From Streptomyces sp. 1222.5 (GTDB lineage Bacteria; Actinomycetota; Actinomycetes; Streptomycetales; Streptomycetaceae): 64,000 nt of DNA. Below are positions 1 through 64,000 of this stretch, piece by piece. Positions within the stretch are counted from its first letter, which is position 1; each line of letters starts with the position of its first letter. A model generated the notes under the pieces. That model saw only the letters and a program-made list of their open reading frames with translations, did not search any database and was not told the origin of the DNA. Both the position numbers and the translations under genes were made by a program. The DNA lies in contig NZ_FNSZ01000001.1 in the NCBI RefSeq assembly GCF_900105245.1, positions 6,446,001 through 6,510,000 of the forward strand. The letters run 5' to 3'.

Positions 1-109
1 GGCGCTCGCGCTCCAGACGCCGTTCGGAGGGTGTGTAGGCGCCTCCGGCGGTCATGTCACCCTCGTCGTCCGCTCCTTCCCGGGCGGACTCGCCCTTGGT
101 GACCGTCAC
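1..109 (-). CDS. Amino-acid ABC transporter permease, N-terminal fragment (cut by window edge)
   Basis: Only about 36 N-terminal residues are present. The GTG start at 107-109 overlaps the TGA of the upstream solute-binding protein gene (GTGA overlap), so the two are almost certainly translationally coupled. A second in-frame start, an ATG at 53-55, begins MTAGGAYTPSERRLERER, a charged cytoplasmic head typical of His/Glu-type ABC permeases. No membrane segment is reached before the edge, so the permease call rests on operon position and this head. The rest of the gene lies beyond position 1. Confidence 0.55.
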   Translation of the reverse strand, partial: MTVTKGESAREGADDEGDMTAGGAYTPSERRLERER

Positions 110-990
110 TTGAGGACCGGGGCGTCGACGGCGTCGGAGAGCCACTGCTTCTCGAGGTCCGCCAGGGTGCCGTCCCTGCGCAGGGCGTCCACTGCGCCGG
201 TGACGCACGCGGTGAGCGCGCTGCCCTTGTCCAGCACGAGCCCGAACTGCTCGGGGGTGCCGCCCCGGTTCTCGAACTGGCCGACGATCTTCGCGTTCGT
301 CACCTCGGCGCCGGTGATGTAGAACGCGGTCGGCAGGTCGACGACGACGGCGTCCACCTGACCGTTCTTCAGCGCGGACTTGGCCTGGTCGTTCTTCGCG
401 TAGACGGCGGCCTCCTGCTTCGGCTTCACCACGTCGGTGATGTAGTCGAGGCTCGTGGTGCCCACCTGGGCGCCGAGCTTGAGGTTCCTCAGGTCCGCGA
501 CAGTCTTCGCTCCGGCCGCCTTGCCGCCCTTGAGCGCGACGACGGCCTGGCGCACGTCGTAGTAGCCGGAGGAGAAGTCCACGGCCTTCTTGCGTTCGGC
601 GCTGATCGACACCTGGTTGATGTCGAAGTCGAAGGTCTTCACACCGGGGGCGAACGCCTTGTTGAACGGGACGCTCTGCCAGACGACCGTGTCCTTGGAG
701 TACCCCAGCCGCTTCGCCACGGCGTAGGCGACCGCCGACTCGAACCCCTTGCCGCTGGCGGGCTTGTCGTCCTTGAACCACGGCTCGTAGGCCGGCTCGT
801 CCGTCGCGATCGTCAGCTTCCCGGGCGTGCTGGTGGTCAACTTGCCCCGTACGCAGCTCTTCGCGGCCGATCCGGAGGCGGGAGTCGAGGCCTTCTCCTC
901 GGGCTGCGGAGCACAGCCGAGGGCGGTGGCGAGCAGGGCGACGGTGGCGGCGGCCACCGCACGGCGCAGAGTGCGAGGGGCAGAGTGCAT
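106..990 (-). CDS. Amino-acid ABC transporter substrate-binding lipoprotein
   Basis: 294 aa from the ATG at 988-990. This start is chosen because it begins directly with a lipoprotein signal peptide (MHSAPRTLRRAV, hydrophobic core, then LGC at the lipobox); longer in-frame starts would add a non-signal-like 56-residue extension. The mature part reads as an SBP_bac_3 (glutamate/glutamine type) domain: a core TIATDEPAYEPW entry, FDFDINQVSIS and AVDFSSGYYDVRQAV in the first lobe, GAQVGTTSLDYI and VDAVVVDLPTA in the second. It binds an amino acid outside the membrane and hands it to the permease starting at 109. Ligand specificity cannot be read from the sequence. Confidence 0.85.
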   Translation of the reverse strand: MHSAPRTLRRAVAAATVALLATALGCAPQPEEKASTPASGSAAKSCVRGKLTTSTPGKLTIATDEPAYEPWFKDDKPASGKGFESAVAYAVAKRLGYSKDTVVWQSVPFNKAFAPGVKTFDFDINQVSISAERKKAVDFSSGYYDVRQAVVALKGGKAAGAKTVADLRNLKLGAQVGTTSLDYITDVVKPKQEAAVYAKNDQAKSALKNGQVDAVVVDLPTAFYITGAEVTNAKIVGQFENRGGTPEQFGLVLDKGSALTACVTGAVDALRRDGTLADLEKQWLSDAVDAPVLK

Positions 991-1459
991 GGCGGGAGAG
1001 TGGCAGCGAACTCTGCGTTTGTCGAGGTCATGGCGGTGAAAGTCCGCATGCTGGGAACGGTGTTGCGGCCGTGTGAACGCCGTCCGTGGCCTGCGCTCGC
1101 GACGGGTGCCCCTGCCTGGGCCGCCGGCCGAGGGCGGGGTTGGAGGCCGGCGGCCCATACCGCTCAGGAGCCGTCATCCTGCGCGGGGCTGCCACCAGCT
1201 GACCGCGCGGCAGCGGTGCGCGGGAGCGCGCACGGGTGTCCGGCGCGTGCGAAGCGTTCACACGGGGCGCGCGCAGAGAGGCGCACGCCGGGCGGGTGCG
1301 CGGGCGGCGCACTTCGTGAGCGGGGCGCGCGCCGAGGAGAAAGCACGCGGGCGGCCGCTCACGTACGCGCGACCGCTCACGTACACGTAGGCCTGGCGAG
1401 CTCACGTGCACGCGACCGCGCGTCGGCCGGGCCGCCCGAGTCAGCGGACACCTGGCCGC
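991..1459. other. Intergenic region, 469 bp, with three short direct repeats
   Basis: No convincing gene is present; open frames here are high-G+C artefacts with Arg/Ala/Pro-rich translations. The one visible structure is a set of three related 16-19-mers beginning GCTCACGT at 1357, 1375 and 1400; copies one and three (GCTCACGTACGCGCGACCG and GCTCACGTGCACGCGACCG) differ at two of 19 positions. The region separates two minus-strand genes, so it presumably holds the promoter of the solute-binding protein gene. Confidence 0.5.
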
Positions 1460-2116
1460 CTACCACCCGCGCGCGTGCCACTCCGGGAGGTGCGGCCGTT
1501 CGGCGCCCAGCGTGGTGTCGTTGCCGTGACCGGGGTAGACCCAGGTCTCGTCCGGAAGCACGCCGAAGAGCTTCGTCTCCACGTCGTGGATCAGGCTGGC
1601 GAACGCCTTGGGGTCCTTGCGCGTGTTGCCGACGCCCCCCGGGAAGAGGCAGTCGCCGGTGAAGACGTGCGGATGACCGTGCGGGTCGTCGTAGACCAGC
1701 GCGATCGAACCCGGCGTGTGCCCCACGAGGTGGCGCGCGGTGAGTTCCACGCGCCCCACCCGGATGACGTCGCCGTCGTCGACGAGGACGTCGGTCGGCA
1801 CGGGGATGCCCGGGGCGTCCTCACGGCCGGCATGAGTGCGTGCGCCCGTGCCGGCGACGACCGCGGCCAGGGCCTGCCAGTGGTCGCCGTGCTGGTGGGT
1901 GGTGACGACGGACGCGATGCCGTCGTCACCGATCATGCCGAGGAGCGTCTCGGCCTCGTTGGCGGCGTCGATCAACAGTTGCTCGTCGGTGGCCCGGCAG
2001 CGCAGCAGATAGGCGTTGTTGTCCATCGGGCCGACCGCGATCTTGGTGATCATCAGGTCTTTCAGCTCGTGCACGTCCGCCGGTCCGCCGACCTTGACCT
2101 CTCCGGTGTACGTCAT
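1460..2116 (-). CDS. MBL-fold metallo-hydrolase (glyoxalase II-like)
   Basis: 218 aa, close to the usual length of the short YcbL/glyoxalase II-like group. Metal ligands are visible: T-H74-Q-H76-G-D78-H79, then LVGHTPGS (third His), FTGDCLF (bridging Asp) and VYPGHG (last His). The fold binds two metal ions and hydrolyses thioesters or related esters; the substrate is not determinable. Cytoplasmic, no signal peptide. A TAGGCT box at 2124-2129 (minus strand) ends seven bases before the ATG, so the mRNA may be leaderless. The DinB-type gene at 2163-2849 lies just upstream on the same strand, 46 bp away. Confidence 0.85.
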   Translation of the reverse strand: MTYTGEVKVGGPADVHELKDLMITKIAVGPMDNNAYLLRCRATDEQLLIDAANEAETLLGMIGDDGIASVVTTHQHGDHWQALAAVVAGTGARTHAGREDAPGIPVPTDVLVDDGDVIRVGRVELTARHLVGHTPGSIALVYDDPHGHPHVFTGDCLFPGGVGNTRKDPKAFASLIHDVETKLFGVLPDETWVYPGHGNDTTLGAERPHLPEWHARGW

Positions 2117-2123
2117 GGTGATC

Positions 2124-2129
2124 AGCCTA
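2124..2129 (-). promoter_or_regulatory. Candidate -10 box, leaderless MBL-hydrolase gene
   Basis: TAGGCT on the minus strand ends 7 nt before the ATG at 2116, which would place the transcription start on the start codon. No clear -35 was identified. Confidence 0.35.
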
Positions 2130-2162
2130 TAGCGGGCCGGGCGCCGGCGGACGGCCGTCGCA

Positions 2163-2849
2163 CTACAGCGGGGGGAGCTTCGGGAGCGTCCCGCCCCGCA
2201 CCTCCAGCGCCGCGCCGTCGCGGCGTCCCGCGAGCCAGCCCACCAGCTCCGCCGGCCGGCCGGCGACCTCCACCTCGGGCTCGTCCGCCGCCCGCCCGGT
2301 GCTCCACGCGCGCGTGCCGTCCGTGACGCGGGTCGCCGGGACGTCGGCGTGGCCGGCGAAGCGCTGCGTGAGGAAGCCGGTCTCCCGCTCGGCGAACTCG
2401 GCCGGGAGATCCTCCAGCTCGTAGCCGATGCCGAGATCCACGTGGTGCAGTTCCACCTCGACCCAGCGCCGGAACGGCACCCGGGCCGCGGTGTCGGTGA
2501 CGCCGTTGCGCAGCTCCACCGTGCGGGCCCAGTCCGCGGGGAGGTCCGCGACCGCCTGGAGGCGGGCCGCGCTCTCGCGCAGGTCGGCGAGCTGCTCGTC
2601 CAGCGGGCGTCGCGCGTCGCGCTCGATGTCGGCGTCCCGGGTCTCGGCGCTCGCGTACATGGGCCGGCCCTCCAGAACGTTCACGATCGCGTCGGCGTTC
2701 CGGGAGAGGTGGGCGAGGACGTGCCCCCGGCTCCAGCCGGGCAGCCGTGACGAGTCTGCGAGCGAGGCGTTGTCCAGTTTGGCGACAGCGGTGAGGAGCC
2801 GCTCGGTCGCGTCACGTACACATGCCAGGTCATGAGCGTGATCAATCAT
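2163..2849 (-). CDS. Maleylpyruvate isomerase-family / DinB-like mycothiol-dependent protein
   Basis: 228 aa from the ATG at 2847-2849 (MIDHAHDLACVRDATERLL). The N-terminal half is the four-helix DinB-like MDMPI fold: LPGWSRGHVLAHLSRNADAI is the hallmark stretch carrying a metal-binding His, and VEVELHHVDLG supplies further His ligands. The C-terminal half (about residues 150-228) is the small MDMPI C-terminal domain ending in the VAGRPAELVGWLAGR pattern. In actinobacteria this family uses mycothiol as a cofactor or as a conjugation substrate; the actual substrate here is unknown. The gene is divergent from uvrA. Confidence 0.78.
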   Translation of the reverse strand: MIDHAHDLACVRDATERLLTAVAKLDNASLADSSRLPGWSRGHVLAHLSRNADAIVNVLEGRPMYASAETRDADIERDARRPLDEQLADLRESAARLQAVADLPADWARTVELRNGVTDTAARVPFRRWVEVELHHVDLGIGYELEDLPAEFAERETGFLTQRFAGHADVPATRVTDGTRAWSTGRAADEPEVEVAGRPAELVGWLAGRRDGAALEVRGGTLPKLPPL

Positions 2850-2994
2850 GGTGCTGACCCTAGTCGTGCCACACCTTCGGGTGAAGGTGGTGAACCTCGC
2901 CCGCAAATCGAAAGCACGTGCTATATCGTCGAGAGTGGCGTCGGGCATGCTGGAAGGTCGGGGGTTGTTATGCGACCGGGCAATCCGACCGGCG

Positions 2995-3017
2995 TTGTCA
3001 GTGGCTCCCCCTAGTCT
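2995..3017 (+). promoter_or_regulatory. PafBC-type (LexA-independent DNA-damage) promoter of uvrA
   Basis: TTGTCAGTG, then exactly eight bases, then TAGTCT. This fits the mycobacterial RecA-NDp / PafBC consensus TTGTCRGTG-N8-TAN3T at every defined position. The expected transcription start is near 3024, about 50 nt upstream of the uvrA start codon. An 11-bp spacing between the hexamers would be non-functional for an ordinary sigma70-type promoter, which supports the activator-dependent reading. Confidence 0.8.
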
Positions 3018-3073
3018 GAAGAAGCACGGGGGCCCCGCCCCTGTCACTTCTCTCAAGAAAGGTGCGGACCGGC

Positions 3074-6000
3074 GTGGCCGACCGTCTCATCGTCCGTGGC
3101 GCGCGCGAGCACAACCTGAAGAATGTCTCGCTCGACCTGCCTCGTGACTCGCTCATCGTCTTCACGGGTCTGTCCGGGTCGGGCAAGTCCTCCCTGGCCT
3201 TCGACACGATCTTCGCCGAGGGTCAGCGTCGCTACGTGGAGTCGCTCTCCTCGTACGCCCGGCAGTTCCTCGGCCAGATGGACAAGCCGGACGTCGACTT
3301 CATCGAGGGTCTGTCCCCGGCGGTCTCCATCGACCAGAAGTCGACCTCGCGCAACCCGCGCTCGACGGTCGGCACCATCACCGAGGTCTACGACTACCTG
3401 CGTCTGCTGTTCGCGCGCATCGGCAAGCCGCACTGCCCCGAGTGCGGCCGCCCGATCTCCCGCCAGTCGCCGCAGGCCATCGTCGACAGGGTCCTGGAGC
3501 TGCCGGAGGGAAGCCGCTTCCAGGTGCTGTCGCCGCTCGTGCGCGAGCGCAAGGGCGAGTTCGTCGACCTCTTCGCCGACCTGCAGACCAAGGGCTACTC
3601 CCGCGCCCGTGTGGACGGCCAGACCATTCAGTTGTCCGAGCCGCCGACGCTGAAGAAGCAGGAGAAGCACACCATCGAGGTGGTCGTTGACCGCCTCACC
3701 GTGAAGGACTCCGCCAAGCGCCGCCTCACCGACTCCGTCGAGACCGCCCTCGGCCTGTCCGGCGGCATGGTCGTGCTCGACTTCGTCGACCTCCCGGAGG
3801 ACGACCCCGAGCGCGAGCGGATGTTCTCGGAGCACCTGTACTGCCCGTACGACGACCTGTCCTTCGAGGAGCTGGAGCCCCGCTCCTTCTCCTTCAACTC
3901 GCCCTTCGGCGCCTGCCCCGAGTGCACCGGCATCGGCACGCGCATGGAGGTCGACCCCGAGCTGATCGTCCCGGACGAGGACAAGTCCCTGGACGAGGGT
4001 GCCATCCACCCCTGGTCGCACGGGCACACCAAGGACTACTTCGGCCGCCTGATCGGCGCCCTCGCCGACGCGCTGGGCTTCCGCACGGACATCCCCTTCG
4101 CGGGGCTGCCGCAGCGCGCGAAGAAGGCGCTGCTCCACGGCCACAAGACCCAGATCGAGGTCCGCTACCGCAACCGGTACGGCCGCGAGCGTGTGTACAC
4201 CACGCCCTTCGAGGGCGCCGTGCCCTTCGTCAAGCGCCGGCACAGCGAGGCGGAGAGCGACGCCAGCCGCGAGCGCTTCGAGGGCTACATGCGCGAGGTG
4301 CCCTGTCCCTCCTGCCAGGGCACGCGCCTGAAGCCGATCGTCCTCGCGGTCACGATCATGGAGAAGTCCATCGCCGAGGTCGCCGCCATGTCGATCAGCG
4401 ACTGCGCGGACTTCCTGGGCCGGCTCAAGCTGAACGCCCGCGACAAGAAGATCGCCGAGCGGGTGCTCAAGGAGGTCAACGAGCGCCTGCGCTTCCTGGT
4501 CGACGTCGGCCTGGACTACCTCTCGCTGAACCGCGCGGCCGGCACGCTCTCCGGCGGCGAGGCCCAGCGCATCCGCCTTGCCACGCAGATCGGCTCCGGC
4601 CTCGTCGGTGTCCTGTACGTCCTGGACGAGCCGTCGATCGGCCTGCACCAGCGGGACAACCACCGGCTGATCGAGACGCTGGTCCGACTGCGGGACATGG
4701 GCAACACGCTCATCGTCGTGGAGCACGACGAGGACACCATCAAGGTCGCCGACTGGGTCGTGGACATCGGCCCCGGCGCCGGTGAGCACGGCGGCAAGGT
4801 CGTGCACAGCGGCTCCCTGAAGGAGCTGCTCGCCAACACCGAGTCGCAGACCGGTGCGTACCTCTCGGGCCGCAAGGCGATCCCGCTCCCGGACGTGCGC
4901 CGTCCCCTCGACCCGTCCCGGCAGCTCACGGTCCACGGCGCCCGTGAGAACAACCTGCGGGACATCGACGTGTCCTTTCCGCTGGGCGTGTTCACGGCCG
5001 TCACGGGTGTCTCCGGGTCCGGCAAGTCGACGCTCGTCAACGACATCCTCTACACGCACCTGGCCCGCGAGCTGAACGGCGCCCGGAACGTCCCCGGACG
5101 GCACACGCGCGTGGACGGCGACGACCTCGTCGACAAGGTCGTCCACGTCGACCAGTCGCCGATCGGCCGCACGCCGCGGTCCAACCCGGCGACCTACACG
5201 GGCGTCTTCGACCACGTCCGCAAGCTGTTCGCCGAGACGACCGAAGCGAAGGTCCGCGGCTACCTGCCCGGCCGCTTCTCCTTCAACGTCAAGGGCGGCC
5301 GCTGCGAGAACTGCGCGGGCGACGGCACGATCAAGATCGAGATGAACTTCCTCCCGGACGTCTACGTCCCGTGCGAGGTCTGCCACGGCGCCCGGTACAA
5401 CCGGGAGACCCTGGAGGTCCACTACAAGGGCAAGTCCATCGCCGACGTGCTGAACATGCCGATCGAGGAGGCCACCGACTTCTTCGAGGCCGTCCCGGCC
5501 ATCTCCCGGCACCTGCGCACGCTCAAGGACGTCGGTCTCGGCTACGTCCGCCTCGGCCAGTCCGCCACCACGCTCTCCGGCGGCGAGGCGCAGCGTGTGA
5601 AGCTCGCCAGCGAACTGCAGAAGCGATCCACGGGACGCACGGTCTACGTCCTCGACGAGCCGACCACCGGTCTGCACTTCGAGGACATCAGCAAGCTGCT
5701 GAAGGTCCTCGGCGGTCTGGTGGACAAGGGCAACACGGTCATCGTCATCGAGCACAACCTCGACGTGATCAAGACCGCCGACTGGGTCGTGGACATGGGC
5801 CCAGAAGGCGGCGCCGGAGGCGGTCTCGTGATCGCCGAGGGGACGCCCGAGGAGATCGCCGGGGTTCCGGCCAGCCACACCGGGAAGTTCCTCCGCGAGA
5901 TCCTGGGCGCCGAGCGCATCAGCGACGCGGAGCCCGTGAAGGCGTCGCGCCGCACGACGGCCAGGAAGACGGCGGCCGCCACCACGGCGGCGAAGAAGAC

Positions 6001-6100
6001 GGTGACCGCCAAGGCCAACAACACCACGACGGCCAAGGCCGCCACGGCCGCGAAGAAGGCGACGCCCGCGAAGAAGACGACGCGCGCCCGCAAGGCCTGA
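3074..6100 (+). CDS. uvrA: Excinuclease ABC subunit A
   Basis: 1008 aa from the GTG at 3074 ([17 protein letters not shown]); an in-frame GTG at 3062 overlaps the Shine-Dalgarno-like AAAGG and is less likely. UvrA is the DNA-damage-sensing ATPase of nucleotide excision repair and loads UvrB. Visible: first Walker [10 protein letters not shown] (residues 32-40), zinc-ribbon [17 protein letters not shown] signature [12 protein letters not shown], second Walker [10 protein letters not shown], the zinc finger CENC...CEVC, and a second LSGGEAQR. The last ~65 residues form a Lys/Ala/Thr-rich tail ([29 protein letters not shown]) not needed for the UvrA fold. A PafBC-type promoter lies upstream and a strong terminator follows. 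Confidence 0.97.
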
Positions 6101-6161
6101 AGCGGCGGGTCCCGTCCGGACCGTGACCACGGTGGCGGAACGGCCTGACACAACATCACAA

Positions 6162-6198
6162 ACCGGCGCCCCACGGAAACTCCCCGTGGGGCGCCGGT
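6162..6198. terminator. Strong stem-loop terminator between convergent uvrA and pfkB-type gene
   Basis: Perfect 15-bp inverted repeat (6162-6176 with 6184-6198, ACCGGCGCCCCACGG arm) with a 7-nt loop. It sits between converging genes and can act in both directions. No U-tract, as is usual in Streptomyces. Confidence 0.8.
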
Positions 6199-6297
6199 CG
6201 TTCCACCATCAGCCGCTCCGGACCCGAAGTGCACCACCAGGTCCCGACACCGCGGATCCGGCCGAACCTTGACAAGACCACAGGGAAGACAGAGGGC

Positions 6298-7209
6298 TCA
6301 CCACTCGCCCAGTTCGGCCGCGTACGGCGGCTCGGCCCCCGCCCGCGAGCACGTGATCGCCGCCGCGCGTGCCGCGAAGCGCAACAGCCTCGTCCAGCCC
6401 TGTGCCCCCAGGGTGGCGAGCGCTTCCCAGGACAGCGCCTCCTGGGCGGACAGCCCGTGCAGCAGGGCAGCGTTCACGGTGTCGCCGGCACCGATGGTGT
6501 CCACCACATCGACCTTCTCGCCCGGCACGGAGTGCTCCCCGCCGTCCCGGGTGAACACGGTCAGGCCGTCCCCGCCCCGGGTGACCACCACGGCCGACGG
6601 CCCCGCGGCCAGCCACTCCCTCGGAGTGCCGCCCAGCCAGGCGGCGTCCTCCGCAGACAGCTTCAGCAGCGTCACCGAGGGCAGCCAGCTCTTGAAACGC
6701 GCCCGGTAGGCGTCCGCGTCCGGGATCAGGCCTGCCCGGACATTGGGGTCCAGCGCCGTGAACAGCCCCTGCCCGGCTGCTACCCGCATCAGCTCCTCAT
6801 AGGCGCTCGCCCCGGGTTCCAGGACGAGCGAGCAGGTACCGAAGGACACCGCACGCGTGCCGGCGGGCAGGGCGGCCGGGGCGGTGAACAGGCGGTCGGC
6901 GGTGCCGTCCACGTAGAAGGAGTAGGCGGCCGAGCCTCCGCCGTCGAGTGTGGCCACCGCGAGGGTCGTCGGCTCCGGCCCGCGCTCCACCCCCGACACG
7001 TCGACCCCGGCCCGCCGCAGCCCGTCCAGCAGGGCCTCGCCGAAGGCGTCGGAGGACGTCCGGGAGCAGAAGGCGGTACGCGAGCCGAGCCGGCCGAGCG
7101 CCACGGCGGTGTTGTACGGGCCGCCGCCCGGCGCCGGCTTCAGGTCCGCGAGGGCACCGGGGCCCTGCGGTACCAGGTCGATCAGTGCCTCACCGGCGAC
7201 GACGATCAC
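6298..7209 (-). CDS. PfkB-family carbohydrate kinase (fructokinase/ribokinase type)
   Basis: 303 aa from the GTG at 7207-7209, whose GTGA overlaps the stop of the LacI-family gene, so the two are coupled. Begins MIVVAGEALIDLVP, the fructokinase-like N-terminus; the substrate-site GGGPYNTAVALGRLG motif and the C-terminal PfkB signature DTIGAGDTVNAAL with catalytic Asp are intact. It phosphorylates a sugar or nucleoside with ATP. The N-terminal form resembles fructokinases more than ribokinases, but the substrate is not proven. The partner LacI regulator suggests expression only when its sugar is present, although no transporter is adjacent. Confidence 0.88.
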   Translation of the reverse strand: MIVVAGEALIDLVPQGPGALADLKPAPGGGPYNTAVALGRLGSRTAFCSRTSSDAFGEALLDGLRRAGVDVSGVERGPEPTTLAVATLDGGGSAAYSFYVDGTADRLFTAPAALPAGTRAVSFGTCSLVLEPGASAYEELMRVAAGQGLFTALDPNVRAGLIPDADAYRARFKSWLPSVTLLKLSAEDAAWLGGTPREWLAAGPSAVVVTRGGDGLTVFTRDGGEHSVPGEKVDVVDTIGAGDTVNAALLHGLSAQEALSWEALATLGAQGWTRLLRFAARAAAITCSRAGAEPPYAAELGEW

Positions 7210-8288
7210 GAGTCGGTTCCCTTCTCGGACGGCTTGGGGGAGGGAGTGCGCCCGGACTCCTCGGTCCGCCCGGGCTTCTCGGGGCACCCGCACGAGGTGC
7301 GGTGCATGAACGCGCACGGCAGCCGCACCGTCCGGGACGGCCGGCTCGGCTCGGTGAGACGGTCCAGCAGCATGCGGACGGCCCGAGCGCCGAGTTCCCT
7401 GCTGGGCTGGGCGACCGCGGTGAGCCGTGGCGAGAACAGGTCGGCCCACGCGAAGTCGTCGAAGCAGCACAGGGCGATGTCCTCCGGCACGGACAGGCCA
7501 TGTCGGCGCAGGGCCCGCAGGGCTCCGATGGTCATCGCGTTGTTGGCGGTGACGAGTGCCGTGGGTGCGTCCGGCAGGGCGAGCAGCGCGTCCGTGGCCT
7601 GCTCGGCACCGGCGGACTCGGAGTTGCCGGTGACGAGGAGACGCTCGTCGTGCCCGAGGCCGGCGGCGCTGAGTCCGTCCTGGTAGCCGGCGATGCGCTC
7701 ACCGGTCGTGCTGAGCCCGGGCAGGCCGGCGACCAGACCGATCCGGCGATGCCCCAGCCCGGCGAGATGGGTCACGAGCCGGGCCGTCGGTTCGGCGCTC
7801 TCGGCACAGACCTGATCGAAGAACGGAGCCGGCACCCGCGGGTCGATCAGCCGGTCCAGGAACACCGTCGGCACGGTGTGGCGGCCCAGGTAGCCGACGA
7901 GATCGTGCGGCTCCGCGGAGGGGGCGACGATCATGCCGTCCACCCGGCGCTCGTGGAGGAGCTGGACGACCTTGCGTTCATGCCCGGGATCGTCGTGCGG
8001 GTCGGCGATGAGGAGGCTGTAACCCGCTTCCAGGGCGGCCGCCTCGACCCCCTGGAGGATCTCGGTGAAGTACGGATTGCTGATCGCCGACACCGCGAGG
8101 CCGATGGAGCGGGTCCTGGAGGTCACCAGCGAGCGGGCCAGGGTGTTGGGCGTGTAGCCGAGGGCGTCGACGGCGTCCAGCACGGCCTGGCGGGTGTGCG
8201 GCAGCACCGGGCGGGTGCCGTTGAGGACATGGGAGACGGTGGCCACGGAGACTCCGGCACAGCGGGCCACGTCCGCCATGGTGGGCAT
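7206..8288 (-). CDS. LacI-family transcriptional regulator
   Basis: 360 aa from the ATG at 8286-8288, preceded by GGGAGGAG at good spacing. N-terminal HTH: PTMADVARCAGVSVATVSHVLNG followed by the hinge helix region (LGYTPNTLARSLV). The rest is a periplasmic-binding-protein-like effector domain (RSIGLAVSAISNPYFTEIL; FLDEPT-like motifs absent). It probably represses its own promoter and the downstream kinase: a near-24-bp palindrome lies about 100 bp upstream of the start (8387-8410). The effector is most likely a sugar or sugar phosphate linked to the kinase. Confidence 0.93.
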   Translation of the reverse strand: MPTMADVARCAGVSVATVSHVLNGTRPVLPHTRQAVLDAVDALGYTPNTLARSLVTSRTRSIGLAVSAISNPYFTEILQGVEAAALEAGYSLLIADPHDDPGHERKVVQLLHERRVDGMIVAPSAEPHDLVGYLGRHTVPTVFLDRLIDPRVPAPFFDQVCAESAEPTARLVTHLAGLGHRRIGLVAGLPGLSTTGERIAGYQDGLSAAGLGHDERLLVTGNSESAGAEQATDALLALPDAPTALVTANNAMTIGALRALRRHGLSVPEDIALCCFDDFAWADLFSPRLTAVAQPSRELGARAVRMLLDRLTEPSRPSRTVRLPCAFMHRTSCGCPEKPGRTEESGRTPSPKPSEKGTDS

Positions 8289-8386
8289 CGGATTCTCCTC
8301 CCGGGAACGGCGCGACCGCCTGTCGGCACACCTGGCGACGTACCTCGGCCTCACGGCCGGGAACGTACCCCAGCGGGCGGTCTCGC

Positions 8387-8410
8387 GTAAACGCTTACGC
8401 AAGCGTTTAC
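8387..8410. promoter_or_regulatory. Operator palindrome upstream of the LacI-kinase operon
   Basis: Perfect 10-bp arms GTAAACGCTT (8387-8396) and AAGCGTTTAC (8401-8410) around a central ACGC. Size, symmetry and CG-containing half-sites fit a LacI-family operator. It lies ~100 bp from the LacI start codon and ~160 bp from the divergent Rieske gene, so it could control both. Confidence 0.75.
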
Positions 8411-8568
8411 GTCGACCGATCCATCCCCGACCGACGCCACTCCGTCTCTCGGCCGCGCCTTCGGACCGGCCTCTCCGCCCTCAGCGCCTGCCCTCGGCCC
8501 CGCCCTCCGAGCGGCCTTTCTGCCCGGGTATCGTCGCCCTGCCCACCCCCTGACCCGTGGAGTTCCAG

Positions 8569-8997
8569 ATGCCCGCCCGATCGTCCGCGAGCCGCCGTAC
8601 CGTTCTCCGAGGAGCCGCCGCGGCCCCGGTCGCCGGGATCGCACTGGCTGCCTGTTCCGCTCCGGGCGGCGGGGACACGGCCTCCTCCGCGCCCACCGCA
8701 CCGGTCGACCTCGGGGCGGAGAGCGAGATCTCGAAGGGCGGCGCCAAGCTCTACCGGGATCACAACGTGGTGGTCAGCCGCGGAGCGGACGGGACGCTGA
8801 AGGCGTTCAGCACGGTGTGCACGCACGCCGGGTGCCCGATCAACAAGCTGCAGGGCACCACTCTGATCTGCCCCTGCCACGGCAGCCGGTTCGACGCGGC
8901 GACGGGCAAGGTGGTCCAGGCGCCGGCCACCGAGCCCCTGACCGAGCTGTCGGTGAAGAACGCGAACGGCCGGATCGTGGCGGGCCCCGCCGACTGA
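8569..8997 (+). CDS. Tat-exported Rieske [2Fe-2S] lipoprotein
   Basis: 142 aa from the ATG at 8569 (GGAG six bases upstream); a GTG at 8557 in frame is possible but has no ribosome site. The N-terminus has a twin-arginine signal (SRRTVLRG) running into a lipobox (IALAAC, Cys29). Rieske ligands are complete: C84-T-H86-A-G-C89 and C101-P-C103-H104-G-S, i.e. two Cys/His ligand pairs plus the two disulphide cysteines. It is a small stand-alone electron-transfer protein on the outer face of the membrane; no oxygenase or bc1 partner is adjacent, so the redox partner is unknown. Divergent from the LacI operon. Confidence 0.88.
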   Translation: MPARSSASRRTVLRGAAAAPVAGIALAACSAPGGGDTASSAPTAPVDLGAESEISKGGAKLYRDHNVVVSRGADGTLKAFSTVCTHAGCPINKLQGTTLICPCHGSRFDAATGKVVQAPATEPLTELSVKNANGRIVAGPAD

Positions 8998-9085
8998 CCC
9001 GGAGAAGCCCCGGAGTCACCGACGCTCCTCGCACCACGTCCCTCCCGTCCCGGCAGCCGGGTTCCTCAGAGGGCCGGCGGCCCGT

Positions 9086-10033
9086 TCACTCCCACTGCCA
9101 GGCGATCCCCAGGATGCCCGGCCGTATACGCGGCTCGACGACGTGGACGCAGTGGTGCGGCTCGGTGATGGAGAGTTCCTGCCGGCCGTTGCGGGGAGCC
9201 GCAGCCGAGTGCTGGGTGAAGCGGTGGCAGCGCCCCGGCAGTGCGGCCGTCTCGAAGTGCACCTGGAGGGAGTACTGCCCGCCAGGGAGGTCGAAGCGGT
9301 TCAGGTACTCGCCGGAGACGCCGGCCGTGCCGTCCTCGACGCCGTACCGGAAGAGGAACGTGTCGCCGGAGCGGAGCCGGGTGCCGAAGAGCAGCTCGGC
9401 CACCAGGACGCCGGTGTCCTGGTCCCAGTGGACACGGCCCGTGCGGCAGTTCTCCAGCGCCCGCACCCGCATGTCGCGCGGGCTGCTGCCGGGGTCGCCG
9501 TGGTGCACGGCGAGGAACCGGTCGACGCCGTCGCGGTGGGCCCGCACGATGTGATGGGCCTCGCGTCCGGCCAGCTCGCGCCGGGCGCCGATCCGGACGT
9601 GTTCATGGTGGCCGAGGGTGTGCAGCCCGCCGTCCAAGGACCCGCCCAGCTCGGCCCGGAGCCGGTCCTGGACGTCCGAGGCCTCGATCAGGGAGCGGTA
9701 GGAGCGGCCCGCCGGGCGGCCGGCCGTCGCGCGGTCGTCGGACTCGGCGAGCAGCCGGATCAGTGACTCGTCCGGCAGGCGCAGGATCTCCTCCAGTGCC
9801 CGCACGGCCCGGAGTGACTCGGGGCGCTGCGGGCGGCGCGCCCCCTGCTGCCAGTAACTGAGACTGGTCACACCGACCTTGACCCCGTACCGCGACAGGT
9901 GGTGCTGGACGCGCTGGAGCGGCAGCCCGCGTGCGGCGATCGCGGCGCGCAGCGCCACGTGGAAGGGGCCGCCCCGCAAAGCTGTGTCCAGTTCCGCGGT
10001 GGGGAAGTCCGCGTGCTCTGTGGCATGCCGCAT
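9086..10033 (-). CDS. Putative XRE-like helix-turn-helix protein of unknown role
   Basis: 315 aa. I do not recognise a named family for the whole protein. Residues ~25-75 look like a divergent XRE-type HTH (VALRAAIAARGLPLQRVQHHLSRYGVKVGVTSLSYWQQGARRP), followed by a Leu-rich helix region. The C-terminal ~200 residues are beta-rich (FLAVHHGDPGSSPRDMRV, GVLVAELLFGTRLRSGDTFLFRYGVED) and could be a ligand-binding or all-beta domain. No signal peptide or membrane helix. It stands alone between a Rieske gene and uvrC, on the opposite strand to both. The predicted role is DNA binding, with modest confidence. Confidence 0.6.
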   Translation of the reverse strand: MRHATEHADFPTAELDTALRGGPFHVALRAAIAARGLPLQRVQHHLSRYGVKVGVTSLSYWQQGARRPQRPESLRAVRALEEILRLPDESLIRLLAESDDRATAGRPAGRSYRSLIEASDVQDRLRAELGGSLDGGLHTLGHHEHVRIGARRELAGREAHHIVRAHRDGVDRFLAVHHGDPGSSPRDMRVRALENCRTGRVHWDQDTGVLVAELLFGTRLRSGDTFLFRYGVEDGTAGVSGEYLNRFDLPGGQYSLQVHFETAALPGRCHRFTQHSAAAPRNGRQELSITEPHHCVHVVEPRIRPGILGIAWQWE

Positions 10034-10505
10034 GCCGAGGGGCCTCTCTGTGAAGTGTCACTACGGCTGGTCAGACCGTCTGCGCGGGTGTGGGCGCGGC
10101 CACACCCGTGAGCGCCATGGGCGCCCGTGGCCGTGCGTGTCGCGCCCCCGTCCGCGTGCACGCACCGCCCCGATTCCCGTGCATTGAAGCGTGTTGACCA
10201 GACACCGACAACACCTGGAACCCGCCCGCCGCACAGTCCTGGCCGGACAGCGGCCCCCGCGACGGGCGCCGAAGAGCCCGTGCGGGTTCGCCCGGACCGG
10301 GCCGAACGGCGCCGCGCCGAGAGCCGGAGGGAGAGCCGGACGGCCCCGGCATGGCCGAAACGCGCCGTTCGGAGGGCCGGCGCTCCCCTGGAAGGCTGCC
10401 CGGGAAAGACCGGGAAGCCCGCACCTCCCGGGCGGTGCAACGTGCCGGGCGGCCGTTGTCCACAGGCCCGACGCGGTGTCGGTGCGCGCCAGTAGGGTGT
10501 GAGAC
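10034..10505. other. Intergenic region, 472 bp, divergent HTH gene and uvrC
   Basis: No gene is supported. It must contain both divergent promoters. On the plus strand TAGGGT at 10493-10498 lies seven bases before the uvrC ATG. On the minus strand TTGTCGGTG (10199-10207) matches the first half of a PafBC box but the second half does not follow. The rest shows no repeats or hairpins of note. Confidence 0.5.
10493..10498 (+). promoter_or_regulatory. Candidate -10 box of leaderless uvrC transcript
   Basis: TAGGGT followed by seven bases and then the uvrC ATG at 10506. There is no Shine-Dalgarno sequence in front of the ATG other than within this box, which supports leaderless initiation. Confidence 0.45.
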
Positions 10506-12629
10506 ATGGCCGACCCCTCCAGCTACCGCCCCAGGCCGGGAGACATCCCGGACACTCCCGGGGTGTACAGGTTCCGCGACGAGCACCGCCGGGTGATCTA
10601 CGTCGGAAAGGCGAAGAGCCTGCGCCAGCGCCTGGCGAACTACTTCCAGGACCTGGCGAACCTGCACCCGCGCACCCGGACGATGGTGACGACCGCCGCG
10701 TCCGTGGAGTGGACCGTGGTGTCCACGGAGGTGGAGGCCCTGCAGCTGGAGTACTCCTGGATCAAGGAGTACGACCCCCGGTTCAACGTCAAGTACCGCG
10801 ACGACAAGAGCTACCCGTACCTCGCGGTGACGATGAACGAGGAGTTCCCGCGGGTGCAGGTGATGCGCGGTCACAAGAAGAAGGGCGTCCGGTACTTCGG
10901 CCCGTACGCCCACGCGTGGGCCATCCGGGACACCGTCGACCTGATGCTGCGGGTCTTCCCGGTGCGCACCTGCTCCGCCGGCGTCTTCAAGAACGCCTCC
11001 CGCACCGGCCGGCCCTGCCTGCTCGGCTACATCGGCAAGTGCTCCGCGCCCTGCGTCGGCCGGATCAGCCCCGAGGACCACAGGGAGCTGGCCGAGGAGT
11101 TCTGCGACTTCATGGCCGGCCGCACCGGTACCTACCTCCGCCGTCTGGAGAGGCAGATGATGGAGGCGGCCGAGGAGATGGAGTACGAGCGGGCCGCCCG
11201 CCTGCGCGACGACGTCGGGGCCCTGAAGAAGGCCATGGAGAAGAACGCGGTCGTGCTCGCCGACGCGACCGACGCCGACCTCATCGCCGTCGCCGAGGAC
11301 GAGCTGGAGGCCGCCGTCCAGATCTTCCACGTGCGCGGCGGGCGGGTGCGCGGCCAGCGGGGCTGGGTGACCGACAAGGTCGAGGAGGTCACCACCGGCG
11401 CCCTGGTGGAGCACGCCCTGCAGCAGCTGTACGGCGAGGAGACCGGGGACGCCGTGCCCAAGGAGGTCCTGGTCCCGGCGCTGCCCGAGCCGGTCGACCC
11501 GGTCCAGGAGTGGCTGACCGCCCGCCGCGGGTCGAGCGTCTCGCTGCGCATCCCGCAGCGCGGCGACAAGAAGGCACTCATGGAGACCGTCCAGCGCAAC
11601 GCCCAGCAGTCCCTCGCCCTGCACAAGACCAAGCGCGCCTCCGACCTGACCACCCGCTCGCGCGCGCTGGAGGAGATCGCCGAGGCCCTCGACCTGGACA
11701 GCGCCCCGCTGCGGATCGAGTGCTACGACATCTCCCACCTCCAGGGCGACGACGTGGTCGCCTCCATGGTCGTCTTCGAGGACGGTCTGCAGCGCAAGAG
11801 CGAGTACCGCCGCTTCCAGATCAAGGGCTTCGCCGGGCAGGACGACGTCCGCTCCATGCACGAGGTGATCACCCGCCGCTTCCGGCGCTACCTCGCGGAG
11901 AAGGAGAAGACGGGGGAGTGGACCGAGGGGAGCGGGGCCGACGGCGCGCTCGCCGACGGTGACACGGCTCTCACCGGCCCGGACGCGATCACCCGCGGCC
12001 TGGAGGAGGACGTGGTCGACGGCTCCCTCAAGGACGACGACGGCCGCCCCAAGAAGTTCGCCTACCCGCCGCAGCTCGTCGTGGTCGACGGCGGCCGGCC
12101 GCAGGTCGCGGCGGCCCGGAGGGCGCTGGACGAGCTCGGCATCGACGACATCGCCGTCTGCGGCCTCGCCAAGCGTCTTGAGGAGGTCTGGGTGCCGGAC
12201 GAGGAGGACCCGGTGGTGCTGCCCCGCACCAGCGAGGGCCTCTATCTGCTCCAGCGCGTCCGTGACGAGGCCCACCGGTTCGCGATCACCTACCAGCGCG
12301 CCAAACGCGCGAAGCGTTTCCGCTCCAGCCCGCTCGACGACGTGCCCGGCCTCGGCGAGACCCGCAAACAGGCGCTCATCAAGCATTTCGGCTCGGTGAA
12401 GAAGCTGCGGTCCGCCACAATCGAGCAGATCCAGGAAGTGCCCGGGATAGGCCGGAAGACGGCCGAGACCATCGCCGTGGCCCTCCTCCGGGCGGCCCCG
12501 GCCGCACCCGCCGTGAACACGGCGACCGGAGAGATCATTGAGGACGAGGAACCCGACACGACGGGGGGTTCCTCGGGGGAGCCCGTGACCGCGGGCGCCC
12601 CGGACGAACGACGGGGGCAGGAGACATGA
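10506..12629 (+). CDS. uvrC: Excinuclease ABC subunit C
   Basis: 707 aa. UvrC makes both incisions in nucleotide excision repair after UvrAB damage recognition. Domains in order: GIY-YIG nuclease ([21 protein letters not shown], residues ~19-40), the cysteine-rich [15 protein letters not shown] stretch, the UVR UvrB-binding helix pair ([21 protein letters not shown], ~225-245), the RNase H-like 5' endonuclease domain ([19 protein letters not shown]), and tandem helix-hairpin-helix at the C-terminus ([28 protein letters not shown]). A ~40-residue acidic insertion (around residues 465-515) interrupts the endonuclease domain, as in other streptomycetes. First gene of an overlapping set with rapZ, yvcK and whiA. 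Confidence 0.97.
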
Positions 12630-13642
12630 CCGAGCACGAGACACAGCCCACGGCGCCGCGGGATCGGGCGCACGGCGGAACGGGCGACGACGTCGTCCGG
12701 GACACGGCCGGGCAGGACACGGTTCAGGACAACGGAGCACAGGTGAGTACGGGCAGCGAGACAGCCGGAGCCCCCGAGGCGGCCATCCCCGAGCTGGTGA
12801 TCATCTCCGGCATGTCCGGAGCGGGCCGGTCGACGGCCGCCAAGTGTCTGGAGGACCTCGGCTGGTTCGTCGTGGACAACCTCCCTCCCGCGCTCATCCC
12901 CACCATGGTGGAGCTGGGCGCCCGCTCCCAGGGCAACGTGGCGCGGATCGCGGTCGTCGTGGACGTCCGCGGGCGCCGCTTCTTCGACAACCTGCGCGAG
13001 TCGCTGGCGGACCTGGAGGCGAAGAACGTCACCCGGCGGATCGTCTTCCTGGAGTCCTCCGACGAGGCCCTGGTCCGCCGCTTCGAGTCGGTGCGCCGCC
13101 CGCACCCGCTGCAGGGCGACGGCCGGATCGTCGACGGCATCGCCGCCGAGCGCGAGCTGCTGCGCGAGCTGCGCGGCGACGCGGACCTGGTGATCGACAC
13201 CTCCAGCCTCAACGTGCACGAGCTGCGCGCCAAGATGGACGCCCAGTTCGCCGGCGAGGAGGAGCCCGAGCTGCGGGCCACCGTCATGTCCTTCGGCTTC
13301 AAGTACGGCCTGCCGGTCGACGCCGACCTGGTGGCGGACATGCGGTTCCTGCCCAACCCGCACTGGGTCCCGGAGCTGCGCCCGTACACCGGCCTCAACG
13401 AGGAGGTCGCCGCCTACGTCTTCAACCAGCCCGGCGCCAAGGAGTTCCTCGACCGGTACGCCGAGCTGCTGCGGCTCATCGCCGCCGGGTACCGGCGCGA
13501 GGGCAAGCGCTATGTGACCATCGCCATCGGCTGTACCGGCGGAAAGCACCGCTCGGTCGCGATGTCGGAGAAGCTCGCCGCGCGCCTCGCGGCCGAGGGC
13601 GTGGAGACGGTGGTCGTACACCGGGACATGGGACGGGAATGA
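12626..13642 (+). CDS. rapZ: RapZ-like nucleotide-binding protein (YvcJ family)
   Basis: 338 aa if translated from the ATG that overlaps the uvrC stop (ATGA). A second start, GTG at 12743 with GGAG upstream, would give 299 aa, closer to the family norm of about 285-300; the first 39 residues are polar and low-complexity. Walker A is GMSGAGRS (residues 62-69 in the long form), followed by [14 protein letters not shown] and the conserved C-terminal [13 protein letters not shown]. The family binds GTP/ATP; in E. coli RapZ adapts RNase E to small RNAs, in B. subtilis YvcJ affects competence. The role in Streptomyces is not established. Followed by yvcK with another ATGA overlap. Confidence 0.92.
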
Positions 13643-14733
13643 CGGAACGTACACGGCGGCTGAGCAGGCTCCGCCGGATGGTGCCGGAGGGCCGCTCGAG
13701 CCGCGCCACGGCCGAGTCGCGGACGGCGCGGCCCGTCGAGGCCCGCGGCGGCCGGCCCCGCCGGCGCGGCACCCAGCCCAAGGTCGTCGCGCTCGGCGGC
13801 GGCATGGGCCTGTCCGCCTCGCTCGCCGCGCTGCGCCGGATCACCGGTGACCTCACCGCCGTCGTCACCGTGGCCGACGACGGCGGTTCCAGCGGCCGGC
13901 TCCGCGACGAGCTGGGCGTGCTGCCGCCCGGCGACCTGCGCAAGGCGCTCGCCGCGCTGTGCGGCGACGACGACTGGGGCCAGACCTGGGCCCGGGTCAT
14001 CCAGCACCGCTTCCAGTCCCAGGGCGACCTGCACGACCACGCGGTCGGCAACCTGCTGATCGTCGCCCTGTGGGAGCAGCTGGGCGACCACGTCCAGGCC
14101 CTGGACCTGGTGGGCAAGCTGCTCGGCGCGCACGGGCGCGTGCTGCCCATGTCCGCCGTACCGCTGGAGTTGCAGGCCCTGGTCAAGGGGCACGACCCGG
14201 AGCGGCCGGAGGACGTGGACACCGTGCGCGGTCAGGCGACCGTCGCGCTCACGCCCGGTGAGGTGCAGTCGGTGCATCTGCTGCCGCACGACCCGCCGGC
14301 CGTGCCGGAGGCCCTGGCCGCGGTCCTGGACGCCGACTGGGTGGTGCTGGGACCCGGCTCCTGGTTCTCGTCGGTGATCCCGCATCTGCTCGTCCCCGAG
14401 CTGCTGGACGCGCTCACCGAGACCAAGGCGCGCAAGGTCCTCTCCTTGAACCTCGCCCCGCAGCCGGGAGAAACCGAAGGCTTCTCCCCGCAGCGTCATT
14501 TGGAGGTTTTGGGGCGACACGCCCCTAAACTCGCCCTGGACGTGGTGCTGGCCGACGAGGCCGCCGTGCCCGACCGTGACTCGCTCACCGAGGCCGCCAA
14601 GCGGCTGGGAGCCGCGGTCGAGCTGGCGCCTGTCGCCCGGACCGACGGAAGCCCCCGGCACGACCCGGAGCTGTTGGCCGCCGCGTACGACCGTATTTTT
14701 CGGATGCATGGAAGGATCGGCCCATGGCGATGA
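13639..14733 (+). CDS. YvcK/CofD-like gluconeogenesis factor
   Basis: 364 aa from the ATG at 13639, overlapping the rapZ stop. The first ~45 residues are basic and variable, then [19 protein letters not shown] opens the CofD-like Rossmann domain; [26 protein letters not shown] is the conserved substrate loop, and [18 protein letters not shown] is typical of YvcK. Family members bind UDP-sugars and affect gluconeogenic growth and cell shape in Bacillus and mycobacteria. Its 3' end carries a candidate promoter for whiA (14503-14531) and overlaps whiA by 10 bases. Confidence 0.9.
14503..14531 (+). promoter_or_regulatory. Candidate internal whiA promoter with WhiA-type GACAC site
   Basis: Inside the yvcK coding region, TAAACT (14526-14531) is a plausible -10, and GACAC (14516-14520) lies in the spacer just upstream of it. 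WhiA of Streptomyces is known to bind GACAC near target promoters and to control its own internal promoter in this position. The assignment is by motif and location only. Confidence 0.5.
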
Positions 14734-15713
14734 CGGCAGCGGTGAAGGATGAGATCTCCCGGCTCCCCGTCACCCGCACCTGCTGCAGGAAAGCGGAGGT
14801 CTCCGCCATCCTGCGGTTCGCCGGCGGCCTTCACCTGGTGAGCGGGCGCATCGTGATCGAGGCGGAGCTGGACACCGCGATGGCGGCCCGGCGTCTCAAG
14901 CGGGACATCCTGGAGATCTTCGGCCACAGTTCCGAGCTGATCGTGATGGCTCCCGGCGGGCTGCGGCGCGGCTCGCGGTACGTCGTGCGGGTCGTCGCCG
15001 GCGGTGACCAGCTGGCCCGTCAGACGGGCCTGGTGGACGGCCGGGGCCGACCGATCCGGGGTCTGCCCCCGCAGGTCGTGTCCGGGGCCACCTGCGACGC
15101 GGAGGCGGCCTGGCGCGGGGCCTTCCTGGCGCACGGCTCGCTGACCGAGCCGGGCCGGTCCTCCTCCCTGGAGGTGACCTGCCCCGGGCCGGAGGCCGCG
15201 CTCGCGCTGGTCGGTGCCGCCCGCCGGCTCTCCATCGCCGCCAAGGCCCGCGAGGTGCGGACCGTGGACCGGGTGGTCGTCCGGGACGGTGACGCGATCG
15301 GCGCGCTGCTGACGCGGCTCGGCGCGCACGAGTCGGTGCTGGCCTGGGAGGAGCGGCGGATGCGCCGCGAGGTGCGGGCCACCGCGAACCGCCTCGCCAA
15401 CTTCGACGACGCCAACCTGCGCCGCTCGGCCCGCGCCGCCGTGGCCGCCGGTGCCCGGGTGCAGCGCGCCCTGGAGATCCTCGCCGACGAGGTCCCCGAG
15501 CACCTCGCCGCCGCGGGGCGCCTGCGTATGGAGCACAAGCAGGCCTCCTTGGAGGAGCTGGGCGCGCTCGCCGACCCGCCGCTGACCAAGGACGCGGTCG
15601 CGGGCCGTATCCGCCGGCTGCTGGCGATGGCCGACAAGCGCGCGTCCGACCTGGGCATCCCGGGCACGGAGGCCAACCTCTCGGAGGAGCTCGCGGACAA
15701 CCTCGCGGGCTGA
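14724..15713 (+). CDS. whiA: Sporulation transcription factor WhiA
   Basis: 329 aa, matching the full length of Streptomyces WhiA. Begins [20 protein letters not shown]. The N-terminal half is a degenerate LAGLIDADG homing-endonuclease fold ([29 protein letters not shown]), the C-terminal part an HTH ([30 protein letters not shown]). With WhiB it activates cell-division and represses growth genes at the switch to sporulation septation. Its presence strongly identifies a sporulating actinomycete. The ATG lies 10 bases inside the end of yvcK. A perfect 13-bp hairpin follows. Confidence 0.98.
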
Positions 15714-15731
15714 CCACCTCACGTCAACACA

Positions 15732-15767
15732 CCGGTGCCGACGGCCACTTGGATCCGTCGGCACCGG
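15732..15767 (+). terminator. Terminator hairpin after whiA
   Basis: Perfect 13-bp inverted repeat (CCGGTGCCGACGG at 15732-15744, complement at 15755-15767) with a 10-nt loop, 19 bp after the whiA stop. It closes the uvrC-rapZ-yvcK-whiA unit. Confidence 0.8.
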
Positions 15768-15887
15768 CGCCTCCGGGCCGGGCCCACCGCCGTTTGCGTG
15801 TCCATGAGGCGCTCTTGACTCCATCATCGAGTGACATGAGCCTGGCAACCTGTTCGCCGCCGTGGCGGACCACCGCTAGGGGGGTTC

Positions 15888-18842
15888 ATGAGACACAGGG
15901 CGAGATCGATCCTCGCTGTCGGCGCGCTTCTCATCGGCGGAGCGAGCCTTGCACCCGTAGCCCAGGCACAGAGCGGAAACCCGGCGAAGTCCGACCAGGA
16001 CGAGGTCAAGGTCTTCCGCGCCGACGTCACCAAGCAGCAGGTACCCCTCCTGCTCAAGGCCGGCCAGGACGGCCACGAACTCGGCGAGCGGGCCGCGGCG
16101 CGGGGGAGGACCCGGGTCGAGGTCTACCTCACCGACGAGCAGGCCGCGAAGCTCCGGAAGCAGGGCGTCGACCTCACCGAGCACACCCTCTCCGCGAAGG
16201 CGGAGGCACGCGTGGAGGGCGCCGCACAGGGCGTGTTCCGCCCGTACAGCGGGAGCGGGGGGCTCCGGCAGGAGATCCTCGCGGCCGCCCGGGCCAACCC
16301 CGGTCTCACCAAGGTCGAGTCCATCGGGAAGACCGTCGACGGCCAGGACATCCTCGCGCTCCGGCTGACCAGGAACGCCCGCAAGTCCACGGACGGCTCC
16401 AAGCCGTCCGTGCTGTACATGTCCAACCAGCACGCGCGCGAATGGATCACGCCGGAGATGACCCGCCGGCTGATGCACTACTACCTGGACCACTACCGGA
16501 CCGACAAGCGCGTCAGGAAGATCGTCGACTCGACGGAACTGTGGTTCGTGCTCTCGGCCAACCCCGACGGCTACGACTACACGTTCAAGAGCGCCGACAA
16601 CCGCCTCTGGCGCAAGAACCTGCGGGACGTCAACGGCGACGGCGCCATCAGCACCGGCGACGGCGTCGACCTCAACCGCAACTTCGCCTACAAGTGGGGC
16701 TACGACGACGAAGGTTCGTCCCCCAACCCCACCAGCCAGACCTACCGCGGCGCGAGCCCGGCTTCCGAGCCCGAGACCAGGGCCCTCGACGCCTTCGAGA
16801 AGCGCATCGGATTCACGTACGGCATCAACTACCACTCCGCCGCCGAGCTCCTCCTCTACGGCGTCGGCTGGCAGGTGGCCACCCCGACCCCGGACGACGT
16901 CCTGTACAAGGCACTCGCCGGCACCCCCGACAACCCGGCGATCCCCGGCTACCGTTCGCAGGTCTCCTCGGAGCTGTACACCACCAACGGCGAGGCGGAC
17001 GGCCAGGCGTCCAACGTCAACGGGATGGCGATGTTCACCCCCGAGATGTCGACCTGTCAGACCGCGTCGGACGTCGACCCGGACGACGCGTGGAAGGCCG
17101 CGGACTGCCGGTCGGTCTTCAACTTCCCCGACGACGAGAAGCTGATCCAGCAGGAGTTCGCCAAGAACGTCCCGTTCGCGCTCTCCGTCGCGGAGACCGC
17201 CGCGCACCCGGACCGGCCGGTCTCCCCGGTCGGCCTGAGCGCCGCCGACTTCACCCCGGCCGCGTTCACCACGTCGTACTCCCGGGGCGCGGACCAGCAG
17301 GTCTCGGTCGTCGTGCGCAAGGCGATCCGCGACAAGGAGCTCAAGTACCGCGTCAACGGCGGCCGTGTCCGCGACCGGGCGCTGAGGCACTGGAAGGGCG
17401 GCGAGGTCTACGGCGGCCAGGACGACCTCTACTTCGACGAGTACCGGGCCGCGGTACGCGACGGCGAGCCCGGCGACAAGGTCGAGGTGTGGTTCACCGG
17501 CAGGACGAAGGGCGGCAAGAAGGTCTCCGGCGCCCACTTCACGTACACCGTCACCCAGCGGCCCGGGGCGGACACCCTGGTGGTCGCCGAGGAGGGCGCG
17601 GCCGCCACGCAGGCACGCACGTACGCGGACGCGCTGAAGGCGGCCGGGCACAGGGCGATCGTGTGGGACGTGGCCACACAGGGCGTGCCGGACGCGCTCG
17701 GCGTTCTGAAGCACTTCCGTACGGTCGTGCACTACTCAGGCGCCGAGGGCCCGGGCAACCCCGTCCAGCTCCAGCTGCGCGCCTACCTCAACGAGGGCGG
17801 CCGGCTGATCGAGGCCGGCGAACTCGCCGGCGGCAGCGTCGACCTCGGCGACGGCACCCCGTCGGACGACTTCAGCCAGTACTACCTGGGCGCGTACAGC
17901 CGTACGTCGACGAAGGGGGCCACCGGCTTCACCGGGACGGGTGGCCTCGACGGCTTCAGCGCCGCCCTCGCCGACGCCCCCGGCAACCCGCTGGACAGGG
18001 CGGGCACGTACGGCGTCACCTCCGACGAGCTGCCGGCCTCCGCCTATCCGCAGTTCAGCAGCGCCGGCGCGGGCCGGTTCGCCGGGACCGTCAACCCGTA
18101 CGGGCCGTACTCCGGCTCGGGCATGGCCGCCGCCGTCCACACGGACGACGCCTACAAGCGCCTCACCCGCACCATCGACCTCACCGGTGTCACCGCTGCC
18201 GACAGGCCGGCCCTGAGCACCCGGCTGCTGTGGGACACCGAACCCGGTTACGACCACGCGGTGATCGAGGCGCACACTGTGGGCGCCGACGACTGGACGA
18301 CCCTGCCGGAGGCCTCCGGGGCCACGAAGACGGCCGTGCCGGCCGAGTGCGGGGCCGGATTCATGATCAACGAGCACCCGTGGCTCAAGCACTATCTGAC
18401 GCTGTCCGGCAGCACCTGCGCCGCGAGCGGCACCACGGGCACCTGGAACAGCCTCACCGGCAGCTCCGCCGGCTGGCAGCAGGTGAGCTTCGACCTGAGC
18501 GCGTACGCCGGCAGGACGGTCGAGCTCTCCATCAGCTACGTCACCGACCCGGGCAGCGGCGGCCACGGTGTGCTCGCCGACGACGCCTCGCTCGTCACCG
18601 GCACCACGGCGAGGGACACCGAGGGCTTCGAGTCGTCACTGGGGGCGTGGAAGGCGGCCGGACCGCCGCCGGGCAGCCCGGCGGTGCTGAAGGACTGGAC
18701 GCGCACCGGAACCCTGTTCCAGACGTACGGAGCGGTCACCACCGGCGACACCGTGCTGCTCGGGTTCGGCCTCGAACAGGTGCCCTCTGCGGCCGATCGG
18801 GTAGCGCTGCTGAGGAAGGCGTTCACCTCGCTCGGCCGGTGA
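15888..18842 (+). CDS. Secreted zinc carboxypeptidase, M14 family, with C-terminal accessory domains
   Basis: 984 aa, preceded by AGGGGGG. Sec signal peptide MRHRARSILAVGALLIGG... ending in VAQA. Residues ~30-115 form a propeptide-like region. The M14 peptidase domain (~120-450) has its zinc ligands in N-Q-H182-A-R-E185-W and N-Y-H316-S, substrate-binding DLNRNFAYKWG and NPDGYDY. Residues ~470-580 are beta-sandwich; ~580-700 resemble a DJ-1/ThuA-like segment (VVHYSGAEGPGNPVQLQLRAYLNEGG); the end (~830-930) resembles the immune-inhibitor-A/MAM-type jelly roll (LSISYVTDPGSGGHGVLADD). It is far longer than single-domain carboxypeptidases (~320-450 aa). It degrades extracellular peptides. It stands alone between two hairpins. 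Confidence 0.88.
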   Translation: MRHRARSILAVGALLIGGASLAPVAQAQSGNPAKSDQDEVKVFRADVTKQQVPLLLKAGQDGHELGERAAARGRTRVEVYLTDEQAAKLRKQGVDLTEHTLSAKAEARVEGAAQGVFRPYSGSGGLRQEILAAARANPGLTKVESIGKTVDGQDILALRLTRNARKSTDGSKPSVLYMSNQHAREWITPEMTRRLMHYYLDHYRTDKRVRKIVDSTELWFVLSANPDGYDYTFKSADNRLWRKNLRDVNGDGAISTGDGVDLNRNFAYKWGYDDEGSSPNPTSQTYRGASPASEPETRALDAFEKRIGFTYGINYHSAAELLLYGVGWQVATPTPDDVLYKALAGTPDNPAIPGYRSQVSSELYTTNGEADGQASNVNGMAMFTPEMSTCQTASDVDPDDAWKAADCRSVFNFPDDEKLIQQEFAKNVPFALSVAETAAHPDRPVSPVGLSAADFTPAAFTTSYSRGADQQVSVVVRKAIRDKELKYRVNGGRVRDRALRHWKGGEVYGGQDDLYFDEYRAAVRDGEPGDKVEVWFTGRTKGGKKVSGAHFTYTVTQRPGADTLVVAEEGAAATQARTYADALKAAGHRAIVWDVATQGVPDALGVLKHFRTVVHYSGAEGPGNPVQLQLRAYLNEGGRLIEAGELAGGSVDLGDGTPSDDFSQYYLGAYSRTSTKGATGFTGTGGLDGFSAALADAPGNPLDRAGTYGVTSDELPASAYPQFSSAGAGRFAGTVNPYGPYSGSGMAAAVHTDDAYKRLTRTIDLTGVTAADRPALSTRLLWDTEPGYDHAVIEAHTVGADDWTTLPEASGATKTAVPAECGAGFMINEHPWLKHYLTLSGSTCAASGTTGTWNSLTGSSAGWQQVSFDLSAYAGRTVELSISYVTDPGSGGHGVLADDASLVTGTTARDTEGFESSLGAWKAAGPPPGSPAVLKDWTRTGTLFQTYGAVTTGDTVLLGFGLEQVPSAADRVALLRKAFTSLGR

Positions 18843-18992
18843 ACGAAACAGGTGAGCGGAACCCCCTCTCAGGGGTGCGGGAATGGGGTAGTCGACAGGT
18901 GAGCAGACCCGCTCACGAACGAGTGAAAGAGGCGCCGAAAACGGGCCGCAATCAGTAATGAATACGGGCGAAACCACAGTCGATCCCTGGTG

Positions 18993-19020
18993 TTCCGTAC
19001 CCCTACCGACGGGTACGGAA
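18993..19020 (+). terminator. Hairpin between M14 peptidase gene and gap
   Basis: Perfect 10-bp arms TTCCGTACCC (18993-19002) and GGGTACGGAA (19011-19020), 8-nt loop. It could terminate the peptidase transcript; being about 130 bp from gap it could instead be a regulatory palindrome. Confidence 0.55.
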
Positions 19021-19051
19021 CGCCTGCCCTCTATGCGGCATCTCGATGTCA

Positions 19052-20163
<1,112 letters not shown>

Positions 20164-20191
20164 TCGTCGAAGCAGGACCTTGAAGTGAGAG

Positions 20192-20231
20192 CAGGGCTCG
20201 GGCAGCGCACCGTCGCGCTGTCCGGGCCCTG
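20192..20231 (+). terminator. Hairpin between gap and pgk
   Basis: 17-bp stem (20192-20208 with 20215-20231) containing two G-U pairs and a 6-nt loop, 29 bp after the gap stop. It could terminate or attenuate gap transcription before pgk, or stabilise the 3' end of a gap mRNA. Confidence 0.65.
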
Positions 20232-20297
20232 TCCTACGCCCGGACCACGTCCTCTTACGATCAGGTGCACCACGAGCCCTCCTCAGGAGTCCACTCA

Positions 20298-21509
20298 ATG
20301 AAGACGATCGACGAACTTCTCGCCGACGGCGTGAGCGGTAAGCGGGTATTCGTCCGCGCCGACCTCAATGTGCCGCTCGCCGACGGGACGATCACCGACG
20401 ACGGCCGCATCCGCGCCGTCCTGCCCACCGTCAAGGCACTGGCCGACGCGGGCGCGAAGGTGGTCGTCGCCTCGCACCTGGGCCGCCCCAAGGGTGCCCC
20501 GGACCCCGCCTTCTCGCTGCTGCCCGCCGCCGAGCGCCTCGGTGAACTGCTCGGCGCCCCGGTCGCCTTCGCCCAGGACACCGTCGGCCCCGCCGCGCAC
20601 GACGCCGTCGACGGCCTCCAGCCCGGCCAGGTCGCGGTCATCGAGAACCTGCGCTTCAACCCCGGAGAGACCTCCAAGGACGACACCGAGCGGGGCGAGT
20701 TCGCCGACCGGCTCGCCGCCCTCGCCGACGTCTACGTCGGTGACGGCTTCGGCGCGGTCCACCGCAAGCACGCCTCCGTCTACGACCTCCCGGCCCGGCT
20801 GCCGCACTACGCCGGCTACCTGATCGCCACCGAGGTCGGCGTCCTGAAGAAGCTCACCGAGGACGTCAAGCGCCCCTACGTCGTCGCGCTCGGCGGCGCC
20901 AAGGTCTCCGACAAGCTCGCCGTCATCGACCAGCTGCTCGGCAAGGCCGACCGGCTGCTCATCGGCGGCGGCATGGCCTACACCTTCCTCAAGGCCAAGG
21001 GCTACGAGGTCGGCATCTCCCTCCTTCAGGAGGACCAGGTCCCGGTCGTCACCGAGTACCTGCAGCGCGCCGAGAAGCAGGGCGTGGAGCTGCTGCTCCC
21101 CGTCGACGTCGTGGTCTCCCGGGAGTTCCCGGACCTGAAGACCAAGGCGCCGACCGAGAACACCGTGGTCGACGCGGACAAGATCCCCGCCGACCAGGAG
21201 GGCCTGGACATCGGCCCGAAGACCCGAGAGCTGTACGCCTCGAAGCTCGCCGACGCCGAGACCGTCTTCTGGAACGGTCCCATGGGCGTCTTCGAGCACC
21301 CCGACTACGCCGAGGGCACCAAGGCGGTCGCCCAGGCCCTCGTCGGATCGAAGGGCTTCACCGTCGTCGGTGGCGGCGACTCCGCCGCGGCCGTGCGTAC
21401 GCTCGGCTTCGACGAGAACGCATTCGGCCACATCTCGACCGGTGGCGGCGCCTCCCTCGAATACCTCGAGGGCAAGACGCTCCCCGGCCTCGCCGCACTG
21501 GAGGACTGA
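20298..21509 (+). CDS. pgk: Phosphoglycerate kinase
   Basis: 403 aa from the ATG at 20298 with AGGAG eight bases upstream; an in-frame start 33 bases earlier lacks a ribosome site. Transfers phosphate from 1,3-bisphosphoglycerate to ADP. Signature [11 protein letters not shown] (PGK N-terminal motif), SHLGRPKG, and the nucleotide-binding [14 protein letters not shown] and GPMGVFE are intact. tpi starts five bases after its stop, so the two are one transcript. Confidence 0.98.
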
Positions 21510-21514
21510 CCTAC

Positions 21515-22291
21515 ATGAGCACGCGCACGCCGCTGATGGCGGGCAACTGGAAGATGAACCTCAACCACCTCGAGGCCATCGCACACGTCCAGAAGCTCGC
21601 CTTCGCCCTGGCCGACAAGGACTACGAGGCCGTCGAGGTCGCCGTCCTGCCGCCCTTCACCGACCTGCGCTCCGTGCAGACCCTGGTCGACGGCGACAAG
21701 CTCAGGATCAAGTACGGCGCCCAGGACATCTCGCCGCACGACTCCGGTGCCTACACCGGCGAGATCTCGGGCCCGATGCTGGCCAAGCTGAAGTGCACCT
21801 TCGTGGCGATCGGCCACTCGGAGCGCCGCCAGTACCACGGCGAGACCGACGAGCTGGTCAACGCCAAGGTCAAGGCCGCGTACAAGCACGGCCTGACCCC
21901 GATCCTGTGCGTCGGCGAGGAGCTGGACGTCCGCGAGGCGGGCGACCACGTCGCCCACACCCTCGCGCAGATCGAGGGCGGCCTGAAGGACCTCCCGGCC
22001 GAGCAGGCCGAGACCGTCGTGATCGCCTACGAGCCCGTGTGGGCCATCGGCACCGGCAAGGTCTGCGGCGCCGAGGACGCCCAGGAGGTCTGCGCCGCCA
22101 TCCGCGCCAAGATCGCCGAGCTGTACTCGCAGGAGCTGGCCGACAAGGTCCGCATCCAGTACGGCGGCTCCGTGAAGGCGGGCAACGTCGCCGAGATCAT
22201 GGCCCAGGCCGACATCGACGGAGCCCTGGTCGGGGGCGCCTCGCTGGACGCGGACGAGTTCGTCAAGATCGTGCGTTTCCGCGATCAGTGA
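21515..22291 (+). CDS. tpiA: Triosephosphate isomerase
   Basis: 258 aa. Interconverts dihydroxyacetone phosphate and glyceraldehyde 3-phosphate. AGNWKMNLN (catalytic Lys), IGHSERR (catalytic His), and [12 protein letters not shown] (catalytic Glu and flexible loop) are all present, as is the phosphate-binding YGGSVKAGN. It completes the gap-pgk-tpi triose set; a hairpin then separates it from secG. Confidence 0.98.
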
Positions 22292-22335
22292 TCATGTCCG
22301 CGAGTAGGCGGTAGCGGCGATACGTCGTACCCTTG

Positions 22336-22365
22336 CGGGGGCGCAGCCGAGACGCTGTGCCCCCG
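22336..22365 (+). terminator. Hairpin between tpi and secG
   Basis: 11-bp stem (22336-22346 with 22355-22365; one G-U pair) and 8-nt loop, 44 bp after the tpi stop. It may end the glycolytic transcript or lie in the secG leader. Confidence 0.6.
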
Positions 22366-22399
22366 TCGTCCATCCGAATCCGAGGAAGTTGGTCCAGCC

Positions 22400-22636
22400 G
22401 TGGTTTTGGGGTTCTCGATCGCCCTGATCGTCTTCAGCCTGCTGCTGATGCTGCTGGTGCTGATGCACAAGGGGAAGGGCGGCGGCCTCTCCGACATGTT
22501 CGGCGGCGGCATGCAGTCCTCCGTCGGCGGCTCCTCGGTCGCCGAGCGCAACCTCGACCGGATCACCATCGTGATCGGTCTGTGCTGGTTCGCGTGCATC
22601 ATCGTCCTCGGCATGCTGATGAAGACGAACATCTGA
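22400..22636 (+). CDS. secG: Preprotein translocase subunit SecG
   Basis: 78 aa, GTG start preceded by GAGGAAG. Two hydrophobic helices (VLGFSIALIVFSLLLMLLVLMH and ITIVIGLCWFACIIVLGML) flank a Gly-rich loop KGKGGGLSDMFGGGMQSS, the SecG signature. It helps SecYEG move proteins through the membrane. Its location after tpi is conserved in actinobacteria. Confidence 0.95.
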   Translation: MVLGFSIALIVFSLLLMLLVLMHKGKGGGLSDMFGGGMQSSVGGSSVAERNLDRITIVIGLCWFACIIVLGMLMKTNI

Positions 22637-22849
22637 TTCGCACAGCAGGCACATCACGCATATTCCGCACGTAACGCCCCATGTTCGGTACGCGCTCCTG
22701 AGCGCGGCCTATCATGGGGCTTGCGTCTTGATATGGGGGCTGTAACTCCAATCACTGGACGCGCGTTGGGCCTTACGTAGACTGAGGCGCTCGCGGCGAA
22801 GCGGAACGCCGACTCGCTTCGCGGCACCATCACGCAGGGAGTTACGACC

Positions 22850-23185
22850 GTGGCAAGTGGCAACGCGATCCGAGGAAGCCGGGTCGGTGCGGGGCCGATG
22901 GGCGAGGCCGAGCGCGGCGAGTCCGCGCCGCGTCTGCGCATCTCCTTCTGGTGCTCCAACGGGCACGAGACCCAGCCGAGCTTCGCCAGCGACGCTCAGG
23001 TCCCCGACACCTGGGACTGCCCGCGCTGCGGATTCCCGGCCGGCCAGGACCGGGACAACCCGCCGGACCCGCCGCGCACCGAGCCGTACAAGACGCACCT
23101 CGCGTACGTACGGGAGCGGCGCAGCGACGCGGACGGCGAGGCCATTCTCGCCGAGGCGCTCGCCAAACTGCGGGGCGAGATCTAG
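22850..23185 (+). CDS. RbpA-family RNA polymerase-binding protein (paralogue type)
   Basis: 111 aa, GTG start with GGGAG upstream. Order matches RbpA: basic N-terminal segment (IRGSRVGAGP), a zinc-binding core with C35, H39, C57, C60 (FWCSNGH and WDCPRCG), linker, then the sigma-interaction helix region PYKTHLAYVRERRSDADGEAILAEALAKLR. RbpA binds sigma and RNA polymerase and stabilises open complexes. Sequence and location (after secG rather than the main rbpA locus) suggest this is the second copy, called RbpB in Streptomyces; that name is from memory and not certain. Confidence 0.85.
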   Translation: MASGNAIRGSRVGAGPMGEAERGESAPRLRISFWCSNGHETQPSFASDAQVPDTWDCPRCGFPAGQDRDNPPDPPRTEPYKTHLAYVRERRSDADGEAILAEALAKLRGEI

Positions 23186-23253
23186 AACTTCTCATCGGCC
23201 GGGCGCCTGCGGGCTCCTGGCCGAAGCCGTCTCGTCCCGCCGCGGACGGCCCG

Positions 23254-23276
23254 TTGTCAGTGGTGCCCCCTACGGT
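23254..23276 (+). promoter_or_regulatory. PafBC-type DNA-damage promoter of an MFS exporter gene
   Basis: TTGTCAGTG, eight bases (GTGCCCCC), then TACGGT: a full match to TTGTCRGTG-N8-TAN3T. It is nearly identical to the uvrA promoter at 2995-3017, including the CCCCC in the spacer. Expected transcription start near 23283, ~25 nt before the GTG start of the transporter gene. Confidence 0.78.
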
Positions 23277-23307
23277 TGGCCACAACGGCACATCGTGAGG
23301 GGGACGT

Positions 23308-24576
23308 GTGGCTGCGGTCGAGGGGGCGGGCGAGGGCGCCCCCACCTGGCGCGGGGGATTCGGACGGCTGTGGACGGCAGCGGTGGTCTCCCGGTTCGGG
23401 GACGCGCTGCGGACCGCCGCGCTGCCGCTGCTCGCCGTGCGGCTGACCGACGATCCGCTCGTCGTCGCCTCGGTGACCGCGTGCGGCTATGTGCCCTGGC
23501 TGCTGTTCGGGCTGTTCGGCGGAGCCGTGGCGGACCGCGTCGACCAGCGGCGGGCGATGTGGTCCGTGGACGCGGTACGGGGCTTGCTCGTCGCCGGTTT
23601 CGCCCTCGCCGTCAGCCTGGGGCACGCCTCGATCCCCCTGCTGATCGCGCTGGCCTTCTCGCTCACCGCGCTCCAGACGCTCTTCGACAACGCCGCCACC
23701 GCCCTGCTGCCCTCCCTCGTGCGGAGCGAGGCCCTCGGCGGCGCGAACGCGCGGCTGATGACCGGTCAGCAGTTGGCGGGCGGGCTGCTCGCGGGCCCGT
23801 TCGTGCCCCTGCTGCTGACGGCGGGCGCGTTCATGCCGTTCGCGGCGGACGCGGGCACGTACGCGCTGGCGGCCGTCCTCGTGGCGTCCCTGCGGACCCG
23901 GCCGCCGGAGCGTGCGCCGCGCCCGGCCGGCAGCACCCTGCGCTCGGAGATCGCGGCGGGCCTGCGGGTCCTGTGGCGGGACCGGGCGCTGCGCGCGGTC
24001 TGCGTGGCGACGACCCTGTGCAACGTCGGCATGGGCGCCCTGATCGCCACCCTGGCGCTGCACGTCACCCGCTGGCTGCACGCCGGCGGCACCGGATACG
24101 TAGCCGCCATGACGGCGTACTCGGCCGGCAGCCTGGCCGGCGGTTTCGTCGCCCAGCGGATCGCGCGCCGCACCGGGCGGGTACGGGCCCTGCTGCTCGG
24201 CGGGGCGGTGCAGACCGGCTCGCTGCTGCTCATCGGCTCGGTACGGCACCTGTCCGCCCTGATCGCCGGCATGCTGCTGCTGGGCGCCATGAACATGGTG
24301 TGGAACGTCAACCAGGTCACGTTGATGCAGCAGCGCAGCCCCGCCGCCATGGTGGGCCGCGTCTCCTCCGCGTTCCGCACGGCCTCGACCTCCGGCGCCC
24401 CGCTCGGTGCCCTCCTCGGCGGAGTGGCCGCCCGGGTGTACGGGCTGAACGGGCCGGCCCTGCTCGCCGCCGTCCTCTTCACGCTGGCCGTCACCGCGCT
24501 GATACCGGCGCGCCGTCCGGACGTACCTGTTGTTGGCCGTGAGGACAGCGTCGCGAGCGCTCCTCCCGCGTGGTGA
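23308..24576 (+). CDS. MFS transporter (efflux type)
   Basis: 422 aa, GTG start after GAGGGGG. About twelve hydrophobic segments; N-terminal GFGRLWTAAVVSRFGDALRTAALPLLAV and FGLFGGAVADRVDQRRAMWSVD (the MFS loop 2-3 motif G-x3-D-R-x2-R-R) identify the MFS_3/enterobactin-exporter-like (EntS) group. It probably expels a small molecule; the substrate is unknown. The notable feature is the promoter: a PafBC-type DNA-damage box, shared only with uvrA in this window. pgi follows 74 bp later in the same direction. Confidence 0.88.
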   Translation: MAAVEGAGEGAPTWRGGFGRLWTAAVVSRFGDALRTAALPLLAVRLTDDPLVVASVTACGYVPWLLFGLFGGAVADRVDQRRAMWSVDAVRGLLVAGFALAVSLGHASIPLLIALAFSLTALQTLFDNAATALLPSLVRSEALGGANARLMTGQQLAGGLLAGPFVPLLLTAGAFMPFAADAGTYALAAVLVASLRTRPPERAPRPAGSTLRSEIAAGLRVLWRDRALRAVCVATTLCNVGMGALIATLALHVTRWLHAGGTGYVAAMTAYSAGSLAGGFVAQRIARRTGRVRALLLGGAVQTGSLLLIGSVRHLSALIAGMLLLGAMNMVWNVNQVTLMQQRSPAAMVGRVSSAFRTASTSGAPLGALLGGVAARVYGLNGPALLAAVLFTLAVTALIPARRPDVPVVGREDSVASAPPAW

Positions 24577-24650
24577 TCAACTAGGTTGGGACCGGCAGCG
24601 GGGCAAGGTACGCAGCAGGACAGGTGCAGGAAAGAAGGCTGAGGTCGGAA

Positions 24651-26303
24651 ATGAACGCAGACGGCCGTACCAGGCTCGACCAGACGCCCGAATGGGCCGC
24701 TCTCGCCAAGCACCGCGAAGAATTCGCGGACACCCGTCTGAGGGATCTGTTCGCCGCCGATCCGCAGCGCGGCGACGGGTACACGCTCCAGGTCGGTGAC
24801 CTTTACATCGACTATTCGAAGCACCTCGTCACCGACGAGACGCTGCGGCTGCTGCGCGAGCTGGCCGCCGCGAGGGACGTGTTCGCGTTGCGGGACGCGA
24901 TGTTCCGTGGTGAGCGGATCAATGTGACCGAGAACCGGGCGGTGCTGCACACGGCGTTGCGTGCGCGGCGGGACGCGGTGGTCGAGGTCGATGGTGAGAA
25001 CGTCGTGCCCGCTGTGCATGCCGTGTTGGAGAAGATGGCCGGTTTCGCGGACCGGGTGCGTTCGGGTGAGTGGCGGGGTCATACCGGCCGGCGTATCCGG
25101 AACGTGGTCAACGTCGGGATCGGTGGGTCGGATCTGGGCCCGGCGATGGCCTACGAGGCGCTGCGTGCTTTCACCGACCGTGATCTGACGGTGCGTTTCG
25201 TCTCCAACGTGGACGGTGCGGATCTGCACGAGGCCACGCGGGATCTGGATCCGGCCGAGACGCTGTTCGTGATCGCGTCGAAGACGTTCACCACGATCGA
25301 GACGATCACCAACGCGACGTCCGCCCGTAAGTGGGTGCTGGACGCGCTGGGCGACGAATCGGCGGTGGCGCGGCATTTCGTGGCGCTGTCGACGAACGCC
25401 GAGAAGGTGGCGGAGTTCGGTATCGACGTGGCGAACATGTTCGAGTTCTGGGACTGGGTGGGGGGCCGGTACTCCTACGACTCCGCGATCGGCCTGTCGT
25501 TGATGATCGCGATCGGTCCGGACCGGTTCCGGCAGATGCTCGATGGTTTCCATCTGGTCGACGAGCATTTCCGCACGGCGCCGGCGGAGGCGAACGCGCC
25601 GTTGCTGATGGGTCTGCTGGGGATCTGGTACGGCAACTTCCATGACGCGCAGTCGCATGCGGTGCTGCCGTACTCGCATTACCTGTCGCGGTTCACGGCG
25701 TACCTGCAGCAGCTGGACATGGAGTCCAACGGCAAGTCGGTGCAGCGTGACGGTGAGCCGGTGCACTGGCAGACGGGTCCGGTGGTGTGGGGCACGCCGG
25801 GCACCAACGGGCAGCATGCCTACTACCAGTTGCTCCATCAGGGCACCAAGCTGATCCCGGCGGACTTCATCGGGTTCGCCCGTCCGGTCGGCGAGCTGCG
25901 CGGGGAGCTGAAGGACCAGCATGATCTGCTGATGGCGAACTTCTTCGCGCAGACGCAGGCCCTGGCGTTCGGCAAGACCGCCGAGGAGGTCCGTGCGGAG
26001 GGTGTCGCCGAGGAGCAGGTCGCGCACCGCACGTTCGGCGGCAACCGTCCCACCACCACGATCCTGGCCCGGGAGCTGACCCCCTCGGTCCTCGGTCAGC
26101 TCGTCGCGCTGTACGAGCACAAGGTGTTCGTCCAGGGCGCGGTCTGGAACATCGACTCCTTCGACCAGTGGGGCGTCGAACTCGGCAAGGTCCTCGCCAA
26201 ACGCGTCGAACCCGCCCTCACCGAAGGCGCCGACGTCCCCGGCCTCGATACCTCCACCGAAGCACTCGTCGGCAGGTACCGGGAGCTGCGCGGACGCGGC
26301 TGA
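24651..26303 (+). CDS. pgi: Glucose-6-phosphate isomerase
   Basis: 550 aa from the ATG at 24651; a GTG nine codons earlier is also open. Interconverts glucose 6-phosphate and fructose 6-phosphate, linking the glycolytic genes upstream to the pentose-phosphate operon downstream. [19 protein letters not shown] and [16 protein letters not shown] (sugar-phosphate site), [12 protein letters not shown] and [19 protein letters not shown] (catalytic region) are intact; full-length. Codon use is unusual in the middle (~24880-26060), with many GGT, CAT, TTG and CGT codons, and reverts to C-ending and A-containing codons at the 3' end. Confidence 0.98.
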
Positions 26304-26393
26304 CCACCCCGTCCTGGCCCGCCCGGCGATACCCGCTGTGCGTTTCCCGTGCGCATCCCCTAGGGTTCCGCTGATCCAGGGGAGGACGCACGC

Positions 26394-27167
26394 ATGATGC
26401 GCAGGGGGTTCGCCGCGGCGGTCGCGGTGGCCGTGGTGGGGATGTCGGTGGCGGGCTGCGGCGGCAGGTACCGCCCGCCCAAGGGGGAGGACGGCGCTCC
26501 CGCGGCCACCGTCATGGCCCACCCGGCCTACGCGGGGCTGTCCGAGGTGCCGGAGCGGCTGGAGGCGGACGGGACGACCGTCACGGTCGGGGACCCCGGC
26601 GCGCCGGTGACCGTCCGCCTGTACGAGGACCCGCGCTGCCCGGTCTGCGAGGAGTTCGAGACCGAGGGCGGCGCTCCGCAGCTGCGCGAGGCCACCATCC
26701 GCCGGGAGACGAGGATCCAGTACACCCTCGCCTCCTTCCTCGACGACCGCCTCGGCGGCTCCGGCTCGAAGAAGGCGGTCAACGCCCTGCGGGCCGCCCT
26801 GGACGCCGGCAGGTTCGCCGAATACCACGACCTGCTGTACGCCAACCAGCCCGAGGAGAGCGTCGACGGATTCACCGACGCCCACCTGCTCGAGCTGGCT
26901 GGGCAGGTCGACGGGCTGCGCGGGCCGGAGTTCGACTCGGCCGTGCGCACCATGAAGTACCGGTCGTTCGTGACCGCCGCCGAGAAGCGGTACGAGAAGG
27001 CGGGCGGCGAGAAGGACCCCGGGGGACCCGGCACCCCCACCGCCGAGATCGACGGGGTACGCATCCCGGCGCAGTACAGCGGACTGCTCTTCGACGGGAA
27101 GGTGTTCGGCAAGCTGCTGTCCGACATCCGCAGCCGGCCGCAGCAGTGGAAGGACATCTCCTTCTGA
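26394..27167 (+). CDS. DsbA-like thioredoxin-fold lipoprotein
   Basis: 257 aa; ATG at 26394 (or the adjacent ATG at 26397), GGGGAGG upstream, TAGGGT at 26361-26366 as a candidate -10. Signal peptide with lipobox SVAGC (Cys22). Residues ~65-250 are a thioredoxin-like DsbA/Thioredoxin_4 domain with the active site C82-P-V-C85 in YEDPRCPVCEEFE. It probably forms or exchanges disulphides in exported proteins. It converges with the ABC permease gene, leaving only 24 bp between stops. Confidence 0.87.
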   Translation: MMRRGFAAAVAVAVVGMSVAGCGGRYRPPKGEDGAPAATVMAHPAYAGLSEVPERLEADGTTVTVGDPGAPVTVRLYEDPRCPVCEEFETEGGAPQLREATIRRETRIQYTLASFLDDRLGGSGSKKAVNALRAALDAGRFAEYHDLLYANQPEESVDGFTDAHLLELAGQVDGLRGPEFDSAVRTMKYRSFVTAAEKRYEKAGGEKDPGGPGTPTAEIDGVRIPAQYSGLLFDGKVFGKLLSDIRSRPQQWKDISF

Positions 27168-27191
27168 GCCGGGTGTCCTGCTGAGCCGGCC

Positions 27192-29474
27192 CTAGGAGAC
27201 CGCGCTGAGCGTGTCCGCGAGGCGCCGCCGGGCCGCGCGGGCGGCCGGCAGCGCGGCCAGGCCCGCCGCCCCCAGCACCGCGGCCAGGAGCAGCAGGAGC
27301 AGCAGCCCGGGCGAGGGGGACTGGGCGATCCCGGCCCCGATGCCGCTGGAGTCGCCCTGGGCGTCGATCAGTCGGCGGGCCAGCGGCAGCCCCAGAGCCG
27401 TGGCGGCGACGGCCGCCGCCAGGGCCGTACAGCTCGTCGCCGTGACGGTGATCGCGGTGATCTGCCGGGGGGACATGCCGATCGCCCGGAGTGCCAGCAC
27501 GTCCCGCTCGCCCTCGCGGACGCTGCCGCCGATCGCGGTGAGCAGCTCGACGAGTCCGATGAGGGCGAGCACGGCGATCAGCCCGGCGACGACCGCGCGC
27601 AGCGGCGACAGCCCGTCGGCGGGGTTCGTCACGGGGTGCACGTCCAGATGGCCCTGGCCGGCCTCGGTGAGCGCGGCGGCCACACGCTGCGGGTCGGCCC
27701 CGGCGCGCAGGCGCAGCTCGTAGAAGGCGGCGGACACTCCGGGATCGTTCTCGCGGAGGGTGTCCAGGGTGGTGGTCACCACCCGGCCGGCGTTCTGCGG
27801 TTCGAGGCTGCGGCCCACGATGTGCAGGATCTGCGGGCGGTCGCCCACCGTCATCCGCACCCAGTCGCCGACCCGCGCGTGCAGCAGGTCCAGCAGTCCC
27901 TGGCCGGCCACCGCCTCGTCCGGTCCGCGTGCGGCGCGGCCCTCGGCGAGTGCGCAGGGGTAGGGCTCCGCGTGGGTGCCGATGCCGCGCAGGGCGATCG
28001 TCCCGGTCTGGCCGGGGACCAGCGCGGCCACTTCGACGCCCGGGTAGGCGGCGGCGACCCGGGGGTCGCGGGTCAGCCGGGTCTTCACGTCCGCCGTGCC
28101 GTCGGCGCCGTCGGAGCGCACGGTGAGCGTGGTCGGCAGCCCCACCCGCCCGGGACTGCTGTGGAACCGGTCGATCGTGGTCCACGCGCTGAGCGCCACC
28201 ACGATCAGCAGCAGGGGCAGGGTCAGCCGGGCCACGGTCGCCAGGGACCGGCCGCGCCCCGCGAACGCCTTGTGGCAGCCGAGGACCAGCGCGGCCGGCA
28301 ACCGCAGTCCGAGCGCCCGCCGGGCCAGGGGGGTCAGCCGACCGCCCGCCGGCGCGGACCTGCGCGGCACCGGCACGGGTGGCACCCGCCCCGCCCGCCA
28401 GGCCGCGAGCCCGGTGGTCAGGCCGATGAACAGGACGGCGCCCACCGGCACCACGAACAGCGCCAGGGTGTGCCCGGGCAGCCCCTGCCACACCCCCACC
28501 GCGTCACCGAGCCGTCCGGGAACCCGGCGGCCCAGCGCCTCGGTGAGCGCGGCCGCGCCCACGGCGCCGAGCAGGGCGTACGCGAGATGCTGGAGGAGGA
28601 AGATTCGCACCACCTGGCCGGGTGTGAAGCCGATCGCCTTGAGCACCGACAGGTCCCGCAGGTGCCCGCGGATGCGGGTGGCGATCGCGCCGTGCACCGC
28701 GAGCCCCGCGGCGACCAGCGCGCCCAGACCGAACAGTCCGAGGACCTGGCCGAGCAGCCGGTCGTCGCCCTGGGCCTCGGCGCGTGCCTGCTGCCAGGTG
28801 GACACCTCGCCGACCGCGCCCGCGCCCAGGACGGTCACGGCACGCTGCACGGCGTAGTCCGTGTCGGCCGGATCGTCGAGCCGCAGGCCGATCACCCGGC
28901 CGGCGGGTGCGCGTACGGCGGACGGCGGCGCCCACACCAGACCCGGCTGCTCACCCGGGCTGTAGTGCGGTTCTGTGCTGTCGGCGATGCCCTCGACGGT
29001 GAGGGTGCGGGCGGTACCGGGCAGGGTCAGCGTGTCCCCGGGCTCGGCCAGCAGGGCCCGGGCCAGGCCGGTCTCCAGTACCACCCCGTCCGGTTCGGCC
29101 GGGTCCAGCCAGCGCCCGGTGGTGACCAGCGGGCGGCCGACGGAGGGCAGCGCGGGCGTGGCGCGCAGTTCCACGGAGGCACGGGTGCCGCGGGAGGAGA
29201 CGGTGGCGGCCTCGGTGCGGTAGGGGCCGGCGACGGACTCGACGCCGTCCAGCCGGGACAGCTTGCGGGCGTCCGCCGAGGGAACGGTGTGGATCCACAC
29301 GTGCGCGCCGCGGGCCTGCGTGAAGATCCGCTGCCAGGGGTTGGTGGCGTAGCCGAACAGGGCGGTGGCCAGGAGCAGGGAGGCGACGATGCCGGCGGTG
29401 GCGAGCACGAGGAACAGCGCCTCGCCGCGGTGCGTGCGCAGATCGGAGTGCGCCCAGCGCAGGGTGGCCCGCAC
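27192..29474 (-). CDS. FtsX/MacB-type ABC transporter permease
   Basis: 760 aa, GTG start at 29472-29474. Architecture is the duplicated FtsX type: an N-terminal helix (ALFLVLATAGIVASLLLATALFG), a large extracellular domain (~45-235), three helices (~240-360), a second linker and helix with another extracellular domain (~395-620), and three C-terminal helices (AVVAGLIAVLALIGLVELL; TALAAAVAATALG; LLLLLLLAAVLGAAGLAAL). The cytoplasmic coupling loops read SVLKAIGFTPGQVVRIF and LALRAIGMSPRQITAI. With the ATPase at 29578-30330 it forms a MacB/LolCDE-like mechanotransmission machine, most likely exporting or extracting a lipophilic compound or peptide. Confidence 0.9.
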   Translation of the reverse strand: MRATLRWAHSDLRTHRGEALFLVLATAGIVASLLLATALFGYATNPWQRIFTQARGAHVWIHTVPSADARKLSRLDGVESVAGPYRTEAATVSSRGTRASVELRATPALPSVGRPLVTTGRWLDPAEPDGVVLETGLARALLAEPGDTLTLPGTARTLTVEGIADSTEPHYSPGEQPGLVWAPPSAVRAPAGRVIGLRLDDPADTDYAVQRAVTVLGAGAVGEVSTWQQARAEAQGDDRLLGQVLGLFGLGALVAAGLAVHGAIATRIRGHLRDLSVLKAIGFTPGQVVRIFLLQHLAYALLGAVGAAALTEALGRRVPGRLGDAVGVWQGLPGHTLALFVVPVGAVLFIGLTTGLAAWRAGRVPPVPVPRRSAPAGGRLTPLARRALGLRLPAALVLGCHKAFAGRGRSLATVARLTLPLLLIVVALSAWTTIDRFHSSPGRVGLPTTLTVRSDGADGTADVKTRLTRDPRVAAAYPGVEVAALVPGQTGTIALRGIGTHAEPYPCALAEGRAARGPDEAVAGQGLLDLLHARVGDWVRMTVGDRPQILHIVGRSLEPQNAGRVVTTTLDTLRENDPGVSAAFYELRLRAGADPQRVAAALTEAGQGHLDVHPVTNPADGLSPLRAVVAGLIAVLALIGLVELLTAIGGSVREGERDVLALRAIGMSPRQITAITVTATSCTALAAAVAATALGLPLARRLIDAQGDSSGIGAGIAQSPSPGLLLLLLLAAVLGAAGLAALPAARAARRRLADTLSAVS

Positions 29475-29577
29475 GTGCCTCAGCCCCTCGCCCCGCGGCG
29501 GCCGGCCGCGCGGCCGACCGGCGGACCTGCCGGCCGGGTCGCCGGCGGTACCGTCCGCGCAGACGTCAGCCGCACCA

Positions 29578-30330
29578 TCAGTCCCTCAGCTCCAGCACAC
29601 CGGAGATGCCGCGGCGCCGGGACGGCGTGGCGTCCAGCGCGGCGTCGTCGGCTATCCGGCCGTCGAAGAAGCTGATCACCCGGTCCGCGGCGCTGGCCAG
29701 CCGGGCGTCGTGGGTGACGAGGACGATGCTCTGCCCGCGTCCGTGGAAGTGGGACAGCAGCCGCATCACCTCGCGGGTGCCCTTGCTGTCGAGGCTGCCG
29801 GCGGGTTCGTCGGCGAGCAGCAGCGGCGGATGGTTGACCAGCGCCCGCGCGAGCGCGACCCGCTGCTGTTCGCCACCGGACAGCTCGCCGGGCATGCTGC
29901 GCTCCTTGCCGGCGAGGCCCAGCTCCGTGAGGAGGGCCTCGCGCTCGGCGCGGGCCTTCTTCGGCGGGACGCCGGCCAGCAGCGCGGGCAGCTCCACGTT
30001 GTCGGCGACGGACAGGTTCGACACGAGGTTGAAGAACTGGAAGACGATCCCGATGGCCCTGCGGCGCTCCACCGCCCAGCGGGCCTCGCCGAAGGAGTCC
30101 GTGCACCGCCCGTCGAGCCAGATGCTGCCCTCGTCCGGCCGTTGCAGGCCGCCCAGCAGGTGCAGCAGCGTCGACTTCCCGGCGCCGGACGGACCGGTGA
30201 TCGCCACGAACTCGCCCCGCGCGACGCACAGGTCCACCCCGCGCACGGCACGCGCGGGCGCGCCCTCGCCGTGGTGGGTCTTGACCAGCCCCTCGGCGCG
30301 CAGCAGGGGAGCGGCAGAGCCGTCGCTCAT
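29578..30330 (-). CDS. MacB/LolD-type ABC transporter ATPase
   Basis: 250 aa from the ATG at 30328-30330, which overlaps the PadR stop (ATGA). Walker A GPSGAGKST, signature LSGGEQQRVALARAL, Walker B LLLADEPAGSLDS and switch VTHDARLA are intact; QFFNLVSNLSVADNVELPALL is typical of the LolD/MacB subgroup. It powers the FtsX-type permease downstream (103 bp away). Co-transcribed with the PadR gene, which suggests induction by the transported compound. Confidence 0.95.
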   Translation of the reverse strand: MSDGSAAPLLRAEGLVKTHHGEGAPARAVRGVDLCVARGEFVAITGPSGAGKSTLLHLLGGLQRPDEGSIWLDGRCTDSFGEARWAVERRRAIGIVFQFFNLVSNLSVADNVELPALLAGVPPKKARAEREALLTELGLAGKERSMPGELSGGEQQRVALARALVNHPPLLLADEPAGSLDSKGTREVMRLLSHFHGRGQSIVLVTHDARLASAADRVISFFDGRIADDAALDATPSRRRGISGVLELRD

Positions 30331-30842
30331 TCCAGCTCCTCCAGTTCCTCCTGGCACCGCTCCAGCCAGTCGAGGTCGGCCTGCAGATGCAGCATGGCGC
30401 CCTCGATCAGCAGTTGGGCGATTCGGTTGTCCCGGTTCTCGGCCGCGGCAAGTTTCGACAGGTCACGCATGGTGTTGAGGTACTGGCGCCGCTGCCGGTT
30501 GATGAGGGCTATCTGGTCGGCGAGACCGGTCTGCGGGGCGAGGGCGAGCTTCATGAAGAACTCGTCCCGCACCCGCGGCTCGTCCTCGGTCTCCTCGAAC
30601 CAGGCGTGCAGCGCCTCCCGCCCGGCGTCGGTGAGGTGGTAGACCTTCTTGTTGGGCCGGCTGGACTGCTCGACGTCCTCGCCCTCGATCAGCCCCGTCT
30701 TCTCGAGGCGGCCGAGGGTGACGTAGATCTGGCCGACGTTCGGCTGAGGGTACGCGGAGCCCAGCAGTTGCTCAAGGTCCTGTTTGAGCTCGTAGCCATG
30801 GGCCGGACCACGGGCGAGGAGAGCCAGGAGGGGCAGGCGCAC
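30327..30842 (-). CDS. PadR-family transcriptional regulator
   Basis: 171 aa, GTG start with AGGAGG about ten bases upstream. N-terminal winged helix: LPLLALLARGPAHGYELKQDLEQLLG...NVGQIYVTLGRLEKTGLIEGE; C-terminal Vir_act_alpha_C-like dimerisation helices (RQYLNTMRDLSKLAAAEN...LQADLDWLERCQEELEEL). It most likely represses its own operon (ABC exporter) and perhaps the divergent solute-binding protein gene; a perfect small palindrome lies in the shared promoter region (30893-30907). Confidence 0.93.
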   Translation of the reverse strand: MRLPLLALLARGPAHGYELKQDLEQLLGSAYPQPNVGQIYVTLGRLEKTGLIEGEDVEQSSRPNKKVYHLTDAGREALHAWFEETEDEPRVRDEFFMKLALAPQTGLADQIALINRQRRQYLNTMRDLSKLAAAENRDNRIAQLLIEGAMLHLQADLDWLERCQEELEELE

Positions 30843-30892
30843 TCGTGCTGTCCTCCTGTCTGCTCAATGTGCTCCAGGCCCTAGTATCGCCC

Positions 30893-30907
30893 ATACCTAA
30901 CAGGTAT
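30893..30907. promoter_or_regulatory. Palindrome in the PadR / SBP divergent promoter
   Basis: ATACCT-AAC-AGGTAT, six-base perfect arms around three bases. It lies 50-65 bp upstream of the PadR start and ~60 bp upstream of the divergent SBP gene, overlapping TATACA (plus strand) and near TACTAG (minus strand) candidate -10 elements. Size and position suit a PadR operator. It contains the TACCTAAC octamer that recurs at 32246-32253 and 32359-32366. Confidence 0.55.
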
Positions 30908-30967
30908 ACATGGCCTCTGACCCCACGGGCGAGGGTGCTCGCGGCGCCGGTGTACAGGGAGGAACCT

Positions 30968-32239
30968 ATGCGGTGGATACGCGCCGCCGGTAGGGGCCTG
31001 CTCGTTCTCGCCGTGGTCGTGACCGGTTACGTCGCCTCCGGCGCTCGCGCCGAACCGGGGAGCACCACCGGGCGCGGACCGCTGACCCTCGCCACCGCGG
31101 GGGATCTCACCAACTATCTGGGCCCCCTGCTGGAGGGCTGGAACCGCACCCACCCCGGCGAGAAGGTCACTCTCGTCGAGCTGCCGGACTCCGCCGACGA
31201 GACCCACGCCCAGATGACGACCGACCTGCGCGGCGGCGACCGGGGCCGCTTCGACGTCCTGAACATCGACGTCAACTGGACCTCGGAGTTCGCGGCGGCC
31301 GGCTGGATCCGCCCGCTGGGGCGCGGCCGCTTCCCGCTGAAGAGCTTCCTCGACCCGGTCGTGCGCACGGCGACCTACGACGGACACCTGTACGCCGTCC
31401 CGTACGTCACCAACGCAGGGCTGCTGCTGTACCGCAAGGACGTCCTGGCCGAGGAGGGGGTGCCCCCGCCGCGTACCTGGGCCGAGCTGGAGCAGGACGC
31501 GAAGACCATCGCGCCGAAGCACGGACTCGGCGGCTACGCGGGCCAGTTCCTGCCCTACGAGGGCCTCACCGTGAACGCCGCCGAGGCCGTGTACTCGGCG
31601 GGCGGCACGATCCTCGGTGCCGAGGGCAAGCGCGTCACCGTCGACTCGGCGGCGGCCCGTGAGGGCATCGGCTTCCTCGCGCGCGGCATCCGCGAGGGCT
31701 GGATCCCGCGGCAGGCGCTGACGTACAAGGAGGAGGAGTCCAAGCAGGCCTTCCAGGACGGAAAGCTGCTCTTCCTGCGCAACTGGCCCTACGCCTACGC
31801 CGTCGCCTCCGCCCGGGGGTCCGAGGTCGCCGGGAAGATCGGCGCCGTACCGCTGCCAGGACCCGACGGGCCGGGGAAGAGCGTCCTCGGCGGCTCCAAC
31901 CTCGCCGTCAACACCCACGCCCGGCATCCCGACTCCGCCGCGCGGCTGATCTCCTACCTCACCAGCGCGCCCGTCCAGCGCCAGGTGCTCACCCGGGGCG
32001 CGCTGCCCCCCGTACGCGCCGCGCTGTACCAGGACCCCGCGCTCATCCGGCAGTTCCCCTATCTGCCGACCCTGCGCACCGCCGTGATACACGCCGAGCC
32101 GCGTCCCAAGAGCGCCCATTACGACCAGGTCAGCCTGGCGGTGCAGGCGGTCGTGCAGGACGCGCTCACCGGGCGCGAGACGCCCGAGGCGGCGGTGCGG
32201 CGGCTGGCGCACGAGCTGGCCGCCATCTCCAGTCGCTAG
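30968..32239 (+). CDS. Extracellular solute-binding protein, orphan (sugar type)
   Basis: 423 aa, ATG with GGGAGG upstream. Reads as SBP_bac_1 (carbohydrate type): DLTNYLGPLLEGWNRTHPGEKVTLVELP, FDVLNIDVNWTSEFAAAGWIRPL, VPYVTNAGLLLYRKDVL, and a hinge/lobe-2 region AFQDGKLLFLRNWPYAYAV. The signal peptide (WIRAAGRGLLVLAVVVTGYVASGARA) has no lipobox cysteine, so unlike normal Gram-positive SBPs it would be cleaved and released, or held by an uncleaved helix. No permease is next to it; it is divergent from PadR and upstream of the GH13 cluster, which has its own SBP. Confidence 0.82.
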   Translation: MRWIRAAGRGLLVLAVVVTGYVASGARAEPGSTTGRGPLTLATAGDLTNYLGPLLEGWNRTHPGEKVTLVELPDSADETHAQMTTDLRGGDRGRFDVLNIDVNWTSEFAAAGWIRPLGRGRFPLKSFLDPVVRTATYDGHLYAVPYVTNAGLLLYRKDVLAEEGVPPPRTWAELEQDAKTIAPKHGLGGYAGQFLPYEGLTVNAAEAVYSAGGTILGAEGKRVTVDSAAAREGIGFLARGIREGWIPRQALTYKEEESKQAFQDGKLLFLRNWPYAYAVASARGSEVAGKIGAVPLPGPDGPGKSVLGGSNLAVNTHARHPDSAARLISYLTSAPVQRQVLTRGALPPVRAALYQDPALIRQFPYLPTLRTAVIHAEPRPKSAHYDQVSLAVQAVVQDALTGRETPEAAVRRLAHELAAISSR

Positions 32240-32337
32240 TTACTCGTTAGGTAACGCGGACATCTCATCTCGGTTCAGGCTGCCCCATTACGTCCGTCTT
32301 TGACGGGTCAACTGCCCAGTAGCTTCCGTTCTTTTCA

Positions 32338-32374
32338 TTGACACTCTCGCGACACGCCTACCTAACATGCATGC
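32338..32374 (+). promoter_or_regulatory. Candidate promoter of leaderless GH13 gene
   Basis: TTGACA (32338-32343), 19 bases, TAACAT (32363-32368), then six bases to the ATG at 32375. No Shine-Dalgarno sequence precedes the ATG, so leaderless initiation fits. The -10 overlaps TACCTAAC (32359-32366), a possible regulator site. Confidence 0.55.
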
Positions 32375-34000
32375 ATGTTGAGTAAGTACCACTGGTGGCG
32401 CGACGCGGTGATCTACCAGGTCTACGTCCGCAGCTTCCTGGACAGCACCGGCGACGGCATCGGCGATCTGGCCGGCGTCCGGGCCGGGCTGCCGTACCTG
32501 AAGAAGCTCGGCGTCGACGGCATCTGGCTGAGCCCGTTCTACCCCTCGCCCCAGCACGACCACGGCTACGACGTGGCCGACTACTGCGGGGTCGACCCGC
32601 TCTTCGGCGACCTCGCCGAGTTCGACCTGCTGATGGCGGACGCCCGACGCCTCGGCGTCAAGGTGCTCCTCGACATCGTCCCCAACCACTGCTCCAGCGA
32701 GCACCCGTGGTTCCGCGAGGCGCTGGCGGGCGGGCCCGGCAGCCCGGCCCGCGCCCGCTTCCACTTCGCCGACGGCCGCGGCCCCGACGGCGGCGAACCG
32801 CCCAACAACTGGCACGCGATGTTCGGCGGCCCCGCCTGGACCCGGGTGACGGAGCCCGACGGCCGGCCCGGCCAGTGGTACCTGCACATGTTCACGCCCG
32901 AGCAGCCCGACTGGAACTGGCGCGACCCCCAGGTCCCCGCCGAGTTCGACCGCGTCCTGCGGTTCTGGCTGGACCGGGGCGTGGACGGCTTCCGCATCGA
33001 CGTCGCCGCCGGCCTGTACAAGCACCCCGCGCTGCCCGACTCGGACGATCCGGAGGCCGACGCCCGCACCCGCGACTCCGTCAACCCGCTCGCCTGGAAC
33101 CAGCCCGAGGTGCACGAGGTGTGGCGCGACTGGCGGGCCGTCTGCGAGGAGTACCACGAACGCGACGGCCGCGAACGCCTCCTCGTCGGCGAGGTCTCCG
33201 TCCCCACCGCCCGCGAACACGCGCTCTACGTCCGCCCCGACGAACTCCACCAGGCTTTCTTCTTCGACCTGCTCGGCGCCCCCTGGGACCCCGACTCCTT
33301 CCGCAAGGTCATCTCCGAGGCCATGCAGGACATCGCCGGTACCGGCTCGACCGTCACCTGGGTGCTCAACAACCACGACCAGGTCCGCACCGTCACCCGC
33401 TACGGCGAGCCCGCCACCGAGGGCAGCGGTCTCGGCCCCGCCCGTGCCCGCGCCGCCGCCCTGCTGATGCTCGCGCTGCCCGGCGCCGCGTACATCTACC
33501 AGGGCGAGGAACTGGGCCTGCCCGAGGTCGTCGACCTGCCCGACGACGTGCTCACCGACCCGATCTTCCACCGCACCGGCAGCCGCGCCCGCATCCGCGA
33601 CGGCTGCCGGGTGCCGCTGCCCTGGTCCGGGCAGGCCTCCCCGTTCGGCTTCACCTCCGGAGCCGAGGGCGCCAAACCCTGGCTGCCGCAGCCCGAGTAC
33701 TTCGCCGAGTACGCCACCGACCGCGCCCTCGCCGACACCCGCTCCTTCTGGCACCTGTACCGCGACGGACTCCAGCTGCGGCACTCCCTGCCGCAGCTGG
33801 GCGAGGGCACGCTGCGCTGGCTCGACACCCCGCCCGGCGTCCTCGGCTTCGTCCGCGGCGACGGACTGGTCTGCGCCGTCAACTTCGGTACGGCCCCCAC
33901 GCCCGCGCCGGTCTCCGGCACCCCCCTGCTCTCCAGCGAGCCCTGCCCGCCCGGCGTCCTGCCCGGCTCCACGGCCGCCTGGTGGCTGAACGACCTCTGA
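32375..34000 (+). CDS. GH13 alpha-glucosidase / oligo-alpha-glucosidase
   Basis: 541 aa, the usual length for the oligo-1,6-glucosidase/alpha-glucosidase subgroup. The (beta/alpha)8 barrel begins WWRDAVIYQVYVRSF; conserved regions are DIVPNH (I), DGFRIDVA with nucleophile Asp209 (II), LLVGEVS with acid/base Glu273 (III) and NNHD with Asp335 (IV). No signal peptide, so it acts in the cytoplasm on oligosaccharide imported by the ABC system encoded just downstream (SBP, two permeases). Products would be glucose units feeding the neighbouring pgi/zwf genes. Two out-of-frame ATGs immediately upstream (32367, 32371) run into early stops. Confidence 0.92.
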   Translation: MLSKYHWWRDAVIYQVYVRSFLDSTGDGIGDLAGVRAGLPYLKKLGVDGIWLSPFYPSPQHDHGYDVADYCGVDPLFGDLAEFDLLMADARRLGVKVLLDIVPNHCSSEHPWFREALAGGPGSPARARFHFADGRGPDGGEPPNNWHAMFGGPAWTRVTEPDGRPGQWYLHMFTPEQPDWNWRDPQVPAEFDRVLRFWLDRGVDGFRIDVAAGLYKHPALPDSDDPEADARTRDSVNPLAWNQPEVHEVWRDWRAVCEEYHERDGRERLLVGEVSVPTAREHALYVRPDELHQAFFFDLLGAPWDPDSFRKVISEAMQDIAGTGSTVTWVLNNHDQVRTVTRYGEPATEGSGLGPARARAAALLMLALPGAAYIYQGEELGLPEVVDLPDDVLTDPIFHRTGSRARIRDGCRVPLPWSGQASPFGFTSGAEGAKPWLPQPEYFAEYATDRALADTRSFWHLYRDGLQLRHSLPQLGEGTLRWLDTPPGVLGFVRGDGLVCAVNFGTAPTPAPVSGTPLLSSEPCPPGVLPGSTAAWWLNDL

Positions 34001-34040
34001 ACCGACCCGTCAACGCCCATTCCCCGAAGGGACATCAACG

Positions 34041-35366
34041 ATGATGCGACGTCGTACGACCCTGCTCACCGGCTGCACCGCCCTCGTCCTCGCCCTCGGC
34101 GCCACCGCCTGCGGCGGCGGCCCGGTCTCCGCGGGCGGCGGTGACAAGGCCCTCGACGGCCAGACCGTCACCGTGGCCGGCGTCTGGTCCGGCAGCGAGC
34201 AGAAGAACTTCCAGAAGGTCCTGGACGCGTTCACCGAGAAGACCGGCGCCAAGACCCAGTTCGTGTCCACCGGCGACAACGTCTCCACCGTCGTCGGCAG
34301 CAAGATCGAGGGCGGCAACGCGCCCGACGTCGTCATGGTCCCGCAGGTCGGCGTGCTCCAGCAGTTCGCCAAGAAGGGCTGGCTCAAGCCGCTGTCGCCG
34401 GCCGCACAGCAGACGATCACCGCGGACTACGCGCCGGTGTGGAAGAAGTACGGCAGCGTCGACGGCACCCTCTATGGCCTCTACTTCAAGGCCGCCCACA
34501 AGTCCACGGTCTGGTACAGCCCCGACGCGTTCACCCAGGCCGGGGTCAAGCCGCCGAAGACGTACGACGAGCTGCTCAAGGCCGGCCACACCGTCTCCGA
34601 CTCCGGTCTCGCCGCCTTCGCCGTCGCCGGACAGGACGGCTGGACCCTCACCGACTGGTTCGAGAACATCTACCTCTCCCAGGCCGGCCCCGAGAAGTAC
34701 GACGCCCTCGCCACCCACAAGCTGAAGTGGAGCGACCCCTCGGTCGTCGAGGCGCTCACCACCCTCGGCAAGCTGTTCAAGGACAAGCAGCTGATCGCGG
34801 GCGGCCAGAAGGAGGCCCTCAACACCGACTTCCCGGGCTCGGTGGAGAAGGTCTTCGGGCCCAAGGCCGAGGCCGGCATGGTCTACGAGGGCGACTTCGT
34901 CGCCGGTGTCGCCCACGACCAGTTCGGCAAGGCCATCGGCAAGGACGCGAACTTCTTCCCCTTCCCCGCCGTCGGCGGCGGCACGGCGCCCGTCGTCAGC
35001 GGCGGTGACGCGGCGGTCGTACTGAAGGACGCCAAGAACGCCAAGGCCGGCATGAAGCTCCTGGAGTACCTGGCCACCCCGGAGGCGGCGGCCGTGTGGG
35101 CGAAGGCAGGCGGCTTCCTCTCCCCGAACAAGAAGCTCGATCTCGCCCAGTACGGCGACGACGTCACCCGCGCCACCGCCAAGTCCCTCGTCGGCGCGGG
35201 CGACTCGGTCCGCTTCGACATGTCCGACCAGGCCCCGGCGGCCTTCGGCGGCACCAAGGGCACCGGCGAGTGGAAGCTGCTCCAGGACTTCCTGCGTGAC
35301 CCCTCCGACCCGAAGGCGACCGCGGCGAAGCTCGAAGCCGCGGCGGCCAAGGCCTACCAGGACTGA
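34041..35366 (+). CDS. Sugar ABC transporter substrate-binding lipoprotein
   Basis: 441 aa, AAGGGA before the ATG. Lipoprotein signal MMRRRTTLLTGCTALVLALG with lipobox ATAC. SBP_bac_1 domain: VTVAGVWSGSEQKNFQKVLDAF, NAPDVVMVPQVGVLQQFAKKGWLKPL, GLYFKAAHKSTVWYSP, GMVYEGDFVAGV, and ATPEAAAVWAKAGGFLSPN. Very similar in layout to alpha-glucoside (AglE-like) binding proteins. Second gene of the GH13-SBP-permease-permease cluster; 40 bp after the glucosidase. Confidence 0.93.
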   Translation: MMRRRTTLLTGCTALVLALGATACGGGPVSAGGGDKALDGQTVTVAGVWSGSEQKNFQKVLDAFTEKTGAKTQFVSTGDNVSTVVGSKIEGGNAPDVVMVPQVGVLQQFAKKGWLKPLSPAAQQTITADYAPVWKKYGSVDGTLYGLYFKAAHKSTVWYSPDAFTQAGVKPPKTYDELLKAGHTVSDSGLAAFAVAGQDGWTLTDWFENIYLSQAGPEKYDALATHKLKWSDPSVVEALTTLGKLFKDKQLIAGGQKEALNTDFPGSVEKVFGPKAEAGMVYEGDFVAGVAHDQFGKAIGKDANFFPFPAVGGGTAPVVSGGDAAVVLKDAKNAKAGMKLLEYLATPEAAAVWAKAGGFLSPNKKLDLAQYGDDVTRATAKSLVGAGDSVRFDMSDQAPAAFGGTKGTGEWKLLQDFLRDPSDPKATAAKLEAAAAKAYQD

Positions 35367-35377
35367 ACGGCATCACC

Positions 35378-36733
35378 ATGACCGCCACACTCGTCAAGGA
35401 GCAGGCGGGCCCGCGGGCCGCCGGCGCGGCGCGCGGGCGCCGCAGCCGGCGGCGCGCCCGGCTGATCGCGCTGCTCTTCGTGTTCCCCGCGCTGCTCCTG
35501 CTCGGCGCGCTCGTCGTCTATCCAGTGCTGTTCTCCGTCGGCCGCAGCTTCTTCGACGCCTCCGGCACCCGGTTCGTCGGCGGCGGCAACTACGCGGAGA
35601 TGTTCCGCGACCCGGCCACGCTGAAGGCCATCCGCAACACCACCATCTGGGTGGTGGTGGCCCCGGCACTGCTCACCGGGCTCGGCCTGATCCTGGCCGT
35701 CCTGGTGGAGAAGGTCCGCTGGGCCACCGCCTTCAAACTGCTGCTGTTCATGCCGATGGCGGTGTCCTTCCTGGCCGCCGGCATCATCTTCCGGCTCGCC
35801 TACGACGAGGACCCGGACAAGGGCGTGCTCAACGCGGCCGTCGTCTCCGTCCACGACGCCTTCACGGGCACGTCCACGTACCCCACGGCCCGAGGCCGCG
35901 TGGGCTTGCTGGACCAGGGCCGCGACGGCTCCTGGCTGACCCACGCGGGCGTCTCGCCGGGCGAGTCGGTGGCGATCCCCATGGTCGGGGTGCTGCCCAA
36001 GGACCTGCCCGCCGGCGCCGAACCCGCGCGGGCCGCGGCCTCGCACGCGGCCGCCGCCAAGGAGGTGCGCGGTGTCGTCTACCTCGACTTCACCCCCGGC
36101 GGAAGCGGCAGACAGGGCAAGGTCGACCCCCGGGAGAGCGGCCTGCCCGGCATGAAGGTCGAGGCGCTGCGCGACGGCCACTCGGTCGCGAGCACGACGA
36201 CCGCCGCCGACGGCTCCTTCCGCTTCCCCGGGCTGGCCGGCGGCTCGTACACCGTGAAACTGCCGGCGGCCAACTTCGCCGCGCCCTACCAGGGCGTCTC
36301 CTGGCTCGGACCGACCCTCGTCACCCCCGCGATCATCGGCGCGTACCTGTGGATCTGGACGGGCTTCGCGATGGTGCTGATCGGCGCGGGACTCGCCACG
36401 CTGCCGCGCGACGCGCTGGAGGCCGCCCGGATGGACGGCGCGAACGAGTGGCAGATCTTCCGCCGGATCACCGTGCCCCTGCTCGCGCCCGTGCTCACCG
36501 TGGTCTTCGTGACCCTCGTGATCAACGTGATGAAGGTCTTCGACCTCGTCTACATCATCGCTCCCGGACCGGTGCAGGAGGACGCCACCGTCCTCGCCAC
36601 CCAGATGTGGCTCGTGTCCTTCGGCGGCGGCAACAACCAGGGCCTCGGCAGCGCCCTCGGTGTGCTCCTGCTGCTCCTGGTGGTCCCCGCGATGGTGTTC
36701 AACGTCCGCCGCTTCCGAAGGAGTCAGCGATGA
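35378..36733 (+). CDS. MalF-type sugar ABC permease with CnaB-like extracellular insertion
   Basis: 451 aa; ordinary MalF/AglF-type permeases are ~290-330 aa. TM1 ~28-54, TM2 ~88-112, TM3 ~118-142, then an inserted extracellular region ~143-305, then TM4 ~312-340, cytoplasmic EAA loop LPRDALEAARMDGANEWQIF, and further helices. Within the insertion residues ~230-296 have the carboxypeptidase-regulatory/CnaB (SdrB) pattern: GLPGMKVEALRDGHSVAST, TAADGSFRFPGLAGGSYTVKLP. E. coli MalF also has a loop at this place (P2) that contacts the binding protein, so this domain could dock the SBP or tie the transporter to the cell wall. Stop overlaps the next permease start. Confidence 0.9.
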   Translation: MTATLVKEQAGPRAAGAARGRRSRRRARLIALLFVFPALLLLGALVVYPVLFSVGRSFFDASGTRFVGGGNYAEMFRDPATLKAIRNTTIWVVVAPALLTGLGLILAVLVEKVRWATAFKLLLFMPMAVSFLAAGIIFRLAYDEDPDKGVLNAAVVSVHDAFTGTSTYPTARGRVGLLDQGRDGSWLTHAGVSPGESVAIPMVGVLPKDLPAGAEPARAAASHAAAAKEVRGVVYLDFTPGGSGRQGKVDPRESGLPGMKVEALRDGHSVASTTTAADGSFRFPGLAGGSYTVKLPAANFAAPYQGVSWLGPTLVTPAIIGAYLWIWTGFAMVLIGAGLATLPRDALEAARMDGANEWQIFRRITVPLLAPVLTVVFVTLVINVMKVFDLVYIIAPGPVQEDATVLATQMWLVSFGGGNNQGLGSALGVLLLLLVVPAMVFNVRRFRRSQR

Positions 36734-37569
36734 ACGCGATCAGGCGGGGCCTGGGCAACGGACTGGTGCAGGCCTTCCTGGTGGTGATCGGCCTCGTCTG
36801 GCTGACCCCGCTGGCGGGACTGTTCCTGTCCTCCCTGCGCTCGGCGCAGGACACGGCGAAGGGCGGCTGGTGGACCGCGCTCGCCGGTCCCGGGCAGCTG
36901 TCCTTCGACAACTACTCGGCGCTGCTGAAGAACTCCGGCATCACCCAGGCGTTCTGGAACACCGTGCTGATATCGGTGCCGGCGACCACCCTGGTCGTCG
37001 TCATCGCGGCACTCGCCGGATACGCCTTCGCCTGGCTGGACTTCCCGTTCCGGGAGCCCCTCTTCCTGCTGGTGGTGGCCCTGCTGGTGGTGCCGGTGCA
37101 GATCGGTCTGCTGCCGGTGGCCAAACTCTTCGGCCAGCTGGGCCTGTTCGGCACGATCCCCGGGGTGGTCCTCTTCCACGTGGCGTACGGGCTGCCGTTC
37201 GCGGTGTTCCTGCTGCGCAACTACTTCGCCGAGATGCCGAAGGAGATGCTGGAGGCGGCACGGATGGACGGCGGCAGCGAGTGGCGCATCTTCACCCGGC
37301 TCGTCCTGCCGGTGGGCCGGCCGGCCATCGCCTCGCTGGCCATCTTCCAGTTCCTGTGGGTCTGGAACGACATGCTGGTCGCCCTGCTCTTCGCCGACAG
37401 CTCCGCCCAGCCGCTGACCGTGCAACTCCAATCCCAGATACGCCAGTTCGGCAGCAACATCGACGTCCTGGCGCCGGGCGCCTTCCTGTCCCTGATCGTG
37501 CCGGTGGTGGTCTTCTTCGCCTTCCAGCGGCACTTCGTCCAGGGCGTGATGGCGGGCTCGGTCAAGTGA
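36730..37569 (+). CDS. MalG-type sugar ABC permease
   Basis: 279 aa from the ATG at 36730, overlapping the previous stop (ATGA). Six hydrophobic segments and the EAA loop MPKEMLEAARMDGGSEWRIFTRLVLPV, standard for MalG. With the upstream permease it forms the membrane pore. No ATPase gene is present in the cluster, so a shared multi-sugar ATPase such as MsiK, encoded elsewhere, is expected, as known for Streptomyces sugar importers. A 14-bp palindrome spans the stop codon. Confidence 0.95.
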   Translation: MNAIRRGLGNGLVQAFLVVIGLVWLTPLAGLFLSSLRSAQDTAKGGWWTALAGPGQLSFDNYSALLKNSGITQAFWNTVLISVPATTLVVVIAALAGYAFAWLDFPFREPLFLLVVALLVVPVQIGLLPVAKLFGQLGLFGTIPGVVLFHVAYGLPFAVFLLRNYFAEMPKEMLEAARMDGGSEWRIFTRLVLPVGRPAIASLAIFQFLWVWNDMLVALLFADSSAQPLTVQLQSQIRQFGSNIDVLAPGAFLSLIVPVVVFFAFQRHFVQGVMAGSVK

Positions 37570-37580
37570 CCGAGCCCGCC
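37551..37580. terminator. Palindromic terminator at the end of the sugar cluster
   Basis: GGCGGGCTCGGTCA (37551-37564) and its complement (37567-37580) with two central bases; about 12-13 bp would pair in RNA. It includes the stop codon of the MalG-type gene and lies between converging genes, so it can serve both. Confidence 0.65.
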
Positions 37581-37584
37581 GGGC

Positions 37585-38049
37585 TCACGCGTACGTCCAG
37601 CGCCACGCGTTGGAGCCGTAGGCGCACCTGATGCGGCTGCCGCTCGCGGTGGTGGTCGTCGCCCCGTGGTCGCTGTTCCGGCAGAACTGGCCCGCCGAGT
37701 AGCAGTTGCCCGCGTTGGAGACGATCGAGCAGGTGCCGGTGGGGGTGCCGGAACCGGTGCCGTTGGTGTCACTGCGCACCGTGCCGGAGGCGGCCCTCCT
37801 GGTGACGGTGACGGTCGGTCCGGGCTTCCTGACGGTCTTCGTCTTCGTGACCGTCGGCCCGGGCTCGGGCGAAGTGGTCACCGTGGCCGTCGCGGTGACG
37901 GTCACGGTGGGGCGGGGCGCCGGCGAGGCCGCCTCGGCCGCGCCGTCGTCCGCCGATCCGCAGCCGGCCGCACCGGCGGCCAGCAGGGCCACGCCCGCTG
38001 CCCACGCCCGCATGCGCCGGCTCGCGCTCTTGTACCTGTGCACGGTCAT
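37585..38049 (-). CDS. Small Thr/Val-repeat lipoprotein of unknown function
   Basis: 154 aa from the ATG at 38047-38049, GGGGAG just upstream. Signal peptide with lipobox AAGC (Cys30). Residues ~45-85 are a low-complexity spacer built from TVTVTA, TVTT and TVTKTKT units, which would hold the protein away from the membrane. The C-terminal ~50 residues carry four cysteines (CSIVSNAGNCYSAGQFC, RIRCAYGSNAWRWTYA) and look like a small disulphide-bonded domain. No function is known to me. It follows the LTD-domain gene by 20 bp and is probably co-transcribed. Confidence 0.7.
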   Translation of the reverse strand: MTVHRYKSASRRMRAWAAGVALLAAGAAGCGSADDGAAEAASPAPRPTVTVTATATVTTSPEPGPTVTKTKTVRKPGPTVTVTRRAASGTVRSDTNGTGSGTPTGTCSIVSNAGNCYSAGQFCRNSDHGATTTTASGSRIRCAYGSNAWRWTYA

Positions 38050-38069
38050 TCTCCCCGGATGACGTTCTG

Positions 38070-38561
38070 TCAGTGGAAGGAGATGTAGCCGTCGCCGTCG
38101 CGGTCGTTCTTCGACTTGGTGTAGGCGTGGGTGTCCGCGTGGGCGCCGGACGGCTTGGACAGGTAGATGGTGTCCTTGTCGTTGTTCCACATGAAGTTGC
38201 AGTTCTGGCGGTAGACGACGTTCTTGGCGTCCGAGTCGGTGCCGTGGCCGCCGCGCAGCTTCACGTAGTCGCCGGGCTCGAGGTAGTGGTTCGAGCGGAA
38301 GGTGAACCTGTTGCCGGTGGCGTCCTTGACGACGTAGCCCTTGAGGTTCACCTTCGCGGTGCGCGAGTAGTTCTTGATCGTCAGGTATTCGCTCTTGCTG
38401 TTGCCCGTGGTGCAGTTGTTCGAGTCCCGCCCCGGGGCGTCGTACTGGGCGCCCTTGATCTTCAGGGCCGAGGAGTACTCGGTGGCCTGGGCCGGAGCGG
38501 CGATGACGACGGCGAGCGTGCCGGCGGCGGCGGTGGCGGCCAGGGCGAAGCGTATGCGCAT
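38070..38561 (-). CDS. Secreted lamin-tail (LTD)-domain protein
   Basis: 163 aa from the ATG at 38559-38561, preceded by GAGGGGGG. Cleavable signal peptide MRIRFALAATAAAG...APAQA. The mature part has the LTD immunoglobulin-like pattern: ALKIKGAQYDAPGRDSN, SEYLTIKNYSRTAKVNLKGYVVKDATGNRFTF, LEPGDYVKLRGGHGTD, MWNNDKDTIYLSKPSG. Such domains are found in secreted, often cell-surface proteins; the function here is unknown. Ends DRDGDGYISF, a calcium-binding-like DxDxDG stretch. Likely one transcript with the lipoprotein gene downstream. Confidence 0.82.
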   Translation of the reverse strand: MRIRFALAATAAAGTLAVVIAAPAQATEYSSALKIKGAQYDAPGRDSNNCTTGNSKSEYLTIKNYSRTAKVNLKGYVVKDATGNRFTFRSNHYLEPGDYVKLRGGHGTDSDAKNVVYRQNCNFMWNNDKDTIYLSKPSGAHADTHAYTKSKNDRDGDGYISFH

Positions 38562-38680
38562 GAGGTCCCCCCTCAGTGGTGCGATCGGTGCGTCCTGGAG
38601 CTTACACAAAAGTTGAGTGCTGTATGAATATTTCGTGGAGAGCGTGAAGAACTCGCTGAGGGGGAGTCAGCGCACAACGA

Positions 38681-38715
38681 CGAGGGCGGCAGGGAGTCGT
38701 TCCCTGCCGCCCTCG
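38681..38715. terminator. Strong terminator near the end of pgl
   Basis: Perfect 15-bp stem (38681-38695 with 38701-38715) and a 5-nt loop, 50 bp past the pgl stop. It terminates the pentose-phosphate operon. Confidence 0.85.
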
Positions 38716-38722
38716 TTCCACG

Positions 38723-38769
38723 GCGATTCAGCGATTCAGCGGTTCACCCGTTCACCGTCTCACGGTTCA
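38723..38769 (-). repeat. Degenerate 8-bp tandem repeat after pgl
   Basis: Five consecutive octamers ending in TCA plus a partial one: GCGATTCA, GCGATTCA, GCGGTTCA, CCCGTTCA, CCGTCTCA, CGGTTCA. It ends in the pgl stop codon (38767-38769), so a TCA/TGA repeat unit places several stop-like triplets in a row on the minus strand. Confidence 0.6.
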
Positions 38770-39549
38770 CGGTGAAGCCGGCGGATACAGCGACCGCGGC
38801 AACTGCGAAGCCGCGGCCGAGTCCAGCAGCCACAGGGTGCGCGAACGGCCGTACGCACCCGCGGCCGGCGCCTGGATCTCGCCCGCTCCCGACAGCGCGA
38901 TGGCCGCCGCCTCCGCCTTGTCCTCGCCGGCCGCGAGCAGCCACACCTCGCGGGCCGACCGGATCGCCGGAAGGGTCAGGCTGATCCGGGTGGGCGGCGG
39001 CTTGGGCGCGCCGTGCACCCCGACCACCGTCCGCTCGGTCTCCCGCACGGCCGGCATCTCCGGGAAGAGCGAGGCCACATGGGTGTCCGGACCGACGCCC
39101 AGCATCAGCACGTCGAAGGACGGCACCGGCCCGTGGTCCTGCGGTCCGGCCGCCTTCGCCAGCTCCACCGCGTAGGCCTCCGCCGCCGCCTCGACGTCCG
39201 TGCCGTACGGACCGTCGGAGGCGGGCATCGCGTGCACGCGCTCCGGGTCCAGCGGCACCGAGTCCAGCAGCGCCTCACGGGCCTGCGTGACATTGCGCTC
39301 GGGGTCGCCCTCCGGGAGGAAGCGCTCGTCGCCCCACCACAGGTCCAGCCGGCCCCAGTCCACGGCGTCGCGGGCGGGCGCCGCCGCCAGCGCGGCCAGC
39401 AGGCCGTTGCCGTTGCGGCCGCCCGTGAGGACCACGGACGCGGCGCCCCGGGAGGCCTGCGCGTCCACGATCTTCGTGATCAGGCGGGCCGCGGCGGCCT
39501 GCGCCATCAGTTCCTTGTCGTGGTGGACGACCAGCTGCGGAGTGTTCAC
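38767..39549 (-). CDS. pgl: 6-phosphogluconolactonase
   Basis: 260 aa, GTG start that overlaps the opcA stop (GTGA). Hydrolyses 6-phosphogluconolactone, second step of the oxidative pentose-phosphate pathway. SVVLTGGRNGNGLLAAL, LWWGDERFLPEGDPERNVTQAREALL and FDVLMLGVGPDTHVASLFP are the DevB/Pgl signatures. Last gene of tkt-tal-zwf-opcA-pgl. Confidence 0.96.
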   Translation of the reverse strand: MNTPQLVVHHDKELMAQAAAARLITKIVDAQASRGAASVVLTGGRNGNGLLAALAAAPARDAVDWGRLDLWWGDERFLPEGDPERNVTQAREALLDSVPLDPERVHAMPASDGPYGTDVEAAAEAYAVELAKAAGPQDHGPVPSFDVLMLGVGPDTHVASLFPEMPAVRETERTVVGVHGAPKPPPTRISLTLPAIRSAREVWLLAAGEDKAEAAAIALSGAGEIQAPAAGAYGRSRTLWLLDSAAASQLPRSLYPPASP

Positions 39550-40634
39550 TTCGCCGCCGCCTTCCTCGCGGGTGCCTTCTTCGCGGTCTTGGCCGCGGCC
39601 TTCTTCGCCGGAGCCTTCGCGGCCTCCTCGACCGGCTGCGGCTCCGCGACCGTCTCGTCACCGGACCCGGCCGAGCGCCCGGCGGGTTGCTCCGCGGACT
39701 GCTCGGGGACGGTGCCGAGGCGCTCCACGCCGTAGCGCAGGGCCGACGCGTAGGTGTCGTCCGGGTCGAGCCGGCGCAGCTCCTCCGCGATCAGCTCGGC
39801 GGTGTCCCGCCGCTTCAGCGCCACCGCGCGGGCCGGCTGGCCCTCGATGGACAGCGTGGCCAGCGAGCCGTCCGCACGGTCCAGGGCGATCGGACCGCTG
39901 GTCGTCTCCATCCGGACCGCGGTGAGGCCCGGACCGTCCGACAGCGACCGCTTCACCGGCACGTCCAGCCGGTCCGCCAGCCACATCGCGAGCAGCTCGC
40001 AGCTCGGGTTGAACTCCTCGCCCTCCACCTCGACCGCCCGCACCTCGCAGGTGACCTGGTCCAGGGCCGCCGCGAGCATGGAGCGCCACGGGGTGATCCG
40101 GGTCCAGGACAGGTCGGTGTCGCCGGGCGTGTAGGCCGCGGCACGGGCGGACAGCTCCCGCACCGGCTGCTCGGCGGCGTAGGTGTCGGTCACCCGGCGC
40201 TGGGCGAGCGCGCCCAGCGGGTCCTTCGCCGGGTCCAGCGGGGCGTTCACCGGCCACCACACGACGACCGGCGCGTCCGGCAGCAGCAGCGGCAGGACGA
40301 CCGAGTCGGCGTGGCCGACGATCTCGCCGTACAGCCGGAGCACGACCGTCTCGCCGGTGCCCGCGTCCGCGCCCACCCGCACCTCGGCGTCGAGGCGGGA
40401 GGAGGTGCGGTCGCGCGGGGTGCGGGAGACCCGCTTGACGACCACCAGCGTGCGCGAGGGGTGCTCGCGCGACGCGTCGTTGGCGGCCTTCAGGGCGTCG
40501 TAGGCGTTCTCCTCGTCGGTGACGATGACGAGGGTCAGGACCATGCCGACGGCGGGGGTGCCGATGGCACGGCGGCCCTGGACGAGCGCCTTGTTGATCT
40601 CGCCGGCGGTGGTCTCGGTCAGATCCATCTTCAT
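39546..40634 (-). CDS. opcA: Glucose-6-phosphate dehydrogenase assembly protein OpcA
   Basis: 362 aa. OpcA is the actinobacterial/cyanobacterial partner needed for active G6PDH. Core VLTLVIVTDEENAYDALKAANDASREHPSRTLVVV, APVVVWWPVNAPLDP, and SWTRITPWRSMLAAALD match the family. The ATG overlaps the zwf stop (ATGA), giving fixed stoichiometry with its target. The last ~45 residues form a Pro/Glu then Lys/Ala-rich tail (AKKAAAKTAKKAPARKAAAK), similar in style to the UvrA tail and likely to bind nucleic acid or be flexible. Confidence 0.95.
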   Translation of the reverse strand: MKMDLTETTAGEINKALVQGRRAIGTPAVGMVLTLVIVTDEENAYDALKAANDASREHPSRTLVVVKRVSRTPRDRTSSRLDAEVRVGADAGTGETVVLRLYGEIVGHADSVVLPLLLPDAPVVVWWPVNAPLDPAKDPLGALAQRRVTDTYAAEQPVRELSARAAAYTPGDTDLSWTRITPWRSMLAAALDQVTCEVRAVEVEGEEFNPSCELLAMWLADRLDVPVKRSLSDGPGLTAVRMETTSGPIALDRADGSLATLSIEGQPARAVALKRRDTAELIAEELRRLDPDDTYASALRYGVERLGTVPEQSAEQPAGRSAGSGDETVAEPQPVEEAAKAPAKKAAAKTAKKAPARKAAAK

Positions 40635-42169
40635 GGCCGGCGCCAGCTCCGTCCGTCTCGTGCGAGCATCTCGTCCGCCTCCACGGGGCCCCAGGTCCCC
40701 GACGGGTACTGGGCGGGCCTGCCGTGCTTGTCCCAGTACTCCTCGATCGGGTCGAGGATCTTCCAGGACAGCTCGACCTCCTCCGTGCGCGGGAAGAGGT
40801 TGGCGTCGCCCAGCAGCACGTCCAGGATCAGGCGCTCGTACGCCTCGGGGCTGGACTCGGTGAAGGACTCGCCGTAGGCGAAGTCCATGGAGACGTCCCG
40901 GATCTCCATCGAGGTGCCCGGCACCTTGGAACCGAAGCGGACCGTGATGCCCTCGTCCGGCTGGACGCGGATCACGATCGCGTTCTGGCCCAGCTCCTCC
41001 GTCGCCGTGTGGTCGAAGGGGGAGTGCGGGGCCCGCTGGAAGACCACCGCGATCTCCGTCACCCGGCGGCCGAGCCGCTTGCCGGTGCGCAGATAGAAGG
41101 GGACGCCCGCCCAGCGGCGGTTGTCGATCTCCAGCTTGATCGCGGCGAACGTGTCGGTCTTCGACTTCGGGTCGATGCCCTCCTCTTCCAGGTAGCCGAT
41201 GACCTTCTCGCCGCCCTGCCAGCCGCCCGCGTACTGCCCGCGCACCGTCGACCTGCCCAGGTCCTTCGGCAGCCGTACGGCGCCGAGCACCTTCTCCTTC
41301 TCGGCGGCCAGTGCGTCCGCGCCGAAGGAGGCGGGCTCCTCCATGGCCGTCAGGGCCATGAGCTGGAGCAGGTGGTTCTGGATGACGTCACGGGCGGCGC
41401 CGATGCCGTCGTAGTAGCCGGCCCGGCCGCCGATGCCGATGTCCTCGGCCATGGTGATCTGCACGTGGTCCACGAAGGACCGGTTCCAGATCGGCTCGAA
41501 CATCGTGTTGGCGAAGCGCAGCGCCAGTATGTTCTGGACGGTCTCCTTGCCGAGGTAGTGGTCGATCCGGAACACCTGGTCCGGCTCGAACACCTCGTGC
41601 ACGACCTTGTTCAGCTCCTCGGCCGACTTCAGGTCGTGGCCGAACGGCTTCTCGATGACCGCGCGCCGCCAGGATCCGCCGGACTGGTCGGCGAGACCGT
41701 GCTTCTTCAGCTGCTGGATGACCACCGGGAAGGAGCGGGGCGGCACCGACAGGTAGAAGGCGAAGTTGCCGCCCGTGCCCTGGGCCTTGTCCAGCTCCTC
41801 GATGGTGGCCCGGAGCCGCTCGAACGCCTCGTCGTCGTCGAAGGTGCCCTGGACGAAGCGCATCCCCTGGATGAGCTGCTGCCAGACCTCCTCGCGGAAC
41901 GGGGTGCGCGAGTGCTCCTTGACCGCGTCGTGGACGACCTCGGCGAAGTCCTCGTGCTCCCAGTCGCGGCGGGCGAAGCCCACCAGCGAGAAGCCCGGCG
42001 GCAGCAGCCCCCGGTTGGCGAGGTCGTACACCGCGGGCATCAGCTTCTTGCGGGACAGGTCGCCCGTGACGCCGAAGATGACCAGACCCGACGGCCCCGC
42101 GATACGCGGGAGCCGTCGGTCGGCCGGGTCACGAAGCGGGTTCGCTCCGGAACCGGAAACGGGTGACAA
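40631..42169 (-). CDS. zwf: Glucose-6-phosphate 1-dehydrogenase
   Basis: 512 aa. Oxidises glucose 6-phosphate with NADP+, the entry to the oxidative pentose-phosphate pathway. LVIFGVTGDLSRKKLMPAVYDL is the nucleotide-binding GxxGDLxxRK motif; RIDHYLGKETVQNI holds the catalytic His. The start is a TTG at 42167-42169: GGAGGG lies five bases upstream, no ATG/GTG is available before the nucleotide-binding motif, and it begins one base past the tal stop. A TTG start would lower translation relative to tal. Confidence 0.97.
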   Translation of the reverse strand: MSPVSGSGANPLRDPADRRLPRIAGPSGLVIFGVTGDLSRKKLMPAVYDLANRGLLPPGFSLVGFARRDWEHEDFAEVVHDAVKEHSRTPFREEVWQQLIQGMRFVQGTFDDDEAFERLRATIEELDKAQGTGGNFAFYLSVPPRSFPVVIQQLKKHGLADQSGGSWRRAVIEKPFGHDLKSAEELNKVVHEVFEPDQVFRIDHYLGKETVQNILALRFANTMFEPIWNRSFVDHVQITMAEDIGIGGRAGYYDGIGAARDVIQNHLLQLMALTAMEEPASFGADALAAEKEKVLGAVRLPKDLGRSTVRGQYAGGWQGGEKVIGYLEEEGIDPKSKTDTFAAIKLEIDNRRWAGVPFYLRTGKRLGRRVTEIAVVFQRAPHSPFDHTATEELGQNAIVIRVQPDEGITVRFGSKVPGTSMEIRDVSMDFAYGESFTESSPEAYERLILDVLLGDANLFPRTEEVELSWKILDPIEEYWDKHGRPAQYPSGTWGPVEADEMLARDGRSWRRP

Positions 42170-42170
42170 G

Positions 42171-43289
42171 TCAGCCCTCCGTGGGGGCGAGGCGCTCGAG
42201 CTCCGCCTGGGTGGACTTCAGCAGGTCGTTCCAGGACGCCTCGAACTTCTGGACGCCCTCGTCCTCCAGCACCTGGACCACGTCGTCGTACGCGATGCCC
42301 AGCTTCTCCAGCGCGTCGAGGTCGGCGCGAGCCTGCTCGTACGTGCCGGAGACGGTGTCGCCGGTGATCTCGCCGTGGTCCTCGGTGGCCTCCAGGGTGG
42401 CCTCCGGCATGGTGTTGACCGTGTTCGGCGCGACCAGCTCGGTGACGTACAGGGTGTCCGAGTACGCCGGGTCCTTGACGCCGGTCGACGCCCACAGCGG
42501 ACGCTGCTTGTTGGCGCCCGCCTTCTCCAGCGCGTTCCAGCGGTCGGAGGAGAAGACCTCCTCGTACGCCTGGTAGGCGAGACGGGCGTTGGCGACGGCG
42601 GCCTTGCCGCGCAGCGCCTTGGCCTCGTCGGTGCCGATGCCGTCCAGGCGCTTGTCGATCTCGGTGTCCACGCGGGACACGAAGAAGGACGCCACGGAGT
42701 GGATCAGCGAGAGGTCCAGGCCCCGCTCCTTGGCCTTCTCCAGGCCGGAGAGGTAGGCGTCCATGACGGCCCGGTACCGCTCCAGGGAGAAGATCAGGGT
42801 GACGTTGACGCTGATGCCGTGGCCGATCGTCGACGTGATCGCCGGCAGGCCCGCCTTGGTGGCCGGGATCTTGATCAGGGTGTTCGGGCGGTCGACGAGC
42901 CAGGCGAGCTGCTTGGCCTCGGCGACGGTCGCCTTCTCGTTGTGCGCGAGGCGCGGGTCGACCTCGATGGAGACCCGGCCGTCCTTGCCGCCGGTGGCGT
43001 CGAAGACGGGGCGCAGGATGTCGGCGGCGTCGCGGACGTCCGCCGTGGTGATCATGCGGATGGCCTCTTCCACGGTGACCTTGCGGGCGGCGAGGTCCGA
43101 GAGCTGCTGGTCGTAGCCGTCGCCCTGGGAGATCGCCTTCTGGAAGATCGTCGGGTTGGTGGTGACGCCCACGACGTGCTGCTGGTCGATCAGCTCGGCG
43201 AGGTTGCCGGACGTGATCCGCTTGCGCGACAGGTCGTCCAGCCAGATCGCGACGCCCTCCTCGGAGAGGCGCTTGAGTGCGTCTGTCAT
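42171..43289 (-). CDS. tal: Transaldolase
   Basis: 372 aa from the ATG at 43287-43289 with AGGAGAT upstream. Moves a dihydroxyacetone unit between sugar phosphates. Schiff-base Lys is in [25 protein letters not shown] and [12 protein letters not shown] are family motifs. The length matches the long actinobacterial/cyanobacterial type 2 transaldolases. 32 bp after tkt, immediately before zwf. Confidence 0.97.
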
Positions 43290-43321
43290 GGAATTACATC
43301 TCCTACGTGTCGATATGAGCG

Positions 43322-45409
<2,088 letters not shown>

Positions 45410-45772
45410 CCTGGGTCAGGGCTCCTCTCCACATGTCGGTCGCCGGTCTTCGGGGCATGCCCGCGACCCGGCCGCCGGCGTGCTTCTGCCCGCCGGCCGT
45501 TGTCGAGCCTACCCCCGTGAGGACGTGCGTTTTTTCGAGTGTTTCCAGACTGCCGGGAGTCCGTGCGATCCGCCTCCCGACTGGCCGGGAAGGCATTCGG
45601 CACATGAATACGGAGGCGCTCATCTGACTGCTCAATCGAGCCCGAATGCGACCGATGAGCGACCGCCGTCAACACGAGCCCACCCCCGCGAAGGCCGGGG
45701 TATGGGCAACGTCTAAAGTGGCGTGGTACGCGCGAGCCTTTACCGGGACCTCACACGGGGGGGCTTGCTGGG
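45410..45772. other. Intergenic region, 363 bp, between divergent tkt and ctaB
   Basis: No gene is supported. Must contain promoters for both operons. On the minus strand TAGGCT (45506-45511) is a candidate -10 giving tkt a ~90-nt leader; on the plus strand TAAAGT (45714-45719) is a candidate -10 for ctaB. Neither has a clear -35. No strong hairpin was seen. Confidence 0.5.
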
Positions 45773-46744
45773 ATGTCTCTGTCAGGGGTGTGCGTGACGG
45801 CCGTCGAATCCCGTCCATCGGGTGTGCTCGGTGGTGCGAGCCAGGGCCCGGCTCATCGGCCGTTCGGGGCCCGTGTCAAGGCGTTCGTGGCGCTGACCAA
45901 GCCGCGGATCATCGAGCTGCTGCTCATCACCACCGTTCCGGTGATGTTCCTGGCGCAGCAGGGTGTGCCGGACCTGACGCTGGTCCTGCTGACCTGTGTC
46001 GGCGGGTACCTCTCGGCCGGCGGCGCCAACGCGCTCAACATGTACATCGACCGGGACATCGACGCCCTGATGGACCGCACCTCGCAGCGGCCGCTGGTCA
46101 CCGGCATGGTGAGCCCGGTCGAGTGCCTGGTCTTCGGCATCACTCTCGCGGTCGTCTCGACGCTGCTGTTCGGATTCACCGTCAACTGGCTGAGCGCCTG
46201 GCTCTCGCTCGGGGCCCTCCTCTTCTACGTCGTCGTCTACACGATGATCCTCAAACGGCGTACGTCGCAGAACATCGTGTGGGGCGGCATCGCGGGCTGC
46301 CTCCCGGTGCTGATCGGCTGGTCCTCCGTCACGAACTCCATGTCGTGGGCGCCGGTCATCCTCTTCCTCGTCATGTTCTTCTGGACGCCGCCGCACTACT
46401 GGCCGCTGTCCATGAAGGTCAAGGACGACTACGCGCGCGTGGGCGTGCCGATGCTTCCCGTCATCGCCTCCAACAAGGTCGTCGCGCGGCAGATCGTCAT
46501 CTACAGCTGGGTGATGGTCGTCGTCTCCCTGCTGCTGACCCCGCTCGGCTACACGGGCTGGTTCTACACGGTGGTCGCCCTCGCCGCCGGCGGCTTCTGG
46601 CTCTGGGAGGCGCACGGCCTGCAGAACCGGGCGAAGGCCGAGGTGAGCGGCGCCAAGCTGAAGGAGATGCGTCTCTTCCACTGGTCGATCACCTACGTGT
46701 CGATCCTCTTCGTCGCCGTCGCGGTGGACCCCTTCCTCCGCTGA
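45773..46744 (+). CDS. ctaB: Protoheme IX farnesyltransferase (heme O synthase)
   Basis: 323 aa from the ATG at 45773, which has a G-run 8-9 bases upstream; a GTG at 45794 would also fit. Converts heme b to heme o for cytochrome oxidase. Polytopic membrane protein; the prenyl-diphosphate motif [15 protein letters not shown] and second motif [13 protein letters not shown] are intact, after [14 protein letters not shown]. Partner of ctaA at 49359-50360. A very strong terminator follows. Confidence 0.96.
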
Positions 46745-46759
46745 CGTCACCTTCTCTCC

Positions 46760-46803
46760 CGACGGGAGGGGTGCGTGGTCAAGGCCACGCACCCCTCCCG
46801 TCG
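46760..46803. terminator. Very strong terminator after ctaB
   Basis: Perfect 19-bp stem (46760-46778 with 46785-46803; arm CGACGGGAGGGGTGCGTGG) and a 6-nt loop, 15 bp after the ctaB stop. Confidence 0.9.
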
Positions 46804-46836
46804 CCGTTTGATCTACCCGTCGGTAGCATCCTGGCC

Positions 46837-47169
46837 ATGGCAGACACGCAGCAGGTTGACCCGAAGGCCGAAGCCAAGGCCGAGCGCAAGGTGGCGAAGC
46901 TCGCCCGGCAGATCAGCGCCTTCTCCAAGGCCCACGGCGGTGCCGAGGGCCAGGTGGCCCACATCGGAGAACGCGGCGCCCGTATCGTCCTCGTCGGCGA
47001 GGACGGCGGCTGGGGTGACCTGGTGGCCCCCACGTACGCCATCGCCGAGCAGGCGGTGGAGAAGTCCGGCATCACCGTGCACGAGTCCTTCGACGGCGAG
47101 TTCGCGGCGAAGGTGCGGACGGGGCCGTACGAGTGGAAGCGGATGGCCGGCATCCAGGTCGGCGGCTGA
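46837..47169 (+). CDS. Conserved hypothetical protein, Lys/Ala-rich N-terminus
   Basis: 110 aa from the ATG at 46837. N-terminal 30 residues are charged and helical (DPKAEAKAERKVAKLARQISAF), the rest mixed alpha/beta (RIVLVGEDGGWGDLVAPTYAIAEQAVEKSGITVHESF...YEWKRMAGIQVGG). No family is known to me; it looks like a small actinobacterial housekeeping protein. TAGCAT (46824-46829) ends seven bases before the ATG, suggesting a leaderless mRNA. It lies behind the ctaB terminator, so has its own promoter. Confidence 0.75.
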   Translation: MADTQQVDPKAEAKAERKVAKLARQISAFSKAHGGAEGQVAHIGERGARIVLVGEDGGWGDLVAPTYAIAEQAVEKSGITVHESFDGEFAAKVRTGPYEWKRMAGIQVGG

Positions 47170-47320
47170 GCGACGCGCACCGGAAGCGCGCGGAGCACCG
47201 CGCGTTCAACCACATACGGTCTCAACCCGCCAAAGAACCCGCAGTCCCGGGCTCGGCCGCGACCTCGCCCCCCCTTCACCCGTTAGGCCCGTCGAAGCCA
47301 GCGCCCGCGGGGAGGCCGGA

Positions 47321-48427
47321 ATGATCGAAACGCCGTCCCTCGTGGACCAGTACTGCCACGGCGTACTGCGCACCGAGCTGGGCCTCGGCACCTTCGAGGC
47401 CCAGCTGGCCCGCACCGAGGGGCCGCCGGCCCCGGGCACCACCCTCTTCGACACCCAGACGGGTTTCGCCGTACGGCGCTGGTGCCCGCCCCTGCTCGGC
47501 CTGGAGCCGCACTGCCCGCCGGCCCGCTACCTGGCCCGGCGCCGGGAACTGGGGGTCCTGGAAGCGGGCCGCCGACTGCTGCGGGGCAGCGGCATCACCA
47601 CCTATCTCGTCGACACCGGCCTGCCCGGCGACCTCACCGGACCCGCCGACATGGCCGGCGACGGCGACGCCGACGCCCGCGAGATCGTCCGGCTGGAACT
47701 GCTCGCCGAGCAGGTCGCCGACACCTCCGGCACCGTCGAGGCCTTCCTCGCCAACCTCGCCGAGTCCGTCCACGGCGCCGCCGCGACCGCGGTCGCCTTC
47801 ACCTCCGTCGCGGGCCTCAGACACGGCCTGGCTCTCGCGCCCGAGCCGCCCGGACCGGGAGAGGTGCGCGGCGCGGTGGGCCGCTGGCTGGCCGGACGGC
47901 GCGTCGGCGGGCCGCTGACCGACCCGGTGCTGCTGCGGCACGTGCTGTGGATCGCCGTCGCCTCCGGCCTGCCGCTGCAACTGCACGCGGGGCTCGGCGA
48001 GCCGGCCTCCCGCATCGACCGTACGGACCCGGTGCTGCTCACCGACTTCGTGCGGGCCACGGCCGGACTCGGCACCGACCTGATCCTGCTGCACGGCTAC
48101 CCGTACCACCGCCACGCCGCCCATCTGGCGGGCGTCTTCCCGCACGTCTACGCCGACTCGGGCGCGGCGCTCGTGCGCACCGGCGCCCGCGCGGCCACGG
48201 TCCTCGCCGAGATCATGGAGCTGGCGCCCTTCGGCAAGATCCTGTTCTCGACCGGCGCCCACGGACTGCCCGAGCTGCACGTCGTCGGCGCCCGGCTCTT
48301 CCGCGAGGCGCTGGGCCGGGTCCTCGGCACCTGGGTCGCCGACGGCGCCTGGTCCCTGGAGGACGCGCAACGAGTGGCCCGGCTGATCGCGGCGGACAAC
48401 GCGCGGCGCGTGTACGGGCTGGGATGA
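47321..48427 (+). CDS. Amidohydrolase-family protein (FluG N-terminal-like)
   Basis: 368 aa, ATG with GGAGG upstream. Metal-site pattern of the amidohydrolase_2 group: the start SLVDQYCHGVLR (Asp and His), VASGLPLQLHAGLGEP (His), DLILLHGYPYHRHAAHLA (His), and FGKILFSTGAHGLPELHVVGA (near the final catalytic residue). Related proteins are fused or adjacent to glutamine-synthetase-like genes (FluG type), but no such neighbour is here. Substrate unknown; cytoplasmic. A 59-bp tandem repeat starts at its stop codon. Confidence 0.78.
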   Translation: MIETPSLVDQYCHGVLRTELGLGTFEAQLARTEGPPAPGTTLFDTQTGFAVRRWCPPLLGLEPHCPPARYLARRRELGVLEAGRRLLRGSGITTYLVDTGLPGDLTGPADMAGDGDADAREIVRLELLAEQVADTSGTVEAFLANLAESVHGAAATAVAFTSVAGLRHGLALAPEPPGPGEVRGAVGRWLAGRRVGGPLTDPVLLRHVLWIAVASGLPLQLHAGLGEPASRIDRTDPVLLTDFVRATAGLGTDLILLHGYPYHRHAAHLAGVFPHVYADSGAALVRTGARAATVLAEIMELAPFGKILFSTGAHGLPELHVVGARLFREALGRVLGTWVADGAWSLEDAQRVARLIAADNARRVYGLG

Positions 48428-48568
48428 AACCGGTGCCGGCCGCAGGCCCGCCGTTCGGTACGGCCGCGACCCGTGTCGGCAGGCGAAACCGGTGTCGGCC
48501 GAGGGCCCGTCGTACGGTCCGGCCGCGACCCGCGTCGGCGGGCGCCCGTCGTTCGGGCCGAAACGCCC
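48426..48568 (+). repeat. 59-bp tandem repeat between amidohydrolase and nucleotidyltransferase genes
   Basis: Two full copies, 48426-48484 and 48485-48543, each starting GAAACCGGTG and differing at 8 of 59 positions (~86% identity), followed by a partial third copy of the middle part (GCCCGTCGTTCGGGCC from 48544). It begins within the stop codon of the amidohydrolase gene and fills most of the intergenic space. Neither copy has a hairpin strong enough to be a terminator. Confidence 0.8.
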
Positions 48569-48605
48569 CCTGTACCGGGACGCGCCCGCTGTACAGACTG
48601 AGCCG

Positions 48606-49343
48606 ATGCCTACCGACACGCTCGTCGCCCGCTTCCTGCGCGAACTGTCCGCCCTAGGGCCTCTGGCGGTGTGGGCGCACGGCTCACTGGCCGGCGGGGA
48701 CTACCAGGAGGGCCGCAGCGACCTGGACCTCATCGCCGTACTGCCCGGGCCCGTGGGCCTCCGGCAGGTCTGGCGGGTGGCCGTGGCGCACCGGCGGCTG
48801 GGCGGGGAACGGCTCGCCGGGAAGCTCCACTGCAGCTACCTCACCCCGGACGCCCTCTCCGACCCGGACCGCTCGCACCTGACCTGGGCGCACGGCGGGC
48901 TGATGCGCCGCCCGGTCACCCCCGTCACACGCCGTGAGCTGCACGAGTTCGGCCTGGTCCTGCACGGTGAAGCGCCGTCCGCGCTGCTGCCGCCGGTACC
49001 GGACCGGCAGCTCGGCGACTTCGTCGTACGGGACCAGCGGGACTTCTGGCGGCCGGCGGTGCGCAGGAGCCGGCTGTGGCGGCAGGACGTCTGGGTCGAC
49101 CTGGGGCTGCTGACCTTCGCCCGGGCCACCGTGACCCTGCGGGACAGAAGGCTCGTCTCCAAACGGCGGGCGCTCGGCGAGCTGTCCGCGCTCGGCGCGC
49201 CCCAGGAGGTCGTGGCGGACATCGCGCGACGCCGCTACGAGGATCCCGCCCCGGCCGGTGACGCCTGGCTCGCCCGCCGCGCCGAACTGACCCGCGCCTA
49301 CCTCGGCCCGGCGATCGACGCGCTGGTCACGGAGTACGGGTGA
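48606..49343 (+). CDS. Nucleotidyltransferase-domain protein
   Basis: 245 aa from the ATG at 48606. Polymerase-beta-like nucleotidyltransferase motif: AVWAHGSLAGGDYQEGRSDLDLIAVL, i.e. G-S then D39-x-D41. A helical C-terminal domain follows (LWRQDVWVDLGLLTFARATVTLRDRRLVSKRRALGEL), as in aminoglycoside adenylyltransferase-like or toxin/antitoxin MNT-like proteins. The substrate is unknown. CAGACT (48594-48599) six bases before the ATG suggests leaderless transcription. Convergent with ctaA. Confidence 0.8.
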   Translation: MPTDTLVARFLRELSALGPLAVWAHGSLAGGDYQEGRSDLDLIAVLPGPVGLRQVWRVAVAHRRLGGERLAGKLHCSYLTPDALSDPDRSHLTWAHGGLMRRPVTPVTRRELHEFGLVLHGEAPSALLPPVPDRQLGDFVVRDQRDFWRPAVRRSRLWRQDVWVDLGLLTFARATVTLRDRRLVSKRRALGELSALGAPQEVVADIARRRYEDPAPAGDAWLARRAELTRAYLGPAIDALVTEYG

Positions 49344-49358
49344 GCCGGGCGGGGTGGG

Positions 49359-50360
49359 TCAGGCGGACGTGCGGACCGTCGCCTCGGCCGCGGGGCCGGG
49401 CAGGTCCAGACCGGCCTGCGGACGCTCGCGCAGCGAGAGCAGGACGCGCAGGGTGCCGATCCACACCAGGCACGAGCCGAACATGTGCAGGCCCACCAGC
49501 ACCTCGGGCAGGTGGGTGAAGTACTGCACGTAACCGATCACGCCCTGGGCGAGCAGGATCAGGAACAGTTCCCGCGTCCGCCCCAGCGGACCCCGGGGCG
49601 CGTCCACCGCCTTCAGCACGAACCACAGGGCGAACGTCAGCGTGACCACGATCCAGGCGAGCACCGCGTGCAGTTTCGCGACGTTCTCCCAGTCGATGTG
49701 GATCCGGTCGACCTGGCTGGAGTCACCGGCGTGCGGGCCGGCCCCGGTCACCACCGTGCCGACCGCGATGAGCAGCACGGAGGCGGCCACCAGGAACCAC
49801 ACCAGCTGCTGCACGGCCTTGCCGACCAGCGGGCGCGGCGCCTCGTCGCCCTCCCGGGTGCGCTGCCACATCACCGTCGCCACGGCGATCAGCGCCGAGG
49901 ACAGCAGGAAGTGCGCGGCCACCGTGTACGGGTTGAGACCGACCAGCACCACGATGCCGCCGAGCACCGCGTTGCCCATGACCACCCAGAACTGGGCCCA
50001 GCCCAGCCGGGTCAGGCCGCGCCGCCACGGCTTCTGGGAGCGGGCCGCCACGATCGCCCACCCGACGGCGGCGCACAGCACGTACGTCAGCATGCGGTTG
50101 CCGAACTCGATGACCCCGTGGAAACCCATCTCCCGGGTGGTGGTCAGCGAGTCGTCGGTGCAGGTGGGCCAGGTCGGGCAGCCGAGGCCCGAGCCCGTCA
50201 GCCGTACGGCGCCGCCGGTGACGACGATGACCACCGCCATCACGAGCGCGGCGAGGGCCGCCCGCTGGACGGTCCAGGGGGCCGGGGTCCACCGTGCGGC
50301 GATGAAGGCGAGCGGGTTGCGCAGGGCCGCCTGGACGTCGGCAGGGTTCAGCTTTGGCAC
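49359..50360 (-). CDS. ctaA: Heme A synthase (cytochrome oxidase assembly, CtaA/Cox15)
   Basis: 333 aa, GTG start at 50358-50360. Oxidises heme o to heme a, following CtaB. Eight hydrophobic segments; conserved VTGGAVRLTGSGLGCPTWPTC (cysteine pair), GVIEFGNRMLTYVL (heme His region), YTVAAHFLLSSAL and LHAVLAWIVV, LVGLHMFGSCLVW supply His ligands. TACGAT lies six bases before the GTG, suggesting a leaderless mRNA. It is divergent-adjacent to the ABC pair. Confidence 0.95.
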   Translation of the reverse strand: MPKLNPADVQAALRNPLAFIAARWTPAPWTVQRAALAALVMAVVIVVTGGAVRLTGSGLGCPTWPTCTDDSLTTTREMGFHGVIEFGNRMLTYVLCAAVGWAIVAARSQKPWRRGLTRLGWAQFWVVMGNAVLGGIVVLVGLNPYTVAAHFLLSSALIAVATVMWQRTREGDEAPRPLVGKAVQQLVWFLVAASVLLIAVGTVVTGAGPHAGDSSQVDRIHIDWENVAKLHAVLAWIVVTLTFALWFVLKAVDAPRGPLGRTRELFLILLAQGVIGYVQYFTHLPEVLVGLHMFGSCLVWIGTLRVLLSLRERPQAGLDLPGPAAEATVRTSA

Positions 50361-50451
50361 GCCACCATCGTAGGCCGCCGCTTGTGCACGCGTTCACGAG
50401 GGTCCGGTCACACGCGCGTCGCGGAGTCCCGTCGCGCGGAAGCGCACCGGG

Positions 50452-51225
50452 TCACTCCCAGCGGAAGAACTTCCCGGCGGCGGCCAGTCCGGCCACCGCC
50501 CACACCGCGAGGACGCCCAGGTCGCCCCACGGCATCCCGGCGCCGTGCTGGAGCACGTCCCGCAGACCGTCCGAGAGCGCGGAGATGGGCAGCAGACCGA
50601 GCACCTGCTGACCGGCCGGGCCGAACTTCTCCAGCGGCACGATCACCCCGCCGCCGACGAGCAGCAGCAGGAAGACGAGGTTGGCGGCGGCCAGCGTCGC
50701 CTCCGCCTTCAGGGTGCCGGCCATCAGCAGCCCGAGCCCCGAGAAGGCGGCCGTGCCGACGATCAGCAGGAGCAGGACGGCGGCCGGGTTCCCGTGCGGG
50801 GACCAGCCGAGCGCGAAGGCGATCGCCGTCAGCAGGACCACCTGGAGGACCTCCGTGACCAGCACGGACGCCGTCTTCGCGGTCATCAGACCCCATCGGG
50901 GGAGCGGGGAGGAGGCGAGCCGCTTCAGCACCCCGTAGCGGCGCTCGAAGCCGGTGGCGATGGCCTGGCCGGTGAACGCCGTCGACATCACCGCGAGGGC
51001 CAGGATGCCGGGCGCGAGGAAGTCGACCGCCTTGCCGGAGCCGGTGTCCACGATGTCGACGGAGCTGAACAGCACCAGCAGCAGCGTCGGGATGACGACC
51101 GTCAGCAGCAGCTGCTCGCTGTTGCGCAGCAGCATCCTGGTCTCCAGCGCGGCCTGCGCGGCGATCATGCGGGGGAGGGGAGCGGCACCCGGCTTCGGGG
51201 TGTAGGTGCCCGAGGAGGTGGTCAT
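50452..51225 (-). CDS. ABC-2 type permease (DrrB-like)
   Basis: 257 aa; ATG overlaps the ATPase stop (ATGA). ABC2_membrane family with about six helices: LLLTVVIPTLLLVLFSSV, FLAPGILALAVMSTAFTGQAIATGFERRYGVLKRLASSPLPR (signature loop), then four more. It forms an efflux complex with the upstream ATPase; the exported compound is unknown, typically a drug or lipid. Confidence 0.92.
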   Translation of the reverse strand: MTTSSGTYTPKPGAAPLPRMIAAQAALETRMLLRNSEQLLLTVVIPTLLLVLFSSVDIVDTGSGKAVDFLAPGILALAVMSTAFTGQAIATGFERRYGVLKRLASSPLPRWGLMTAKTASVLVTEVLQVVLLTAIAFALGWSPHGNPAAVLLLLIVGTAAFSGLGLLMAGTLKAEATLAAANLVFLLLLVGGGVIVPLEKFGPAGQQVLGLLPISALSDGLRDVLQHGAGMPWGDLGVLAVWAVAGLAAAGKFFRWE

Positions 51226-52145
51226 GAGCGCAGCTCCTTGCCGGTCAGCTCCAGGAAGACGTCCTCAAGGGTGTGCCGCTCCACCGAGATGCGGTCCGGC
51301 ATCACTCCGTGCTGGGCGCACCACGAGGTCACCGTGGCCAGCAGCTGCGGATCGACCTTGCCGACGATCCGGTAGGAGCCGGGGGTCAGCTCGGCGGCCG
51401 TGCAGTCGGCCGGGAGCGCCTTGAGCAGGGAGCCCACGTCCAGGCCCGGGCGGCCGCCGAAGCGCAGGGTGTTCTCGGCGCCGCCCTTGCACAGCTCCTC
51501 GGGCGAGCCCTGGGCGATGACCCGGCCGCCGTCGATGATCGCCACGTCGTCGGCGAGTTGCTCGGCCTCGTCCATGTGGTGCGTGGTGAGGATCACCGAG
51601 ACGCCGTCGGCGCGCAGGTCCCGCACCAGGTCCCAGGTGGCGCGGCGGGCCTGCGGGTCGAGGCCGGCCGTCGGCTCGTCCAGGAACACCAGCTCCGGGC
51701 GGCCCACGACGGCCATGGCGAGCGCGAGGCGCTGCTGCTGGCCGCCGGACAGCCGGCGGTAGCCGGTACGGCCGCAGGAGCCGAGCCCCAGGCGCTCGAT
51801 GAGCGCGTCCACGTCCAGCGGGTGGGCGTGCAGCTTCGCCACGTGCCGCAGCATCTCGTCCGCCCGGGCGCCGGAGTAGACGCCCCCGGACTGGAGCATC
51901 ACGCCGATGCGGGGCCTCAGCTGCGCGGACTGCCGTACCGGGTCGAGGCCCAGGACGCGCACCGTGCCGGAATCCGGCTTCCGGTACCCCTCGCAGGTCT
52001 CGACCGTGGTCGTCTTCCCCGCCCCGTTGGGGCCGAGGACGGCGGTCACTCCCGCACGGGCCGCCAGGTCGAGGCCGTCCACCGCGGTCTTCGTGCCGTA
52101 CCGCTTCACCAGGGCCTGGACCTGGACCACGGGCTCGCTTCGCAT
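51222..52145 (-). CDS. ABC transporter ATPase (DrrA-like)
   Basis: 307 aa from the ATG at 52143-52145. Walker A GPNGAGKTT, signature LSGGQQQRLALAMAVV, Walker B LVFLDEPTAGLDPQ, switch TTHHMDEAEQLAD, then a DrrA-type C-terminal extension. TAGACT (52154-52159, minus strand) lies eight bases before the ATG, suggesting leaderless transcription. Powers the coupled ABC-2 permease. Confidence 0.95.
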   Translation of the reverse strand: MRSEPVVQVQALVKRYGTKTAVDGLDLAARAGVTAVLGPNGAGKTTTVETCEGYRKPDSGTVRVLGLDPVRQSAQLRPRIGVMLQSGGVYSGARADEMLRHVAKLHAHPLDVDALIERLGLGSCGRTGYRRLSGGQQQRLALAMAVVGRPELVFLDEPTAGLDPQARRATWDLVRDLRADGVSVILTTHHMDEAEQLADDVAIIDGGRVIAQGSPEELCKGGAENTLRFGGRPGLDVGSLLKALPADCTAAELTPGSYRIVGKVDPQLLATVTSWCAQHGVMPDRISVERHTLEDVFLELTGKELRS

Positions 52146-52176
52146 GGGTCCAAAGTCTAGGGAGACGCCGTGGCGC

Positions 52177-52992
52177 TCAGTCGCGGGGGTGCGGGAACTC
52201 CTCCTCACGGGGCCGGTGCAGCGGCAGCCAGCGCTCCGCGTAGGCCACCGCGTCCGCCACCGGGAACAGCCGCGCCTCCGCCGCGCCGACCGGGCCGCGC
52301 AGGACGGGCCGGTCCCTCTCGAAGTCGTGCCCCAGCTCGTCGAAGCGGTCGGAGGTGATGGAGACCTCGACGACCCGCTCCCAGCCGCCGCCCGGGGCGG
52401 GCCGGCCGACCTCGACGCGGGGCGCGGGTATCCGGTACTCGGCCAGGTGGAAGCTGGTGCAGGCGCCGTAGCCCGCGCCGAGCAGCAGCACCCGGGCGCC
52501 CAGCCTCTCCAGGCGGGCCAGCGGGCTGCGCTCGCCGAGCCGGCAGTCGGGCGCGTGGCCGGCGGTGATGTCCCGCGCCAGCGGACCGAGGGCGGCGAAA
52601 GAGGTCTGCGGATGCGCGCTGCGCACGGCGCCGGGCCAGGTCCGCACGGTCTCCGGGATCACGCCGACCCCGCGCGAGGGGGTGATCAGCGGTTCGTACG
52701 GCGGCATGGTGGCGCGGATGCGCTCCCACCACTCCTCGGGCACCGGTGGGTCCCCCCACAGGGCGGGATCGGACTGGTCGCCGGTCTGGGTGGGGACGAC
52801 CAGCGTGCCCGAAGGGCCCAACGCGTCGAGGACGGCTCGGACGACCGCGACGGCCCCGCCGTTCACCCAGCCGAGGGAACTCAGCGAGGAGTGCAGGAGC
52901 AGCGTCTCTCCGGTCTCGACACCCAGCAGGCGCACCTGTCGGGCGATGCTGTCCCGGGTGACGAGTGGGCCGGTCGGAGGGGGTGTGGGCAT
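52177..52992 (-). CDS. AAC(3)-family N-acetyltransferase
   Basis: 271 aa. Antibiotic_NAT fold: LLLHSSLSSLGWVNGGAVAVVRAVLDALGPSGTLVVPTQTGDQSDPALW, then MPPYEPLITPSRGVGVIPETVRTWPGAVRSAHPQTSFAALGPLA with the conserved His, and LLLGAGYGACTSFHLAEYRI. The family acetylates the 3-amino group of aminoglycosides, but chromosomal Streptomyces members are often of unknown substrate; resistance cannot be inferred from sequence. Located 31 bp upstream of the ABC ATPase on the same strand. Confidence 0.9.
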   Translation of the reverse strand: MPTPPPTGPLVTRDSIARQVRLLGVETGETLLLHSSLSSLGWVNGGAVAVVRAVLDALGPSGTLVVPTQTGDQSDPALWGDPPVPEEWWERIRATMPPYEPLITPSRGVGVIPETVRTWPGAVRSAHPQTSFAALGPLARDITAGHAPDCRLGERSPLARLERLGARVLLLGAGYGACTSFHLAEYRIPAPRVEVGRPAPGGGWERVVEVSITSDRFDELGHDFERDRPVLRGPVGAAEARLFPVADAVAYAERWLPLHRPREEEFPHPRD

Positions 52993-53061
52993 GGTCCGGG
53001 AGTCTTCCTGACGGGGCCTCGCGGCGCCACCGAATTGCCTGGTCGGAGGCGTGCGAATGAT

Positions 53062-53104
53062 CGATCAGAAGATCGTTTCCGCAGGTCGGATTAGGTTTGC
53101 CTAA
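53062..53104. promoter_or_regulatory. Two palindromes upstream of sufR, one iron-box-like
   Basis: TTAGG-TTTG-CCTAA (53091-53104) is a perfect 5+4+5 palindrome; the surrounding 19 bases (53086-53104) match the DmdR/IdeR iron-box consensus at about 13 of 19 positions. CGATC-AGAA-GATCG (53062-53075) is a second palindrome. Both lie 70-115 bp before the sufR start. Confidence 0.45.
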
Positions 53105-53140
53105 GTGACGCAGGGCACCGCCCCATGATCCGGACGGCGC

Positions 53141-53170
53141 TTGTCAGGGTCGGAGGAATTACGCAACAAT
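53141..53170 (+). promoter_or_regulatory. Candidate sufR promoter (leaderless)
   Basis: TTGTCA (53141-53146), 18 bases, AACAAT (53165-53170), six bases, then the GTG at 53177. Both hexamers and spacing suit a housekeeping promoter with transcription starting at the start codon. Confidence 0.55.
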
Positions 53171-53176
53171 GGCGTT

Positions 53177-53911
53177 GTGAAAAACGTCGGCGAGGCTCGG
53201 GAGACCCCCACGGGGGCCCCTCAGGAGGAACTCGCGACCGGTGAGCGCTCGACGCGCAACCGGGTCGCGCGGTCCATCCTGGACCACGGCCCGTCGACCG
53301 TCGCCGACCTCGCCGGCCGGCTGGGACTGACCCAGGCGGCCGTCCGGCGTCACCTGGACGCGCTGGTCGCCGACGACGTCGTGGAGCCCCGCGAGCAGCG
53401 CGTGTACGGCACGCGCACGCGCGGGCGTCCCGCGAAGGTCTTCGCGCTGACCGACTGCGGCCGCGACGCCTTCGACCAGTCGTACGACAAGCTCGCCGCC
53501 GACGCGCTCCGCTGGATCGCCGAGCGCGAGGGCGGGCCCGAGGCGGTCGCCGCCTTCGCCCGCGCCCGGATCGCCGCACAGGCGGGCGCGTACCGCGAGG
53601 CCGTCGAGGCCGTGAGCCCCGACAAACGCGCCGAAGCGCTGGCCAAGGCCTTGAGTGCCGACGGGTACGCTGCTACGGCGCGCAGCGCACCGGTCGGTGA
53701 GCAGCTCTGCCAGCACCACTGCCCGGTCGCCCACGTCGCGGAGAAGTTCCCGCAGCTGTGCGAGGCGGAGACCGAGATCTTCGCCGAGCTGCTGGGCACG
53801 CATGTACAGCGACTGGCGACCATCGCGCACGGCGACGGCGTCTGCACGACGTTCATCCCCAAGATTTCCACTGACGCACCTGCAAGCACGGCCGGGAGGA
53901 ACCCCGCATGA
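53177..53911 (+). CDS. sufR: SufR-type Fe-S transcriptional regulator
   Basis: 244 aa from the GTG at 53177, chosen because it fits a leaderless promoter; a TTG at 53141 coincides with the -35. N-terminal winged HTH ([46 protein letters not shown]); C-terminal cysteines C178-QHH-C182 and C195 (FPQLC) are the candidate [Fe-S] ligands of SufR. It likely represses the suf operon when Fe-S clusters are plentiful. Its stop overlaps the sufB start. Confidence 0.93.
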
Positions 53912-55329
53912 CTCTCCCCACGGAGACTGCTCACCCCGAACTCGAGGGCCTGGGCAAGTACGAATACGGCTGGGCCGACTCCGACGTGGCCGGTGCGTCC
54001 GCGCGCCGTGGCCTGAACGAGGACGTCGTCCGCGACATCTCGGGCAAGAAGGCCGAGCCGGAATGGATGACGAAGCTGCGCCTCAAGGGGCTGAAGCTCT
54101 TCGAGAAGAAGCCCATGCCGAACTGGGGCTCGGACCTGTCGGGCATCGACTTCGACAACATCAAGTACTTCGTGCGCTCCACGGAGAAGCAGGCGGAGTC
54201 CTGGGAGGACCTGCCCGAGGACATCAAGAACACCTACGACAAGCTGGGCATCCCGGAGGCCGAGAAGCAGCGCCTCGTCGCCGGTGTCGCCGCCCAGTAC
54301 GAGTCGGAGGTCGTCTACCACCAGATCCGCGAGGACCTGGAGGAGCAGGGCGTCATCTTCCTCGACACCGACACCGCCCTGAAGGAGCACCCGGAGCTCT
54401 TCAAGGAGTACTTCGGCACCGTCATCCCGGCCGGTGACAACAAGTTCGCCTCGCTGAACACGGCCGTGTGGTCCGGCGGCTCCTTCATCTACGTGCCGAA
54501 GGGCGTGCACGTCGAGATCCCGCTCCAGGCCTACTTCCGTATCAACACGGAGAACATGGGCCAGTTCGAGCGGACCCTGATCATCGTCGACGAGGGTGCC
54601 TACGTGCACTACGTCGAGGGCTGCACGGCGCCGATCTACAAGTCGGACTCGCTGCACTCCGCGGTCGTCGAGATCATCGTCAAGAAGAACGCCCGCTGCC
54701 GTTACACGACCATCCAGAACTGGTCGAACAACGTCTACAACCTGGTCACCAAGCGCGCCGTGGCCTACGAGGGCGCGACCATGGAGTGGGTCGACGGCAA
54801 CATCGGCTCCAAGGTGACGATGAAGTACCCGGCCGTCTACCTGATGGGCGAGCACGCCAAGGGCGAGACCCTGTCCATCGCCTTCGCGGGCGAGGGCCAG
54901 CACCAGGACGCCGGCGCGAAGATGGTCCACATGGCGCCGAACACGTCGTCCAACATCGTCTCCAAGTCGGTCGCGCGCGGTGGTGGCCGCACCTCCTACC
55001 GCGGTCTGATCGAGATCGGCGAGGGCGCCCCGGGTTCGAAGTCCAACGTGCTGTGCGACGCGCTGCTGGTCGACACCATCTCCCGCTCGGACACGTACCC
55101 GTACGTCGACGTCCGTGAGGACGACGTGTCCATGGGCCACGAGGCCACCGTCTCCAAGGTCTCCGAGGACCAGCTCTTCTACCTGATGAGCCGCGGTCTC
55201 TCCGAGGACGAGGCGATGGCGATGATCGTGCGCGGCTTCGTCGAGCCGATCGCCAAGGAACTGCCCATGGAATACGCGCTGGAGCTCAACCGGCTGATCG
55301 AGCTGCAGATGGAAGGCGCGGTCGGCTAG
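53908..55329 (+). CDS. sufB: Fe-S cluster assembly scaffold SufB
   Basis: 473 aa, ATG overlapping the sufR stop. Part of the SufBC2D scaffold on which new Fe-S clusters form. Features: [41 protein letters not shown] (beta-helix), [17 protein letters not shown] with a conserved Cys, and the C-terminal [31 protein letters not shown]. No intein is present. Confidence 0.98.
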
Positions 55330-55386
55330 CCGCCACCGCCCCCACCATCAAGCCACTGACCTGAGAAAGCGAGCAATACGACAGCC

Positions 55387-56568
55387 ATGGCTGAGGCTCA
55401 GAACATCCCGGTGGGCAGCACCACCGCCGGCTCGATCGCGGTCGCCGCGGAGTCGACCGTCGTCTCGCGCATGAGCGCGCCCCCGTCCTTCGACGTGGCG
55501 GACTTCCCGGTCCCGCACGGCCGTGAGGAGGAGTGGCGGTTCACCCCGCTGGAGCGGCTGCGCGGACTCCACGACGGCACCGCCGTCGCCACCGGTGACG
55601 GTGTGAAGGTCGACGTGCAGGCCCCCGAAGGCGTCACCGTCGAGGCCGTCGGCCGCGACGACGCACGGCTCGGCAGGGCCACCCCCGTGGACCGCGTCGC
55701 CGCGCAGGCGTACGCCGCCTTCGAGCAGGCCTCGGTCGTGACCGTGCCGAAGGAGACCGTCCTCACCGAGCCGATCCGCATCGCGGTGCACGGCCAGGGC
55801 GGTACCGCCTTCGGCCACCAGGTGATCGAGCTGGGCGCCTTCGCCGAGGCCGTCGTGGTCATCGACCACACCGGTGACGCGGTTCTCGCGGCCAACGTCG
55901 ACTACGTCCTCGGTGACGGCGCCAAGCTGACCGTCGTCTCCGTCCAGGACTGGGACGACAAGGCCGTCCACGTCGCCCAGCACAACGCGCTGATCGGCCG
56001 GGACGCCTCCTTCAAGTCCGTGGTCGTGACCTTCGGCGGCGACGTGGTCCGTCTGCACCCGCGCGTGGAGTACGCCGGCCCCGGCGGCGAGGCCGAGCTG
56101 TTCGGCCTGTACTTCACCGACGCCGGTCAGCACCAGGAGCACCGCCTGCTGGTCACCCACAACACCCCGCACTGCAAGTCCAACGTCGTCTACAAGGGCG
56201 CGCTCCAGGGCGAGGCCGCCCACGCGGTGTGGATCGGTGACGTGCTCATCGAGGCCAAGGCCGAGGGCACGGACACGTACGAGATGAACCGCAACCTGGT
56301 CCTCACGGACGGCGCGCGGGTCGACTCGGTGCCGAACCTGGAGATCGAGACCGGCGAGATCGTCGGCGCCGGCCACGCCTCCGCGACCGGCCGCTTCGAC
56401 GACGAGCAGCTCTTCTACCTGATGGCCCGCGGCATCCCGGAGTACGAGGCCCGCCGCCTGGTGGTCCGCGGCTTCTTCGCCGAGCTGGTCCAGCAGATCG
56501 GCGTCACCGACATCGAGGAGCGCCTGCTCGCCAAGATCGAGGAGGAGCTGGAGGCTTCGGTCGCATGA
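55387..56568 (+). CDS. sufD: Fe-S cluster assembly protein SufD
   Basis: 393 aa. SufB paralogue without the catalytic cysteine set; HGREEEWRFTPLERL at the N-terminus, QVIELGAFAEAVVVIDHTG and HNTPHCKSNVVYKGAL in the beta-helix, and LMARGIPEYEARRLVVRGFFAELV at the end. Forms the SufBCD complex. The 57-bp gap after sufB is the largest in the operon; its stop overlaps the Rieske gene start. Confidence 0.97.
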   Translation: MAEAQNIPVGSTTAGSIAVAAESTVVSRMSAPPSFDVADFPVPHGREEEWRFTPLERLRGLHDGTAVATGDGVKVDVQAPEGVTVEAVGRDDARLGRATPVDRVAAQAYAAFEQASVVTVPKETVLTEPIRIAVHGQGGTAFGHQVIELGAFAEAVVVIDHTGDAVLAANVDYVLGDGAKLTVVSVQDWDDKAVHVAQHNALIGRDASFKSVVVTFGGDVVRLHPRVEYAGPGGEAELFGLYFTDAGQHQEHRLLVTHNTPHCKSNVVYKGALQGEAAHAVWIGDVLIEAKAEGTDTYEMNRNLVLTDGARVDSVPNLEIETGEIVGAGHASATGRFDDEQLFYLMARGIPEYEARRLVVRGFFAELVQQIGVTDIEERLLAKIEEELEASVA

Positions 56569-56885
56569 CGACCTTCGTACGCGCCTGTGGACTGAGCGAG
56601 CTGGAGGAGGACACCCCCAAGCGGGTGGAACTCGACGGCACGCCGGTCTCGGTCGTGAGGACCGAGGGGGAGGTGTTCGCCATCCACGACATCTGCTCCC
56701 ACGCGAACGTCTCGCTCTCCGAGGGCGAGGTGGAGGACTGCCAGATCGAGTGCTGGCTGCACGGCTCCGCCTTCGACCTGCGCACCGGCAAGCCGTCCGG
56801 CCTCCCGGCCACCCGCCCCGTCCCCGTATACCCCGTAAAGATCGAAGGGGACGACGTGCTCGTCTCCCTCACCCAGGAGTCCTGA
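56565..56885 (+). CDS. Rieske-type ferredoxin in the suf operon
   Basis: 106 aa, ATG overlapping the sufD stop. Rieske [2Fe-2S] ligands C44-S-H46 and C63-W-L-H66-G are complete; there are no disulphide cysteines, as in soluble biphenyl/naphthalene-dioxygenase-type ferredoxins (NirD/bph-type fold). It probably supplies electrons for cluster assembly by SufBCD. Conserved in this place in actinobacterial suf operons. Confidence 0.93.
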   Translation: MTTFVRACGLSELEEDTPKRVELDGTPVSVVRTEGEVFAIHDICSHANVSLSEGEVEDCQIECWLHGSAFDLRTGKPSGLPATRPVPVYPVKIEGDDVLVSLTQES

Positions 56886-56892
56886 GGCACCC

Positions 56893-57657
56893 ATGGCAAC
56901 GCTTGAAATCCGAGACCTGCACGTCACCGTCGAGGCCGACAACGCCACGAAGGAGATCCTCAAGGGCGTCGACCTCACCGTGAAGCAGGGCGAGACGCAC
57001 GCCATCATGGGCCCCAACGGCTCCGGCAAGTCGACTCTCGCCTACTCGCTCGCGGGTCACCCGAAGTACACGATCACCAACGGCACCGTGCTGCTCGACG
57101 GCGAGGACGTCCTCGAGATGTCCGTCGACGAGCGCGCCCGCGCGGGCCTGTTCCTGGCGATGCAGTACCCGGTCGAGGTCCCCGGCGTCTCGGTCTCCAA
57201 CTTCCTGCGCACCTCCGCCACCGCCATCCGCGGCGAGGCCCCGAAGCTGCGTACCTGGGTGAAGGAGGTCAAGGAGGCCATGGAGCGCCTCAACATGGAC
57301 CCGTCCTTCGCCGAGCGCAACGTCAACGAGGGCTTCTCCGGCGGTGAGAAGAAGCGCCACGAGATCCTCCAGCTCGAGCTGCTCAAGCCGAAGGTCGCGA
57401 TCCTCGACGAGACCGACTCCGGCCTGGACGTCGACGCGCTCCGCATCGTCTCCGAGGGCGTCAACCGCGTCCGCGAGACCGGCGAGGTCGGCACCCTGCT
57501 GATCACGCACTACACGCGCATCCTGCGCTACATCAAGCCCGACTTCGTCCACGTCTTCTCCGGCGGGCGGATCGTCGAGTCCGGCGGTGCCGAGCTCGCC
57601 GACAAGCTGGAGGACGAGGGCTACGAGTCGTACACGAAGGGTGGCGTATCCGCGTGA
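56893..57657 (+). CDS. sufC: Fe-S cluster assembly ATPase SufC
   Basis: 254 aa. ABC-type ATPase of the SufBCD complex. Walker A GPNGSGKST, signature variant FSGGEKKRHEILQ, Walker B LKPKVAILDETDSGLD, and the SufC-typical LITHYTRILRYIKPDFVHVF. Seven bases after the Rieske gene; stop overlaps sufS. Confidence 0.98.
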   Translation: MATLEIRDLHVTVEADNATKEILKGVDLTVKQGETHAIMGPNGSGKSTLAYSLAGHPKYTITNGTVLLDGEDVLEMSVDERARAGLFLAMQYPVEVPGVSVSNFLRTSATAIRGEAPKLRTWVKEVKEAMERLNMDPSFAERNVNEGFSGGEKKRHEILQLELLKPKVAILDETDSGLDVDALRIVSEGVNRVRETGEVGTLLITHYTRILRYIKPDFVHVFSGGRIVESGGAELADKLEDEGYESYTKGGVSA

Positions 57658-58910
57658 CACAGCTGCCGGGCCTCCTCGACACCGAGGCGATCCGCAAGGA
57701 CTTCCCCGTCCTGGACCGACTGATCCACGACGGCAAGAAGCTCGTGTACCTGGACAACGCGGCGACCTCGCAGAAGCCGCGCCAGGTGCTGGACGCCCTG
57801 AGCGAGTACTACGAGCGCTACAACGCCAACGTCCACCGCGGTGTGCATGTGCTCGCCGAGGAGGCCACGGCGCTGTACGAGGGCGCGCGCGACAAGGTCG
57901 CCGCGTTCATCAACGCGCCGAGCCGCGACGAGGTGATCTTCACCAAGAACGCCTCCGAGTCGCTCAACCTCGTGGCCAACATGCTGGGCTGGGCCGACGA
58001 GCCCTACCGCGTGGACCACGAGACCGAGATCGTCATCACCGAGATGGAGCACCACTCCAACATCGTGCCGTGGCAGCTGCTCGCGCAGCGCACGGGCGCG
58101 AAGCTGAAGTGGTTCGGCCTGACCGACGACGGCCGGCTCGACCTGTCCAACATCGACGAGATCATCACGGAGAAGACGAAGATCGTCTCCTTCGTGCTGG
58201 TGTCGAACATTCTGGGCACGGTCAACCCGGTCGAGGCGATAGTGCGCCGCGCCCAGGAGGTCGGCGCCCTCGTCTGCATCGACGCCTCCCAGGCCGCCCC
58301 GCACATGCCGCTGGACGTACAGGCCCTCCAGGCCGACTTCGTCGCCTTCACCGGCCACAAGATGTGCGGCCCGACCGGCATCGGCGTCCTGTGGGGCCGC
58401 CAGGAGCTGCTCGAGGACCTGCCCCCGTTCCTGGGCGGCGGCGAGATGATCGAGACCGTCTCGATGCACTCCTCGACCTATGCCCCGGCGCCGCACAAGT
58501 TCGAGGCGGGTACGCCCCCGATCGCCCAGGCCGTCGGTCTCGGTGCCGCGATCGACTACCTGGACGCGATCGGCATGGACCGGATCCTCGCCCACGAGCA
58601 CGCGCTGACGGAGTACGCCGTACGCCGCCTGGCGGACGTCTCGGACCTGCGGATCATCGGCCCGACCACGGCCGAGGACCGCGGCGCCGCGATCTCCTTC
58701 ACGCTCGGTGACATCCACCCGCACGACGTGGGCCAGGTCCTCGACGAGCAGGGCATCGCGGTCCGGGTCGGCCACCACTGCGCGCGGCCGGTCTGCCTCC
58801 GCTACGGAATTCCTGCGACCACGCGAGCGTCGTTCTATCTGTACTCCACGCCCGGTGAGATCGACGCACTGGTCGAGGGGCTGGAGCACGTACGGAACTT
58901 CTTCGGCTGA
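57654..58910 (+). CDS. sufS: Cysteine desulfurase SufS
   Basis: 418 aa, GTG start overlapping the sufC stop (GTGA). PLP enzyme that takes sulphur from cysteine as a persulphide. The PLP Lys is in FTGHKMCGPTGIGVLWG, sulphur-carrying Cys in RVGHHCARPVC; LVYLDNAATSQKP and HHSNIVPWQLLAQRTGA are class-V aminotransferase/group II markers. Passes sulphur to SufU. Confidence 0.98.
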   Translation: MTQLPGLLDTEAIRKDFPVLDRLIHDGKKLVYLDNAATSQKPRQVLDALSEYYERYNANVHRGVHVLAEEATALYEGARDKVAAFINAPSRDEVIFTKNASESLNLVANMLGWADEPYRVDHETEIVITEMEHHSNIVPWQLLAQRTGAKLKWFGLTDDGRLDLSNIDEIITEKTKIVSFVLVSNILGTVNPVEAIVRRAQEVGALVCIDASQAAPHMPLDVQALQADFVAFTGHKMCGPTGIGVLWGRQELLEDLPPFLGGGEMIETVSMHSSTYAPAPHKFEAGTPPIAQAVGLGAAIDYLDAIGMDRILAHEHALTEYAVRRLADVSDLRIIGPTTAEDRGAAISFTLGDIHPHDVGQVLDEQGIAVRVGHHCARPVCLRYGIPATTRASFYLYSTPGEIDALVEGLEHVRNFFG

Positions 58911-58928
58911 GAGGCGTGAGCTGAAACC

Positions 58929-59396
58929 GTGAAGCTGGATTCGATGTACCAGGAAGTCATCCTGGACCACTACAAGAACCCGCACGGGCGTGGTCTTCGG
59001 GATGGCGACGCCGAGGTGCACCACGTGAACCCGACGTGCGGCGACGAGATCACTCTCCGCGTGAAGTACGACGGCACGACGATCGAGGACGTCTCCTACG
59101 AGGGACAGGGCTGCTCCATCAGCCAGGCCTCCGCCTCCGTGCTGAACGAGCTGCTGGTCGGCAAGGACCTGGCCCGGGCGCAGAAGATCCAGGAGACCTT
59201 CCTGGAGCTGATGCAGTCCAGGGGCCGGATCGAGCCGGACGACGCGATGGAGGACGTGCTGGAGGACGCGGTCGCGTTCGCCGGTGTCTCCAAGTACCCC
59301 GCGCGGGTCAAGTGCGCCCTCCTGAGCTGGATGGCGTGGAAGGACGCGACGGCCCAGGCATTGGGTGGCGCCGACGCCGAAAGGAAGACGGCATGA
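58929..59396 (+). CDS. sufU: Fe-S assembly sulphur-transfer protein SufU
   Basis: 155 aa, GTG start. IscU-like; C37-G-D39, C62 and C129 are the conserved cysteines and Asp (HVNPTCGDEITL, GQGCSISQASASV, RVKCALLSW). The long insertion between the second and third Cys is the SufU signature that distinguishes it from IscU. It accepts persulphide from SufS via a Zn site. The next gene overlaps by ATGA. Confidence 0.96.
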   Translation: MKLDSMYQEVILDHYKNPHGRGLRDGDAEVHHVNPTCGDEITLRVKYDGTTIEDVSYEGQGCSISQASASVLNELLVGKDLARAQKIQETFLELMQSRGRIEPDDAMEDVLEDAVAFAGVSKYPARVKCALLSWMAWKDATAQALGGADAERKTA

Positions 59397-59725
59397 GCGA
59401 GACCGCTGAGATGAAGCCGGCCTCGGAGGAAGAACTCCGCGAGGCGCTGTACGACGTCGTCGACCCCGAGCTGGGCATCGACGTCGTCAACCTCGGCCTG
59501 ATCTACGGCATCCACATCGACGACGCGAACATCGCGACGATCGACATGACTCTGACCTCGGCGGCCTGCCCGCTGACGGACGTCATCGAGGACCAGGCCA
59601 AGTCCGCCACGGACGGCCTCGTCAACGAGCTCCGCATCAACTGGGTCTGGATGCCGCCGTGGGGTCCGGACAAGATCACGGACGACGGTCGCGAGCAGCT
59701 CCGGGCGCTCGGGTTCAACGTCTGA
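59393..59725 (+). CDS. SufT-like metal-sulphur cluster assembly factor (MIP18/DUF59)
   Basis: 110 aa, ATG overlapping the sufU stop. Short MIP18-family protein: LREALYDVVDPELGIDVVNLGLIYGI and TLTSAACPLTDVIEDQ, with the DPE and T-x2-x-CP motifs. Family members (SufT, PaaD) help deliver Fe-S clusters to client proteins. Last gene of the suf operon; a strong hairpin follows 22 bp later. Confidence 0.95.
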   Translation: MSETAEMKPASEEELREALYDVVDPELGIDVVNLGLIYGIHIDDANIATIDMTLTSAACPLTDVIEDQAKSATDGLVNELRINWVWMPPWGPDKITDDGREQLRALGFNV

Positions 59726-59747
59726 GAACACCGCGTACCCGAACGTG

Positions 59748-59787
59748 ACGGAAGCGGCGGCACCCGGGAGGGTGCCGCCGCTTCCGT
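59748..59787. terminator. Terminator of the suf operon
   Basis: Perfect 17-bp stem (59748-59764 with 59771-59787) and a 6-nt loop, between converging genes; functions for both. Confidence 0.9.
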
Positions 59788-59791
59788 GTGC

Positions 59792-60634
59792 TCAGACCGG
59801 CTTGTCCACCAGCAGGAACGCCGAGTCCGCCCGGTAGGGGTCGGTGTTGCGGTACGGGTCCAGCCGCAGCCGGGAGCCGTCGTGGCGCAGGAAGCGGCCG
59901 GAGTGGGCGGCCGACTCCAGCGAGGTCCCGCCGGCGAACGCGGACGGGCGCGGGCAGAAGGTGGCGTCCCGCTCGAACGCCCGTGATCCGTCGTCGTCTC
60001 CGGCGCGAAGGAGGCCGTCCCGAACACGCAGGTATCCGCCGCCGACCGTGGCGAAGGAGTAACAGCGGCCGTTCGCCAGGCCCTTGACCAGCCGGAAGGT
60101 GGCGGCGCGGCGGGCGGCGGCGGAGCTGAGCGGGCCGATCTTCACGTCGTCGCCGCTGAGGTGCCAGTAGTCGCCCGGGTGGTTGAGGGAGCGCACGGCG
60201 GTCTCCCCGCCCGTGGCCTTCGGTGAACCGCCCTGGCGGAAGGGGGACTTGGCCGGCGTCGGGGTCGGGTCGCCGGCGGGCAGGACGGGGGACTCGGCGG
60301 CCCGTGGAGCCGCCGGGGACGGGTGCCCGCGGCCCTTCGCGGGGGCGGACGCCTTCGTGGACACCGAGGCGGACGGACGCGGGTCGGGGCTGCCGTCCCC
60401 CGGTGCCCGGCCGGCCGGTGCGCCGTCGGCCGGCGCCCCGTTCGCCGCCGGGGCCGTCCGGCTCTCGGGGGTCCTGCCGTGCACGGCGGTCACGGTGACA
60501 CCGGTGGCCACGGCCGCCAGGACCAGTGCGCCGACGGGCCACAGCAGCCGTCTGCGGCGGCTGCGCGGAGCGCCGGGAGGCGGTTCGTCCGCCGCCGGCT
60601 GCTGCTCCGGGGGGAGAGGGCTGTTCTCAGGCAT
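59792..60634 (-). CDS. Membrane-anchored protein with AbfB (CBM42-like) domain
   Basis: 280 aa from the ATG at 60632-60634 (GGAG eight bases upstream). Cytoplasmic Pro-rich head, basic stop-transfer RSRRRRLL, one membrane helix (~31-51, LWPVGALVLAAVATGVTVTAV), a Pro/Ala/Ser-rich extracellular stalk (~55-150), then an AbfB beta-trefoil (~150-280: RSLNHPGDYWHLSGDDVKIGPLS; ATVGGGYLRVRDGLLRAGDDDG; RFLRHDGSRLRLDPY). AbfB domains bind arabinofuranose or other sugars, so it may tether cell-surface or exogenous polysaccharide. No catalytic domain is present. Confidence 0.85.
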   Translation of the reverse strand: MPENSPLPPEQQPAADEPPPGAPRSRRRRLLWPVGALVLAAVATGVTVTAVHGRTPESRTAPAANGAPADGAPAGRAPGDGSPDPRPSASVSTKASAPAKGRGHPSPAAPRAAESPVLPAGDPTPTPAKSPFRQGGSPKATGGETAVRSLNHPGDYWHLSGDDVKIGPLSSAAARRAATFRLVKGLANGRCYSFATVGGGYLRVRDGLLRAGDDDGSRAFERDATFCPRPSAFAGGTSLESAAHSGRFLRHDGSRLRLDPYRNTDPYRADSAFLLVDKPV

Positions 60635-60805
60635 GCGTGGGTCTCCACCGCCGCCCGGACGGCGGCCGGGGGCGGGAGGGTGAGGTGGGTGAAAGGTGCG
60701 GATGACGGGGGGCCGAGGGGTGGACGTTAGTGAACCCGGCGCCGTCCGAAGGGCGCTTTCGGCACACCTCTGCCCCGAAAGTGTGACTTTCCCATGATGT
60801 GCACT

Positions 60806-60919
60806 CGTACGCCTGCGCGGTGCGCACCCGTACACCTCTGTCGCGCGTGATTGTCATGCGCACCCCACACCTCCCTGTTGTGTACGCCCGTACGCATCCG
60901 TTGTGTACGCTCGTACACA
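60806..60919 (+). promoter_or_regulatory. Operator array upstream of SMR-TetR pair
   Basis: Two 18-bp palindromes, TGTGTACG-CC-CGTACGCA (60879-60896) and the perfect TGTGTACG-CT-CGTACACA (60902-60919), 23 bp centre to centre; the second ends at the A of the SMR start codon. Two further half-sites, CGTACGCC (60806-60813) and CGTACACC (60829-60836), are also 23 bp apart. A TetR dimer operator is the likely reading. Confidence 0.75.
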
Positions 60920-61242
60920 TGGGATACCTGCTGCTCGTCGGCGCCATCGCCGCCGAGGTCGCCGCGACTACGGCGATGAAGTACACCGAGGGCTTCACCC
61001 GGCCCTGGCCCTCCCTCGTGACCTCGCTGGGCTACGTCGTCTCCTTCGCGCTGCTCGCCCAGACGCTGAAGACCGTGCAGATAGGCACGGCGTACGCGAT
61101 CTGGTCGGGCGCGGGCACCGCGGCCATCGCCGTGCTGGGCCTGCTGCTGTTCGGTGAGGGGCTGAGTCCGGCCAAGGTCGCCGGGATCCTGCTGATCATC
61201 GGCGGAGTGGTGGTCCTCAACCTGGGCGGGACGGCCCACTGA
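60919..61242 (+). CDS. SMR-family multidrug efflux protein
   Basis: 107 aa, four hydrophobic helices: MGYLLLVGAIAAEVAATTAMKYTEGFTRP with membrane Glu13, VVSFALLAQTLKTVQIGTAYAIWSGAGTAAIAVLGLLLFGE, ILLIIGGVVVLNL. Exchanges protons for cationic drugs as a dimer, EmrE/QacC-like. The start codon overlaps the last base of an operator, so the mRNA is leaderless or nearly so. Its stop (TGA) shares its A with the ATG of the TetR gene. Confidence 0.93.
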   Translation: MGYLLLVGAIAAEVAATTAMKYTEGFTRPWPSLVTSLGYVVSFALLAQTLKTVQIGTAYAIWSGAGTAAIAVLGLLLFGEGLSPAKVAGILLIIGGVVVLNLGGTAH

Positions 61243-61778
61243 TGCCCCGCCGCTACGACCCCGACCGGCGGCAGCGGATCATCGACGCGGCGATCCGCGT
61301 GGCCGGCCGGGACGGCATCTCCGGGCTCAGCCACCGCTCGGTCGCCGCCGAGGCCGACGTACCGCTCGGCTCCACCACCTACCACTTCGCGACCCTGGAC
61401 GACCTGCTGGTGGCCGCCCTCTGCCAGGCCACCGAGGGCTTCGCCGGGGTGCTGGACGACAGCGGGGTGCTGCGGGAGGCCGACGGTGACCTCGCGGCCG
61501 GCCTCGCCCGGGTCCTCGGCCAGTGGCTGGGCGGCGACCGGCCGGGCGTGGAGCTGGAGTACGAGCTGTACCTGGCGGCCCTGCGCCGGCCCGCCCTGCG
61601 GCCCGTCGCCGCCCGGTGGACCGAGGAGACGGCCGAGCGGCTCGCCGCGCGGGTCGACCCGGTGACGGCACGGGCGCTGCTGGCGCTGATGGACGGAATC
61701 TGCCTCCAGGTGCTGCTGACGGGCGGTTCCTACGACGAGGAGTACGCCCGCGCCGCGCTGGCTCGGCTGATCCCCTGA
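61242..61778 (+). CDS. TetR-family transcriptional regulator
   Basis: 178 aa. HTH at the N-terminus: RRQRIIDAAIRVAGRDGISGLSHRSVAAEADVPLGSTTYHFATLDDLLVAAL. C-terminal helical ligand domain. Translated in step with the SMR exporter (TGATG overlap); it most likely represses this operon through the palindromes at 60879-60919 and is released by a drug-like ligand. Confidence 0.93.
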   Translation: MPRRYDPDRRQRIIDAAIRVAGRDGISGLSHRSVAAEADVPLGSTTYHFATLDDLLVAALCQATEGFAGVLDDSGVLREADGDLAAGLARVLGQWLGGDRPGVELEYELYLAALRRPALRPVAARWTEETAERLAARVDPVTARALLALMDGICLQVLLTGGSYDEEYARAALARLIP

Positions 61779-61838
61779 ACCGGCGCCCGCCACCTGAGAC
61801 GCCCCGGTGGCGGTTGGCCTCCGCGACCCCGCCCACGT

Positions 61839-61844
61839 TAGGTT
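61839..61844 (+). promoter_or_regulatory. Candidate -10 of leaderless dapD transcript
   Basis: TAGGTT followed by seven bases and the ATG at 61852; no Shine-Dalgarno sequence precedes the ATG. Confidence 0.45.
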
Positions 61845-61851
61845 TTCTCCC

Positions 61852-62838
61852 ATGACCGACTCTGCTTCCCGCACCACCGGCGCCGTCGCCGCCGGCCTCG
61901 CCACGATCGCCTCCGACGGCACCGTCCTCGACACCTGGTTCCCGTCCCCCGAGCTGGTCGCCGAGCCCGGCCCGGCCGGCACCGAGCGGCTGACCGCCGA
62001 GCGCGCGGCGGAACTGCTGGGCGGCGGCGCGACCGCGGCGATCGGCCCGGACAGCCGCCGGGGCGTCGAGGTGGTCGCGGTGCGCACGGTCATCGCGTCC
62101 CTGGACGACAAGCCGATCGACGCGCACGACGTGTACCTGCGTCTGCACCTGCTCTCGCATCGCCTGGTCAAGCCGCACGGCCAGAGCCTGGACGGCATCT
62201 TCGGCCACCTCGCGAACGTCGCCTGGACCTCGCTCGGCCCGGTCGCCGTGAACGACATCGAGAAGGTGCGTCTGAACGCCCGCGCCGAGGGCCTGCACCT
62301 GCAGGTGACCTCGATCGACAAGTTCCCGCGCATGACGGACTACGTCGCCCCCAAGGGCGTCCGCATCGCCGACGCCGACCGGGTCCGGCTGGGCGCGCAC
62401 CTCGCCGAGGGCACCACGGTCATGCACGAGGGCTTCGTCAACTTCAACGCCGGCACCCTCGGAACCTCAATGGTCGAGGGCCGCATCTCCGCCGGCGTCG
62501 TGATCGGCGACGGCTCCGACATCGGCGGCGGCGCCTCCACGATGGGCACCCTGTCCGGCGGCGGCAACGTGATCATCTCCGTCGGCGAGCGCTGCCTGAT
62601 CGGCGCCGAGGCGGGCGTCGGCATCGCGCTCGGCGACGAGTGCGTGGTCGAGGCCGGCCTGTACATCACCGCGGGCACCCTCGTCACCATGCCCGACGGC
62701 CAGATCGTCAAGGCCCGCGAACTGAACGGCGCCTCCAACATTCTCTTCCGCCGCAACTCGGTCACCGGCAAGGTCGAGGCCCGCCCGAACAACGCGGTCT
62801 GGGGCGGCCTGAACGACATCCTGCACAGCCACAACTGA
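61852..62838 (+). CDS. dapD: 2,3,4,5-tetrahydropyridine-2,6-dicarboxylate N-succinyltransferase
   Basis: 328 aa from the ATG at 61852, the normal size of the long actinobacterial DapD. Transfers succinyl from succinyl-CoA in lysine/diaminopimelate synthesis for the cell wall. C-terminal left-handed beta-helix with hexapeptide repeats ([75 protein letters not shown]). N-terminal domain is the actinobacterial type ([10 protein letters not shown]). A candidate -10 is 7 bp upstream and a hairpin follows. Confidence 0.96.
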
Positions 62839-62886
62839 TCACCGGCGGCCGCGACCTGTCGGCACCTGTCGGTGCTGGTCACCGTT

Positions 62887-62928
62887 GAGCGCCCTTCCAC
62901 GGCCCGAGGACGGCCCGGGAGGGCGCTC
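62887..62928 (+). terminator. Terminator hairpin after dapD
   Basis: 12-bp stem (62887-62898 with 62917-62928; one G-U pair) with an 18-nt loop, 48 bp past the dapD stop. Confidence 0.65.
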
Positions 62929-62992
62929 GTGCGTGAGCACCGCTTCAGAAGTTCGATCTCTGTCCGTGTGCGCCCACTGGCACGATGGTCTC

Positions 62993-63307
62993 GTGGCTGA
63001 CCTGGAGCGCATCGCGGCAGAGATCACGGCGTACGTCCGAGCACTCGACGAAAGCACCACCCTGCGGCACCACTTCCGCCACGCTGACGAAGAAGGCGGC
63101 CTCTGGTACATCGAGGCCGTGCCCGACCGCGGCGAGCTGACCGTCATCAAGCAGGCCGAGCTGACCTCGGCCGGCCAGCTCCACCGGTACAGCTGGGAGC
63201 ACCTGGAGGACGAGCACGGCGGCCTGACAGACCGAGCGATCGATCCTGAAGAGGATCCGCTTGAGGCCAGCCCGGTCGACGAGTTCCAACGGGTGTGGAC
63301 TCGCTGA
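62993..63307 (+). CDS. Small hypothetical protein, DUF6881-like
   Basis: 104 aa from the GTG at 62993 (MADLERIAAEITAYVRALDES), chosen because CACGAT ends six bases before it; in-frame starts at 62885 and 62933 would add unlike sequence. WYIEAVPDRGELTVIKQAELTSAG followed by an acidic stretch and DEFQRVW resembles small DUF6881-type proteins common in streptomycetes, but this is a weak recognition. No known function, no signal peptide. Confidence 0.6.
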   Translation: MADLERIAAEITAYVRALDESTTLRHHFRHADEEGGLWYIEAVPDRGELTVIKQAELTSAGQLHRYSWEHLEDEHGGLTDRAIDPEEDPLEASPVDEFQRVWTR

Positions 63308-63553
63308 GTGTGGTGGACAACCACTTCAGGAGGGCGGACGTGGTCGGCGGCAGAGTTCCCCAGGTCGCTCCGGCAGCCGCTGCCCAGGTCAACAGTTGCG
63401 GCACGAATGCGGCACACGACCGCGACGCATTGAGGCAACTGGGCTGGAGCGTGTCCTACCAATCGGGCCCGGGCCTCGCCCAGTGGCGCGGATGCCCGAG
63501 AGTAGGCGTGTTTGATGCTGTGCAACGATCCTCGGTGACACGAGGGGGAGCCA
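63308..63553. other. Intergenic region of 246 bp before GNAT gene
   Basis: An open frame across 63295-63612 exists, but its translation has no family resemblance, and it overlaps the GNAT gene in another frame. No repeats or hairpins of note. GGGGGAG at 63545-63550 is the ribosome site for the next gene. Confidence 0.45.
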
Positions 63554-64000
63554 GTGAGGTTGCGCAACGTATCGCCGGACGATGTCGACGCCTATGTCCG
63601 GATGCGATGTGATCCTGTCATGATGGCCGACCTCGGCGGCCCCCAGTCGCGCGAGGAGATGGCGGCCAAGGTTCGCCGGGATGCCGAGCAAGCGGCCGCC
63701 GACCTTGCTTGGTTGAAGATGATCGTCCCCGATCCGGCCACCCCCGAGGTGGTGGCGGGGACGGTGACCCTCTGGTCGCACAACACCGACGACGGACCGA
63801 TCTCCGAGATCGGCTGGATGGTTCTCCCTCAGTTCCAAGGGCAAGGGCTCGGCAAGCGCGCGGTCCGCGCTCTCCTGGAGCTGGCCCGGGAAGAGAACCG
63901 CTGGGGAGTCGTGCACGCCTTTCCGGCAACGGGCAACGCCGCCTCGAACGGCATCTGCCGCTCGGTCGGCTTCCGCTTCGTCTCAGTGACCGATATGCCC
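63554..64000 (+). CDS. GNAT-family N-acetyltransferase, 3' end cut by window
   Basis: 149 codons open to the window end, GTG start after GGGGGAG. Reads MRLRNVSPDDVDAYVRMRCD ... EIGWMVLPQFQGQGLGKRAV, with the acetyl-CoA motif Q/R-x-x-G-x-G/A as QGQGLGKRA (residues 94-102), and NAASNGICRSVGFRFVSVTD near the end, the GNAT C-terminal motif B. It acetylates an unknown amine. Codon use has more T/A-third positions (GAT, GTT, CCT, CTT) than the core genes, in line with an accessory gene. Confidence 0.82.
   Translation, partial: MRLRNVSPDDVDAYVRMRCDPVMMADLGGPQSREEMAAKVRRDAEQAAADLAWLKMIVPDPATPEVVAGTVTLWSHNTDDGPISEIGWMVLPQFQGQGLGKRAVRALLELAREENRWGVVHAFPATGNAASNGICRSVGFRFVSVTDMP

Follow-up and report, generated by a model that had tools for sequence, protein, structure and literature searches.

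The window, the whole stretch of 64,000 nucleotides of Streptomyces sp. 1222.5 analysed here, contains a gene for an MFS transporter between an RbpA-family gene and the phosphoglucose isomerase gene pgi. By eye, gap, pgk and tpiA lie upstream of the locus. The transporter gene is preceded by a motif of the RecA-NDp/PafBC type, of which a sister copy lies elsewhere in the window. The features are listed below by window coordinates.

2995..3017, + strand: sister motif before uvrA, zero-mismatch match
22850..23185, + strand: RbpA-family RNA polymerase-binding protein, upstream neighbour (Pfam)
23195..23224, no strand assigned: inverted repeat past the RbpA-family gene and ahead of the motif, with 13-nt arms and a 4-nt loop (repeat search)
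23254..23262, + strand: PafBC-type upstream element TTGTCAGTG ('-26' region), exact match; the whole motif is exact in 50 out of 56 genus-sample orthologues, own copy counted
23263..23270, + strand: 8-nt spacer GTGCCCCC, well conserved within the genus, divergent in a second genus
23271..23276, + strand: -10-like element TACGGT (TAN3T), consensus match
23282..23284, + strand: predicted transcription start, about 7 nt past the motif, from genomic motif-to-start distances and a conserved A
23297..23304, + strand: probable ribosome-binding site GAGGGGGA, purine-rich (by eye)
23308..24576, + strand: MFS transporter, 422 aa, with a predicted MFS-type helical bundle (Pfam, NCBIfam search, structure model)
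24574..24587, + strand: TGATCAACTAGGTT, overlapping the MFS stop codon; probable -10 region of pgi's own, from the conserved TGATCAAYTAGGTT between the MFS gene and pgi
24651..26303, + strand: phosphoglucose isomerase (pgi), downstream neighbour (Pfam)

The RbpA-family gene is 91-100% identical in those loci of the genus for which an identity was printed. The inverted repeat downstream of it is possibly an end-of-transcript hairpin of this gene; terminator prediction called no terminator there.

The promoter motif in the window and the genome

Positions 23254-23276 read TTGTCAGTGGTGCCCCCTACGGT (motif letters ttgtcagtggtgccccctacggt on direct reading of the window), with 0 mismatches to the consensus TTGTCRGTG-N8-TAN3T. 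The full match claimed in an earlier note on this DNA is thus borne out, as is the likeness to the uvrA promoter that it had pointed out. The motif has the form TTGTCAGTG-N8-TACGGT and ends 31 nt 5' of the GTG start codon (23308) of the transporter gene. Exactly two zero-mismatch copies occur in the whole window, this one and that at 2995-3017, which lies 44 nt 5' of the earliest start codon in the uvrA frame. With as many as 3 mismatches allowed, the window contains 45 copies, compared with a mean of 20.9 and a maximum of 33 in dinucleotide shuffles. Since the shuffle comparison gives counts only at up to 3 mismatches, the genome-wide count is the better test of chance. Here 33 exact motifs were found in the 8.85 Mb genome, compared with 0 for a reversed-pattern control. 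Exact motifs were present in 101 out of 101 genus genomes searched, own genome counted, with 9 to 44 copies each versus 0 to 2 in the control.

A gene was assigned to each of the 33 sites mechanically, as a long, GC3-rich frame with the first in-frame start past the motif, and all 33 picked frames were scanned against Pfam. Repair or replication genes follow 13 of these sites. Those recognized by the Pfam domain of the gene after the exact motif are the following.

L013: RecA
L020: UvrD/PcrA
L023: DnaX
L029: UvrB and O6-methylguanine methyltransferase, both at this locus
L030: RecD2-like helicase
L031: DSHCT helicase
L033: RuvC
L034: MgsA/RarA
L036: uracil-DNA glycosylase
window: UvrA

Also counted in the 13 are the frames after exact motifs at L012, which we take to encode a DinG-type helicase, and at L024, presumably a RadA-type ATPase, named from its architecture. 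At L029 the uvrB and methylguanine methyltransferase genes diverge, with about 2.1 kb between the exact motifs, each 6-7 nt ahead of the start codon assigned. The remaining 20 sites comprise the MFS gene, proteins without Pfam match and several others, and several of them, e.g. those with frames more than 100 nt away, are probably not real targets. An ABC transporter gene (L016) was set aside as a target, its motif lying 328 nt upstream, and is still included in the 33.

Further genes were observed behind exact motifs. An AbiEii-type nucleotidyltransferase frame follows at a distance of 7 nt (L011:1956-2993, minus strand; G000:C1 near 1825895) and may be a toxin-antitoxin-like or defence-like gene within the damage regulon. 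A SUKH-4 immunity-type protein (L026:3136-4296), a DUF4253 protein (L025:2178-2993) and two SWIM-domain proteins (L019:3031-4377; L037:1564-2994) are encoded at other sites. A gene of the mycothiol-S-transferase family (DinB-like; L015:3032-3511) begins 8 nt after an exact motif, and among its 12 other orthologues in 61 genomes the motif was kept in 6 (4 exact, 2 with one mismatch); detoxification genes may hence belong to the regulon. At L248 (genome G013, near C1:2830411) the spacer of the motif resembles that of the MFS promoter, and the product, judged by eye, is presumably of the DUF262/GmrSD type. G013 and G093, which are without the MFS gene and carry promoters with a similar spacer, gave no tblastn match to the MFS protein within the stretch fetched.

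At 20 out of 33 sites the motif ends 6-11 nt before the start codon taken, in 14 of these 6-7 nt. The first-in-frame-start rule favours short distances, yet it leaves the peak at 6-7 nt unaccounted for; mRNAs beginning at the start codon would give such distances. A transcription start about 7 nt past 23276 is consistent with these motif-to-start distances and with a conserved A, which occupies the position 7 nt past the motif in 93% of 95 anchored orthologous promoters. In the window this position (23283) is a C with an A on both sides.

Candidates for the regulator itself are encoded in the window's genome 3' of the Pup ligase gene pafA, where the domain scan identified a pafB-like gene (WYL/WCX protein) and a pafC-like gene (HTH_PafC-WYL-WCX protein). 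Directly 5' of pafA lies a gene that by eye reads like a different MFS protein (L207:63-1322).

Conservation of the motif at exporter orthologues

At an identity of 57% or above, orthologues of the transporter were found in 56 out of 150 genus genomes, own genome counted, and were absent from 94; the 56 include a copy that is split and another truncated at the end of a contig. The motif upstream of these 56 is exact in 50 cases, has one mismatch in 3 and is lost in 3, and is thus present at up to one mismatch in 53. Two of the three motif-less copies have an internal stop and one is a contig-end fragment. Internal stops occur in six copies altogether; the motif still precedes 4 of these (3 exact matches, 1 at one mismatch) and is gone from the other 2. 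In G040 the gene is in two pieces and the motif still stands ahead of it, which makes 5 out of 7 decayed copies with the motif. Named contigs, which overlap with the 150-genome sample in that some genomes are counted in both, carry it at up to one mismatch in 80 out of 80 cases (77 exact, 3 with one mismatch), and in each of these 80 orthologues the reading frame is uninterrupted across the aligned region. One named contig that carries the orthologue is from Streptomyces flaveolus.

Among 27 further loci of a family-wide sample the motif was exact in 23 and had one mismatch in 4. Ten of these loci belong to a second genus, and all 10 have the motif (8 exact, 2 with one mismatch), with a diverged spacer and with no RbpA-family gene found within the flank; in one of them (L206) it lies 171 nt before the inferred MFS start. 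None of 15 paralogues (37-43% identity) has the motif, the best being at 4 mismatches. The search upstream of MFS orthologues that the earlier note had proposed as a check thus found the motif conserved in the genus sample, the named contigs and the second genus.

A conservation profile was derived from 95 of 110 loci, chosen for an exact TTGTCAGTG motif, a distinct sequence and sufficient flank. The 2.0 bits of the core are a selection effect of the exact-motif filter, which leaves flank and spacer values unaffected; flanks reached a mean of 0.37 bits per column compared with 1.57 for the spacer. At 23248-23286 and in the orthologous promoters, conservation within the genus exceeds what the N8 of the consensus would demand, both in the spacer and in the few bases that border the motif on each side. 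Shared descent and further contacts are the only candidate reasons that we can offer for this additional constancy. From the genome-wide motif counts and the conservation at orthologues, the placement of the exporter in the LexA-independent damage regulon, as put forward in the earlier note, is well supported; this comparative evidence is strong and is drawn from sequence.

The transporter, its cargo and competing explanations

The transporter scores above the Pfam gathering score for MFS_1 (91.1 bits) and MFS_3 (84.1 bits). Among the 8 NCBIfam models listed for it, none was reached at its cut-off. The H+ antiporter subfamily TIGR00900 gave 165.3 bits versus a cut-off of 319.6, Tet(V) 52.7 versus 640, and the curated EntS equivalog model 61.9 versus 324. 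The last score rules out membership in EntS; the description 'EntS-like' given earlier therefore holds at the level of the superfamily and fails for EntS itself. With the DHA-type drug exporters (NorA, MdfA and SotB by fold; EntS, Mef(A), Tap and Tet(V) among the models) the protein has fold and superfamily in common, but it reaches no NCBIfam cut-off.

An AlphaFold2 model was built from an alignment of the window protein with 32 of the 54 frames delimited among 80 named loci; the other 26 named loci were dropped, either for want of a stop within the contig or for a stop inside the frame chosen. The model predicts an MFS-type bundle (mean pLDDT 80.8, pTM 0.81). Its best fold match (Foldseek, VIA) is the human glucose-6-phosphate transporter G6PT1/SLC37A4 (Z 41.2, rmsd 2.6, 369 aligned, 16% identity), followed by SotB as the best drug antiporter (Z 38.7) and by other G6PT1 entries (36.2-38.7). 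VMAT2 and others are found at Z 36-39, and NorA and MdfA rank after. Such ranks of a predicted model do not tell the cargo, although a sugar phosphate stays in view since pgi adjoins the MFS gene. A sequence search for solved relatives gave weak matches only (best E 0.013), to chains that bear the name Sugar transport protein 10.

Our main reading, to which we assign a probability of about 0.55, is that a PafBC-dependent promoter drives an exporter that most likely expels DNA-damaging compounds. By analogy with mycobacteria, PafBC would be activated by single-stranded DNA upon DNA damage. It would then let the housekeeping-sigma RNA polymerase start at about 23283, a recognition suggested by the sequence and its conservation, and produce a short-leadered mRNA for the MFS transporter. 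The latter may act as a proton-driven exporter of DNA-damaging small molecules met in soil, so that efflux would be switched on together with repair. In favour of export, drug exporters (NorA, MdfA, SotB) are among the fold matches. Against it stand the restriction of the gene to 56 out of 150 genus genomes with several copies decaying, the 3 out of 56 copies without motif, a motif without the MFS gene at L157, the displaced motif of L206, and G6PT1 (Z 41.2) ranking above the best drug antiporter (38.7). The earlier note had named further possible cargoes. A self-made antibiotic, or a self-resistance pump of a single cluster, is disfavoured because the locus is a conserved glycolytic housekeeping neighbourhood (gap, pgk, tpiA, pgi). 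A damaged nucleotide is probably disfavoured as well, because all cells make such nucleotides, yet 94 out of 150 genus genomes are without the gene. The patchy distribution points to a benefit that depends on the environment and argues against a universal by-product.

The promoter could instead really serve pgi, whereby a damage-induced MFS-pgi unit would redirect sugar phosphates, e.g. to the pentose phosphate pathway, and the transporter would be a passenger or itself a mover of sugar phosphates. Both genera show the MFS-pgi adjacency, and in 9 out of 10 second-genus loci the homologous pgi start follows the MFS stop after 14-55 nt. Terminator prediction called no terminator between the two genes, and some read-through from the MFS gene into pgi is possible. 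G6PT1/SLC37A4 tops both fold lists, in one of them by 2.5 Z over the next family, but this lead is thin, with its other entries interleaving with SotB and VMAT2. A junction test bears on the question: of the 94 genus genomes that lack an orthologue, 30 were read at pgi, and 28 of these had the RbpA-family gene in view. In 24 out of 28 no motif at up to one mismatch lies between the RbpA-family gene and pgi, so that with the MFS gene the motif has gone as well. Three of the four exceptions hold MFS remains, L148 and L149 by tblastn (the latter having a motif with one mismatch) and L152 by eye, where the motif is accompanied only by the tail of the gene. The fourth (L157/L250, from the 5.5-Mb genome G008) has the motif directly before pgi without an MFS gene; it speaks for pgi and stays an unexplained exception. 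Another family of the order, sampled at 11 pgi loci, shows neither MFS gene nor motif within 1.5 kb. Furthermore, TGATCAAYTAGGTT overlaps or follows the MFS stop ahead of pgi in 68 out of 79 named loci (of the remaining 11, 4 are not readable), and many genomes that lack the MFS gene show, by eye, a similar sequence in front of pgi. This conservation in both settings suggests that pgi is probably under its own promoter. Given the junction test, the loci of the other family and TGATCAAYTAGGTT, pgi as the true target is mostly rejected, and we consider it quite improbable.

An exporter of DNA-damaging compounds from outside has also to be weighed against a damage-inducible exporter of an endogenous product, be it damaged nucleosides, oxidised metabolites or mycothiol-dependent detoxification conjugates. 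Conservation in two genera within a housekeeping neighbourhood would suit such a cargo, as would the mycothiol-S-transferase-family gene, which is also in the regulon with the motif conserved in part; the 94 out of 150 genus genomes without the gene are odd for a universal by-product and leave this explanation unlikely. A further reading is a real PafBC promoter in front of an exporter whose cargo has nothing to do with damage; such a promoter may have been inherited by chance and be decaying. The frequent loss of the MFS gene and the motif standing before 4 out of 6 internal-stop copies and the broken copy of G040 agree with this. Against it, the core of the motif persists where the flanks and, for the second genus, also the spacer have diverged, and no frame among the 80 named copies is interrupted within the aligned region; chance inheritance is thus very doubtful. 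A chance match, or use of the motif by another regulator such as LexA, is highly improbable in view of the 33 exact copies versus 0 in the control and the conservation before orthologues. A scan of 23100-23310 for an SOS-type palindrome gave two matches, both with 3 mismatches, and none with fewer; degenerate sites can be missed by such a scan. The LexA sites listed for S. venezuelae in PMC9380542 are indeed degenerate, which leaves some room for LexA. In the whole window, as a weak test, 413 palindrome matches compare with a shuffle mean of 371.8 and a shuffle maximum of 413.

Within the main reading of an exporter under PafBC control, the mycothiol-S-transferase-family gene suggests that enzyme and exporter may form a detoxification branch of the regulon. 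In a wider version of this idea, which we regard as a long shot, PafBC of Streptomyces would run, alongside repair, a 'detoxify and expel' branch with enzyme and exporter co-induced, genotoxins or their thiol conjugates exported, and damage serving as the signal for drug efflux in a genus rich in DNA-active antibiotics.

Relation to known PafBC systems

According to PMC11804915, single-stranded DNA activates PafBC in mycobacteria; PafBC then reprograms the housekeeping polymerase, the helix-turn-helix of PafB sitting on a -26 motif. The mycobacterial PafBC/RecA-NDp regulon resembles the present one in motif and spacing, in pafBC beside pafA and in its repair targets; an MFS exporter as a conserved target was not found described in the passages of PMC8223512 and PMC11804915 covered, and here the membership of an exporter is predicted. 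For Streptomyces, RecA-NDp promoters are known. That of S. rimosus recA is cited in PMC2375139 and PMC5087735. The SIGffRid study of S. coelicolor and S. avermitilis (PMC2375139) reported recA-type motif variants before 67 S. coelicolor genes, mainly of DNA repair; this motif set is related to the exporter's motif, the gene table being in the supplement and outside the comparison. The macrodomain gene SCO6735 of S. coelicolor has a conserved RecA-NDp promoter and is UV-inducible 5-fold (PMC5087735). Like the exporter gene it lies outside classical repair, but it encodes an enzyme and not a transporter.

The absence of a known exporter among the PafBC targets of Streptomyces agrees with the open-licence literature covered, in which none was found described. 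This covers passages of PMC9380542, PMC5087735, PMC2375139, PMC8223512, PMC11804915 and PMC12702967, and in PMC8151990 no transporter words were matched. Since Streptomyces RecA-NDp promoters are known and an exporter target was not found described in these texts, the exporter would be a new member of a known regulon, in which its membership is well supported by comparison of genomes. PMC9380542 remarks that the PafBC motif of M. smegmatis seemed, on an initial search, not to be conserved in S. venezuelae; it adds that for Streptomyces a response independent of RecA/LexA is yet to be shown. The motif in 101 out of 101 genus genomes, among which S. venezuelae was not identified, is at odds with the former remark, and the motif counts speak for such a response.

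The relatives of this strain keep the damage switch of repair genes in front of a pump, which suggests that these bacteria would expel something when their DNA is hurt. If this is true, DNA-damaging agents would raise efflux independently of LexA in the genus that is the main producer of antibiotics. The existence of a PafBC response in Streptomyces becomes directly testable, with the motif sites as a ready list of targets.
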